A stretch of DNA of 64,000 bases, from assembly GCA_947568835.1 (NCBI GenBank), contig OX387602.1:27083021-27147020 (forward strand), in the 5' to 3' direction. How positions within the stretch are numbered: position 1 is the first letter of the stretch; each line of letters starts with the position of its first letter. Source of the DNA: Protonemura montana. Taxonomy: Eukaryota > Arthropoda > Insecta > Plecoptera > Nemouridae. The translations under genes and the position numbers were made by a program. This document shows positions 1 to 64,000 of this stretch, one piece after another. The notes under the pieces were generated by a model. The model was not told where the DNA came from and did no database searches. It saw only the letters and a list, made by a program, of their open reading frames with translations.

Positions 1-851
1 TGCTCGATAGAGCGAAACTCTCTCCCGCTCATTGTAGAGCGGCCCTTATCGCACAGCCTTGACTGGCAGACTATTGTATGAGGAGATGGTCGCAAATCGC
101 AAAGCTTACTTGGACAACACCTCCGTTGCTTTCATACCGGTCTGCCTACTTACCTGGATGGCTCGGACGAGCAGTTGGTATCTTCAGTTTGCATTCCATC
201 TTTTATTACATGTTATTTTGATCGATCGTGTCATTTCCTCAGTCATAATGATGCCGTGGTGCCGACAGCGAGCGGCAAGTAGTGAATGGCATGTAGTGGG
301 AAACCCTAACAGGCGAGGAAAAGCGCTAACTGGCCAGTGAAAATCACGACCTATGCCAATGTAACGAGACCGCGTGTGAGAGTGTGGGGCGGAGCGCCGG
401 GGGACTGAACTCACGACCAGCGGACTAGATGGGAAGATCCATAATAGATAGCGTGTAGACAAGTGGACGGGCAGTAAATCGCATAGGCACACCGCGAGCG
501 TGCCAAAATTCAGCACCCCCTCCTGCTGAGGGGGTATATGTTCATTCACTCAATAGCATGCTGCTTCAAGCTCCATCAGTGCGTCAAGCATATTTTTTCA
601 GCCTTCAACAAATTATTCGAGTTATGCATTCTATGTTTCTGTAAAACTTAGTATTTTAAAAGTACACATGCAGTGAACTCTACGCTACCGTATTAATAGA
701 GTTGCGAAAATTCAGAAAAATGTCCTTGGTGTGGGGCTCTCACTAGCCCTGCAGATTCTCGCGATACCATCGAGCGATGTCTGACTTTGCGGGGATGACA
801 ATTTGCATTCTTAACTCGAATGTCTTTCCGGTAAGCCGAGTGCCAACTTAC
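1..851. other. No gene recognised; left flank and intron of the Mth-like gene
   Basis: Open frames here are short and show no family resemblance. Because the receptor exon to the right ends in a good donor at 851-850 reading leftward, this stretch is most simply the following intron. No exon for the remaining transmembrane helices was found in it. Confidence 0.5.
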
Positions 852-1683
852 CCGCGGAAACGCAGAATGCGTTGTTGTCTACGATGTCCAGCTGCACGAT
901 GGCTAAGAAGAAGTAGGCGATGAAGATGCTAGTGCAGTGGCTCATCAAGTTCTTGCCGTGGATGTTGCGCAGCTCGGGGACGATGCCATACACGAAGAAG
1001 GTGGCAATGAGGAACGGTTCTGAAATGATCATGCCGATCGCGAACACGGAGTACGTCCAGTGCCTTTCCTCGGGCACCGGCTGCGGGGGAATACATTGCA
1101 GCATAGCTACCCTTGCACTTTCATTCTGGACGACCAAGTCCACGCAAAAGTCGTCTGCAACCGTCTTGTAGGTGAAGTTAGTCTCCTGGTCCAAGTAGTG
1201 CCACTCTCCCTGCTCGTCAACGTGAAAGATCTCTTGGGGACCCAACGGGAACATGCCGATGTTGCCGCACATGTGCCCGAACAACATATGATGCTCGGAA
1301 AATTGCTCATCATCCTGGACTCTAGTCACATTGGCCAGGTGTTCTTGCAGAGCTGGGTGCTTCGTTGACGCACACTCGTAGCCGTTCACTTTGTAGACGT
1401 GGTCGTGAGGACAACACTTTCGTATGCAGCTCTTAACGCGACACACGCAACCACGCGCCACGTTCGGCGATAACGTCTCCCAGTACAGATGTGGCGGGAA
1501 TAGGAGTCCGTCAGTTGACAGGAGACTGCCGTTCTCCAACCGCGTCCCGCCGCGAATTTCGACGGTTGACGCTTCGTTGCAAGGCCTCGTAGGTTCTGTG
1601 GTCCTAGTGGTTTCTTCGTAGGATGCCGTTGACAAGAGCGTTACGATGAGCAGCACGAGGACGGGGTGTCTTCGGCGGAGCAT
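852..1683 (-). CDS. Methuselah-like G-protein coupled receptor, first coding exon (partial)
   Basis: Seen: an ATG at 1683 opens 277 codons plus one base, ending at a GTAAGT donor. Residues 1-22 form a signal peptide (basic start, then LVLLIVTLLSTAS). A Cys-rich ectodomain follows, including CVCRVKSCIRKCCPHDHVY near residues 78-96 and several N-x-S/T sites. Two hydrophobic helices come next, around residues 210-235 and 245-265. Known: the Cys-rich ectodomain followed by seven helices is the architecture of Methuselah and Methuselah-like family B receptors, surface proteins linked in flies to stress and life-span. Inference: helices 3-7 lie on exons beyond the left edge, unless the gene is truncated; nothing matching them is in 1-850. 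The ligand cannot be inferred. A fragment of a recently duplicated copy is the main alternative. Confidence 0.8.
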
Positions 1684-2930
1684 GGTCGGTGGACGGCGAG
1701 TGGCCGGCCACTGTGACTCTTCTAGCTCTCGGGGCTAACACCTTGGCCGATCACCCATCCACGAGAGGCGATTGGAGGATAGAGCGCCACACGCGCCGAA
1801 CGCCTCGATGTCACCGGGGCGCCGCTGCTGTGGGTGGAGGGTTGGTCGCGGTGTCGGCGTCGGCGTCTGGAGCAAGCGGCGACCGCAGAAACACTGGCAC
1901 GCTAGGGGACGGACGCGTCAAGGGAAACGCATTTCCGTGGGCCACGTTAGTAAAGGCACTAGATTATAATTAGTAAAACAAATGTTAGCATAATATTTAT
2001 CCTGTCATCGCGAGGGAAACAGCTAGCAGATTAAGATGCATGACACGAAGCAAGTGTTTATTGTGTTTGGAAAGAAAATGACAAGATTGCTTGGTAAATT
2101 TTCCCACGCCTACGATCAAAGTAGCTCGGAATGTTGTGTTTTTTCTTGACTTGTCGGACGGCTTGAGGGACCGCAAAACCTTTCGCCAAAAGTTTGGGCC
2201 GCGAATTCTCGACAAACTGGGGCGACCACTTGCTCTGGGTGTGTCCTCTCTCACGCGCGCACCGACATTGAATGCGACTCAAAGCCAACTGTTAATTTTA
2301 GCCGGGGAAAATATTACGTGTCCTTTCATATTTGCTCGCACATATTCTTTGTACTAGCACGTAGGTACCATGTGTACATGGACATTGAATATGAAGTGAA
2401 ACGCCCATATTTCTATTTTCTGTCCATATATTTCCACACTTCTGTGGGTAACACCGACGACATTTGCCACCCCTCGGGGCTGACATGACGCCGTCGGTCC
2501 CAGGTCCTGGACAACGCCCTGACATACGAATATGTGCTACCCCCTTCTTTTTCGGGATACATAATTTATTTGTTGCCAATTGATTATGTTGCGTCACATG
2601 ACTTTCTTTTTAATTCGAAAAATGAACACTTAAGTCGATTTTCCGATTTCAGTATTTCTGCGTCGTACTAATGTGTAATATTTTATGCATATTTACAGAG
2701 ATGTTTGGTGGATGAAAATATGAGCATTTGATATTTTTTTGTACCAAAAATGCAATACTTACTCAACATTTTAAGAGACGTTGTACTAATTCGCAAGCTA
2801 AGAAACTAAAAATCAAAATTATCAAATTTTGGGCGCCAATAAAATTATTTTTTACTAAACCAAAAGAAAACTAACTTTATGGCATTCCAGCAAGGCTGCG
2901 AAATGAAAAGCAATCCCTTAATCTGGTTAA
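1684..2930. other. Upstream region of the Mth-like gene; GC-rich then AT-rich, no gene seen
   Basis: The first ~280 bases are GC-rich and lie directly upstream of the receptor ATG, so promoter and 5' leader are expected here. No TATA motif at a convincing place was recognised. From about 2600 onward the sequence becomes AT-rich and grades into the retrotransposon remnant. Confidence 0.4.
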
Positions 2931-2934
2931 ATGC

Positions 2935-3803
2935 TAAAAGCGTGGTGGTACAAGAGAAAACGAAATTTCTATGACTTTTTGTTGACAACAAATTAAGCTG
3001 GAAGTCACATATTGACTCGCTCTGTAGTAAGATTTCCTCCGGAATATTCCTAATAACAAGATTAATGAAAGTTTTATCTCCCAGCCTAGTAAAAATGGTT
3101 CACTTTTCACATAGGTATAGAGTCCATTTTAAGATATGGTATAATTCTTTGGGGTTGGTCACCCTAAACAAAGAGACTTTTTGTACTTCAAAAAGAAAAC
3201 AATCATGTCAATGGTTCAGGCCAGCAAGGATCTATGTGCTGAAATCTTTTACAAGGACTCGTGTATTAAATATTTTATTAAACTGAACATTTTAACCTTG
3301 CCATGTCTGTATATTTATTGTACTGTTGTTTTTTTAATCTAAAGTCACGCTAGTTTACAAACTACTGACAAAGTCCATGACTATGATGTGAGAAACAAAA
3401 AAGATATCCGAATTGAATTGTGTAAAAATGATAAATGGTCTCGAGGACCGCTAATCATTGGCTCAAGATTTTATAAGAAAATTCCTAGCGCTATGAAAGA
3501 AAAAAGTGGTGAAGTTTTCAAGGCTACTTTTAAACAATTTTTAACTGACAAATGTTTTTAATCTGTTGATCAATATTTAAACCACAATTACAAGTATTAA
3601 GACACTTGTAATTCATAAATAGGTATGTATTATCGACAATGGTCATAAAGTATATCATCCTATGTTCTTGTTATTCAACTTAACTGCATAATTTACTTAT
3701 GTACGTATTTTCTTTGGTTTATTTTATTATGTGACTCTCCTTATATCTTGTGACATGATCAATCATGGAATACAAAATTTAAAAAAAATAAATAAATAAA
3801 AAC
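2935..3803 (+). mobile_element. 3' end of a decayed non-LTR retrotransposon (reverse transcriptase C-terminus)
   Basis: Translated in shifting plus frames, the DNA gives the C-terminal part of a LINE-type reverse transcriptase. Segments include VDNKLSWKSHIDSLCSKISSG at about 2975-3040, a frame-shifted RYGIILWG-like motif near 3130-3160, ILTLPCLYIY near 3290, and RGPLIIGSRFYKKIPSAMKE near 3440-3500. An in-frame TGA at 2972-2974 and several frameshifts kill it. The copy ends in an A-rich tail with repeated AAAT units (3774-3802), as expected for a 5'-truncated LINE insertion. Jockey/CR1-like affiliation is likely from the motif style, but the clade cannot be fixed by eye. Confidence 0.75.
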
Positions 3804-5280
3804 TATAATATGCCTATAACTATGATTTGATCACTACTTTATTTACCGGACCGCTACAAAAGTGGTATGTTCCAACTTTCAAAAACGTCCAAAGAAAGGC
3901 TGTTCAAAGGTTTTATAAAAATATATACTATTTTAATGCGAAATTTAGTGTATCTTAAAGGGCGTTGTAGACAAACGCTACGCGTAAGACTGTACACAAA
4001 AATATCCAATTTTTGTTTAGTCAATATCTGAAAGTTGATTTGCAGGATAGGCATTATCCAAAAATAACTTTAACCGAATTCACATTGAGATAAACGCAGT
4101 TTGCCAAAGTTTTTCGATGTTAAACGAAGTTTTGGAATCAATCGTTTCGATGACAGTCATGATTATCAGATAATTGAAAACCAATTTTGTACACAAGAAA
4201 ATCAACATCGTCCTCGATTGCCCGATCCCAAAATATTAATTCGGAAGTAAATCGGGATTTGGCAGAAGGTTTCTTTTTTTTCGGACTTTCATGTGCTCAA
4301 ATCAGACAATCTTTAAATCGGTTATGATGTTTCAACAAAAGGAAGTTGCTCTATCAACTACTCTTCTGTGATCTCGAAGTCGCGTGAAGGTTTGACAAAC
4401 TTGAGACTTCACTTTAACGTGACACCTCATAAACACATTTTCCTCCATTCTGTACGTTATCTTCAATCTTGTTGAACTGGTACACATAGTGAAGTCTGTA
4501 TTTGGATGAACGAGGAGTTAATTCCTTCGTTTGGATTGAGGCTGATGCGATGCCTCTTTCTAAGGTGAGCGATTCCAGGCTTGCAGGTACACATTATATC
4601 CGGTAAATCCATTCTCTGATTGTGTTTGTATTCGATTTGACAAATTCAGATAGGAGTTCATAAAGTAGTCCAAAAATTCCTTAATGTATATAACACAAAT
4701 ACACAATTTTTTTTCTCACAACATTTTACCAAATTACCAATGAAGTCGAATTTGTGAAAATCACTGATTTGTGATAAATGCTCGACTCCGTTGTCTTTCT
4801 CCTTGTTCACATTTTGCTGTGAGAACGCAGTCGACCTGCCTGGCATTCTTAAATTACAGGTCAAGATGTCTAATCTCTTCGTTTTGGTTTTTTGAAGGGC
4901 ATCTTGCGGAGGTCTGAAACCTTTTTTATTTATTTTTTATTTGTCTTCAAATATTTCATCAGCCAAATGTCCACACCCTGAGAAAACATTCGTAACACTA
5001 CGACTTTAAACTTGCGTCACACAACAATAACATTGCTGATAGTGAGGATATGGCGGCTCAAAACATCCTCCATGCTACAGTACGTTGACATTAAAGTGAC
5101 TCGTTGAAAATAATTTCAACCCAGATAACCGTAAGAAAAATGACATAATATTTCCTGAAACGTATGTATAATTGTTTCAAGATACCAATTTTGATAAATT
5201 TCCCGTTTATTAACTCTGCTCGGATACAGAAGTGTAGCCTCATCTCACCAGACAGTATGGCGATATTGACGTCCTGTTAG
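3804..5280. other. Intergenic AT-rich sequence, nothing recognised
   Basis: No long open frame, tandem array, or family match was found between the retrotransposon tail and the P450 remnant. Small minus-strand open frames have no splice support. Confidence 0.4.
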
Positions 5281-5283
5281 TTT

Positions 5284-6476
5284 GTGGACGCGTCAGTCCT
5301 GGCGGTCACCTTCCTGACGGCAACCTATCTGTACTGCCAGCACGTATATACCTACTGGACGAAGCGCAGCGTCCAGGTGATTCCGCTCAGCATCCCGTTC
5401 GGCAACTACCGAGACGTATCCCTCGTCCGCAAACAAACCGTTCAAGTCTACGAAGAGTTCTCACCGCCCTCGCAGGAGCGAAGTTTGGTGGCGTCTACCA
5501 AGTCTTCAAACCAACGCTCTTACTCCAAGACCTGAACCTCATTAAGCAGGTGTTCGTCAAGGAGGCAAGTAGCTTCCAAGACAGTGGCGTCTTTCACGAC
5601 GAAGAAAACGATCCTGTGTCGCCATCATCGGCGGATACAGGTGGAAGTTCTTGCGTGCAAATCTTTCCCCAACCTTCACGTCTGGTAAGATGAAGATGAT
5701 GTTCTACACCCTGTCGGATATCGGCGACAGCCTCAAGATGTGCTTCAACAGAAACATCACCAACGGCGGTGCCATCGAGGTGAACGTCGTCTCGACGCGG
5801 TAAAGCACCGACGTCAAAGCGTCCGTCGCGTTCTGTATCGAGTGCAACTGTCTGTCAAACCTCGACGCCGATCTTCGCGAGTGTAACCGCCAGTGCGATC
5901 AGCGTGGTTTCGTGGGCAACCTGGGTTTTTTACTGAACTTTGTCGCGCCTCAGCTGGTGGCCATTCTCAAATTGGGCTACACCCCCAACCCCAAGGCGAT
6001 TGAGGAATTTGTCACTGGAGTCGTCGCGGAGACCGTGGAGTATCGGGAGACGAATGAAGTGTCCCGGAACAACTTCATGCTGAAGAGACAGCCGAAGAAC
6101 TACGGCTTCGTGGAGGGCGATGTGAACTGGAAGAAAGGTAAGTGCGGACAGTGACGTCGATTTCACGACGATTTTTCACGACGACGGCGAACACATGGCA
6201 CTTTCATGATTCCGCTCGATCGTGCTCTTCCTGAACAGCGAGTGCAACATTGCTTGTGCGCCCGAGGGCAGCGGGGGTCTGCGCAACGAGACGGGCACGC
6301 AGGTGGTGGTGACCGTTAGCGCCCTACTCAACGACTCAACGCTGCACCCCGACCCAAAGCGTTTCGACCCCGAGAGCTTCACCATGGAGGCCCGCGTGGC
6401 CAGGAACCCCTACTCTTACCTCCTTTCAGCGTCGGTCCCCGAAACTGCATTGGTGGGTACCCGCGATGATCACTAA
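5284..6476 (+). pseudogene. Cytochrome P450 (CYP3-clan type) pseudogene
   Basis: P450 segments lie in order on the plus strand but in different frames. The N-terminal membrane region is near 5284-5450. GVYQVFKPTLLLQDLNLIKQ is near 5488-5550. The helix C region (GYRWKFLRANLSPTFTSGKM) is near 5634-5693, the FGIECN-like segment is near 5826-5860, and a FAPQL / YREtNEVSRNNF segment is near 5935-6080. DPKRFDPESFT then appears near 6350-6385. Damage seen: a frameshift around 5485, an in-frame TAA at 5801-5803, and no I-helix AGxxT, ExxR or heme-binding FxxGxxxC. The frame stops just after the PYSYL that should precede the heme loop. Family usual length is about 500 residues; under 350 are represented. 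Known role of intact CYP3-clan enzymes: ER monooxygenases of xenobiotics. Missing parts could be unrecognised exons, but the internal stop argues for a dead copy. Confidence 0.75.
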
Positions 6477-7532
6477 CTCGGCTCTAACTGCACCACTTAG
6501 TATTTATTCCGATATCTTGCAATGAAGTCAACGTCGTTCCCTCTGGTCCTCGATCCAGCCTCTCTCCTGATGGCCGCCCAGCGAGACATGCCTCTCAACA
6601 TCGCCGCCAGGAACTAGCTGCGGTAGCCGTGACTGAGCTGATTCAAAAGTTTGCCTCTGTTAGTAAACAGGGAGCTGAAAAAATGTGATATATGTCTGAG
6701 CCAGATGGGGGTCGGATATTTTATTTACATACATGGATTTCTCAACCTCATCCTCGGCATCGTCCGTATCACTCGATGAAGCCGTGCCAAAACTCCTGCT
6801 CGACTCAAGCCCCTAGCGGTGAGTGTGAAATTGGTAATTTTGATAATTATCTAATTCTGTGTTTACCTCGTTAATTATTTCAATCAAGATTGATCGTGCT
6901 GACTTAGCGGTCTTCCTGGTCTTCTCGAATTTCACTGCTATCTTTATTCTAGTGGTTCTATGTATACCTATCCTATGACAATGGAAAATACGTCCCCATT
7001 TTTAACCATTTTGTAATCTTAAACGCCCTTTCCGTATCATCTCTTGGCCTAATAAGCAAAAATGTAATCAATCATTCTGTTAGCTCGCAGTTTAAAAAAT
7101 ATAAACTTTTCGTGGGTGATTATGGAGAGAGTTGGTAAAAAAAATGTGTGCGAGGGTTCTGTTGCATGGTTTAAAAGTAAAACTTCGTTTAAAACTTTAG
7201 ATATTCTTGACGTAAACAATTGTACAATTGAACAATCGTTAATGGGGGAATGTGTTCGTTTAATAATATACACACAAAACAATCCTAATGTCCAAGCATT
7301 TTTCGTGCTCGAGTTTCATGACCTTCAATTTCCACCAGCCTTCGTATATCTTCGTAAGCGAGCGGTATTTTCCGAGTCATTTGCTCCAGAATTTAAACAG
7401 TGGTTTCGTTCACCTAATAACTGCCGCAAGGCTGTGTATTCTAGTGAATGGTTAACAAGGTAGTACACACTCAACGGTAGTACTAACGGGAACACGATTT
7501 CCCTTCTTATTTCCTTTTTTCCCATTACTAAG
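6477..7532. other. Spacer between P450 remnant and MSH4; one unassigned 115-codon frame
   Basis: The only sizeable frame is plus strand 7116-7463 (115 codons, ATG start, stop at 7461-7463). Its product (MIMERVGKKNVCEGSVAWFK...) matches nothing I recognise. It ends 70 bases before the proposed MSH4 start, so it may be promoter or 5' leader. It could also be a small unknown gene; I give that low weight. Confidence 0.3.
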
Positions 7533-10500
7533 ATGAATGTTGTGCGTGGTGATAAATTAGCCAGTACAAGTTATGGTATTGGTAAGGTTAGGGGTAACTT
7601 TGGTAAACAGGATTCCGGTAAGAGTTTCTTGCTTCACAATAACCTAGAAACCAATCATTTAGAATCATTCACAGAATCCAATCATTATTTCAAATGTTCT
7701 TTCCAGTCATTGCTTGTGCAGCAAATATAGCGCTGCCAAGTAATATTTATGGAGCCAGATTACGACCAACATTTAAAACTCCAGCCAATTTCCGAAAAGC
7801 GTGCGTCACATCTCGTAGTTTAACTACTACCACTTCAGGGAGTCGGTTTCCTGGTCAAAATATATCAACTAGCGGTTGCCGGAAGCGGCTTCGGTAATTC
7901 TTAATTGACACTTACAATTAAGTCTTCATCTGCTTGAAATAATAAATGTCAATTTAAAAAATTGTATATTAATTACAGAGCTACAGGTATTTACTTTACA
8001 GACTACTAAGGAACAATTAAGCACAGAACATACATGACTTTTCACAAAATGAGTTATAATATTATTTATATGATGCTTAAAACTTTGTTAATATTTCGTT
8101 TTATGCAAATCCTACAGGACTTCTGCATCAAGCACAGAAGCACAGCATACTACGTCGTCCGACGCTATAAAAACGCCTAAATCAATTTCTACTAGCTTTT
8201 TGACAGATAATGACTCCAATTGCTGTATCGTCGGTAAGCTCATACTTCATATCTTACACACATTTCATAAATTCAATATGTGGTGAATTGCATAGCCAGG
8301 GGCATTATAGCTCCAACTAATACCTTCAAGCTTGAGATCTTGACAGAAAACTGTTAAGCAACGGGTCCAAAAAGTCTAGGTATTGAATTTTTACACATTT
8401 TAGCACTCTCCGAAGGCCGAGGCCAAGCCCGGGGAGAAGTTGGTATCGCAGCACTGGACGTTCGGCGCCCACATTTAACGTTGTGCCAGATTAGTGACAC
8501 TCAGTCATATGTGAATACACTGACAAAGATCAATGTTTTCAAACCAATCGAGGTAAACTATTGCCCCTCTTTTACCTGAAAACTTGCTGGCAAACACTGG
8601 ATGCCAAATGTGAATTGTGTTTATATTGTGTCTATCGTGTTGTATTGTATTATTGTCTATTGTGTCTTATCTGTTTATAAGGAACTAGCCTTCCACTAGA
8701 TATTTGCCCAGTACCAACAAACTGAAAATAAGATCTGGAACATTTTTATTATAATTATATTGTAACATTAAATTATAATATTAAGTAATATTATATTATT
8801 ATAATAATAATATTATATAATATTTCACTATTGTAATATTATTTATAACATTATGTAATATTAATTATACATTACATTGAAAATACCTAGACACTGCAAT
8901 ACTATTTTGAAAATCTGTTAAATTATTAATCAATAATATTACTCTGCAGATTTTGGTACCGAACACGTTTTGCGACGGGCAGCAACAAAGCAAGCTTTTC
9001 ACGAGTGTGCGTGATATGTACCCAAATGTGGCACTGAAAACTGTACAACGCAGACATTTTAGCGATAGCCGAGGCTTGCAGCAAATACAGCATTTGTGCA
9101 TACCAGAATACTCTTCTGTGGAGATGTTGATACTTCATAAGTAAATATAACACTCAAAATCTTCTTACAATTGCAATTTAGATCACTGAAATGGGTCTGC
9201 TCAAAGTTTCTAATCCAGTTTCAGAGTGGTTGCTGTTGAAAATGTTGATAAATCCATTTTCCCGAACAACATACCGATGTTTTGCTATTAACGTTGCGGA
9301 TCAGGTATTCTTAGGTTTCTGTTTTTATTCCAGATTCTATGCGCTCTCTTCTGCATCGGCTTTATTGAAGTACGTTGAGTTCATGAACAACGTGATCTTT
9401 GCACCGAAATCTTTGAAAGTTGTCTACCAGGGTTCCCAAAACACGACTGTTATAGGTAGGCATGCATGAAGACAATTGAATCCAGTTTCTTTAGTTAAAA
9501 GTAATGTGTGCACATTCTAATCCAGGTGTGTATACGTATATTTATCACTTTCCTATTCCATTTCCAAGGTCCATCATACTCCCATTTTATTTTTGTTAAG
9601 CAGTTGCCTTACTTATTTTTTTTTTAAAATAAAATAAGTAAGGCAACTGCTGATCAGAGTCAGCAAAGTGAATGAAATTTAGGCCTAGTTTCTGAGGTGA
9701 GCCAGATGTCCCACCGAATGCTGCAAACTGACCGATATAACAGCCATGTCTCTATCGCAGACGTAGAGTCTTCGCGGCGCCTGGAGCTGGTGCGCAGCTT
9801 GCGTGGGTCGTGCGCGCAACACAGCCTGTTGGGCATGCTGAACCGGTGCTCGACCAGCGGAGGTGTACGCCTTCTTCGTGCGACTCTGCTACAACCACCA
9901 TGCCTGCTAGCAGACGTGCTCGCTCGACAAACCTGCGTCGCCGAGCTCGTCGACCAGCCCGATCTATTTCACGCCCTTGAGGTCAGTGCCGGTGATCAGT
10001 AACAGTTCTGATTCAAGTTTTGGGAGTCTAGGTTTCGAGTCATCTTCAAAAGAAAAGTTTCCATTATAGATTTAAATAACTCACCAAACAAAAATTTCCT
10101 TCAATGAGAAATCTGCAAGACTAGGCCTCATTAACGTTCGTGTAATGGGGTAAAACTGCTATTAGTATTTTTCCAATCCATTGGAGACATCAGTTTCGAT
10201 GGGGCTACATTAAGTCAGTGGACTGTGTGTTACAGGGGATGCTGTCAAAGTTTCAAAATGTGGAGCACCTGCTGTCGCTATGTATGCACCTGCCGCAAGA
10301 GAACGCAAAGGCGGCCGAGACACAGCTCAACTATACGCTGCTGCTGAAGACCACGCTTGAGATACTTCCACCGCTCAAAGAAGTATTGGAATCTGCCCAG
10401 GCGGCTTTCTTCGTTGAAGTCAGAGAGGTACTGTCGGCTGCCGACTATCCCTTCTTGATGAGTTCACTTAAGCTGAAAGTCATTACTTATCATAGGATGT

Positions 10501-13500
10501 GGCAAAATACCAATCAAAAATGGCAAAGTAACGGGGTCTGTTTTCTCATTCTTGGACCGCTGTACGCAAGATCCAATTCATCTTAGGATACGTTACAATT
10601 CTGTGTTTCTTAGAGTAAAATTTAACAAGTGTAGCCATTCAAAGGTTTCATTTACATCTTGTAAGTGCAAGACAAGACTATGAACCAGTGAGAAGTCATC
10701 TTTACACTGTGGTATTTTGTGGCTATGTCTTACAGAACCTCGGCAACGAACAGTACGCTCAGATAATGGCCCGGATCCTAGAGACAGTTCACGTGGATGC
10801 CCGTATGGTGAAGGGTTACGCGGCATCGCACATGCATCGTAGCTTCCTGGTGAAGCCCAACCTCAACGGCTTGCTGGACATAGCCCGCAAAACGTATTGC
10901 GAGATTGTTGAGGACCTAACCCGTGCGTGCCTACCTTTGTGCTTCCAGTATGGCTCACGCCTCCCATTTGCTGCCTTGACATGGGCGTAGGACCAAGCTT
11001 AGAAAGGGACTGGATTTCAGATTTCAACCTTTTTAATGTAAATTTTTCTAGGAGCTGGTTTTACATTGTAGACAAGTTTTATGGCGGCATCAGCTAATAA
11101 CGTGCAGTGAATGTTCCTGGAAGTAAAATGTGATGAGTAAAAAATTCTTAAAAACAAAGGTCTTCACTTTACAGGACTATTCATGCTTAAAAAATATAAC
11201 TTATTGGTTTTAAATTCAGGTTGTATTTTTCAAACTAAGCCTATAGTTGTAAGGTATTTGAAAAACCAGACTATCCTGCAATCCAATAGTTTGGTTAACC
11301 ACTGTAAGTTTTGTAATAATCTCGGCTCAGACATAGATGACGTAGGTGACCGCTTACCATCTGGGAGGCAACACTTTGAAATTTTCACCAAAGTTTTAGT
11401 AAACTCATTTAAGCTGGAAGCATGGGTGGAGTTAAGTGACAATGGTTTGGCAGAAAATAAGCTCATATTTAGGAATTAATTCAATTATGAAGAACAAGCT
11501 CGATATTATACCCAGCATTAGATGGATTTGATGAAATTCAAAATGGGTCGGTAGCAGAAACACTCCGCCTAATGGTAGACACATGAAGCAAAGCACCAGC
11601 AGCTTTGAAAAATAATCAAAGATGGGTACCTTGACATAAAGACAATTGTGTATCCTATTTTCACATTGCCAGGGCTATAATTCTGCAGAAAACCTACCTA
11701 GATGAAAATTCCTGGATAAAATTAACATGCACCACCCTTACACGTTGTTCTTCACACAACAGTCCCCCCTCTCTTTAAAAAATCTTATAGGTAGCAATTT
11801 CACATTCTGCTTACACATTTATTTATCCTAAAGCTGGGCCTGCTTAGAATATGCACAATACTTTTATAATTGGGACAAATCAGGTTAATTTCACTCACAA
11901 CTGTAATTATAAACTTAACCTAGTCTTGTCTTGTGTGTCTAGAACTTGTAGCTGAACTGGCGGACACGCACAATCTGCCGCTAAAAGTAAACTACACATC
12001 GAGCCGTGGTTTTCATATCCAGCTGATCAACATGAAAAACAACATCAAGCCTTCCAGCCTCTCAGAGGTATTTATTCAGGTGAGCAGGCTTGTTTTACTG
12101 TAATGTAGTCTCGTGACATGAACGTTGGGGGCCAGTGGTCTTGTATGGTGTACGTTTGTCAACAGGTGCAAAAGAACCGTAGCACCTTGACCTTCACGAC
12201 CCAAGAGCTAGTACATCGGGACCACCGCGCAAAGGAAAGCCTCAACGAAATACAGCATCTCAGCAATTTGTAAGTACACGGTATCTAGTCATTTTAAATG
12301 CATCTGATTGACCTCTATTTTGTTCCTGGGGTGGGAGGTATTTCTATATCTTTTCAGAAGAAAAAAACAAAATTGTTTGTTTGTTCCGATCGCAACTTTG
12401 ACAAAAGTGAATTCTAAGAAGAAGAAGCAAGAAGAAGAGGGAGATGTGTGGGCTTCAAAATTTGAATCAAGCTGCCTTTTTCTGTGATACTAATTGATTT
12501 CCTTTACTACTCTGGCCTGTTGGTCAATTAACAGTGAATCAATCCTGAAATTTAGCGTGAAGTATTGATATTTACATGACTTAGCCTCAATTTATGTAGG
12601 GTAGCTTAAATTATCAACCTTGTTTCTTTTTTCCCTTATTTCTGGCCTCTTGCGCTTTGAGCCCTATTTTGCACAATATTATGCATTTCTGTGGTAGGGT
12701 TATCTACCACCTGCTGAAGGACATTCGCGTACACATGGGCTGCATTTACAAGCTGTGCGAGCATGTGGCTGAGCTGGACATGCTGGTATCGTTGACCCAC
12801 ACCAGCTCCGTCTCAAACTACGTGCGGCCGCAGTTTGGGGCAGCCCTCGACGTTCGCAAGGCGCGCCACCCTATGCTCGACTTTGTCAGCCAGCTTGAAC
12901 CCGAGGCCAATGACATTGTGAGTTGGCAATGTTGACAATGTTGTCAAAATTGTTTGCAACTAATGCCATAATTGTCTATTGGAACAGTTAGGTTTTACAG
13001 TTCTCTAACATTCCAGTTACATTGTTGCTTTCCCGTTTACAAATAAACAAGCCAAAGCAAAAAGCGTCATTTTTTGTTGCAGCAAGCATCGCGGCACTTC
13101 AACTGCCAGATCATTACCGGTCCAAACATGAGCGGCAAAAGCATCTACATCCGACAGATTGCACTTTTGCAGATCATGGCACAGGTAAAATTTATTGTTT
13201 GTTGCCAGTGTAACAAATTATGTTGAGCTTTTTCAACCCTGGGTTGTTCATCGTACTCTCAGAAGCAAGATAATTGTACTTCACATTTTTGGCAGTTTCA
13301 ACAGCATATTACTTATACCTCTCTGCTCAACTGTTTTACAAAAGATTCTCAAAAGAACAATAAACAATATCTATCCATCAAAGATGTTCGGCCCCTTCTT
13401 CCTAATGTGAGACTTGGACAGGCCTACGCCCAAGATAAATTTAAACTAGCTTGGTGATAGGTCAAAAGCGTCCTTAAAATTCAAGAAATGTGACCAACTT

Positions 13501-15282
13501 TCCTCGCAGATTGGATGCTACGTTCCTGCCGAGTGCGCCACTTTTCGCATCGCGGATCACATCTTCACGCGCATCGGATTTGACGACAGCATCGAGTGCA
13601 ACGCTTCCACATTCGTCCTGGAGGTCAGTCGCTGGAAACTGGGTTAAAGTGCTAATGTACATTAGCACTTTATGGTTCAAAATACACATCGCAAATATTT
13701 TCCAAAATTTTATTTGACATCTATAAGCCAAGAGCCTACATGATGAAAGATTCTTTAAATTATGATTTTTAGACTCATATCTTCTTTATGTAACCATAGG
13801 ACTAGTTTTGAAAAATAAACTATGTACAGCTGGGTTTTAAATGCTAAGAAAAAAAAAAAAATTTCTTAACTTACCGTTATGTGTTCATTTATTGAAGATG
13901 TGCGGAAGAAGTATGCTAAATGCTGCTATGCTCTTGTGTTGGCTAATGGCAGGTCTATTTCCACATGTACTTCCTTTTAGGTGCATGGGCCAAGTTTTCT
14001 CATGTGGTAGTCTGCTGCGGTAGCGATGTAAATATCAATTCTGAGTGAATGGTATCCGACTTTCCTGTATCAATCTTATAGACAATATGTGTCGTAGGTC
14101 AAATGAATTCTTTTAATCAATTACAGATCAGAGAGTTGCAGTACATTAAGCAAACACTTACGGAGAACTCCTTGGTGATAATAGACGAGCTATGCCGTGG
14201 GACTTCAAGTGAAGAAGGCACGGCAATCGCGTTCGCTTTATGTGAGGACTTGCTGCAGAGCGATGCGTTCATCTTCCTCACCACTCACTTCCTGTTCCTT
14301 ACCAAGCTCCAGGACCTGTACTGCAATGTAACCAAGTATGTAATGTGCTTACGCTAAATAGCGCCTTACTATATTTGCAGAAACATTGTTAACCATCACA
14401 AGTCAGATGAGACTTACAATAGCAATCCAACTCAACCCCTTTTTTATTCTAAAATACATATTGTGTTCAAAAAATTCCTTGAAGTAGAAAAGTTTCTTGT
14501 ATTTTTTAAGGATTGAAGGAATGATTTTTGAATGGTTTTAAAGTGCGCCAATCTTTAGGTCATTTTGAGTCAATTGTTAAGGATTTTGCAACATGAAAAT
14601 TGGAAAAAGAAAAACAGGGAAAGTAAATTTTTGAACATTTCAGCACTCACTTTGAAGTGGTGGAAGAAGAAACAGAGGAGGGCCGAAGTCGTCTTCGCTA
14701 CACGCACAGACTACTGCTAGGAATAACCCACATCGAGAATTACGGTCTTCGCCTGGCAGAGGCATCGGCGATACCGAAATCTGTTGTAAACCACGCAAAA
14801 GTGTTGGCAAAGGCTATATCAGCAAACAGGAAGGTGATATATCTTATGACCTTTTACAGATAGTGTATTGATTTCTCAAAGATACATATTAACGGTTAAT
14901 TGTTATGATTTCTGTTCATATATTTTGTCTGCTACTTTTAACACTACCAATCCCATTTCAGGCTGAATCTGGCTGTGCGGGGACCAACGAATTGAAATCT
15001 AATTACCGTCTCATTTTGAGTGTTATACAAATACTTGATGCTAACGATCTAAGCCTGGAGAAGTGTGTTGATATCCAGGAAATGCTTACCACTACTACAA
15101 TTGAAAGTCCAAATGATGAGCAGGGAGTGGTAATGACCTCTAACGTAGAATCACCAAACGCTAGAGTCGTATCCTCACCTGGCAATCCAGATTCCAATGA
15201 ACCACGCTATGAAATAACATCCAGATTTTCTACACCTTCATATGCCCCCGCACCCTTGAAACCAAACCACTTCTCAGTGTGA
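7533..15282 (+). CDS. MSH4: MSH4, meiosis-specific MutS homologue (17 coding exons)
   Basis: Exons: 7533-7617, 7707-7893, 8118-8233, 8404-8552, 8950-9140, 9334-9455, 9761-9981, 10236-10427, 10736-10922, 11943-12079, 12166-12269, 12698-12917, 13083-13184, 13510-13623, 14127-14335, 14644-14833, 14962-15282. All junctions keep phase and give 948 residues (human about 936). The first two exons rest on phase alone. Family signatures include [16 protein letters not shown], the MutS core ([14 protein letters not shown]), the Walker A GPNMSGKS in exon 13, the Walker [11 protein letters not shown] in exon 15 and the downstream TTHF. MSH4 pairs with MSH5 as a sliding clamp that stabilises meiotic recombination intermediates; it lacks the mismatch-recognition domain of MSH2/6. 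Poly(A) signal AATAAA is at 15685-15690. Oddities: GKST reads GKSI and DELGRGT reads DELCRGT. MSH5 is less likely because the N-terminal and core segments follow MSH4. Confidence 0.93.
8745..8880. repeat. AT-only low-complexity tract in MSH4 intron 4
   Basis: About 135 bases of almost pure A/T built from short ATT/AAT blocks, with many small self-complementary stretches. It lies just before MSH4 exon 5. Simple low complexity is the likely explanation. Confidence 0.7.
9599..9651. repeat. Perfect 21-bp inverted repeat in MSH4 intron 6
   Basis: Arms 9599-9619 and 9631-9651 are exact reverse complements around an 11-base A/T spacer. The arms start AGCAGTTGCCTTACTTA. It would form a stable hairpin in the intron RNA. 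No coding or known element was linked to it. Confidence 0.85.
13645..13672. repeat. Perfect 28-bp palindrome 22 bases after an MSH4 donor site
   Basis: TAAAGTGCTAATGT followed by its exact reverse complement, with no spacer. It begins shortly downstream of the exon 14 donor (13624). It is a strong hairpin in pre-mRNA; whether it affects splicing is unknown. Confidence 0.85.
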
Positions 15283-16609
15283 AGTATGAACAGACTTAAC
15301 AGGCTGCTAACGAGTTCCCTTGTACCTCTTCAAAAACCACCAAAGATGGCAGTAAATCAAACACAGATCTGACAGTATCTCGACATACATGCGGAAATTT
15401 GGGATCTCATTTCCTGGCTCGTTTTTCTCATGGGGCTACACTGTTATAATATAGATACCTAAGTGATTGAACCACAATCTCTTATTTCCTAATTCCAGCG
15501 ACCCTGGTGAGGGGTCCTGAAATTACCGATTAGCTTACAGCTTGCTTCTAATCCTACCACACCCCTGTAACTATGTTGGGTTTGGATTTTTTCTTTGAGG
15601 CACGTTTTGGTCTCCGTCTGGATTTTAAGGATTCCTGTTTGTTTATACTTTACTTCTGGGTAGGTTACTAGAAATTTGCTTTGTAATAAAAATTGTTCTT
15701 TTCTTTTCTCTAAGCTTATACGTAGAACTTACGCAACATAACACAATGAACTAAGAAAATTCTGACCCCAATTCTGTCTATAACAAAAAATTGACAAACC
15801 AGCTAAGATTAACCTTGATTGATCATAAATAATAGACTTGGAATCAATCAAGACATGGAATTCCTGAATGACTCTTATCTTGTTAAAAAAAATAGGTCGG
15901 GAATTACTTGTCGAGGGACTTGACAATTCTGAAAATGCAAAGGTATAAACACAATGATATAAAGACAGTAGTTGAATAAATGATTTTTCTGTTTCATATT
16001 GCAAATGTTTTTCTAGAGTAGGTACTTATTTGTAGCCAATCTTTGTACATTAGAACATTTAACAAATGTAACAATCTACGAAAACAATTTAGGTATACAT
16101 TCATAATTAATTTCTAAAAACAGACAGCCGAATCTTGCTCTCGATATAAAAGAGCACAATCACAACTGAAATGTAGGTAGACGGCATGTACAGCAAAACA
16201 TTTTGCAGAGCCGGCTGCATATGTGCCATCGAGTTTACGAGCTGTGACACTCTTGATAGTGAGGGTACAGCTAGCAAGAATTGTAAACCCACCATCGACA
16301 ACCACAAAAAAGATTTGTAGTTTGCAACAAGATACGCAACCTTCAAATTTTTTGTTAAAAATGTAATTGCACATACAAAATGTGAATTGGTAACATATCA
16401 GTGACTAGTTTTCACACAATTCATTACCACCTTAATTTACAAACATTAACATTAACAAAGATTTTTTTAGTATTTTTTTTTTTTATTTAGGTGTCCATTA
16501 CTTGCAGCCCACCGAAATTCAACCGATAAAACAAGATGCACTGCTTCTGTGAACCACGAACCCACGTTTCAGCGACGATTGCTCGACAACATGGTTAGTG
16601 TTGCAGCTG
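15283..16609. other. Convergent 3' region between MSH4 and UBE4A
   Basis: Contains the MSH4 poly(A) signal (15685-15690, plus) and a UBE4A signal (TTTATT at 16482-16487, AATAAA on the minus strand). A minus-strand hydrophobic frame at 16107-16346 has two membrane-like stretches but no ATG, no convincing acceptor and no family match, so it is not called as a gene. Confidence 0.55.
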
Positions 16610-19600
16610 CTACTCAGCCTGGCTAGGTCCAGGCTGTTTACTTCGTTGCTCTCTGCATTGGCGCACCCACGCCTCGATCTGTACGCGCAGCTCATTGTTG
16701 GGCTGCACCATATCCATCGTCAGCGGGGCTCGGTTGAACGGGTCTGATTGATCGCTCAGTAAATGCCTGTTGGGGCAAGGAGATAATGATTGATTCACAA
16801 TTCATACAAGTGTAGATGAACCTAGATGGATAACTGAACAACTTCACTTTACTCATATTTTAAACCAAAATAAAATGGCAATCCAAGAACCCAGAAAAAA
16901 TTGAATAGATACTTTTTTAGTCATGAAATGAACAAAAACCACCTGCATTGTTTGGTTTCCTTAGTTTATCTGGTGATGCACAATACAAAGCAAACCAATG
17001 ATAATCACATATTATATAATCAGACTCTGAAAGGAATCAACAAAGACAAAACAAAGCTTTTGCGTGAAAGATGTGCGGTACCGACCTGGCTATGGTAGTG
17101 CGGTCAACAGTGGTGTGCGAAGATGGCAGGATGACAGGGTCGGTCATCAGTGAGCTCATGATCGGGTCAAGGAACTCTTCGGGAGCTTCGGACAGAAGCT
17201 CTTCCTCTGACCGCTGATAAGACGCTTTGCTTGCTACTTTCAGCGCCACCGATTGCATGTCGGATACCAGCGATACCCCACCAATTCGAACTGCACAGTA
17301 AATCATGCACGATTATTAGTTTAAGGTGTTTAACTTTCTCTGAATTTGTAGTTTGTATCATGCATCTGCTGTTTTGCCAGTAAAAACTATCAAGTTCCTC
17401 ATCATGGACATTCGGCAATGTTTTATTTCCAGCCCACAGTCCATCAGATGAAATCTCAAGGTGGTAAGAAAAGAACTCACCAAGGACATCTTCAGCGAGC
17501 TTGAAGAGTTGGGGGCTGTATGATCGGCCGTCTTGTGAAACTGCCAAACAAAAGGAATCGCTCTCGTACAAGTGCACATAGATTGTGCATATATCTTTTA
17601 CAATGTTGCCAGGTTCAAATTCAAACTCCTTTTGATCCTTAACCTGAAAACAAAGAAATTTGAAGAAAGATGAGATTTTTTACATTTGTTAGATTGGTAA
17701 ACATTGAGGAACATAGTTTTGAACGTCAAGTACCTTGAAGTTTTTCATCTTTGGTCCAACAAGATGAAAGAGAAAGTAGTTCAGCATGGCCGCAACTCGA
17801 TCGACCATCGTAGGGTGAGAAAATATTGACGTTATTTTCGAAGTCAGGAATTTCAGAGTTTGAATTGTCTCTCGACCCAAGATATTGTCAAACCTTTGGG
17901 AGAAAAAAACATCCCAATTACACGTCAAGAAACTAGCGCCACAGCAAGAAAAATTTCTAAATCTAATGAGGGAGAGTTATGAAAATCTCACACTAGACAA
18001 TTATTACAAATTATGTGTTCTAGATATTGTAATCTGGTCGCCACAATTATTTAGAAAATATGCATACAATTTATAACTTTACAAACAGTTCAAGTAACGT
18101 CAAATATTTCCAAGTATGTGTCAAAAGATTATTATTATTTTGATTCAATTTATACTTGTTCTAAGGAAAAATATGCATCAATCTTCAGATTGTTTTAAAA
18201 GCCTTAATAACTGCAACTTAAATTTAACAGATAACCTAAAAACAAAACAAACATTTCCAAGACTGTTGTTATGAGACCAAAAGGTTGCTTGGGCCAATGA
18301 GGCTAAGTTTCCAGAGCCAGGTTTTGGGGCTGTAGAAGAAAGCGTGAGGGACTCGCTGACCTGGCAATCATGCCGATGTGCTGTAGGTATGACTCGTTCT
18401 GCTCGCGCTCTTGGGCAGAAAGCTGCCGCCATTCGCCCGCGTCGCGTGCTGCCTGCTGCTGCTTGATCTGCGCCATGTTGGTGAGTGCCTCGTCCAGCAG
18501 GAAAACGGCATCGTTGATCAACAGGTTCAAGAAGCGTAGGAAAAGTGGCGGAGTCACTGCCTCCATGTTCGCCTCAGCTGCATCTGCCAGCTCCCTGCAC
18601 AGACGACGGAGTTGAACGATGACAAACTTTGGAGCATGAAGGTTAAAGGGGCTGCCACGTTGATTGGGAATAAAAAGACACATGAGGTGAGCCAAATTTT
18701 AGTGTATAAATCGAAACAGATGTATGATCACTTACATTCATTTGTTTGATAAGTTTCATGTTTGATTTGGCCACAAGAAAAGAAAAAAACTACAAACAAC
18801 AAAAGCTTACACCAAAAGAGTAAACCCTTGACCTATTCTCTGATACTGTGCCATATACTATCGTAAATTAAGGTAGGTGTCATCTGAACATATAACGTAA
18901 AGTGTACAACTCGAATGGGATGTACGGTTTTTGCTGCGTGCCAGCTATTAGGAAATCCTAGTATCAGTATATTGCATTATCAAATTTGAACGTGACGCCA
19001 CTACCAGCTAGAAAATTGAATAAAAATGAGAAAAATATAACAACGTACACAAACCACTGCTGGTGCTCATCGATTTTCCACAGGTAGTCCATTACGATGT
19101 ACATCGGCCGGCGATAGTTGAACTTCTGTTCGAAAGCGACACTCTGACCCGTCACCTCGATGCCAACAAACACGTCAAGCAGGGTCACCACGATCTGGCA
19201 GCAAAAAAATTGTCCGATACATTTTTTGGTGACTGGTTCCACTTAATGGGAATTTCAGAGCAAATTTATGCTTGACTAATGTGGCAGGGAAATAGAAAGT
19301 CCTGTGTTGGCTCTGCTCTTGGTTTTGCCTAAGAGTAGCCCTATGGAAGCGCTGAGGCACATAGATCAGGCCAAATAAATCGGGTTGCAGTCGCTTATAT
19401 TGAATCATAATGTCCTCTTCACAGTTATCGATCACAGAGAACCCCTATGTAAATAAACAAAAGCTATCTATCTTCTTTTGTCTTTATGCATTCTTTTCAT
19501 TGCAAATGATAAAAACAACATTTTTATATCGTACCTGATTCCTGTGCGGGTGTTCCTTGAAAAGACGCTCGCGGTAGAAACACGACAGCGTAGGTGAGCG

Positions 19601-22255
19601 GTCATTCTCGGGCAACAACGCTTCAAGCGCTTCGGCCATGCGGGCTCGCAGGTGTGGATTGCGCATACGTTGGCCGGACCCCATGAAAACCAACAGCATG
19701 GTGAGCACCGGCGCGAGCAAATCGAAACCACTGCTCTCCAGCACTTGTGGGCTGAAGCGTCGCACGAAGCTCACGAATCCACATAAGTTCTCCACCAGGA
19801 ACTCCGGTACGCAGCTGCAACAATCGTCATCATTAATACCATCTAATTTTTGGGTAGAGATTCTGCAAATTTTCTGGTGGTAGAATGATGTAAGAATGCC
19901 TATTAGTGCCTATTTTTTAATGCATATTTTTCCAATTTTGTAGTCAGACATAATAAATTGAAGTTTTCACCTTATTTACTATATGCACTATGCCACAGAA
20001 TTGACAGCCAAACTTGGACCTGATTCCAAAACTTACTTAGCCTCTAATTGTATATGATAATAATATGGACCAGGCTACATCATAAACACAATACAAATTA
20101 TTTCCAAGCCAAGGCTTAAGTGCAAATGAGTTCATTTACTGAGCGTTCTATACCTTAGGGTTGGCAGTGGTTGTTCATGTAGTGGGAAAGTGATAGTTCT
20201 AAACATGTTGGGGGAGTACGATTTCCGTGACAGCTCTTCGAGATCCAGAGTGACTTGCACGAGCCAGATGGAGGTAGTTACGTGCAGTTGAGCCATCATC
20301 GCAATCGCCTTGGGCTCGAGCAGAGCCGCCTTTAGCGACTGGTACCTCGTCATGTCTACCTCCATCCTTTCTTCAAGTGCTTGAAGCACTTCCCGACGAG
20401 ATGTTGCCTGTGCCTGAAAGCATCAAAATGAATGTCTGCTAGCAGGAGTTAAGATATATTTCTCTGCTCTAAGCTACACCATAACATAACACCGCTTTAA
20501 GCATAACACCGTATGAGAATTTTGAGACTCTAACAAATAAATAAAAATAAATAAATAAAATAAAAAAGGTATATTCTCGCATTTTAAAATACTTTTAGAA
20601 AGGGTCCTGACTCTCAACAAGATTGCATCTATAGATACCTGTGTGTCCTGGAAGAGTCTTTGAATCCTTGCAATGTCCTGGTTCAGCTTCAAGAGTCTCT
20701 CGGTGACGACTCGGAAGCCCAAGTCCACTGCTCTATGTGCCATGTGGAAGCACTCGGTGACAAAGCTAAACGTCTCGGCTACGGGTCTGGCAACGCCCTC
20801 CTTGACCGGCGGGATGAGACAAGTCTCCTCGTGCATTGCTCGCAAGTGAACGCCGAGCGCCCGCCGGGTCTTTTCATCGGTCGCAACAGCCGCACAGTAG
20901 GTGGGGTCGATGCGTAGCATCTTGGAACTCGCGGTGTTTGCGCAAAACGGTTGGCACAGCCTCAGCAGCACGCCGCCCAGGTTCAACATGAACGCATCCG
21001 AAACATACAAAACACTACTCGGCGACGAGTACGGCGAGTGTGAGTTCCACAGCTGGCCGCGTGCACCATTTGCGTGCAAGCATTCGGCCAGCCAATCCAG
21101 AGTGCGGTGCTTTGTCTCTGGCGAACACTTAAGCAGGCTGTGGAATGTGCGGAACAGCAGGTCTTGAATCGACTGGATAGCCAGCCAAACATTTTGTTCC
21201 ATCATGGATGGAGCTTCTGAAATGCTCCATTGGGATTTGTCGAAGTATTCAAACATTCCGTCTTGTGTTTTTGGCAAACAGGATATGCACAGAATGGAGC
21301 CAAGTAAGGAGTCGGAGTACATTTTTCCAGTGCGTGATTTGTTCTTTGCTGGTGGTGTGCTGTACTCGAGAAGTGCCAGTGCCAGTTGAGTGTTTGTGGA
21401 AAATATGTCCAACAAGTCAAAATTGGTGAGTTTGAAGGAGAACAGGGCGCTGGTGGCCAGCTCTCTGTGAACCGACTCGAAAATGGGTTGGAAAGCAGCA
21501 AGTAGTGACTGGACACAGCCGTCCTCGCCATAATTGTTCATGAATTCTTCAGCAATGCCATGAACAAAGGGTATCAAAAAATCGAAATTACCCTCTCCGA
21601 GGAACAGTTCTCTGAATTGTAAGTGTACATCATTTCCCACAAATAGCTCTGTCTGTTGTAGAGCAGTAGCTGAATTTCGAATCACAAACTCCTGCATCCT
21701 AGACATAGCTAGCTTCATGTGTGAATCTTTTTCAGTAACAATACGGTCCGTCAATCGCTTGTAACATTCAAAAAGATATATAAGTGGACGTTGCTCTGTG
21801 GCATGTGATAGGGATGTAGATTTAGGATCAACTGCTTTATAATTGGCAATGGGAGGTCTCTCCATAAGAATTCTTTCAAACAAAACTTGTTCGAGTGTTT
21901 CAATATCAATCCAATCCTGGGGAGAAATAGAATGGGAATATTCTTCCAGATAAACCACAGGTTCAGAGCCATGTACATCTTTGTTTAATGTCAAGTGAAA
22001 AACATCCTCAACTATCTGATTTATTTCTATTTTCTCCCTTGCCTCCTTACGATACTCTTCGTTCGAATTATCTTCCTTCAAAGTTGGAGTGGCCTGTTGT
22101 GCTCGTCCTGCTTCCTCTAGGGATATTGCTGTCGAGGTTGAGGCTACGACTGGATTTGCATTAGATGGTTGATTGTGAGTGAAACTTTCTGCGTCCGTCA
22201 CGGATGAAAACAGAGCTGAGAAAGGATTATTTTCGATATTTCCCGACATTTCCAT
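16610..22255 (-). CDS. UBE4A: UBE4A, U-box ubiquitin chain elongation factor (E4)
   Basis: Exons in transcript order: 22255-20639, 20413-20154, 19814-19535, 19194-19055, 18594-18361, 17893-17734, 17643-17481, 17290-17086, 16766-16610. Phases agree throughout, giving about 1,071 residues (human 1,066). The start may be 22255 (MEMSGN) or 22249 (MSGN); both precede [11 protein letters not shown], which matches the family N-terminus. Strong anchors are [53 protein letters not shown] and [10 protein letters not shown]. The C-terminal U-box is split over the last two exons ([21 protein letters not shown], then [18 protein letters not shown]). The U-box binds E2 enzymes, and E4 factors extend ubiquitin chains on substrates in the UFD pathway. 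UBE4B is excluded because the U-box and final residues follow UBE4A. The donor of exon 4 (GTTTGT at 19054) is weak but is the only one that keeps frame. Confidence 0.95.
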
Positions 22256-23258
22256 GTGATGTATTACGCAATTTTCAAAATGAAATATAATTAAACCCAC
22301 TCGGCCACGAGTCTTAGCATAGGTCTTAGGGTCGTACTGTTCCTTAACCTAAAAAAATATATACACAGGGTATGTGCCACCGATTCTTCTATCATACCTT
22401 AAGAACTACGAAGTGAGCCGATAAATGATAGTAGGACGATTAAAAAGTTCAATATTCTCTTTTTTGTCTTCAGCAGAATTAATTAGCACGAAAAACGTTG
22501 ATAACATTAAAACCAAAGACATTAAAACCCGACTGACACTGACGAGCAATAATTTGACAGTGACACTTCTAGTTGCACACTGCCTGTTCAATTTCAACCG
22601 TACGGGACTGTAAGGGACTGCAGTTTAAAAAGGCGGTGATGTCTTTGGCGGTGATTATTATTTGATGTCAAAGAAAATGTTATGAGACCGATTAAAGCAT
22701 TTCGGTGGTGAGACACTAGAATTTGAACTGATCATTCTATTCTCGAGATCTCAGGCTATAAGGTTTAAAAGAAGTCAGTCTAAGTTGAGGTTTACGAATT
22801 ACAGTCACTCTCTTATTTATCATGCGTTTGCCCAATGAGTGGATACTTAGTCGCAAAATCTAAAACGCGATCTACCCAGTCAACGAGCATCCACAGAAAA
22901 GCCTACAAAACTCACAAGTTAAGAATTCCTCTCATTTTATTCCTCCCTTCTTAATACCGGAAGTACAACGGAACTCCTTAATTATTTCAGGGATGATATA
23001 GGACAAGACCAGCTATCCAACTGTCATAGTACAGAATTTTTGCCCAGCTTTGAAAAAAAGCTAACAATTACAAAAAAATTTGCCTTGTTTTATTTGCTCA
23101 AAAATTAAGGAGAGTAAATCCTTGAATTTTTCACAAATTGTAAACGTTTCCCATGTGCTTAAAATGGCTGGCAGAAATTATCGTTGTAGGGAGAACAATT
23201 TCGGCTAATTCCAGCTAATTTTTTAGCTTAATTTTGATCTAAATTCTAAATCTAGTTA
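22256..23258. other. 5' flank of UBE4A and unassigned spacer
   Basis: The first few hundred bases should hold the UBE4A promoter and leader. Overlapping small frames on both strands at 22406-22613 have no family resemblance. The remainder shows no recognisable gene or repeat. Confidence 0.4.
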
Positions 23259-23611
23259 GATCACCGAATTTAAGCATCACTGCGCTGAGTCAGGTATTGA
23301 ATGGGTGACCATCATACACATTACCAGTTCTGTTCGAGAGAGAGGTTGGAGGGATAAAAGTTAGTACAGCATCTTCATTCGCCTTGCTTATCAACCTCTC
23401 GACAGCATGGATTTGTGGAGGAATCCTGCTGTTAGAGTTGTACTTGTACAGTCCTTCGAAAGGGACGTTTAGTCAGTGGTCCCCTTTGTGCTCCTCGACA
23501 TGAGTAGGCTACGTGCCGGCACCGGGTTTGCCCCTCCTCCCTTATAGGCTAGGTTAGGCTCATTATCATCCTCATCATCATCCACTCATTCACCGACGCC
23601 ATTAGACCAGT
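23259..23611 (+). mobile_element. 5S rRNA-derived SINE, copy A
   Basis: Bases 23259-23315 read as the middle and 3' part of 5S rRNA: GATCACCGAA-TTAAGCA (box A region), then GAATGGGTGACCATCAT (box C region). The head is joined to a non-5S body (AGAGAGGTTGGAGGGAT..., GGAGGAATCCTGCTGTT..., GGGACGTTTAGTCAGTGGTC...) that recurs in copies B-D. The first third of the 5S head is missing, so this copy is truncated. The 3' part ends around ATTAGACCAGTAG without the terminal AATCAATC-like tail seen in copy D. Confidence 0.8.
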
Positions 23612-23760
23612 AGATCTGTAGACCAGAGAATCGCACGTTTTAAATATGTTGAATGAAAACTAGTCTGGGCGAAACACTCGCCTACCGCCACTGTGTACGT
23701 CAGCTTTGTATGCACTCGGAGACCATGGTTTTGTCACCAGCGTGTGTCTCAGTTTGTCGG

Positions 23761-24063
23761 CTAGGGATGAGGTTGAGTCACGAAGTGGCCAATATTCAAA
23801 GCAGCTTGAGGACCTAGATCACGTTCAGTTTCAGAGGCTGGTATTGGATTTTTGGAATACACCGTCGTCGATGTAGATGCACATGCACTTTCAATACTGC
23901 GATCGCTGTTGCCATGGCTGTCCGAAATTTCACGCGCGTCATCGTTCGCCTTTCTCTTCACACTCGCACTAAAACATTTGCGTATATCCATACTCCCACA
24001 ATCAACACACTTAACTAAAACGCTCGGGCTAACAAACCACCCTACTCGGGTCGCTCCCAACAC
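23761..24063 (-). pseudogene. Probable N-terminal fragment of a hAT/ZMYM-type transposase
   Basis: A 100-codon minus-strand frame contains MDIRKCFSASVKRK followed by a Ser/Thr-rich linker and ERDLGPQ. This resembles the start of hAT-family transposases and their domesticated zinc-finger relatives (MDIRxFF...KRK, then xDLGxx), but the TTF zinc finger and DDE domain that should follow are absent. A chance resemblance cannot be excluded; hAT-like terminal sequences elsewhere in this window make a transposon origin more plausible. Confidence 0.4.
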
Positions 24064-24410
24064 ATAAGTGACTTACGTAAAGTTGGGTTCGACCGGTAGG
24101 AAAACTAAAGCTTCATTAAGTGTGAAATTCTGTTCGCGGAATCGGAATCACGAGGAAGAATTTTGGGGAAGTAGGTTCCTGCAAAGATCAACTCTTGTAG
24201 GATCCCAGTTTCATAGAATTACGCCGCGATTTTTTCGCTGGAAAGGTTGGATGGTCACTCACCTTTTCTCTTTAGAATGCAATACAAATTTAGCGTTTTC
24301 TGTTTAAATGGCACTATTTTGATCAGTTAAAGAAGAGAATATGTTTAACTTGCCCTTTGAATGATAAAATAACAAAATCTTTATAGAGTGTTTATTTTTT
24401 AATGTTTGAA

Positions 24411-24463
24411 GATTTCCAGGGGGGTGCAAGCACTCCCCCCTTGCAACCCCCTCTGGACGCCCA
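24411..24463 (+). repeat. Transposon terminus repeat, copy 1
   Basis: Reads TTTCCAGGGGGGTGCAAG, then a C-rich return, then CTGGACGCCCATGG. A second copy in the same orientation lies at 28041-28095. The internal GGGGGGTGC / GCACCCCC segments are self-complementary. Shared short ends with different flanks suggest solo termini of one DNA transposon family; the superfamily is not assigned. Confidence 0.6.
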
Positions 24464-26014
24464 TGGCCGCAAGTGTTATCGTGTGGCACCTACCGCTACC
24501 ACGTGTTGCCGGCTCGTTTGCTCAGCAGACAGTTCAACAGTAAGGCTCTGACTCTGCAGAACTATCATATGAATCTACTTTATGAATATATCCAATGACT
24601 CTTCAATATAAGAGCCGATTTTTCAGTGTTCCGTTACAAACCTAACAGTCATTTAAATTGGGTTTTTTTTTTTTTTTTGCTTGGCAACGGTCAATAAGGA
24701 AATGTTTTTTGTTTGTTGACTCTAAGAGGCATGGTGGTAACACAGGTGGTAAGACACCGTTACCACCATTTCTAGATTTTTTTCTGCCGATTCCAAGGGT
24801 GGTAAAACTTACTTGCATACCTCAAATCGCTTGCGCTTATATTTGTGGATTGGCGGTAAAAGAAGCTACATATTATTACACCACAATAATCAGTTCGCTC
24901 GCTCGCTGTCTTTGAGGGCATACCGATGCATGTGCGCTTTAATTTTTGAATACAAATGAATTTTTAGCTAAGCTGATATATCTACATACCATTTCTGAGC
25001 TTTCAAACAGTATTTTCATAATTATTACGAGTTCTAGTCATAAAAAAGGGTGGCAATTTGCCCTTATACCATCATGCACTATGAGTACTGCATGGTCTAG
25101 TACATAGTACGAGGGTTGAAAGTTGTTTTAAAAAGTAAAGCATTATGATAATTATTTTGATCTTTGTAACCAAGATGCATCACCCAATGGGACTGTCAGT
25201 GACCAGGTGCTAAAGCCACACTTGATAAAACCAAATGAACAGAAATTCATTTTGACGACGGTTCATTTTTGGATGACAGTGAATTTAAAGGTGACTTTTG
25301 GTGATGAAACAATGACATTTTGCTACAAATACAAGAGAAATGGGTGGCAGACCTCAGTGAATTAAGAACTTTGGGGTAAACTAGTGTAATTGAGCACTTT
25401 AATCGCGCAATGATAACGACGTAGCGTGACGACCCGTCGTTATTTTATTTTGTTTATTTATGTCTATAATAGTTTTATTTATTAAGATTATTATTTATTA
25501 AGAGTATTATTTTATTTTATTTTTATTGTATTAATTATTATTGGTACAGCCAGTGTTTTATAAAATAATCTCTCAAAATGTCTGTACGCCAGCATTATTT
25601 AATGCAATGGTCTTTTTAATGACAATAAAATATATCTATCTATCTATCTATCTATATTATGTTCATATTGATTTTAAATGATTGTATCTAATATTTTTCC
25701 GTCATTACAACTTTTTGAAGCATATCTTATCTTTTCGCACTGAATAAGGTAAACACGCTTGCTACATGGTAGTATTGTATTACCACCCCATAGGGATGGG
25801 AGAGTTGGTGATAAAAATCGCCTACACGTATTTGTGTTTGCCATTCAATAAGCATTAAACCCATCATTTATGAGACTCATCCCCATGGTTACACCTAATC
25901 AGATACTTCTGTTTTCATCTTAACCTGCTTATTTAACTGGCATTTAGCATTGTGAAAACGGTGAGAATAGAAATGGAGAAGTTCGGCTGAAATTTAGGTA
26001 TTTTTCAGGAAGGC
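24464..26014. other. Repeat-type intergenic DNA with an (ATCT)n tract
   Basis: No gene was recognised. A tetranucleotide run of TATC units at 25633-25656 follows GACAATAAAATATA, which looks like the 3' tail of another non-LTR element. A poly(T) run is at about 24663-24678. Confidence 0.5.
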
Positions 26015-26019
26015 TTTCA

Positions 26020-26248
26020 GGAAGGTGCAACTCGAACAGCAGGATTCCTCCACAAATCCATGCAGTTGAGTGTTTGATATGCAAGTCTAATGAAGATGCT
26101 GTACTAACTTTCATTCCTCCAACCTCTCTCCCGAACATAACTGATCATGTGTATAATGGTCACCCATCCAATACCTGACCCAGCGCAGTGTTGCTTAACG
26201 TCGGTGATCTCACGAGAACCGGTGTTTCCAGCACGCCAAACCGTTTGG
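26020..26248 (-). mobile_element. 5S rRNA-derived SINE, copy B (best-preserved 5S head)
   Basis: Read on the minus strand from 26248: ACGGTTTGGCGTGCTGGAAA, then CACCGGTTCTCGTGAGATCA, CCGACGTTAAGCAACACTGC and GGATGGGTGACCATTAT. This follows 5S rRNA from near its 5' end through boxes A, IE and C, with small differences and an altered end. The SINE body follows (GAGAGAGGTTGGAGGAATGA..., GGATTTGTGGAGGAATCCTG). The copy stops inside the body near 26020, so its 3' third is missing. Confidence 0.85.
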
Positions 26249-26967
26249 TGTGACAATTCGAGGAGGGCTCGTAAGCAATTGGACCCGCTGTGTGACTTGA
26301 TTTGGTCAAGAACACTCACATCTAACAAATGCAAATGCAGTTAAAATGAATCTAATTAAACATCCGCAATTGAAGTACGAGAATTTGCAGTTCTTTAGCA
26401 TCTGCATGCCTGGAAAACATTTGGTCTGTGATAGCAGCCGTGGACGCCATTGCTGTTATCACCTCGATCCACTTCGAAAACCGGTCAGCTAATGGGAGCC
26501 GAGCTTCAGTCGATTAAAAGTAGGAGGCTGGGTCGATCGAGCACGTGTTGTGACGTCACTTGAACAGCGATGCAGTAGGTTTCAGGCGATACTCTTCCGT
26601 CGGCTACTCGCCTGGTACGAAGAGACAAATTTTCGCCTCGTTTTAGACGATTATTTCAGTTGAAACTTGTCATGGTTGGATAAACCGTACGTATAGGCAG
26701 TCCCGTGGCACTCACGCGTACCACGAGTTGCTTCAAAGTTTTCACAGGCAAACTAAATTTCCTGACAACGTCATTCGTTCCCAGCTACTTGACACAATTT
26801 TATGAAATATAGCTTTGAATTTTAGGCATAGGCAACGTCTCAAAATATGACCGATTGGGAGATGAAAATATGTGATATTCTGACTTTTGTTGCAAAACTT
26901 GTTGCAAACCTTTACAAGATACGATATTTTCTGCGTTGTAGTGTGATCTTATAGATCTTACAGATTG
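26249..26967. other. Spacer between two 5S-SINE copies, nothing recognised
   Basis: No open frame of note and no repeat shared with the rest of the window was found. Confidence 0.4.
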
Positions 26968-27356
26968 ATTGCTTGATTAGTGACGTTTAACGACGCACTG
27001 TTTTGACAACGGACAATGTCAATGTGGCACTGGTCTAATAGTGCCGGAAAATGAGTGATGATTAGAATGATAATCCTAATTAAGAAGGGAGGAAGGGAAA
27101 CCCGGTGCACGTGACCTACTCCTGTCGACGAGCACCAATGGGACCACTGGCTTAACGTCCCCTCCGCAATTGAACAGTTGAACAATTGACAGCAATTGAA
27201 AAAATTGAAGGACGGTACAACTCGAACCACAGGATTCCTTCACAAATCCATGCTGTTGAGAGGTTGATCAGCAAGGCGAGTTAAGTTGCTGAACTAACTT
27301 TCAACCCTCTAACCTCTCTCCCGAACAGAACTGGTCATGTGTATGATGGTCACCCA
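26968..27356 (-). mobile_element. 5S rRNA-derived SINE, copy C (head nearly lost)
   Basis: On the minus strand only ATGGGTGACC of the 5S head remains (27356-27347). It is followed by the shared body and the 3' end, GTCGTTAAACGTCACTAATC at about 26992-26973. Between the body and the GGGGACGTTAAGCCAGTGGT segment there is a short local duplication of AATTG units. Confidence 0.75.
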
Positions 27357-27459
27357 TATTTCAGAAGTCAAATCCAAAAGCTGACAATCATGTGAAATGA
27401 TTTGAAGCATAGATTTAAATTGCAAATGGGGTTGGATTGTTTCGCTCGCTACGCTCATC

Positions 27460-27522
27460 AAACACAGACCATTTCAATGTTTTGTCGAAGTCGAAGTGTC
27501 GAAGTGTCGAATGTCGAAGTCG
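27460..27522 (+). repeat. Imperfect tandem TCGAAGTG/TCGAAGTC repeats
   Basis: Five or so GTCGAAGT-type units lie within about 45 bases (near 27483-27521). Short and imperfect; no function is inferred. Confidence 0.6.
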
Positions 27523-27690
27523 ATACGGGAAAAATAACTTCAATAACCACAATTTAAAGGTCAAATTAAGTTGCAGGAGACATTTTGCATTACATGCATG
27601 CTCCCTTATGATATCAGCGATCAGAGGCGCCGGAGCAGCGATCATATTTCAGAGATTAGCCAGATCAGTGAACTCCAGTCTGCTAGAGCC

Positions 27691-27753
27691 TCTCTAGAAC
27701 ATCCTAGAACATCCTGGAACATTCTGAAACATCCTGGAACATTCTGGAACATC
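27691..27753 (+). promoter_or_regulatory. Decamer tandem array matching phased heat-shock elements
   Basis: Six 10-base units (ATCCTGGAAC / ATTCTGGAAC type) run without gaps. In 5-base steps they read GAA, TCC, GAA, TCC, GAA, TTC, AAA, TCC, GAA, TTC, GAA, each at the same phase. A perfect GAA-nn-TTC-nn-GAA heat-shock element sits at 27737-27749. Known: HSF trimers bind alternating nGAAn/nTTCn units. Seen: the array. Inference: HSF binding. No TATA box or gene start is evident next to it, so it could be a minisatellite that happens to match. Confidence 0.5.
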
Positions 27754-28040
27754 AAACACGGAGAAAGATTTTTCTGCTTTTTTGACTGCCGAGTTAAATT
27801 TTAACCAGTGGACTTGTTTCGCGGCGACCAGCACTACAGCGAAATGAGTAATTCGGCTCTGGATGGGCGCGGAGTTTCGTGTCTGCAAGATAGCCGTCAA
27901 AAACAAGGTGTGAGCTTACCGATTCTTTTGAATTAAGGAACCTGGACCAATACTTTGTTCGCTGCCAGCAAAAATTAAAAATTGATTTCGTTGCGTGGAG
28001 CGAAACAAGCACCCTGTTACGGAATGTGCTGCACAGAGGG

Positions 28041-28095
28041 TATTTCCAGGGGGGGTGCAAACGCACCCCCTTGCACCCCCCTCCGGACGCCCATG
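28041..28095 (+). repeat. Transposon terminus repeat, copy 2
   Basis: Same sequence as 24411-24463 with few differences (TATTTCCAGGGGGGGTGCAA ... CTCCGGACGCCCATG) and the same orientation. The fold-back family repeat begins 36 bases further on. Confidence 0.6.
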
Positions 28096-28130
28096 CCTCA
28101 AACCCCACTGACACCTCGTGTGCAGCTCTT

Positions 28131-28243
28131 AAGTCTAGCATCAAGTATATAGGATCATGGGAACAAAACAAAACTGAACAAAACAAAACAAAACTGGCTT
28201 TTGAGCTACCTGTTGGTGGAAATTGGCACTACACTCTGGACTT
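28131..28243 (+). repeat. Half-copy of the fold-back repeat family
   Basis: Begins AAGTCTAGCATCAAGTATAT and ends ACTACACTCTGGACTT, the same outer and inner ends as the two arms at 32478-32564 and 32669-32758. The middle differs and carries an (ACAAAAC)-like insertion. Only one arm is present here. Confidence 0.7.
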
Positions 28244-28304
28244 AAAATATTTTTTTCTTTTTGGACAAATGTTATCTAGTTCGTAGGTAAGATAGTATTA
28301 AGCA

Positions 28305-28378
28305 GGTCCGCCGGGAATCGAACGCATTACCCCTGCGACACGAAGCACATCGCTTACCACAGAGCCACACTCTCTGGG
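28305..28378 (-). repeat. tRNA-like element (SINE head)
   Basis: Minus-strand A-box TGGCTCTGTGGTA (28367-28355) and B-box GCGTTCGATTCC (28325-28314) are spaced as in a tRNA gene. The T-stem and acceptor stem do not pair, so this is not a working tRNA. Confidence 0.6.
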
Positions 28379-28526
28379 AAACTATAGTAAGAAAAAAACC
28401 AACTAAACTGCAAACGATATTATTCTCGTGTGAAGTAACCAATTTCTCTCCTAATTACCAACATGTTTCTCTTCTTCAGAGTTTAGCTATTTATATTGAC
28501 CTAAAAAATTGCTATTGACCAATTGC

Positions 28527-28596
28527 TCTATAGGTCGAGCGGTTGAGGTACATGCAGTGCGGCAAGTCCTGCGTTCAATTCCGCCGTTTTATTTTT
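28527..28596 (+). repeat. tRNA(Leu/Ser)-like element (SINE head)
   Basis: A-box AGGTCGAGCGGTTGAGG at 28532-28548, B-box GCGTTCAATTCC at 28571-28582. It shares the GTCCTGCGTTC context with the element at 33044, so the two are probably one family. Confidence 0.6.
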
Positions 28597-28654
28597 GTTT
28601 ATTTTTGTTTTAAGTAGTGTGGTCAAGTGTCCAAGCGATTCGAAAATTTTAGTA

Positions 28655-28735
28655 ACAGCGACTACAAAGAAGGGCTGCCCCCTTGCATTCTTGGAGCTGT
28701 CAGTCGAACTCCGTTGCCTGATCACAGCGCCTCCA
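28655..28735 (-). repeat. tRNA-like element, B-box half
   Basis: The minus strand reads GATCAGGCAACGGAGTTCGA then CTGACAGCTCC. This resembles the head of the element at 33615-33830 (GCGAGCAACGGGGTTCGACT). The A-box side is poorly preserved. Confidence 0.45.
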
Positions 28736-28850
28736 GGTACGATAGCTTGTTACGTACTCTATCGTTTGTGAAAAATTCAAGGAGGTGCCCCCTTCATTTT
28801 TGAGCAAATAAATGACAGTCAAATTTTTGTAAATGTTAGCCTTTTTTTTA

Positions 28851-30748
28851 TGTCGGACTGGTTCCAAAAGGCCCCGGCGGCAATGAGACTTTTGGGGCCC
28901 CGCAAAGCCCATGCCGGGGGGGGGGGGGGGGGGGGGGGGGGGGTCTGCCAAGCAGGAAAGGAATGTATATGCAAGGTGGTGTATAGGTAAACTAAGGGTT
29001 GTATACACATAAACTGGTAGCAGCGCCCAAGTCCGGCGTTAGAGAATGGAGATTGTACAGATACAATGATCGATCAATGGCCAATTTGAAATTAATTAAA
29101 CCAAAATTATACACCTGTGACGTATCGACTTGAGATACGATTGTGTCGTGTACGCACAGTGTAGGGTTTGGACGCCCGAAGCAAACCCCAAATTTTGTGC
29201 CCCGAAAAAAACTCAGGCAGCACCTCACACGCCAAAATTAAATGAAAAAATGTGTCGACAAGAGTCAACACGTCGACGATTCATAAAATAGAATAGATGA
29301 TTTACAACAAGGATACAGGACTCTACGAAATCGTAGAAACACGATACACGATATTAACAAGATATTACAACACAATATTAATTGCCTTTGGAATTACTGA
29401 AAAAAAAAGCCTTTTTGAAATCGTCTATCTACTTCTCAGAAAAATGCTTGTGCTAGGCCAAAAACATATTGGTGCATTTCTTTGTCTGGAAAACGATACA
29501 TTTTCTGCCCACTGCAGAGGTTATTTTTGGCGTAAGCTCACGTTAGTCCCGCGTACCCACTTTTTCTTGCGATAGTGTAAATCGATCATTCATTTCCGGA
29601 AAGGTTTGCTCTTCTCTGCTCTTATATTCAAAAAGCACGTGTTATTTTTACGTGTTAGTGAAACATTTATTTGTAAGTGGAAATCTGCGATAACGTACCT
29701 ACGTATTTTCATAGGATCTTATCATTCTGAAAATAATATGCCAACACCCGAAACTCGAAGTGTTGTAGGAGTACAGCTAATATGATGATAACGCAAAGCG
29801 ATCGTACTATCTAGGCTCGACGCAGCGCCAACAAAGCACTGCGACACTCGAAAGTGTGGATATTTTTTCAATGTTAATTCAATGACAAATTCGCTGTAAT
29901 TTTAGCCGTTTTTTTCTGGAACTGTTTTGTTTCAAGATACTGATTCACACATACCGACACAACAGCTGTTCGAAACATCACTCTTAAACACATTCTGTAG
30001 CCAGCTCAGACTTCAAATTTGAGTTTAGGCTTGCTCGGGGTCATCATTCAGGCAACAATCTGTAGATAGCAAAGCACGAGTAAATCCGCCAGACCCGTGT
30101 AGCTGACAAATACAAATCTTAATTTCCCCGTAGAATCGCCAATAATTATTGTTGCTAATGTGAAATAAGCGCGTGGTCGACGTCTAGCTCCACTGCAAAT
30201 ATGTGGTTAGCTCAATGCAAACCCTCATAATTTAATAACCCATACCATGCAAATTTGGAAGTTATAATTTAGAAATTCATGTTATTCTTATTCGATTATC
30301 AACCACCATGCTTATCGTAACTTCTAAATGTTGTCCAACATCACTTACTACTTTACTTCGACTTCTTTACTTTACATTTAAAAGAAAAACCAATTCGGCC
30401 GTCACCCCATGCATTTTTGGGGCCCCCTGAGTGTGCAGTTTCTTTGTATGTGCTACAAGTGCTACACAAGTGCGTTGTATAAAATACTATTCACTTTGGT
30501 GTCGCGTTGAAAGAGCGAGAGGCGATTGAAACGGGTTGAACCGGCGCCCCGTTTGTGTCGGTGTCGCGAGGCCCGAATGACAGGCGTTTAATGTTATTCC
30601 GTAAGTCTACAAAAGTGATCTTAAAAATGTTCCCAAAATTATGTTTGGAACCATGATTTGTGGGTTTAAGCACGAAAATCAAATTTAAAAAATCCAGCCG
30701 GCTGGAGGCCCCGGCGGCATTTGCCGCCTGGCTGCCCTGGCCAGTCCG
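28851..30748. mobile_element. Possible non-autonomous hAT-like element
   Basis: The left end TGTCGGACTGG (28851) with GGCCCCGGCGGC lies in inverted orientation to the right end at 30698-30748, which finishes GGCTGCCCTGGCCAGTCCG. The 51 bases at 30698-30748 are identical to 34583-34633, where they continue to ACACTGG. Read outward this gives a CAGTGTCGGACTGGCC-type terminus, compatible with hAT ends. No transposase lies between them. Pairing these two ends into one element is inference; they may be unrelated solo termini. Confidence 0.45.
28916..28943 (+). repeat. Run of 28 consecutive G
   Basis: An uninterrupted G tract beginning after ATGCC, inside the left part of the hAT-like element. It should form G-quadruplexes and is prone to length error in assembly. 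Confidence 0.9.
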
Positions 30749-30896
30749 GCGGTATAGCACAAAATTACCCTTGTTTTATTTACTTCCTGCAAAAGGCACA
30801 TGAAAGTGGAACGGGTTCGTATCCTGCTTGGTGCACTATTTTTAACTATGAATCAATCACCTACCAAGATTGATAAAGTATTGTCATGCAACTCTC

Positions 30897-30993
30897 GCCG
30901 GTCTTCGTAGCGTCCATTCGGCGGCGAGTGAAGATCGCTCTCGTGCTCAGCGCCAGGGTGCAGAGGGTCCCTGGTTCGAAGCAGGTAAGTCAC
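30897..30993 (+). repeat. tRNA-like element (SINE head)
   Basis: Weak A-box CGTAGCGTCCATTCGG at 30906-30921 and B-box TGGTTCGAAGCA at 30972-30983. The distance is longer than in most neighbours, as in class II tRNAs. A separate lone B-box (GGGTTCGTATCC) is at 30813-30824. Confidence 0.45.
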
Positions 30994-31111
30994 ATGTGTG
31001 TAAAACTACTGGATATGTATTAATCTTTACAGAGAAAACTAACATCTCTTCTCGATGGTGTACCGTGATCCCCGCCAGCTGCTATTTAAGTATATGTTAT
31101 TTCCTCTGGTA

Positions 31112-31350
31112 TAGCAACACGTCTCAGTGGCCGTGGGGTACGGCCACTTCTTCATGGGGACATTGCTTAAATGTCTCGAGTTCGAATCCTGCCCGATTTT
31201 GTTCTTCATCAAGTGGCGACAGGCATTCATTGAATGCTGCAAGTATTGCATCGCTCGTTCATCCATCGAAACTCTCAAAGTATTTTTGACTCTTTTCATT
31301 ATTACACTGTAGTCGTCTTCTGCTATTCATGTATATCTTTGTTCAATCGT
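31112..31350 (+). repeat. tRNA-headed SINE, family T1, copy 1
   Basis: A-box TGGCCGTGGGGTA at 31128-31140 and B-box AGTTCGAATCC at 31179-31189. It is followed by TTTTGTTCTTCA, the same junction as in the next element at 31430-31450, so both belong to one family. Confidence 0.65.
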
Positions 31351-31357
31351 TAACCAT

Positions 31358-31690
31358 CTCGTCTCGATGGCCGGTTGGAAAAGTCGCTCCTCGAAAGAGC
31401 AATTTGGATGTGACCGGGTTCGAGTCCTGTCCGCTCCGCTTTTTGTTCTTCACGACATAGCTGGCACAATCTTTGATAGTGCATGGCAGAGGCGATGTAG
31501 TGTGAAGCGATCTCTATGCTGCCGGGGTCGGATAAGAAGGCAAAAAAAAAAAAAAACGACAAACGCGTCCCTGCAGAGGGCGCTATCAGCTGACACTTTC
31601 ACGCTAGATCGCGGCAACTGGTGGTAGCCCGTATCTTTGGAGTGGACGATTGCCCCTGTATTACTTGGTGCGGGGGTCAGGTCCAGTTCT
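31358..31690 (+). repeat. tRNA-headed SINE, family T1, copy 2, with conserved body
   Basis: The head starts GTCTCGATGGCCGGTTGG, with A-box at 31368-31379 and B-box GGGTTCGAGTCC at 31416-31427, then TTTTTGTTCTTCA. An A-run at 31543-31556 precedes a body, CACGCTAGATCGCGGCAACT (31600-31619) through CGGGGGTCAGGTCC (31672-31684). This body recurs on the minus strand at 33621-33710, so it is a shared SINE domain. Confidence 0.65.
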
Positions 31691-31875
31691 TGCTCGCTGC
31701 GTAAGTCGGTCAAAGTCGGTCATAATATCTTGAATTTCTTAATTGATGGTTCACTGAAACGCAAAGAAGAATGCGACTCCGAACCGTAGCATACATTGAG
31801 TGCCGGTCAACCCGGTAAACAGGGACATCAGATATGAAATTAAAATATATTCAGTTTACCAAAGCAGGGGCGACC

Positions 31876-31962
31876 GTCTGCGTAGCACAATGGACATGTC
31901 GTTACATCGGAACCATCAAGCTACATTGTGACCTGGTTCGATCCCGCTCACCGACAGGATAT
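31876..31962 (+). repeat. tRNA-like element (SINE head)
   Basis: A-box TAGCACAATGGA at 31883-31894 and B-box GGTTCGATCCC at 31935-31945, both close to consensus. The acceptor stem pairs poorly. Confidence 0.6.
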
Positions 31963-32057
31963 TTTTTCTATTGGAATGCGAGATTCAAAGTATTCACATA
32001 TGGTAGCTGCAGTCTGAAGAAATTATATACCATAAAAATGCCAGTGCAACTAGATGT

Positions 32058-32148
32058 CCGCGAGGTCGTGCGGTACAAGGCACTACCTCTTGTGAATACT
32101 CATGAGATTGCCGGGGTCCCGGGTTCGAATCCCGTCAGCACAACTACT
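32058..32148 (+). repeat. tRNA(Leu)-like element
   Basis: GGTCGTGCGGTACAAGGC (32064-32081) resembles the D-arm of tRNA(Leu). A long variable region and GGGTTCGAATCCC (32121-32133) follow. Four of five T-stem pairs form. It is the most tRNA-like of the cluster but lacks a good acceptor stem, so a pseudogene or SINE head is more likely than a gene. Confidence 0.55.
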
Positions 32149-32197
32149 GCAGTGGCAGACATCTTATTTTTTTTGAGCGCACAGTGTAGATACCACG

Positions 32198-32466
32198 AAA
32201 ATTGCGGAGCGCGACTGGCGCTTCGCGCCAGTCGCGCTCCGCAATTTTAAAGCGCTGTCGCGCGCTTCGCGCGCGACAGCGCGCTAAGGTGGGCGTCCAA
32301 GCGCGCGGAGCGCGCTTGGACGCCCACCGGTGCGCCCGTGCACCTGAGCGCGCGAAGCGCGCTCAGGTGCACGGGCGCACCGGCACGCTGCTGGGCCCTG
32401 GCGCTCCGCGCCAGGGCCCGGCAGCGTGCGTGAGCGACTGGCGCGGAGCGCCAGTCGCTCACGCAC
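32198..32466. repeat. Array of six abutting hairpins with C(GNA)G triloops
   Basis: Arms and loops: (1) 32198-32221/32225-32248, loop TTC; (2) 32252-32265/32269-32282, TTC; (3) 32288-32306/32310-32328, GGA; (4) 32327-32353/32357-32383, GAA; (5) 32383-32404/32408-32429, TCC; (6) 32426-32444/32448-32466, GGA. Arms are 14-27 bp and all perfect except one mismatch in (5). Every loop sits inside GCGC-NNN-GCGC. TTC and TCC are the complements of GAA and GGA, so each palindrome carries a C(GNA)G triloop on one strand. Open frames read through it on both strands are artefacts of the symmetry. It lies 50 bases after a tRNA-like head and next to the fold-back repeat. Confidence 0.95.
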
Positions 32467-32477
32467 CCGGGCTCCTA

Positions 32478-32758
32478 CGTCTAGCATCAAGTATATAGGA
32501 ACGATAATGAGTGTTAAGCATCATCAGCGCCACCTGTTGGCAGGATTTTGTACTATACTCTGGACTTGTAATAATTGAAGACATTTGCCAAGTCTGATTT
32601 TTAATCTAATTCATTAACTAATCGGAAAATAACTATGAAAATACAGCAGGAAAATATCAACATATTTGTCCAAAGTGTAGTACAAAATCCTGTCAACAGG
32701 TGGTGCTGATGATGCGTAGCACTCATTATAATCGTTCCTATACGCTTGATGCTAGACC
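32478..32758. repeat. Fold-back repeat: ~88-bp inverted arms around ~104 bases
   Basis: The left arm 32478-32564 begins GTCTAGCATCAAGTATATAG. The right arm 32669-32758 is its reverse complement with scattered mismatches. A single arm of the same family is at 28131-28243. Weaker similarity continues a few bases outward from both arms (GGGCTCCTAC and the complement of CTAAGGGCC). No coding capacity; it could be a MITE or two insertions of one short element in opposite directions. Confidence 0.8.
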
Positions 32759-33043
32759 TAAGGGCCAGCGCCAGAGTATGGCACCGTCGTCTTGGGTGTC
32801 CAAGTGGTGTTATACGACAGTCTGTTCATACATAGCGAAAGATCCAGGATGAGTAAACTGTACAAGACTTCGAACGTATTTTTTATTTTGTACGATGATG
32901 GGCAATACTGAAGCTGATGTTTATAATGTTTCATCGAAATATCTTTTATTGAAAATCATGGAGGCAGTGTTTGAGATTTTTTTCGGATTTTTTGACGGAG
33001 TTGTCACAGTTGAACAATTTTTGTATCCCAAAAAAACGTATCA

Positions 33044-33123
33044 TGGAGAGCCGGTCTTGTGGTCAAGCGGTTTAAGTGGATGCATCAGGTATCAAACGTC
33101 CTGCGTTCGATCCTCGTTGCCTA
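33044..33123 (+). repeat. tRNA(Leu/Ser)-like element (SINE head)
   Basis: A-box TGGTCAAGCGGTTTAAG at 33060-33076 and B-box GCGTTCGATCC at 33103-33113. Similar to the element at 28527. Confidence 0.6.
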
Positions 33124-33416
33124 CATCTTTTTTTTATCACACCAATCATCCTCCAGGGCAAGAAAAAAAATTATGTTTTAGTTCCTAGCCTGGCTACCAG
33201 GGGGTGATAACATCGACGAAACAATATTGGCCATGGTGGGGAACGTTACATGAAAAGATGACTACTGTTACTAAAAGAAAATGTAACTTAAGTACGAAAA
33301 ATTATATAAAGTAAATATATAAGAAGAAGTAGGAAAAGGGGGAAAAATGAGTATATACACAATTTATTTGGATTTATAATTATTATATATCATCATAAGA
33401 CATAGATACAGAAATT

Positions 33417-33575
33417 AACAAACATCACCACAAGCAATATAACGAAAATAACGTACACTAATATTATCAACATCACTAAGACTACCAGCATTACCAACAT
33501 TAATACGAACATCACCAACAATACCAACATCAATACCACCACCACCTCCACCACCACAACCACGATATCAACCAT
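33417..33575 (+). repeat. Low-complexity ACC/ATC/AAC tract
   Basis: Irregular trinucleotide-like repeats of CAACATC, ACCACC and related units. It produces long Val/Leu-rich open frames on the minus strand that are not genes. Confidence 0.8.
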
Positions 33576-33614
33576 GCGCTAATAGAGAGAGAAGGTTTCG
33601 CTTCTACACGATGT

Positions 33615-33830
33615 GTAAATGCCGGACCGGACCCCAACACCAAGCAGTGCTGAGGCACGCGGCCACTCCAAAAAATGGGCTTTCACCAGTTGCCACGATC
33701 TAACGCGAAAATGCAAGCCTTGAAGTCCGACTGGAGGAACGCCAGTCGAACCCCGTTGCTCGCAGTCAGGTCCCCTGGTCAACCATACCAAACAAGTATC
33801 ACCGAACCAGCAGTCGAGTTAAAGCACAAC
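33615..33830 (-). repeat. tRNA-headed SINE sharing the conserved body
   Basis: On the minus strand a head with GCAACGGGGTTCGACTGG leads into CGCGTTAGATCGTGGCAACT and then TTGGTGTTGGGGTCCGGTCC. This follows the body at 31600-31684 with roughly three quarters of bases the same by eye. Confidence 0.6.
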
Positions 33831-34265
33831 GCAATCTGTTGGATATCAAATGTACTTGATCAATTGAAATGTCGATAAATCACGGCCATCGGTCGGTAAC
33901 CCGTGTACCCACCTTGCTGAGCTGCCAACCTTGAAGCTATAAAATAACGGAATCGTGCCCATAATTGCTTATCGTGTTCGGGGGTGCAAACTACCCCATA
34001 GACCACAGTATGGGCGAATCTTCAAAAATCAAGAATAAACGTAAGAAACGTAAAAAAGGTCCATTGATTTTTCAACATTTTTTGAATGGAAATTGAAGTG
34101 ACTGCACACCCAACGCCTGGACTGTAAACACGACGTCAGTGCACACGTGTACGATGAGTGGCCTACCCATCAGGATTCACACATAAATATTACTGCTACA
34201 AGTGATTTATTTACACCTTGTTTTATTGACTTGCATGTTGATAAGAAATCAGTAACAGCGTATGT

Positions 34266-34334
34266 TTCCTCGTAGCGCAGTGGGATGGTCGTGAGATTCA
34301 ATGCGTGGGGTCCGCAGTTCGCATCCCGGCACAT
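34266..34334 (+). repeat. tRNA-like element
   Basis: A-box TAGCGCAGTGGGA at 34273-34285 is essentially consensus. The B-box AGTTCGCATCC at 34316-34326 has one change. A short A-box-like piece without a B-box follows at about 34455-34470. Confidence 0.55.
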
Positions 34335-34564
34335 TCTACTTTTGTCTTTCAAAGCGAGATGGAGAGATGATCCGAAATATAACTTTCATGATTTTTTTTT
34401 ACCAAGTCTAAAATCAAGTGTTTATATACGACTTCCACCAACCTATTGCCATCAGGGCAGCGTGGCTCAATGATAACAAGCACTGGCTATTTGCAACATT
34501 AAGACAACATAATCAAATAACTATAAATTAAATTTTTTTTTTTTAAACTTCCTTATTGTAAATG

Positions 34565-34640
34565 GGGCCCCAGGGGCCCCGGCCGGCTGGAGGCCCCGGC
34601 GGCATTTGCCGCCTGGCTGCCCTGGCCAGTCCGACACTGG
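34565..34640 (+). repeat. Solo hAT-like terminus (identical to 30698-30748 over 51 bases)
   Basis: GGGGCCCC-rich lead, then 51 bases identical to 30698-30748, then ACACTGG. Read outward the end is CCAGTGTCGGACTGGCCAGG. The partner end was not found nearby. Confidence 0.6.
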
Positions 34641-34849
34641 TCCAGGGTTTTGTTCTGTGGAAAATTCAATGAAGTTCCTTTCTGCGTTCATGCGGTTTTA
34701 AGGGTGGAATATTTTGGTGTTGTCACTTTTGTATACACTTTTTTAACTGGGGTTTGTACGCTTAGTTTATGATGCAATTCCGAGAAATTTTGAGTTATTT
34801 GAGTGTGCCCTATTAGCCCAGGAATAATAGCGATTTTTAGAGCCATAAC

Positions 34850-36594
34850 TAGACATAAATAGTGTCAAGCTGAATTTTGCAGGATATGTTTCTTACACCT
34901 CCCCAAACTTAGGTCAGAAAGTTGATAAAAATAAAACCACGGGGTCATTGTTTTCCACCCCTATTAAGGGGCGGCGTTGGAACCAACACCGACCACCTCG
35001 TGTTGGCAGTGGCTCTGGCGGAACATTTGATTCTCCAGAATTTGATTCTTGGATGACAGTGTTGACGATTAACATGTCAGCATTTGCAGCAGCCTTATAA
35101 CAGCAGACGTCCCCGTTTCAAGCCTGGAACCGCCAGAATCTCTCCGAAGGCCTACAGCACGCAACTGCTGCAAGATGCACTTGGTGTAGACCGCGAGTAC
35201 ATTCTGTTCTTGCATGCCGTCTCAGGATGCGACACCACCTCCGCATTGTTCCTTCAGGGCAAGAGAAAGGCGCTCAAGATCTTTTCACGGAAGGAAAGCC
35301 TGGGCCAAACCTTAAAAGTGTTTAACTCTCCAGAGGCTGACGCAGAAACGATCGCTGCTGCTGGGGAGGAGTTCCCGATAGCTCTCTATGGTGACACCAC
35401 CTCCACATCCCTCGATGTGCTGAGGTTTACATCCTACAAGAGAACGGTGGCTAAGCAAGCTTTGAGTTCCAACTTCGACTTGGCCATGCCCTTCCGCCAA
35501 CAATAGCTGCAGCGCGACAACATTCCTTCCGTGTCTACCACCAAGTGCAGCAGTGGCGAGGGAATGACCTTCCAGCCACCCTCTGGGGATGGAAACTGGA
35601 AAATGACGAACTTCATCCAGTACCAACCTTGCAGCTGCCAGCTCCCGATCAGTTATTAAATGTAGTGAGCTGCAATTGCAAGACATCGTGCAGTGGAAAG
35701 TGCAGCTGTGTGCGAGCTGGATTTCGCTGCTCCCATATGTGCAGCCAGTGCAACGGTGCAACGTGCAACAACGCCATTTTACTCGAAGAGGACCCAGATG
35801 ACCCAGAGATGAACTGAAATGTAAAGTTAGACAAATATCGAAAGTACATGAGATGTGCTGGCAACCTGCAAATGATATTAACTCCAGCTCTGTGTATGAA
35901 TAGTATTACGCTTAAAGGCGATATATGCCAATCGTCCCTTACAAACTGTTTAAATATATCTGCACATAACATTTTAAACTAATAGACTACATAAAAGAAC
36001 TACCTACCTATTCAATTTTCATGAGATTTTTCTCACAAAAGTGAAAATAAAAGCCATAGATGTTGTAACACAATTATATAGTTTATCATATAGTTTAGTT
36101 CGACTTCGATACACCGTTATTAGAGTTTCTATTGGGATGTTTTCTACGCCACTAAAATGGAATCTGCCGTAACTATGTACTTATACTTATTATTTACACT
36201 GAATAAGCTTTCCTCGTCGATAGAACTCAAAATATTATAGTCAAAACCCAAGAGATAGCCCAGATAAAGCAAATGCAAAAAAATGCGTCATCTTTAAACT
36301 GACCAATTATCTTAAGACCAATCTTAAGACCAATATCTTGGTCACCCCTGAATATATTTGCAATGTGATTGATACTGTTCGATTTGTAATTTAATAAGCT
36401 ACAACATTGCCGTTTAAACTTTTTTGATACCTCCCTTATCTTCGCCAATAATGGCGTATTTCAGCAACGTCGCCCCTAAATAGGGGTAGAAAACAATGAT
36501 GCCATGGATTGATTCTTATCAACTTTCTGGCCTAAGTTTGGGAAGGTGTAAGGAACATATCCTGCAAAATGCAGCTTGACACTTATTATGTCTA
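34850..36594. mobile_element. DNA transposon with ~130-bp inverted repeats
   Basis: Left end 34850-34980 and right end 36464-36594 are inverted copies (TAGACATAAATAGTGTCAAG against the complement of CTTGACACTTATTATGTCTA), continuing through CAGGATATGTT, TCAGAAAGTTGATAA and CCCCTATTAAGGGGCG. The interior carries the broken CXC-domain protein at 35084-35817. The element is about 1.7 kb. The paired ends around a transposon-type protein argue for one DNA transposon, now inactive; the superfamily is not assigned. Flanking target duplications were not evident. Confidence 0.75.
35084..35817 (+). pseudogene. Transposon-borne protein with C-terminal CXC cysteine cluster (broken)
   Basis: The first frame (35084-35506) contains FLHAVSGCDTTSALFLQGKR and ends in SSNFDLAMPFRQQ before a TAG. 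After a further frame shift near 35535 the protein resumes (QQWRGNDLPATLWGWKLEND) and ends with CNCKTSCSGKCSCVRAGFRC SHMCSQC (35670-35745). HAxxGCDTTSA followed by a terminal tesmin/TSO1-like Cys cluster is a layout I know from multicopy invertebrate proteins of transposon origin. The stop plus frameshift mark it as dead. The N-terminus is missing. Confidence 0.7.
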
Positions 36595-36756
36595 CCTACC
36601 TCAAACCTTATTATGCCTAGGCCATATGGCTTGGCATAGGAATCATGTTTTTGCGAAGGAATAACATTTAATGTAGGCTACTTTTTGTTGCGGTTTTTGT
36701 TGTGGCGAATAACGAGACTCTGGCGCTCATTTGGGTACAGGCCTTCAAACTCAAAG

Positions 36757-37479
36757 ATGGTGGGTAACGCGATGGAGGTCGCCGTGAACGATATCTGCTT
36801 ACCGGGGGATGTGGTGTTTCGCTCTAAAGCTGATATTAAAACGACTAAAACAGTGTTAGGACCAGGACTTACAATTTCTTCAGATAAGGTTCTAATTACA
36901 AAAAGTGGCGTCCTCCGCAAACTAGAACCAAACACTTACTTCGTTGACTGTCATCAAAAACGCTATGTGCCTGCACGTGGAGAATCTGTGGTTGGAATAA
37001 TCACCAACAAATCTGGGGATATTTTCAAAGCAGACATTGGCTCGAGTGAACAAGCATCTCTTTCCTATCTTGCATTCGAAGGAGCGACAAAGAAAAATCG
37101 ACCAGCAGTGAATGTCGGAGATGTGGTATTCGCCAAATTGGTTATGGCCAGCCAGTATATGGAACCTGAACTTGTTTGTGTAAACTCTCTTGGGAAAAAA
37201 GGTATGCTTGGTGTTCTTCCCGCAGATGGGTTTCTCTTCACATGTAATCTCAACCTTGTGCGAAAAATCCTCAATCCCAATTGTAAATTGTTGGTCATAC
37301 TAGGACGCGAAATACCACATGAAATTGCTGTTGGAATGAACGGAAAAATTTGGCTCAAGGCAAAATCTGTAAAAGAGACGATAGCAATTGCTAACGCAAT
37401 ACTATCTTCAGAAAGCCTGTCCAATGAAGAAATAGTTTACATGTGTGATGATGTTGTCAACGTGTTGTCAAGGGTGTAA
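36757..37479 (+). CDS. EXOSC3: EXOSC3 / RRP40, RNA exosome cap subunit (intronless)
   Basis: A single frame gives 240 residues from the ATG at 36757 (A at -3, G at +4); 36772 is the alternative start, and the frame is open upstream to 36685. Order: N-terminal domain (LPGDVVFRS), S1-type RNA-binding region (QKRYVPARGESVVGIITNKS then GDIFKADIGSSEQASLSYLA), and C-terminal KH-type domain with FEGATKKNRP, GMNGKIWLKAKSV. RRP40 is one of three cap proteins on the nine-subunit exosome core, guiding RNA into the channel in nucleus and cytoplasm. Poly(A) signal AATAAA is at 37577-37582. Oddity: no introns, unlike every other intact gene here, and it starts about 160 bases after the transposon end at 36594. 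A functional retrocopy is possible, but nothing is broken. Confidence 0.93.
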   Translation: MVGNAMEVAVNDICLPGDVVFRSKADIKTTKTVLGPGLTISSDKVLITKSGVLRKLEPNTYFVDCHQKRYVPARGESVVGIITNKSGDIFKADIGSSEQASLSYLAFEGATKKNRPAVNVGDVVFAKLVMASQYMEPELVCVNSLGKKGMLGVLPADGFLFTCNLNLVRKILNPNCKLLVILGREIPHEIAVGMNGKIWLKAKSVKETIAIANAILSSESLSNEEIVYMCDDVVNVLSRV

Positions 37480-37582
37480 TCTGTAATGAAAAATTACATG
37501 TACTGTAATTTCTTATCATTCTTGTAATTATACATATTTGCAAGACGTTACAATCAAGATGTTTTTGTACAAAAATAATAAA

Positions 37583-39687
37583 TATTGGTTTGAATTATGA
37601 TTGACTTCTATTGAATTTACTATTAAAATCTTACTTCAACCCGTTTATTATATAAATCTTTGAACAAAACTGAAGTTTTAAAAATAACTGGAACCTTAGC
37701 GATATTGGCGATTCCTGAATATTGGATTCCTATACTATTTATTTTTTAATACCACCACTGTGTTGTCTGTATATGACCTCATTTGGCCAGACAGAAAGTT
37801 TTGCTGAAAAAAAAAAATGAAGGAAAAATCGTTACAATCCAGGAATGGACACAGGCGAGGACTCTGGAATTGAAAATGGTCTGTTATAGACTAACACTCA
37901 ACTTGTATTATTATGTCTATGGTTTTGGGAAAGAAATGGATAAGCTCAAAGTTAGCTTTTAATCTGGCAACTAATAACATTAATTCTTCATCCTGAAATA
38001 ATTTTCTTTTATTGAATAGTAGGTAACGGTGTTTATGCATATCGCAGAAGCTCATCAGATTTGTATGAACAAAATGGTACTACCAGGAAAGTTTTGATCG
38101 ACAGACAATTAAGAAAAATTGAGCTTGAGAAGAGACGTTGTCATGAAAGTAGCAAACTTAGTCCCTAGCTACAGGTTAGTGCCGTGCAGGTCGTAACAAG
38201 AAACTACGTAACATTACTAACGATGGTTTGTTGTGAGGAGAAACCTAGGTTAATATGCTAACATATGTCACTAGTTACTACTCTTGAATATTAACTACTA
38301 GTATTTATCAAGAACAAGCAATCCCTATTTCAGCTAAATGGGCATTCCTACAATCACGGCATCATTTCACACATCTTACTTTTTGTACAAGGCTTGTCCA
38401 GCAAAATTTATAATATACATCACTAATAACTATCCAAGCAGAAATCAAAGACAGCTGTCTCATGTAATACAATTACATTTCGACAATCTTGTTGGAACAC
38501 AGAAAGCACAATTTACTGGCTCTGAATGCTTACACAAGCATAGTACATAGTTTTGAATTATAATCACAGGTATTAATACCTAATATGGTTACACCATACG
38601 ATGGTCAGACATTGCAGATTGACATAACTGTTTGCTACATTACGAGGTATTGAAAAGCAGTGAGAGCACCATCATTCACAAGAATTCAAGTTTGGCTTGT
38701 GAGGTCAACAATTAGGTAAGAACAACTCATGATTTATCCTAATTTTTGTCTCCAGTCACGCTGCCGTACAACATTCCTTTCTAATGAAACCACGTTATGA
38801 TAAATGGTGTGCATTTTAAAGGCATTTTAAATTAATTTGACAATGTCTAACCAAATCAGGGTGCTCATTGTAGCGCATACTATATTTATTTAGCAATAGC
38901 CCATCATTACATTTCACAACATAAATTAAATATATCTCAAAACCAATCGACTGTCTCCAGCCGTGATGGCGAAGGTACACATCACAATGAATCGAAACTA
39001 GTGTACTCTTATCGTACAATAGCTATAAATGTATGAATCGATTAAAGGGACCGATTAAGCATAGGTCTGGTCCAATGCTTGGTTTGCAAAGTGTTTCAAA
39101 TTTCAAAATCCTGGAGTTAAATGTTGCAATTTCTTTATAATTATATCACAATTCCCAAGATGTAGGAAACATGCTTCCAAAGAGAAATCTGTCAGAAAAA
39201 GAAGGGCCAGCGACTAGTAGGTAGACATTATTTGAGAAGTCCAGGCAATGGCAGAAAATGTGATGAAGAGTAATGCAATTATGTAGCTGGCTTTAGAAGG
39301 GTATGACCAAAAAACCTACCTATCTTTCTTTTGTGGCCCCAGGCTGACAGAGACCACATTAGCAAACTCCTATTCATAATCCAAGTTCTACCCATGCCAT
39401 TTCCTGACGTATAGAAGCAAAGATCATTCCGACGCTATCTTATAACATGTTTTACCTTATACGCTAATGTATACTCTGTGAAATTGTTGGTAATGCTTAC
39501 AACCTTTTTGGTTGATTTCAAGCAGAAATGTACAAAAGCCAAACAGAAAAGATGGTCTATGACAGGTAAAGCAAAGGAGCTTTTCACAATAGTATGGTTG
39601 GTATAAATTATTAGGAGGGCTAACAACTTAATAATAACTCTGTTCGTAACCAACGATTGCTAAGCTGAGAGGAAAGTCGATTCGTTT
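37583..39687. other. 3' regions of EXOSC3 and LIS1; no gene seen
   Basis: EXOSC3 and LIS1 converge here. A candidate LIS1 poly(A) signal (TTTATT on the plus strand) is at 38885-38890, which would give a 3' UTR of about 800 bases. Short frames on both strands have no family match. Confidence 0.5.
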
Positions 39688-42600
39688 CTAGCGACACTCC
39701 CACACTTTCGCCGTTTGATCAACGCTCCCTGTTATAACGAATGGATGAGTCTTGTGAAAATCTGAAACAACAACAAAAAGTATTTTTTCCTGTTTCTATG
39801 ATTAATTGCAGACAGAATTCAGAGCTACTAACAAAACGCTATGATAATTGCTACTTTGCACAGCCAGACTTGGGCAAGTGCGTACAGTGTGGAGTGGCAC
39901 TTTTTCGGGGCACCCGGAGTTCCAGGTGCCCGCAGACTTGGTAGACCCATGGGAATTAAACAGCAAAAAGTTACTACCATCACTGAAACTCTGGGCTTCC
40001 CTGAAATGCATATATTTTATATTTTTATTTAAAAAGGAACAAGGATGGTAATTACTAAGCTTGTCTCTCAAGCCAAGAACATTGCTAAGAAGCTAAACAC
40101 AGCAACCTACATTTTAGAGTAACTATTCTTGTTTGTGCCTCTCTCTTCAATTTAAAATTTCTATGAAAGATCTGGTTAAGTCTGCTGTCAAAGTAAGTGT
40201 AACTGCAGCAAATATACCATTTCTACAATTACAATTAACAGTTGTTAAAGTTAAAAGTAACATATCCACTAATTTTGATTTAACATCTTCTAAACATATT
40301 ATCATCTAAATTACTTTTGTGGTACCACTCAAATTTTGTTGGAAGGCTGTGGCTAACTCAAAGGCGCGTAACTTTGCGCTCGACTCACCGAGTGAAGTAC
40401 AAAAGTGCGAGTGCGCCTCAAGCGTCTTCATGCAGCGCTTGTTGCGCAGGTCCCACACACGCAGCGTCTTGTCGTCGCTGGCAGACACCAGATACTTGCC
40501 ACCCGGGTGGAAAACAACGCCTCGCACCCAGTTGTCGTGACCGATCAGCGTGAACAAGCACATGTTGGTGCCGACGTCCCACACCTACGACAATCACAGC
40601 GTAAGGAAGAACCTACGGCGACTTCAAGCAGGGGAAACCAGCTGCTATAGGCTCGTCCTCGTTAACATTATTGTTTCTTACTTTAGGAATGCATAGTCTT
40701 GCTGTTAAGGATACATTGTACCTATTATGTATCAGGATAGATCCATGGTAGGTGGCAGCTGACTTAAGATTGGTTTAGATAAGAAAATACATTTCTGATG
40801 CAGTTACTGTGGTTACCACTGCACATAATATATTAAATTAAATAATCTGACTAAAAACTAAAAAAATAGAACAACTAGAAGGCATTTATGGGCTAGACAG
40901 TATATATTTTTTATATTGCCTTCATGAAACACTTCCTTTTAAAGTAAGCCACTTTCTTCTATCTTCTTCTTTTACCGTGACAAAGACCAGTATGTCAAAA
41001 CTTAAACAAAACTATGCGGTGGTGACTTTCAACTCACAGGGAAGTTGCACCCTTTCTTTTCCTGCCCCCCATCCTTACTTTGGACGAGGTAGAGATTTAT
41101 CTCTTGCTCAGCTCAACACAAAGACAATTAAACTACCCATTGAGAGTTAAAGAACTAGTTTATGAAACTTGAAAAAAACAAGACCATACAAAAAATTACA
41201 ATGAAAATTATTTCTTGGAAAAACCAAGACCCGGCTTTTGATTCCTACCTTGATAGACTTGTCGCGTGATCCGGAGGCCAGGAAAGGTCCGACTCGGGTG
41301 CCCTTCTTGTTGTCCGCACCTGCGCCGTCGTTGATTGCAGCAGCGGCGGATTCGGGCGCCCACGCAATGCATTCGACGACGTGGTCGTGATCGCGCAGCT
41401 CAGCCTTGCACTCGGCGCGAGAAGACGACCACACGCGGACCGTCTGGTCATTGGAGCACGACGCGATCAACGAGCCGTCAGCACAAACGCGAACCATGCG
41501 CACCCAGTCGCGGTGTCCCACGAACGTCTTCACGCAGTAGCTGCAGCAAACAGACATATCCCATTATAATCAGCATCATTTAGAGTTGGCGGTTCTTTTC
41601 CCAACAGTAGCGTATCCTGTTCCCAAGCCTTCCTAGCTATATTACCAGTCCCCTTAAGAAGCAGGCTTCATACGGAATGTGTGTGTTTACATCTCACAAT
41701 TGCATTAAGTAACAATGTCAAGGCTTGGTTTGCTAGCGTGTCAAAATTGGGATCTGTATGAACCCAAAGAGCCTGATGATTCGGTTGCTGTGAAATTGAT
41801 CAGACTCTGCTTTCCAGCACAGTCCAGCTTGTCATATATCCAAGAAGGTAATTACTTACCCAGTAGCCACCTCCCACATCTTGATGGTACGATCGCGCGA
41901 GGATGACACGATGAAGTCGCTGCCCGGCATGAAAGCGACGCTCGACACGTTGTGGTCGTGTCCGTGCATCGTCTTGATACACTCATGGCTTGTGAAGTCC
42001 CACAGCTTGATCGTCATGTCAGCGCTACATGACGCTGAAATACAGTGGACGGACGTGTTCAAGGCATGCTCGGGCTTGAGGAGTTGAAATTCAACAACCC
42101 ACTTTACTATCACCCCTGCTCTATTGATACTACCAATGCTATAAAATATCTCTGAGCGTGATAATGGTAGTGTGCATAACTGCATAATTATGAATGAAAC
42201 AGTAATTTTTAATTAAGAAGTGCGATTGCTACGTTAATTGAGTCTCATTCATAGTTAAGTTCTTCACGTTGACAATCCAAAAATGTATGAAATGAAACAC
42301 ACAATAGGTTGGTCAGCTGTTATAATAAAGGCCCTCCAATATTATAATACAGAACTCAAGGCCATTTTGCTAGTGTGTGCTGACGTTAATATTGACACTG
42401 CATTCGTCCATATGCCCAGCCCAGAGCAGGTGAGTCAGGGCTAGCAAGGTTTGGCACACCATAGCCCGAGTATGTGTCATCGTTGGCAACTATTGGCTTA
42501 CCTAACATCTTGCCGGTCTGGTCGAAGGCGATGTCTTGCACCGAATCCGTGTGACCCTTTAGAGTTCGCTCGTACTCGCCAGTCTCAAAGTCCCACACTT

Positions 42601-45600
42601 TGAGGACAGCGTCTTCACTTGCGGTTACCATCACGCTGAACACCGGGTGGAAAATCACCTAGAGGAAACAAACGCGCTTTAGTAAGGGTTGCCCTGTCCT
42701 CGGCCTAGTTTCAAAAGAAAAAAAAACATCCACTAGTTTTTTTTTTTTTTTGGCAAAGGCTACTCTAACAAGTAGCTGTGGTGCTGATACTGATGTTTGA
42801 TAGGGATAACTCTTTTATCAATAACTTTTCCCTTAGGTTCTGTTTCAGATCTCCACAAAATATATAGCTACAATCTATTCTAGTAAACTGGGTTGGTTAA
42901 AAGTTACAAGGGTATTGGATTTCTCATTTTGGCTGTTTTTGAGTTTGCAAATGGAAAAGTTCCATCCAAGTTTAATGCGGATCCTGTGGTGACTTGCCCA
43001 AAAACAATGGGCAGTAAAAGATTCCCTACTCTGCTCTCTCCTGTACAAAAGAAAGAAACCAAGTTCCCCACAAGGTCATTCACCTTGGTAACAGGTGCTC
43101 GATGACCAGAGAGACAGAACTTCTCCGGTGGCCGCGGGATCCACTCTGCAGGCGAACGCTTGCCGCGAGTAGGTGCCCCTTCGATGTACTCCTTCTCTGC
43201 CTCGGACAGCTTCGACTCCAGCTCCATAACTTTCTTCTGCAGCCGGATCACCGAAGTCCATTTCTTCTCCAGCAGCCCCCCGTACTTGCGCTCCACCTCT
43301 CCGGGCATATCTGCCTCCTTCTTGAATGCCTCCAGCGCATCTGTGTAGCCATTACTGCTGAAGTAGTCGGCGATTGATTTGTTTCTGGAAACAAGGACAC
43401 ATTTTCTCAGACACCTGTCTTATTTATACCCTACCTTGACACTGGTTTGGGAAACTAATTGGCATGCTGGGTTGATAGCCTTCTCGACTCTTCTCGAATC
43501 TCTTTTTTCCATTTTAGCATTCAAAACACAGCTTGGAAAAAACCCAACCAGTGTATTTGCTACTTTCATGGCCAAGGCAAAGGAATATCAAAATATTTCA
43601 GCTCTTGTGGTCACAAAAAAATTGGCTTTTGCAATCTTCTTTTGGCTATACACTAAGTTGCTAGAATCTTGCACTTCATTTATACCTACAAATACAATAA
43701 TATTTTAAAATACTAATCCCTGCAAATAGTTATGTTAGCTTGAGGGCCAATTACAGTTACTTAATCCACCCTTCCCCAAACCACTAAAAATACACACTTA
43801 GTGTTAAGGGCATACATGAAAACCATGCCTGTTTGCACTTGAAATGAAATTGAAAGAAACTGTATTATTTCCTACAAAAATCTACTTTAGCATCCTTCTG
43901 GCATTAGGAAGACAAAAGCCGATAACTATTTAAAAAACAGCAAGGGCACAAGTTTTAATTTATTCGAAATTGGCATACTGGTGGATTGGCTCTCAAAATC
44001 GAACTGCTTTGTCGTAAAAAACCCAACCAAATCATAAAAAGTGTCGAAATTTTATTTGACGTCAGCCAGCTACGGTAGACCAGAATGTTATTTTTTTTCA
44101 GTTCTAGTGCTGAAGGTAGGATGCTTTAACGGACACCGGGGTGTGTAGGCGTCAGGTTTCGCGTTGACGTCGTTATTAGTCTGAGAAAACAGGCAGGCCG
44201 CCGACGAAGTGAGGCGACGGCGCCAGCCACACACATGAGCCGGCGTCGGTTGCCGGCGTCGTTGCCGATCAATAAGGGTGCGCGACGTCACAGTCATGAG
44301 GTCCAGTGAATCGAAGTGCAGATCCGTTTATTTCCCCCACAGCGCCAGGACCAAGATCTACCACATGCACACATCGCCCATCTGTTTTGCGACGGCCACT
44401 ATGTTCATTGTAACTAACGCCAGCGGTTTGATAGCTGGAGAGAAACCAGCAAGGCCGCATATCTGCTTGACAATTCTCTGTAGCTGGTGACGCGAAGGAC
44501 AATGACTTCCTTGCAAGACGAGGCACCTAAAGCGAATTGATTTGATGGATTCTGTCATTCAACAGCTATCTAGAGAAGCGCCGAGGTAATGTCAGTTGCC
44601 TACGGCATGGACGTGATGAAAGCGCAATGACAAAATGAAAACTCGAATGTCGCAACCAGCGAAATCGAGCCCGAACAAATTGACGCTGACAATTAAAATG
44701 ACCGATTTATTGAACTGGTAATCGCCATGAAACGTTAGCAAATGTTTATCTATTATTTGCTATTCAGACAGCCAGTGCGCGATAACGCCCAAACAAAGTA
44801 GCTCGAAGCTGCCAGAAATCTATGGCTTTCCGGGAGGGGAAAGACAAGTTTTTAAAGGTTGCAGTCGAATTTATGGCTTCAGTGTTCAGAAAACCATTGT
44901 TTCAGGTGCGGTAAAATACAGCTAAGCAATAAATGGCAACTAACACATCGAGGCGTAAAACCAAACGAATTGCCTTACGCTTAGCATCGTGTTATGCATA
45001 TCGAAAATCTACTGGCGGAGAAAGGTTTTCCTCTGGGTACTCGCAATATACTGTGGTCAGCTAAAAATGTCGATGAGTGATTGGAAACCGTAAACGCGTC
45101 TCGCTTTAAAAGGCCCTAGTCACGAACTAGCATGGTCAAGAAGGTAGAAAATGAATCAATATCATGGCGCACGGACCAGCACTAAGTACAACCTCAGCCC
45201 GTGCACACGACGACCACTTATCCATGGGTCACGCGTCGACAATAATAGCGCATTCCAAGGGACGCGATGTAAGCGATCCGAGCGTAGTGTGAACTGACCA
45301 GACGCACTGCTCCACGGGCCGACCATCTCGAGTCGGCGCTCACAACAACACCATTAGGCACGACGGCGTTAGATAATAGCAGGCTGCAAGCACGATCGAA
45401 TCGCTCGAATCATTCACATCTCCGACAGCCGCGCGTTAAAATTACCATACAGCTGGGAGATTCAGGTTCAGCAGTCGAGTTTGGACCTACGTTCAAAATG
45501 AACTTGACCAAGCACTGATCGATCCTTGCACACGTCAGAGTCCGTATATATTTTTCTCTACCGCGACGTCCACCAGTCTGGCCACATTTTACTGCTGGCG

Positions 45601-48371
45601 AAGGCGTTTCGGACCAACAAATTTAACCGAAAGTAGTAATTGATAAGCAGAAAATCCCGACGCACTCTCTGGAAATGCGTTATAATTATTCATCGCATGA
45701 ATTAAAAGCCCACGGAATTTTAACAGCTACGCGTCACCGGCATGCGTAGAACGGTAATTATTTTGCGAGACGGGCCAGTTGACACGCATTGATCCGCGTA
45801 CATCGAACTTGTGTGAACGTTAGTCTTGATCTTTGCCACGGCTTGTAAGTTTACGCGCAAGACAAGTCCATGTAGGACCACTTTCTCATGTCAAATAAGA
45901 GTACCGCGTCAATTAAGTGAGTTTCTTGTTATATGAATTGACCTAGAACTTGCAGTGTGGATGGTTGGAGGCTAATTCACAATTCTCCTGCAAGAGTGAA
46001 ACGGGCGAAACCTCTGCGTGCGACCAGCCGCGATGGACAGTGATGCTGTGGTGGCTGTCATTCACTTTCATCCGGCCGTCCGCAGACAGGCACGTGAAGT
46101 GTCGTCTTGGCGGTCCATTCCGCCGAGCGGCCTCTGGAGGAGGTCTGCTCTTCGAGGACGTGCGACTAGAAAGTGCATGCGAGGAGCGGTTCGCCAGAGG
46201 AAGCCATACTTGGGCATGGCGATTGGTCAGCTTACGCACGGACCGGGGACTTAATAGTTGTGCGTAGGTAATTAGATGCTTCAGAACACGAATCAAGGCG
46301 GTAAACGTTAACAGGAGCTGCCATTAAGAGGCATCTCCGCCCCTGTGCGAGCAGAAGTCTACGCGGTTAGACTTTTTGGGGTGTAAAATTCCACGAAAAG
46401 AGTTCAAATACACATATTTGAAGGCTTTGTGTGACGACACCATAGGTTCAATTAAAAAATGAAAGGATAGCAAAGATGTGTACAGTCGTTCCCTATGCAT
46501 TTTTATTTCAGATTTTTCCCAGCAAGTTTAGATCCCTAAAAGTCTGACTGCGTAAGGGTCTGCAACGTAGGTGTTAGGTAGAAGTTGAGGTGCTAAGTCT
46601 CAACAAGAACGTTCTCGCTTGCCTCGAGTCGACGCCAAGTATCAACAAAATCACGTGCAATGAAAATCCGCCGATGTCGAACATAAAAAAATCTGCATAT
46701 TCTACTTTCAAGCCCGATAGCTTGGCTATCTGACGTCCGAAAACTTTGATTCGATATCGGCATTATGCAAATTGATTTATAAAAATCTTTAAATCACGAG
46801 TTCAATAAAATTACTACGTCTTTCACTATTTACAAGCTCAGACCGGCAGGCAGGACATAAATAATCTTAAGCGACCATTTCGAACGAGATTTAACTCCAG
46901 ACTGAGATATCGATCAACGCAGGCAGACTAACTGGCAGACGAGTTGCGAGCAGGCCGACTCTAGTCACATGTTTTGATTGCAAACAGTTCGCACTCAAAT
47001 CACGGTCGCATCGTAAGCAAATCGTACTTATTATTGTCACGACCAAACGCAAGTGACACATGGGCGAAAGTGAGCAGTTGCACCGCCGGCCGATACCACT
47101 GGCGACTTGGAAGAAGTGCAGCCTTTGGTGACAACCTTTCGTAAAAAATTACTCGCGTAAAGACGCGCGATGGTCGTTGCTCGACGGTGGACTGCTAGGT
47201 TGCATTGCAAAGCAACAATAAACACGTAGTAAAGAGAAGAACCACCTCTCGCAAGACAACACGAGTCATTCGGTAAGTCAACAGCCTCGCCAGTCGGAAC
47301 AACAATTCGCCGCCCCGAGGGCAGCTAGCAATCATCCGAGGCGAACGCAGCTACAATCAAGCACGCTCGTGACGCTAGGAGTAATTCTATGAAATCACAG
47401 ACTCCGGTCCATTTCGCGCAAACATCTCTACAGCTCAGCACCGGCTGCATTCCTCTAGAAGGAAGGAGTCGGTGCTGTTCGAGGCACCCATCATGAGAGG
47501 AGGCGAACCCGGGCCAGCAGGAAACGCCACCGAGGAAGGCCAATGTCCTGCCTGCAATCGCCATGAGTGCATACCTACACCGGATTATCTCGGCGCCCCA
47601 TTATTTCACAGATTAAATCAACTTCTGGGTTGATATTGTTTGCGCTGCTTCTTTGGTTCACAGCAGCATCGCACATCCCAGACACGCGAGCCAAGAAAAA
47701 GACTTTCTGTAAGCCGGAAGACCTCGGCAGCATTGCGTGAGGTTTTGCTGGCACGGTAAACTTTAATACACGATGATGAGCCGCATTTAGAATGCAGGAA
47801 CTGTCACTGGGAAGTCTACACCGCTAGTATTGTTGTTGTTACACACCCTTCTACCCGGTCCCTGATAAGGCGATGAAAGATTAGTGAGTGGGTCTGAGGT
47901 TTCGGAAATAAACGGTCTGAGAGAAAGGATCAAAACTCGTTCGCTATTCATGACTCGGAAGTTTAGTTGGCGTGGAACTGTGAACCAAGGTGAGGTGACA
48001 AACGAAATTTGTTATCATCCAGCAGGATGCCCTCACTGCTCCCACCTTGATAAAAACAGGACTCTTCCAGCAAACCCCCCGCTTAAGGGTGCTGTAGACA
48101 ACGCTATGTATAAGAATTCACACTAAACAATTCAGTTTTTTTTAGTCAAACCTGAACATTATTTGCAAAATAGAAATTCTCCTAAAATAATGTTAAGAAA
48201 AATCGCACAGAGATAAAAGCAGTTTAACGCAGTTTTAAACCCGGCACAACTCACGAGTAAGAAAATGTTTCGTAGTAAATTACGTAAAAGTACAAAAATT
48301 AAAAGTAAAAGTAAATTAAGTTATGACTGTAGTACTTACAACTCCTCCCGCTGCCGTTGAGATAGAACCAT
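39688..48371 (-). CDS. PAFAH1B1: LIS1 / PAFAH1B1, dynein regulator with seven WD40 repeats
   Basis: Exons in transcript order: 48371-48340, 43384-43084, 42658-42502, 42034-41860, 41540-41249, 40584-40389, 39761-39688. Phases agree and give 408 residues (human 410). The first coding exon is only 32 bases ([10 protein letters not shown] plus two bases), beyond a 4.95 kb intron. An in-frame ATG six bases upstream (48377, MKMVLSQ) is the alternative start. LisH motif ([13 protein letters not shown]) and coiled coil ([20 protein letters not shown]) are in exon 2. Seven WD repeats follow, with [49 protein letters not shown] and the final [16 protein letters not shown]1 forms dimers, binds the dynein motor and NudE, and drives nuclear migration. 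A few changes from vertebrates occur, but no structural residue appears lost. Confidence 0.96.
43385..48339. other. LIS1 intron 1 (4.95 kb), no gene seen
   Basis: Both splice sites are identified (donor GTAAGT at 48339, acceptor CCAG before 43384). Scattered frames of 60-120 codons on either strand lack family matches and splice support. Unlike 22-36 kb, no repeat shared within the window was found. Large first introns often hold regulatory DNA; nothing specific is visible. Confidence 0.55.
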
Positions 48372-51300
48372 TTTCATGATCCTCTGCAGTAAAACGTGTC
48401 AGGGAGCGGGCAGCCTACTCTGCCATTGCCTGGAAGCAAACAACATCGATTTGTCAAAGGTAGCAACACACCATGCGTTTCAACGCTCGATGCACCCTTC
48501 TAGTTTAGAGGATTTCTGAGGGTTGCTACCTCACCAACTAAAAGTGATCATAATTAATTGGCGATAGTGTATTAAACTTTATCAAACTGACGTTTAACCC
48601 TAACTTGCTACATAGAAACCTTGCAGTGAATTTTCATCAATGAGTGCCACCCACGAATCGAATGGGTCAAACTCTCTCGCCGTTCGCAGAAAGCGAATTG
48701 GGATACGGGTGTCCTTCTTGCTTTGCACGAAAGTAATCATATGTTGCGATGCACGTTTGTGTCCGTACGTGGAATATGGGTACTAGTCATGCAGCGCGTG
48801 AACCTAGTTAGAATATAATATGACAGTATGCCCATTAAATCTCCCGCATGGTTATCCGCAACACTTTTGAGGTTGGAACTCTCTGGCAGTCGAAAATACA
48901 CGTGAAAGTGACTTTGGTGTCAGGATACGAACTAAAAATACCATCAAACGTCGGTCGTGTAACTCATAGCGTGAGTTCAAGAGGAAGGATGTATTCTAAA
49001 TTCCTCAAAGGTGTCTCAAACAACATCACGAAGTAGTATAAAATCATAGTTATTTCATGTTCAAGTACCGTATCTTGTGGGAGGAGATACGTTCTAGGTA
49101 CCAGCTCATTGTTGCTGGGGCAACAAGGAAGTAGGCAACTGCTATAGGTACACCAGAAGAGTTTGTCGGCATATATCCAGGTGAGAATCATAACGTACTT
49201 GATAAAGAGTGAGTGAGACAATGGGTTCGTCATTACCAACACCCCACCCCCCATCAAATGTCATATTATATAAATTATCATGCATTACTAACCATTCATT
49301 GTTCACGATCATTTCGGCCGATTGCCGTGTCAGCCTGGTTATAAGCTTGGCGAAAAATATTTGGCCCATTAAAAGAGCGCGACCTTGCAATTGGTGCAGC
49401 CATTATTATTATATCTTTAGTAAACAATGCATTCATCGCTAGCACTAATAGGTAAAAATGTATGTAAAAGATAAGCGTTTATTACAAAGTTAAAATAATG
49501 GTTTAAGAAATCAATTCTTGGTGCAGGAGCGATGGTACTCCAAAAACAGTTCGCCGAACTAGTCGATATGTCGTTTAGCACCATTTTTAAAAATCGAACA
49601 TGGCGAGGAATTTCGAATCCAGCGCGACTGTTTACCGAATAGCGATACGGAAAAATAGGCCGCATCGTAACGAATCCACGAGAAGGATCACATGGGTAAG
49701 ACAGGACATCAATAATTGAAAGCTGGATGTCCTAAAGTCGGAAGGTTGCATGTCGCGCTAGATATTTTGATAGGGAAAAGAAATCGATTTTCTCGCAACA
49801 CAGCAGGCAAAGGTCATTCATTAAAAGCGTTCATAGTTCCAGATGCAATGAGCCATTTAGAAATTCCCATGCTTTAATTAGCATAGATGGAATAGTGGCC
49901 CGTACATCACTATTGTTACCTTAAGTGCAATGGCAAGTCTCTGTACATACCTCTAGTACCAGAGTTCGCATGCATTCTAATTTGTCTTTTATTTTTGTAG
50001 CACGCAAATTCTCTACAACATCATGACCGGTACATAATCGAATAGAGGGGAGTGTCGAGTCATTGATCAGCTGTCAAGAGACCATTATTCGAGTTCCAAC
50101 GAGATACAGCCAGTCCATGCTTTCACTTCGGTTATATACCTTTTGTGCAAATCGCAAATTCCTTGCCGGCATCACGATTTTCCGGGCAATTCTCGCTGGA
50201 TTCTCACACACCGTGCGCCGCTGCGCGTAAAACCGAATAACGTTACTCTGACTTTCGGACAAAGCGGTTAATTACCGCTGATAAAATGATTAATTGGGCA
50301 CACCAACGATGAAAAAGCAACCGACCGACTGGCAGTCAGCAGTACCTATCGAAACATGCGCGACTAAACGCTTCGCAATTGAGACAGGGCAAGCATGGAC
50401 TGAAAAGTTGAATGGAACGCTGTGCAATATTGATTTAGTGGGTATATCTCCAAGACGAGTGACCATCCTGAGCAGTTTGGACTCAACTTCCATGCAAGTG
50501 CGGCTTTGCTGGCCGCTGCGAGATCGGACAGGGATTATAGAACGATTCGCGTGTCAAGACAAACCTATTAATTTAAACGATTGTCAAGGTCTTTGAGCCT
50601 CGGGCACCAGATGCCCGCTTGGAAGACAGGATACAACAAAGACTGACCGGCGCATGGCACATCATCACCCAGAATACCTCATTTGCCAATGACCATGCAA
50701 TAAAACACTGTCGGGGATGCGCGGAGACTCGTTAACGCGTTTTGGGACGAGCAATTTTAATGTGATAGAAGAATCATCCAAAAATGAATTGCCTACACAC
50801 CTCCCAAAAAATAGACAAGCGTGCAGTCCAATGCAGTGCATTGATTATGGTGGTTTTTGATATGGCTTGGCATTAAATTACATATATACATACATAACAA
50901 AATGTAAAAAAGGATTTTGCAAAACGTGGCAGATTCGTAATGTCGCGAGAAATTTGAACAAATGTTGAAGCTTTCTTTAGACAGCGTTGCAAGCAAATAG
51001 CAATTGTAAACGAAACTCGAGTGATTTTGTTCTCTCTGGAAGTCCAAATCAATTTTAGGACTTTTTCGCCCTCTAGAACACTGATCTGCGATCAGCTGGA
51101 TTATACATTTCTTGGTGAGACTAGTGTATGGATCTCTATCTACGCAGACAGCCAACATTTTAGCCTTTCACATTACAGGCGTCTTAAGTTTTGAAGCACG
51201 AAAATGTATTTCATGCATTTTATAACTAAGGAAGCGCTACTTCTTACATGCATTTCCACTTCCATTTTTCTTCTAGTAGTGACTACTCACATGCACGAAG

Positions 51301-54218
51301 TACAACCACCTTTCCTTTCGGGATTCCTGCTATTTGTTTTGACTCAATTCTTTCACATAACAATTAGACCACATCTCCGACGTTACTTTCGCCAGCACCA
51401 CACGATGCATCGCATTCAATTCCCACCGCCGAGTACGCATTATTGTAACGAGCACACAAGTATGAGAACGAAGAACGCGGCGCCTACAACTATTCTTTGC
51501 TTCAAGGGACTGCAAACATGCAAACCTAAACTGCAAACAAGTTGAGCGGAAAAAAATAACATTGCAGCAAATAGTAGTGAATAAAATAATATATTCTATT
51601 CGACCTTATTCCAGCAGCAAGTGCCGGGGAAATTGATAATTAGCAGCTTGTCAGATTCGCTGGGGACGGTGCAACACCCTACGCTCCAACTCATGCAACC
51701 TTTCACCCCAGCCAAGTTATCACTGCATGCCAGTAGAAATTACGGAGACCAGGCAATAAATTTTATCACAACAGCTACCCAATGTTGATTTAGGAAGACT
51801 TCTTTCATAATCAAGACCTTACTAATGCTTTAATCTCTCTCAGATATACTGTCATAATTAAGTCAATATTAGCATCATACCTTCTCCAGTTCAGACTGGA
51901 TACCACCCGACTGCCAAATGCACGCTACACTAGGCGCTTCAGGCGAGAAAAAAAAACAAGAGACAGATCGGAAATAACCGCGCCTATTTCGAGACCTGCA
52001 GCACCAACCACGAAATTGTGGTTCACAAAGTGTCCTTTCCAGTGAGGTAAGTGTCCGACACCCCCATCAAAATCAAGTAGGATTATGGCAGGAGAGCACT
52101 CGGGCGCGACCATTTCACACTTTGCATAATTATGATTAAAGCTTGTGGAATGTAGATATCACCAGGCCACGCCACAAATCTGATAAGGAGCGCATTTTTG
52201 TCACGAAAAAGCTCATACTAGCAACGACCAGGAACTTGCAGTACCACTTCTGCAGCCTTCTCGTGCCAAGAACAGCGGAGGAAGGTCCGAACTCACTTGA
52301 TGGAAAAAAGGATACGAGCTTACCACCGCGCAGGTCGACACGCCGCTCGATAGCATTGCGTCACAAACGTGACATTGACATTTAAGAGGTGCAATATGTT
52401 AATTGAAATTATGTACGACACCCGAGACAAGCCATGGAAATTAGTGAAGATTTCTAGACAGAGTTACCGTGGGGCGTGGGTCGGTCACCCACAACGGATA
52501 GCAACGTCTACTGGATTAATCAATGGCTGGCGTCGGAGTGAGTCATTTGAAATGCCAAGCTACGTTAGGCGATAGGTCGGCGGGTGCATTACTTTTCGGT
52601 GAAATTTGACACCGTTTCCGTTGTCATTTGCAGCACAATGTTACCTACGTAACCGATGCAGTCAAGTCGATCGATCACCACAGATAAAATATTGACGAGA
52701 ATGTCCGAAAATGTTGCGATAAAGAGTCTACTCGATAGATACAAATGCTCGAGTACATTGGCAGTGAAATTTTTAGGCTCGATAACAAGCAGCAAATCAA
52801 ATTAAAAGCGTGCCTTGGAGGGAGAAAATATAGCGGCATCAAAATGATCGATTGAAAAGGAGAGAAACCTAGCGATCAAAATCGTGAACCGACAGCCAAC
52901 GACTTTGTTAGTGATTAAAATAATATTGTTGCTAAACTTTTGATCGGATCACGTGACATAATGAATGAATGACTCATAGCTGACAATATGATCTCATGCA
53001 AAAAGCAGAACCTGCTGCCTCTCGCTTTTCAGGCGCCTTCCACGAGTATTTGAATATGTGAATCTATATTAAATGCAATTAACATGCCTACAATACAATC
53101 GTTGGCTGAATCGCACTAACACAAAGTCCGTCTCTTGATTGCACTCTTGCCAAAAAAAGTTGCCTTGTGCGGTCCAGAAATGATTGTAATTGACTGTACT
53201 GCCTGACATGTGCCTGGAGTTCGCAGACATTGCAATATGGTGCATTACACTGGACTGAATCGTCCCTAGCCAACAATAAGAACTTAATCACCCAGTTAGG
53301 AATTCCCCTCCGGAATTCTACAGCATCGATGGTTAAATAATTTGTGTAAAAATTGACAAACTAGTTCATTAAGTTGCGTGATTTTTCTAGGGCGTTTTAA
53401 ATCTGATAGTCTACAACCCCCACTGCAGCAACAAATTGTTGGCAGTCTCCTGACCTCAGCTTTGGGGGTGCTCCAAAACGGCTCGACCCAAATATGCATT
53501 CTATTCCATGTAGGAAACGGATTCCGAGACTTCCTATTTTAATGACGAACATAGAGAACGATGATTTAAAAGAAACTTGTGGCGTTAAAAACTGGCTACT
53601 AAAACCCTTCGGTGCTATGGGTGGTCGGGGTGGTAGGTAGATTGCTGTGTTGCAACATTGGTAGGTACACTAGCTAAATGTGATGCCGAAAAAGAAATTC
53701 AGTCCCCTTTGTACCAATATTAAGTGCGACACAAAAACGTGACTTTGTCAATCAATGGACAGAAAAACAATTATTAATAGAACCGAGGCGACGCCGTTTT
53801 CATCAACGGCCATTTTGACGAGAAATTTTGATTTTGAAGAGTACATATATCGAACTTCTACAAGTATGCCACAGGTCCACTAACAAGAGGCTCGGCCAAA
53901 CTGTAGATATTTCTTATTTGCTTATATTTCCACCACTCACCTACAAAGCAACCACTAGATGATACGTTTCAGCGCTATCACTGTTAACTTTTCTTGATGT
54001 CAACCAGACAACAGACGTATCCAGACTTCGACGTCAAAGTACCTTTGCGCAACTGAATCATGCACGTACTTCACTGTAGAGTGCATGGTGGTTGTTTCGT
54101 TGCTCGTTTCCTATTGGCTACTGCTGACATGCTGAATATAATTCAAATCGTATGACGCAAGTCACTTATAACCTAACTTTCCGTGTGTTTTCTGACTTGG
54201 CTGAGGACACTATTTTCA
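48372..54218. other. Divergent intergenic region between LIS1 and METTL16, no gene seen
   Basis: About 5.8 kb separates the two starts. It should contain both promoters and perhaps 5' UTR exons of LIS1. Frames such as 51204-51545 (+) or 50793-51158 (-) show no family resemblance. No repeat in common with other parts of the window was recognised. Confidence 0.5.
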
Positions 54219-56502
54219 ATGTCGTTATTAAATAAATACATGCATCCTAGGAACATTTATAGAATCGCCCCCGATTTTAAAGAGCTTGCGATTCTGTATC
54301 CAGAGTTTCGGGCATTTACAAAGCAGGTAATCTTTAGGAATAGAACTAAACAGTTGTCTCATGCTGTTGCCTCTAGATAAATACAACATATAATAATTTA
54401 CATTCATTCTACAGGAAATAAGCGGGAAAGTAATAATTGACTTTAAAGACCCAGCAACATTGCGAGCTCTAGCAGCAACCCTGTTAAAAAAAGATTTTGG
54501 TCTATCTGTTGATATTCCCGTTGATCGATTGGTGCCGACAGTTCCCCTACGACTAAATTACTTACTCTGGATTGAAGATCTCATGGTGCTCTTAAAAGAG
54601 ACGAGACAAAACCCTATTTATGGCATAGACATTGGTACAGGTGCCACTTGTATATATCCACTGCTTGCTGCAAAGAAAAATAACTGGCAAATGGTTGCAA
54701 CTGATGTTGATGTAAAAAATATTGACTGGGCAACAAAAAATATCAAGAAGAACCAGCTGCAGAACCTTATAACAGGTAACTTAAAAATGTATGCCAATTG
54801 TCTTTGAACAATGTAGGGAAAATGTATTGGCTGAATTATAAATGCACAGCCCATTTTCTGCTTGAAATGAGGGTTTTAAAGTAAAAGAGCATGCTTTACA
54901 CAAGCAAGTACCTACATTAGTATGAATGTATTGACCCAATACATTTATTTGATTGATTATTGGGGTTTAACGACGCACTGTTTTGACAACTGGCCCTGCG
55001 GCACTGGTCTAATGGCGTTGATGAATGAGCGAATGATTATGAGGATGATGATGAACTTACCTTAGCTTAGAAGGGAGAAAGGGAAACCCAGTGCCAGTAC
55101 GTAGCCTACTCTTGTCGAAGAGCACCAAGGGGACCACCGGCTTAACGTCCCTTCCGAAGGACGGTACAACGCAAACAGCAGGATTCCTCCACAAGTCCAT
55201 GCTGTCGAAGGTTGACAAGCAAGGCGAAGGAAGTTGCTGTACTAACTTTTATCCCTCCAACCTCTCTCCCAAACAGAACTGGGGATTTGTATGGTGATCA
55301 CCCATCCAATACCTGACCCAGCACAGTATTGCTTAACTTAGGTGATCTCACGAGAACCGGTGTTTCCAACACACCAAACCGTTCGATGTATATAAATTTA
55401 TTTCTCCATTAATTTATTTTTTTTTTAGTTAAACAGGTAGATGTAAAATCTATTCTTCTTGATGCAATCGATGACACAGTCAGATACGACTTCTGCATGT
55501 GCAACCCACCATTCTTCAGCAATGAAAAAGAGCTCGACCCCAGTAACAAGTCTCGATCAGCTACACGGCCAGTACCTCACAATGGGCGGACAGGAGCCTT
55601 GGGTGAGGTTGTCGTGGAGGGAGGGGAAATAGCATTTGTTCATAAAATGATACACGAGAGTAAGGAATTGGGAACAAAAATAAGGTAGGTACCTTAAAAA
55701 TTGTATATATATATATTTTTAATACCATATGTGGTTAAATTTTGGAGTAGCCTTCTAATGAAACACTTCACCTACTTATTTCAGAATCTACACCACAATG
55801 ATTGGCGTGAAATCCAGCCTGGTTCCCCTGTTAAGCGAACTTAGCGAACTGGGAATATCAAATGTTGTGCAAACCGAGTTTTGTCAAGGCCATACAACTC
55901 GGTGGGGTCTTGCATGGTCATTTGATGATAGTCTGCAGCTGATTACCACTGAGAAAAGAAAGAATAAGAGGAAGAGAGATCAGAAAAAACCAATGTTTAA
56001 ATATATCCTACCAAAAATGTGCAGCTTACCAGAATACACAATTGCAGCAGCTACTACAAAGCTCCTGTGCCTGCTCAATGAACTGGAAATTACATGTGTA
56101 GAGTTGAAAAATGATAAGCACATGACATCACACTGTGTTGCTGCATACAAGAACACGTGGTGTAATCAAAGGAGAAAAAGAAGGCAGGCAACCAAAGAAG
56201 AAACGAGGACCACAGAGCTCAATGATGAACCGATCAAGGGCAGCAAAAGGCTTTTGGAAGATTCTATTGATGAAGAAGTATGTAGCAAGAAATGCAAGAG
56301 CAATGACACTGCCACCACTGGGGAAAACAGTGCTGAGATAACAGATTCAACCGCAGTGACAGGCGTCCCAATACTAAAGGCCACGCTCATTGTGAAGAAA
56401 GTAAGCGGAGAGATCATTGTAGAGCTCTCCTGGATGGAAGGTTTATGTGGCAAAGATGCTGTTCACCAAGTACTCCAGTACTTCAAGAATAACATTAAGT
56501 AG
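54219..56502 (+). CDS. METTL16: METTL16, RNA N6-adenosine methyltransferase
   Basis: Exons 54219-54326, 54415-54775, 55429-55684 and 55785-56502 join in phase to 480 residues (human 562). The start ATG precedes SLLNKYMHPRNIYRIAPDFK, matching the family N-terminus. SAM-binding GIDIGTGATCIYPLL is in exon 2; the catalytic NPPF (CMCNPPFFSNEK) is in exon 3, followed by EGGEIAFVHKMI. FCQGHTTRWGLAWSF and a Lys-rich stretch (KRKNKRKRDQKKP) are in exon 4. The C-terminal part is divergent and shorter, in the place of the vertebrate VCR domain. METTL16 methylates the U6 snRNA ACAGA box and, in animals, MAT2A mRNA hairpins, tuning SAM levels. Intron 2 contains an antisense 5S-SINE copy (54947-55384) that ends 45 bases before the exon 3 acceptor. 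Confidence 0.95.
54947..55384 (-). mobile_element. 5S rRNA-derived SINE, copy D (nearly full length, in METTL16 intron 2)
   Basis: Minus strand from 55384: GAACGGTTTGGTGTGTTGGA, CACCGGTTCTCGTGAGATCA, TTAAGCAATACTGTGCTGGG and GGATGGGTGATCACCAT (5S head, about 110 bases). The body then runs to GGGACGTTAAGCCGGTGGTC and CATTAGACCAGTGCC, and the 3' end GTCGTTAAACCCCAATAATC AATCAAATAAATG. It is the most complete of the four copies and defines the family at about 438 bases. Confidence 0.85.
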
Positions 56503-59107
56503 ACTAGAAATTGTTACGTTTTACATGTTGAGCACAAAATTGTACAAGGTGGAGCTTGTAAAATTATTGCTAATGCAAAATATGTAATATATTTAAAACA
56601 AAAAATTACTTATTGCACCATATAGTTGGGAAGCTTGCTACTGGATGTAATTTGTACTATTGAGGCCTTCTAACGGAGATTTTTACAAACCTACTGTTTT
56701 ATTGCCAGCCTAGTATGTATATGTAGAATTCTGTACTGTACAGAATCCTCAATCCCTTCTGTAGTGTACATAAGCTGTTCTAAGCTGTATTTCTGTACTG
56801 AATGTAGAATTCTGTTCTGTAATGGAGGCCAGGCCTGCAATTAGGAAGTAGATATCAGATACTGTTGTATACAAAAGAAGGAAACTTACTGAGGTATAAA
56901 TAGCAAATTGCAGTAGATGACATGAGGTACATGCAACTCTTCGGCTTTTTTTGTCTTCAACAGATCTCGATTTGGGCGACTGAGCCGGAACATCGCACAC
57001 GCCTCTTTATTCCTTGCTAACGGCTGTTTCTACCTTGGTAAATTGTGTTTCCTCCGTTTCATTTCATTAACCAGCCTTTTGGCACTCCTATTTTTTATAT
57101 ACTGATGCGGTACAACCTTACATGGTTCCAAAAAGCCGACAGATGCAACCAGCAGAAATTAACCCAAATTGTTCACTGTAAAACAAATTAGCATTCTCTT
57201 CAAGTCAGTAGAGCACATACTGTAGTTGCATACAGTGAAACAATTAAATTAATTATAATTTCATTAAGGCAATTTGTTTGCTTCATTGAACCACTTAGTA
57301 TATATGTAGAAGAATAATTGCCAACAAAATGTCAAGCCATGGTCAAACCAGAGAACTATGTGACATGTTTGCTCCAGACTGTTCTTAATCAAACTCAGAT
57401 TTAGGTAGTTAATCAGGAGGGACATATAATGCAAAATCTTTGAAATTCATATCTGTTGCCTTAATGCATTTATTAACATAACATGTTAGGAAGCAACCAA
57501 TGTGCAACCAAGTAACTACAATGTGAATTTTCACAAACTAGTGATGAGCTTTCAGCATCATAACAAGAGGTTCACAAACCGAGTACCTCAAGGGGACGTT
57601 ACACATTCATTCTTCACAAAGTCACCACTAACAAAGCCTTTCCCTGTGAGTCACTACAACTTCAAAGCCAACCATTTGGGAAAGAAATACCGTATAGCAA
57701 TTTGTCCATCGAGTTTTTGAATCAAGATGACGGCTCGATGCATCAGTTCTGAGACCCAGCGTGTATCATCTGCTCATGCGTCATGCATACAAATACTACT
57801 GACTAAAATGCACACCGCTGTGAACGTGAGCGAGGTGTAACAATATATCAGCCTTACACACACGCTGCCATTTGCACACAAAATCAACAAGATCGGTCAA
57901 GAGTTAACAAAATATAAACCATTGCCAAGTACTTAACAGGATCAACAAAATAAACAAAAATTGTCAATGAGTAAACTGACAAAATTCTGAATATGAAATT
58001 GTATATAATTAAGTGATGCATGGCTCCGGCACTTTAACAAAGCACCACTTTATAGGCATGTATCGCTTGCGCCTCGACCAAGCTACCTAATCGAGAAAGG
58101 ACTAGTGTATTCTACATACATTGATTATTGTTCAAGTTTCATAGAGGATCACTTTTGGATTCAAACTACAGCAACATTGTACGATTGATTGACTTATCCA
58201 ACGACTATAAAACACATAGGTTGACCACTATAGAAAAAAAAATTGCAAATTTCATCGTTTCATTTGTGTGTGGGAGGTTCCCAACAGGCGCCAAGCTCGG
58301 ATTCGCAAGCGACGCATGCACGCCAACTCATCGCGTAGTCCAGAGACACCGGCGCCGCATGTGTGTGCAGGCTAAGATGGAATGTCAACTTAACAGTTAC
58401 GATGCACCCTCTTCACGAAAATATATTCTACCAACTAACTAGACTTACAAAAATACTAACTATGTAATAATAAAGTTTGCAACACTTCAAACAAATAAAC
58501 AACCATCCAAAATTAAAACTAAAAACTATAATTTTTCTGCAACATATAAATGATCTAGAGAAAACAATTATATGACTCATAAATGAATTCCTCGCTAAAT
58601 TCCTACTAAATTGGCTACTTCTTCGCATAGTTCGTACGGGATAGACAATCTTTATTGCTGAAATAACTAACAGCATGCACCGTTCCACTTTGGCTTACTA
58701 CCGCTGCTAGCTGCCTTTCGTTAGCCGCATCAATCCAGGTACCAGCCCCTCGATACATGCAGGTCTTTTGCCAAACAGGTAGACTCATTGAGAGATTAAG
58801 ATACGAGGATTGCACTCGATTATGGCAGGACTTCTTTTGGCGGTGCATTCGAAACACGGTGCCTAGCGGTCGAGGACGATACGACCGCGTGTCTTTTCGA
58901 ATGTGCTTGGCCATGAGAAAACATACTTTGATGAATGTTTTACAGAGTTCCACTCGCTTACAACAAATTTTTTCCAGGTTTACAGAGCTCAAAATAGCTA
59001 GTTAGCTTGTTGGACCCATACAGATCCATGCGAAAATAGTTTGCTATCGGTTGGCATTGCCACACACGCATGAATGATTCACAGGTGCGTGTGCAATCCA
59101 CTTTTGC
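56503..59107. other. Convergent 3' region of METTL16 and CLUH, no gene seen
   Basis: Holds both 3' UTRs. A CLUH poly(A) signal candidate (CAATAAAG on the minus strand) is near 58651-58656. AT-rich with no repeat or frame of note; a TGTAGAATTCTGT-type motif recurs near 56722 and 56802. Confidence 0.5.
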
Positions 59108-62100
59108 TCAACTCGACTTGATCGCGTTTTCATTCTTTTCACCGTCGGCGATCTCGGGAAGTTCCACCCCGTTCTCTTCCGACGGCGACGGAGAGTCTTC
59201 CTTCAGCTGTCGCTTTTCAATTTCGGCCTTAAAGTTTTCAATGTCTTGTTGGCTGTGAAGTGAAAAAAAGTAATTGAACATTTAAGCCATAGAATTTTTT
59301 ACATTTTAGTACATTTTAGCTAGAAAACACTTAGTTAAAATCCATATAAAAGTTTGCCCAACCAATATCCATAATGACCAATACAAAAATTCCACAGCCA
59401 ATAACATAATGACGATGGCGCTGTTTCTGCCATTTGCCATTTCCAGAGGCAAAACAAACTACGAATAAAATGCATGCTGTCTAGGCATGGAATATTAAAA
59501 AAAAAAAAAAACATTTAAAGAAACGTCTTCAAAAAGAAAACATCTCTCTATCACCTGTAAGAATCCTGATATAATGGTAGCAACATTTACAACTTTTGTG
59601 TTTTTATTCCATTTCCTTCTATTTGTTTTTTTTTGCCTTTAATAAATAATTAATTTTTTACTGTATTGTAGTTTTTAAAACCAATTTAAATGTAAGTAAC
59701 AGAAATTGGTTTTATGTTAACATCACTAACATCACATTATGTACAAATGCAGCTTTCTGTTGCAAACTGGTTTTAATGCCTAACTCGACATTTGACCACT
59801 ACGAATCAGAACTATCCTGGATGTCTAAAGTCAGGTCCACCATCCGGCATCTGCTCCAACTGACCTGATCTGCACGAAGAGAATGCCATTGATGACGTTG
59901 AGCATGTCCAACACGCTGCCCATGGACGGCGGCTGGATCTGGATCGGCGGCAGTGACGCCCCTGGCTTGCCCGTGTAGATCTCGTTCATCTTCTTCTGCA
60001 GCACCACAGCCTGTGATGTCAGGTGACGCAAACAGTCCGACGACTCACGGGTCTTCTCGTGGTTCTCTCCCAGCTGCCACAAAACGTTACCGTTAAATCC
60101 AGCAAGTGGCACCAGCACCATTTCAGACCAATAGTTATGGCTCAAGACACCAAACATTGCTAAGCGTGAGTTGGAAGTTATATTGAATAGAGCATGACAA
60201 GAAGTGTTGTAGTAGGTCAATCTTAAAGTGTGGCTATGAATGAACACAAGAAAGCCACTCTTATAAGTATATGGGCAGAAATCGGTGCAGTCATCTAATA
60301 TCAGAAGCGCAATGCAGGGTTCAATGAAGCAGGGTTGCTTGAAGATGCTCGCAACGAGTCATGTACCTGCTGCTTGTAGATGGCGTACGTCTCCTTCTCA
60401 TTGTTAAGCGCCGATCGGAAGTCGCCCATGCAACTCTGCGTGCGGGCCACAAGGTGGAAGCTGACGGCAACCTTGAGCGACTTGTTGCCGTAGTAGCGGA
60501 TGTTAAGCGCCAACGCCTTGTCGAGGAAGCGTAGGGAGAGCTCGTACTCGCCCACAGCGTGTAGAATCAGGCTGATGTTGCTGTCGAGCAGGGCCACTTC
60601 GGGGTGGTTCTCTCCGCAAACGATGAGCGCCAGGTAGCGTGCGCGGTACAGCAGCTTCAGTGCCGTGCTCACTTGACTGTTTGCAAAGCAGTATAGCGCT
60701 AGGTGCGTCTGGAACAGGCAAAGATTGCCATTAGTACTGTGGGGAGTCTCAAGAAGTGTTTCAATATTTTAAGTGGTTGTTATTGAATAATATACTTTAT
60801 AATATATAATAATAAAAAGATTGAATATAATATTAAATAATATACACATACTTCTACACTTCTCAATTGATTTACAGGAAAGCAGCAGGAACACATTTTC
60901 AACCTAATGTTGGCCACTAGCAGGCAGCTAACCTGCTTTGCTACAATCACTCTAGATATTTGAAATATTCAAATAAATGCACAAAATATTCCTATTCCTA
61001 TTGATTATACCTACTGTATCAATTCTATTTTGATTTACATCAAAGCGTTTTGAAATATTCTATAAGACCAGAAAACAAGACCACTGTCACACAGCCGTCA
61101 AAGGTAACGCACGTATTCGGTAATTGTGTACGGATGGTCAATGCCGTTGACCCGCTCGGACATGAGCACAGCTTTCTGCTGGAAGGCCAGAGCCTCCGCA
61201 TGCTCGCCCATGATGTAGTTGAGTCGCGCCAACATGCGGAGACATTGTGCGATTTCAGGGTGCATCGCGCCGTACACGTTGTTCAGCAGATTCAGTGCCT
61301 CGCTGATCAGCTCGTAACCATCCTTCAGGAAGCCCTGCTGGATCTTGGTCTGGCCGGTCGTGTAGAAGTTGTAGGCATCGCTGGCCTGCAATTCGTACAA
61401 CGCAGCTTGTACAAAAGGTGAATGTTATGTTGCTTTTGGGTTTATGTTTCAGTCGTTGTTGCAAAGTTATGTAAAAATGCTAGTGACTGATGGTCATTTC
61501 AATATTGAAAATGGGTACTTATTTTGGTACCTCAATTGAAGCATAGGATTGACTCTCAAGATTATCTTTTTCTTGTAACATGTTCACACTTTTTAATTTC
61601 TAAGACAAATGTAGGAGCAACGTTAAATTATTAAATCCAGTTGTCAACATCACTACGGTGGGCAATGCCAATAACTAAAAGCCGGGAAGACAGAAAGTAG
61701 ATGTGAGCAATTTAGCATATGACATACAAATTTACAAAACCACAAGTTTTTGAATAAGGTCTCACAGATTAGTGGGATCTTCAGCTAATTATCACTTCTA
61801 CTTTCATTCTTGTCCGCAATCATTACCGTGATGCTTACCCTGGGATTGATATGCTTGACTATCGGGAAGATATTGACGATATCTTCTTCGAAGAAGGTCA
61901 GTCTGTTCTTCGAGTCACAAGAATATTCTCTGAGTAATATTTGTACACCAGTCTTAACACAAAAGGATCGGAGAATCGAGATCTTCTGCAACGAGAACTT
62001 CTCGCAGGCAGCTTCGAGTGATTCGGAAGGCATGTCCCAATCGTAGTAGGCCTTGATTTCGGCGCGAAGCTGCGCCCACAGCGACTTCGGGGTGAGATTG

Positions 62101-63923
62101 GCCCACTCAGTGCTATCAGTGTTCAGCAACGGGTTTACGCGACCCTTACGCTTGTTGCGACGCTTGGCAGTCTTGCTTTGGAGCTGCAGACAATCGAGAA
62201 TCGAATCAACTATGAGCAAGTGGACTGAACTCAGAACATTGACACACTATTCCACAATAAAATGTGTAGCCAACAAAATAACTCCTATGTTGGCTTTTTG
62301 AGCCTTATTTACAAGGCAGCAGTTTTTGCAGCAGTCTGCCACACTAGAAAAATTGTGCCGTGTAAACAAAAACTCGTCTCAAAGCTGCAGTTAAAAGTTG
62401 GCTCAAGTACGATCAGAGCATACTGCTGCAGAATCGCTTCAATTAGAGTGTGTTCTATTTATTCTAATAAAATCATGCCATGTCACCAACCAATCAGAGG
62501 CATTCCTGACACTGGATCATTGTGGGTCATGGAGAGGGCAATCAGAGAAACATGACCACCGAACAAATCACAACTGACTTTCGAGGTTATGCATTTACTG
62601 TGCCTGTTTTAAATTATTTGGTGCTTTAAAGTTGCTAGGTCTTTAATCAAATTTTGATTTGACAACAACAATTATTTACATTGGAGGTGCACCAACAACC
62701 TAAAAGAAATCCTTTACGAAATAACCACCAAAACTGACGTGTTACGGCAGTCCATCAAAGAAAACTTTTCTCGTGTAGATGACTGGCCAAGACTCAAGTT
62801 GCAGTATTATTTGCAGCAGAGTGCCGTAAAAATGCTTCAATGTAAAAGTGTCTTTATTTAAGTTTTTAGCCAAATCTAAAATGTTTAAAACAAACTTAGC
62901 CAGTGGCCGTAGTGTTCCCAATATAGCAGTAACTAAGGCAAAACCAAAACATGAACACTCGAGTAAGTTATCAAGATTTTTTTGGCAGCAAATGCAGGTC
63001 CACTTAACACAAACCAGGGATTGATTTCTGAAGGAACAATCCAAGCAGCCTCTCACCTCGTCTGTGGATTGCAGGGGGTGTGGCACGGGGCAAGCCGACA
63101 GCAGGCAGTTGAGGAAGTGGCTGACAGCAGCGGACAGGCTCATCAGGTCCGTGCTTTGAGTGAACGCCGTGAACACGTGCTTCGCGGTACGGGTTACCAG
63201 CTCGCCCACCGCGATGTGGTACAAGTACTCCAACTGCTTCACCTACGACCCAACACACAAGAACCAGACTCAGTTGCTTGTTAAATAAGCATGTACTTAG
63301 GGTTAGGCATTGTACCCAAGGCAATTAATTCAAGGTTCTGAATAGTTTTCGAGCCTGGTTAACGAAGGAATTTAGAAACTTTATGTAGTTAGAGCACAGA
63401 AAGTAGGCGAATAAACTCACCGTCAGCATTAAGTACACTTCTGGACAACACACCTTGGCTTTATAATGCTCACCTTGGAAAGCATCTCGACAATCTTGCC
63501 CAGATAGCGCACGTTGATTCCGCGATTGTGCATCGCCTCGGAAAGTGTGATGCCGTCCATTGGTGCAGCCGAGTGGTCCAGGCAATCTCTGATCTGCAAA
63601 CAAGGCAATAAACCATCAATAAAAAACATTGAACGAAGACAAACATTTCTTGTAATCAGGCAGTAAAGAAAGCAGTGACAAATGCCCAAGAGTCATGTGA
63701 AAGCAACAGCTTACAAAAGTGGGTATCTGCGTGGTCAGTAAGAATTCTGCAGCGTCCTTGACTAGCTGTCGCTCCTTCTTCAGTCGAGTGCCACTGGAGT
63801 CGTCAACGTGAAGCACACTAGGGGAGTAGACGTCTGGGTTGAATCGCACATCAAACTCAGTCTCCTTCAGCGAACCGACAGCAGCCGCTGCCTTGCGCAC
63901 AATCTCTTTGGTGCTTTCCTCCA
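59108..63923 (-). CDS. CLUH: CLUH (clustered mitochondria protein homologue), C-terminal half
   Basis: Exons in transcript order: 63923-63715, 63593-63474, 63242-63057, 62183-61839, 61385-61113, 60708-60367, 60073-59865, 59252-59108, all in phase, about 608 residues. The gene continues beyond the right edge, so the N-terminus and most of the CLU domain are absent. Landmarks: the end of the CLU region ([35 protein letters not shown]), CLUH-specific [10 protein letters not shown], and a TPR block in three exons ([60 protein letters not shown]). The tail is acidic, ending NAIKSS. CLUH/Clueless is a cytosolic RNA-binding protein that promotes translation and stability of mRNAs for mitochondrial proteins; loss causes mitochondria to cluster. 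The fusion point at exon 63923 requires one base from the preceding, unseen exon. Confidence 0.93.
60783..60852. repeat. AT-only low-complexity tract in a CLUH intron
   Basis: About 70 bases of ATA/TAT blocks between CLUH exons 5 and 6 (transcript order of those in the window). Similar in style to the tract at 8745-8880. Confidence 0.6.
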
Positions 63924-64000
63924 CTGCAACACAATAGATACACAACCATCAGCACAAAGAACAAACCTAAACATGGTTTTCAAAATAAATACTGTCTCAC

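Follow-up and report, generated by a model that had tools for sequence, protein, structure and literature searches.

A GRA-looped DNA hairpin array in a dispersed repeat of Protonemura montana, with signs of hairpin-templated copying

The hairpin array and its surroundings

We analysed a stretch of 64,000 nucleotides of the Protonemura montana genome (C1:27083021-27147020, hereafter the window) and searched 258 Mb of that genome in 34 contigs for related sequences. The window holds an array of six hairpins (H1 to H6) inside a dispersed repeat, together with the following neighbouring features:

30770..34639, dispersed repeat, extent judged by alignment with the C13 copy (89% identity)
31570..31583, + strand, second CTCF-like core, one mismatch to the consensus
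32060..32143, + strand, tRNA-like unit read by eye, upstream of the array
32167..32174, + strand, run of eight T that separates the array from the tRNA-like unit, a putative Pol III terminator
32198..32248, H1, 24-bp arms, loop TTC, apparently akin to the single-hairpin family's imperfect hairpin, but perfected
32252..32282, H2, 14-bp arms, loop TTC
32288..32328, H3, 19-bp arms, loop GGA, inverts between copies
32327..32383, H4, 27-bp arms, loop GAA, inverts between copies
32384..32428, H5, 21-bp arms with one T.G, loop TCC, inverts between copies
32426..32466, H6, 19-bp arms, loop GGA, no flips
32470..32565, - strand, module M, which includes a CTCF-like core on that strand (32527-32540)
32668..32766, + strand, module M', inverted partner of M, 85-90% complementary

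The six palindromes described in the first-pass annotation are real, with arms of 24, 14, 19, 27, 21 and 19 bp, the T.G in H5 as the sole mismatch, loops TTC, TTC, GGA, GAA, TCC and GGA exactly as it had them, and GCGACTGGCGC common to arms 1 and 6. The packing that it called spacer-free is nearly so: gaps of 3 and 5 nt exist, but the other neighbours abut or overlap by 2-3 nt. All six occurrences of GCGC-NNN-GCGC in the 64-kb window are array hairpins. The computed folding energy of the array is -181.6 kcal/mol versus -88.1 ± 3.7 kcal/mol for 200 shuffles (z -25), none of which was as stable (0/200). The C(GAA)G triloop, as in GCGAAGC mini-hairpins, is unusually stable in DNA, and the array has this triloop in common with them, whereas here it forms the tip of 14-27 bp stems, may be GAA or GGA and occurs in both orientations. 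Because the energy rules do not separate the loops (GAA, TTC, GGA, TCC and AAA all yield -14.9 kcal/mol), the special stability of GNA loops is taken from the literature and not from the folding calculation.

Two open reading frames of the repeat (138 and 139 aa) were scanned against Pfam and gave no match; the 138-aa frame (31834-32250) runs across H1, and a protein-coding reading was rejected. A hairpin-ended or rolling-circle element, raised in the first-pass annotation, finds no support in these two frames either. At the RNA level, Rfam returned no family in the array at gathering score, and ARAGORN (bacterial mode) detected no tRNA in the window. The gathering-score matches in the window are two 5S-rRNA-like ones (51-53 bits, minus strand, 26129-26249 and 55268-55386) that lie in repeats outside the array repeat, and a known RNA family was rejected as the identity of the array. 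Pieces of the 23.2-28.1 kb region, which holds the first of these 5S-like matches, recur in rearranged form in the vicinity of the array copies on C2 and C13. In the related locus L008 a 5S match stands just at gathering score, and miRNA-family matches in related loci, which did not reach their gathering scores, were discounted. The window also carries a single, apparently intronless open frame for RRP40 (EXOSC3) at 36640-37479 on the + strand; the reading frame at 36685-37479 has its best matches in Anabrus and Periplaneta at 66% (Anabrus 66% over 89%), which points to a probable polyneopteran host.

Copies of the repeat and the single-hairpin family

The array, or part of it, is present at 37 or more genomic loci, and these dozens of copies rule out a unique locus. 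Using 32150-32800 as query, we found 33 near-full-length matches (84-100% identity, the window itself included) and one partial match, a lower bound with 40 of 605 candidates scored. The exact H4 core occurs at 32 sites (control 0), all with GAA/TTC loops, on C1, C2, C4, C5, C11, C13, C15 and C16; three of these loci are additional to the 33 + 1 copies, two on C16 and one on C5 (L081), the latter with five hairpins whose loops are TTC four times and TGA once. Well-kept copies carry four to six hairpins each, the same ones as in the window; H2 is missing in L063, L064, L069, L070 and L071 and half-deleted in L061.

To the left of 30770 the window sequence differs, and nine other copies, which have the left-end sequence TAGATGTGATTT in common, continue there for some 20 nt of additional common sequence (TAGATGTGATTTCTTTATAT; one change in the C13 copy). 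Because these nine copies agree for about 20 nt and most differ beyond, the left end of the repeat probably lies at the border of this stretch. A GC-rich 55-bp direct repeat (30694-30748 and 34579-34633, 98% identical, 3885 bp apart) surrounds the array region; part of it recurs in L024, and its right neighbour, CCAGTCCGACACTGG, adjoins L056 and L060 at their left end. Six further loci match the M-M' half only, and with hairpins called at arms of at least 9, one mismatch and GC >50%, L077 has three, L073 one and L074, L075, L076 and L078 none; by eye, L075 has a hairpin of the single type described below in place of the array hairpins.

The array family is part of a larger family of about 560 single hairpins, each one imperfect hairpin of the form GCAAAATTG-g-CGGGCGC-ga-CTGGCGC-GAA-GCGCCAG-ga-GCGCCCG-g-CAATTTTGC, with 7-bp inner arms and a GA.GA mismatch. 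The inner hairpin of this form occurs at 566 sites genome-wide (control 0), at least four of which are H1 of the array loci L050, L053, L054 and L060 with the family mismatch still present (two of them, C1:17496532 and C1:24805503, the H1 of L050 and L053, stand among the 100 single hairpins listed). By sequence, H1 looks like a perfected version of the single-family hairpin. Among the 100 of 566 listed, all on C1, 95 loops are GRA and 5 are GTA (one tandem array), and none is inverted (TYC). For CTGGCGC-NNN-GCGCCAG we found 703 sites (control 0), and 49 of the 50 listed have GRA/TYC loops, the other being GCA. The single hairpin adjoins a 34-mer with four G-runs, CGGGGTATAGGTGGGGTTTGGGGTCGTGGGAACG, a G-rich string with G-quadruplex potential that was seen in L008-L034, L079 and L080 and has 650 sites at 0-2 mismatches (control 0). 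On C1, at 20.14 Mb (L080) and 28.86-31.15 Mb (L079), the single-hairpin unit is also arrayed in tandem, its periods being about 976 bp and 1.7-1.8 kb; several such loci lie 0.25-0.5 Mb from one another.

On our preferred reading, the array forms the hairpin-bearing part of a dispersed non-coding repeat that was probably once mobile. On a rival reading, that of a foldback or MITE-like transposon, the hairpins and inverted M modules would serve transposition and have no host role. The M/M' inverted repeats, which are internal to the six-hairpin repeat, the scattered copies, the recurrent inverted pairs of single hairpins about 400-700 bp apart and the left end common to nine copies, most of which differ beyond it, all speak for such an element; however, no target-site duplication was noticed by eye in the flanks inspected, no transposase is known for it, and long tandem arrays (periods of about 0.8-1.8 kb) do not fit it well. 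We consider a transposon without host role a serious contender, albeit one that is rather less than probable. REP/BIME elements are bacterial arrays of GC-rich hairpins in alternating orientation that are mobilised by the RAYT nuclease; the present array resembles them in its GC-rich hairpins and alternating orientation, whereas REP/BIME are bacterial and RAYT-mobilised. The titles and abstracts that we could cover, a part of the literature, include none on such a hairpin array.

Evolution of heads, loops and arms

The first-pass annotation had proposed that each loop is GNA on one strand. GCGC-GRA-GCGC occurs 905 times genome-wide versus 183 for a reversed-pattern control, while GCGC-GYA-GCGC occurs 126 times versus 205; with GYA-loop sites below control and GRA-loop sites above it, we dropped GNA in favour of GRA (GAA or GGA). 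The restriction on loops is borne out within the array family, but in a narrower form than proposed, and it does not extend to GCGC-NNN-GCGC at large, for which 905 of 2962 sites in the genome are GRA/TYC. The H1/H6 core had no match in viral contigs, and its two matches in bacterial contigs, each a lone hairpin with a different loop, were treated as chance.

To follow change copy by copy, 34 copies were aligned and a tree of all 34 was built from the flanks only; changes in heads and loops were counted on 33 copies (without the degenerate L072) and paired changes on 32 (without L072 and L059, which has a 41-nt insertion). In the 33 copies, 190 of 192 loops are GAA/GGA or the complement, the exceptions being GTC and TTG; further exceptions are TCT and AAG in L072 and the TGA of L081. 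Loop positions 1 and 3 each took a single change versus 8.6 expected, with 15 changes at the middle R, and the inner 7 bp beside the loops took 4 changes in 84 columns versus 120 expected, while the outer arms took 177 versus 235; these expectations are flank averages, and the repeat is uneven (from about 1% to 22% divergence per 40-nt bin), so that other modules are conserved as much as the heads. Counts made on the tree can be inflated by gene conversion between copies. Selection for folding had been one suggestion of the first-pass annotation, and the near absence of change in the inner 7 bp and at loop positions 1 and 3 supports the view that the C(GRA)G head is constrained.

The arms remain paired as they diverge. 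In 32 copies, 98.5% of 3701 cells are paired, and 24 of 119 pairs are changed on both sides, versus 9.3 ± 2.1 in shuffles and 0-6 in slid controls. Such matched changes can span several bases, as in H3 of L052 and L062, where one arm went from CCA to TTT and the opposite arm reads AAA. The loops themselves invert: Fitch parsimony on the 34-copy flank tree gives 19 flips, 6 in H3, 5 in H4 and 8 in H5, and none in H1, H2 or H6. Flipped loops are also found between copies whose flanks are merely 1.4-2.4% apart. Flank divergence between L063 and L064 amounts to 23 of 1593 bases, yet their H4 loops point opposite ways on arms in which all 27 pairs are identical. L056 and L060 (39 of 1730) carry H5 loops of opposite orientation and also differ in one H5 pair. 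The latter sisters further differ by a two-base arm change, so that one copy has a perfect H1 and the other a mismatched one.

Since hairpin-templated copying predicts both loop inversion and in-step change of the arms, these observations support a process that works on the single strand in its folded state, as the first-pass annotation had surmised: loops invert while arms are kept paired, and arms change together. The confinement of flips to H3-H5 tells against it. That some perfect stems flip while the imperfect ones seen do not would fit the same process. The flips are scarcely credible as assembly or sequencing artefacts; polymerases can misread hairpins, but copies related on the flank tree agree in their flipped or unflipped states, and these states recur across several chromosomes. 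An assembly chimera is likewise very unlikely, as related copies on several chromosomes have derived states in common.

Template switching is described as creating and maintaining hairpins in rRNA and microRNA genes, and compensatory change combined with loop inversion is given as very rare, with 6 cases in a table (Monttinen and Loytynoja 2022, PMC8794818). The array is alike in that its stems are perfect, compensatory changes span several bases and whole loops invert, but differs from those RNA genes in being a non-coding nuclear hairpin array with dozens of copies and a fixed loop class. The same process could in principle act alone, in that template switching as described there (PMC8794818) accounts for both arm matching and loop inversion, and the palindromes would then be self-correcting structures without function. 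We hold this purely mutational account to be unlikely, because self-correction alone freezes no sequence, whereas the inner 7 bp are nearly unchanged, even in matched fashion, and so are loop positions 1 and 3.

Compensatory changes in perfect stems are also the classic mark of RNA selection, and with a tRNA-like unit just upstream the array might be transcribed (for example from a tRNA-like Pol III promoter), its hairpins feeding a small or structured RNA whose pairing is selected. In a hairpin RNA of the tRNA-miRNA type made by Pol III, however, the tRNA-like unit continues into the hairpins without a terminator, whereas here the eight T separate the two, and T-runs lie at the same place in the single-hairpin loci that were read. 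Selection on an RNA from one strand should moreover favour one kind of mismatch, but G.T and A.C events are equally frequent (23 vs 24, 33 copies), and therefore neither strand has the G.U tolerance expected of it. Together with the strand-flipping loops of H3-H5 and the lack of an Rfam family at gathering score in the array, this makes selection at the RNA level quite improbable.

Chloroplast DNA has minute inversions at hairpin loops between inverted arms, which the array resembles in the inversion of a small loop, although those are single hairpins of plastids; to our knowledge they have no tandem array or conserved GRA loop.

Conserved neighbours, spacing and a possible boundary role

Module M carries CCAACAGGTGGCGC, one mismatch from what we take to be the CTCF core consensus. 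Three sites within one mismatch of that consensus lie in the 64-kb window, two of them in the repeat (31570 and 32527), and within-block shuffles gave 0, 0, 0, 0 and 1. Both cores of the repeat are conserved, with 0.6% (31570) and 0.9% divergence versus a median of 4.2% per 20 nt, which places them among its least changed 20-mers (lowest 6% and 9%); the partner core in M' has 5.7% and no special conservation. A conserved CTCF core motif, as expected of a CTCF-bound mobile boundary of the B2 kind, is present at two sites, judged against that consensus. The single-hairpin loci have a TGTAGTACC-like string 8 nt ahead of a CTCF-like core, and this string resembles the mammalian upstream CTCF motif. 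That upstream motif is reported absent in Drosophila (PMC12885311), the Drosophila CTCF consensus is described as similar to the vertebrate one (PMC3491045), and CTCF motifs are treated in two others (PMC9004084, PMC5504073). A B-box-like stretch near 32121 diverges by 1.1% among copies versus 8-10% in the flanks, and among eight B-box-like sites in the repeat those at 31934 and 32121 are strongly conserved, that at 33103 weakly and the other five not. Mouse B2 SINEs, tRNA-derived dispersed repeats, are bound by CTCF and act as boundary elements (PMC8136502); by comparison, the CTCF link is here by motif alone, and each repeat has several tRNA-like units plus hairpins. A tRNA-derived SINE would have a tRNA-like 5' head with Pol III A and B boxes, a tail, and target-site duplications around discrete insertions; the observations bearing on this are the B-box-like sites, the ARAGORN result, the left end common to nine copies and the flanks inspected, where no such duplication was noticed.

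The positions of the loci on C1 offer a lead. Taking exact strings among the matches listed, on C1 only and with C1:17496532 and C1:24805503 removed from the singles, the 57 merged six- and one-hairpin loci between 11 and 31 Mb, a start picked after the data were seen, have a gap CV of 0.49 versus 0.89 at random (0/20000). Neither class alone is even in this interval (17 arrays, CV 1.16; 41 singles, CV 0.97), and circular shifts of the arrays against the singles gave p = 0.0004 (11-31 Mb) and 0.09 (3-31 Mb). From 3 to 31 Mb, where random placement gave 261/20000, the evenness is weaker than from 11 Mb. We treat this even spacing of the two kinds of locus as a lead.

The findings suggest that the folded DNA itself is copied and kept, and we infer that hairpin-templated copying combined with head selection is likely. 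Our preferred account, held with moderate confidence, is that of a DNA-level hairpin array in a once-mobile repeat, shaped by template switching and by selection of C(GRA)G heads, and less surely boundary-like. The GC-rich palindromes would extrude as hairpins at replication or repair, and a polymerase would switch template inside the hairpin, copy one arm onto the other and at times invert the loop. The heads (17 nt: 7 bp, GRA and 7 bp) would be kept because it is the C(GRA)G mini-hairpin, whichever way round it stands, that folds well or is recognised. With less certainty, the folded DNA might act within a boundary or insulator-like element, an idea suggested by the conserved CTCF-like cores, the B-box-like tRNA fragments and the even spacing of both kinds of locus. 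A stronger version, which we regard as doubtful, is a chromosome-architecture element of folded DNA, in which C(GRA)G arrays with CTCF-like and B-box-like sites would be kept perfect by template switching and spaced at about 360 kb on part of a chromosome, six- and one-hairpin loci being interchangeable.

Whatever their role, these dozens of loci are a natural experiment on the survival of long perfect palindromes in an animal nucleus, in which every copy adds to the tally of inversions, arm correction and frozen heads. Should a boundary role prove true, DNA secondary structure would be, beyond a hazard, a working part of chromosome organisation.
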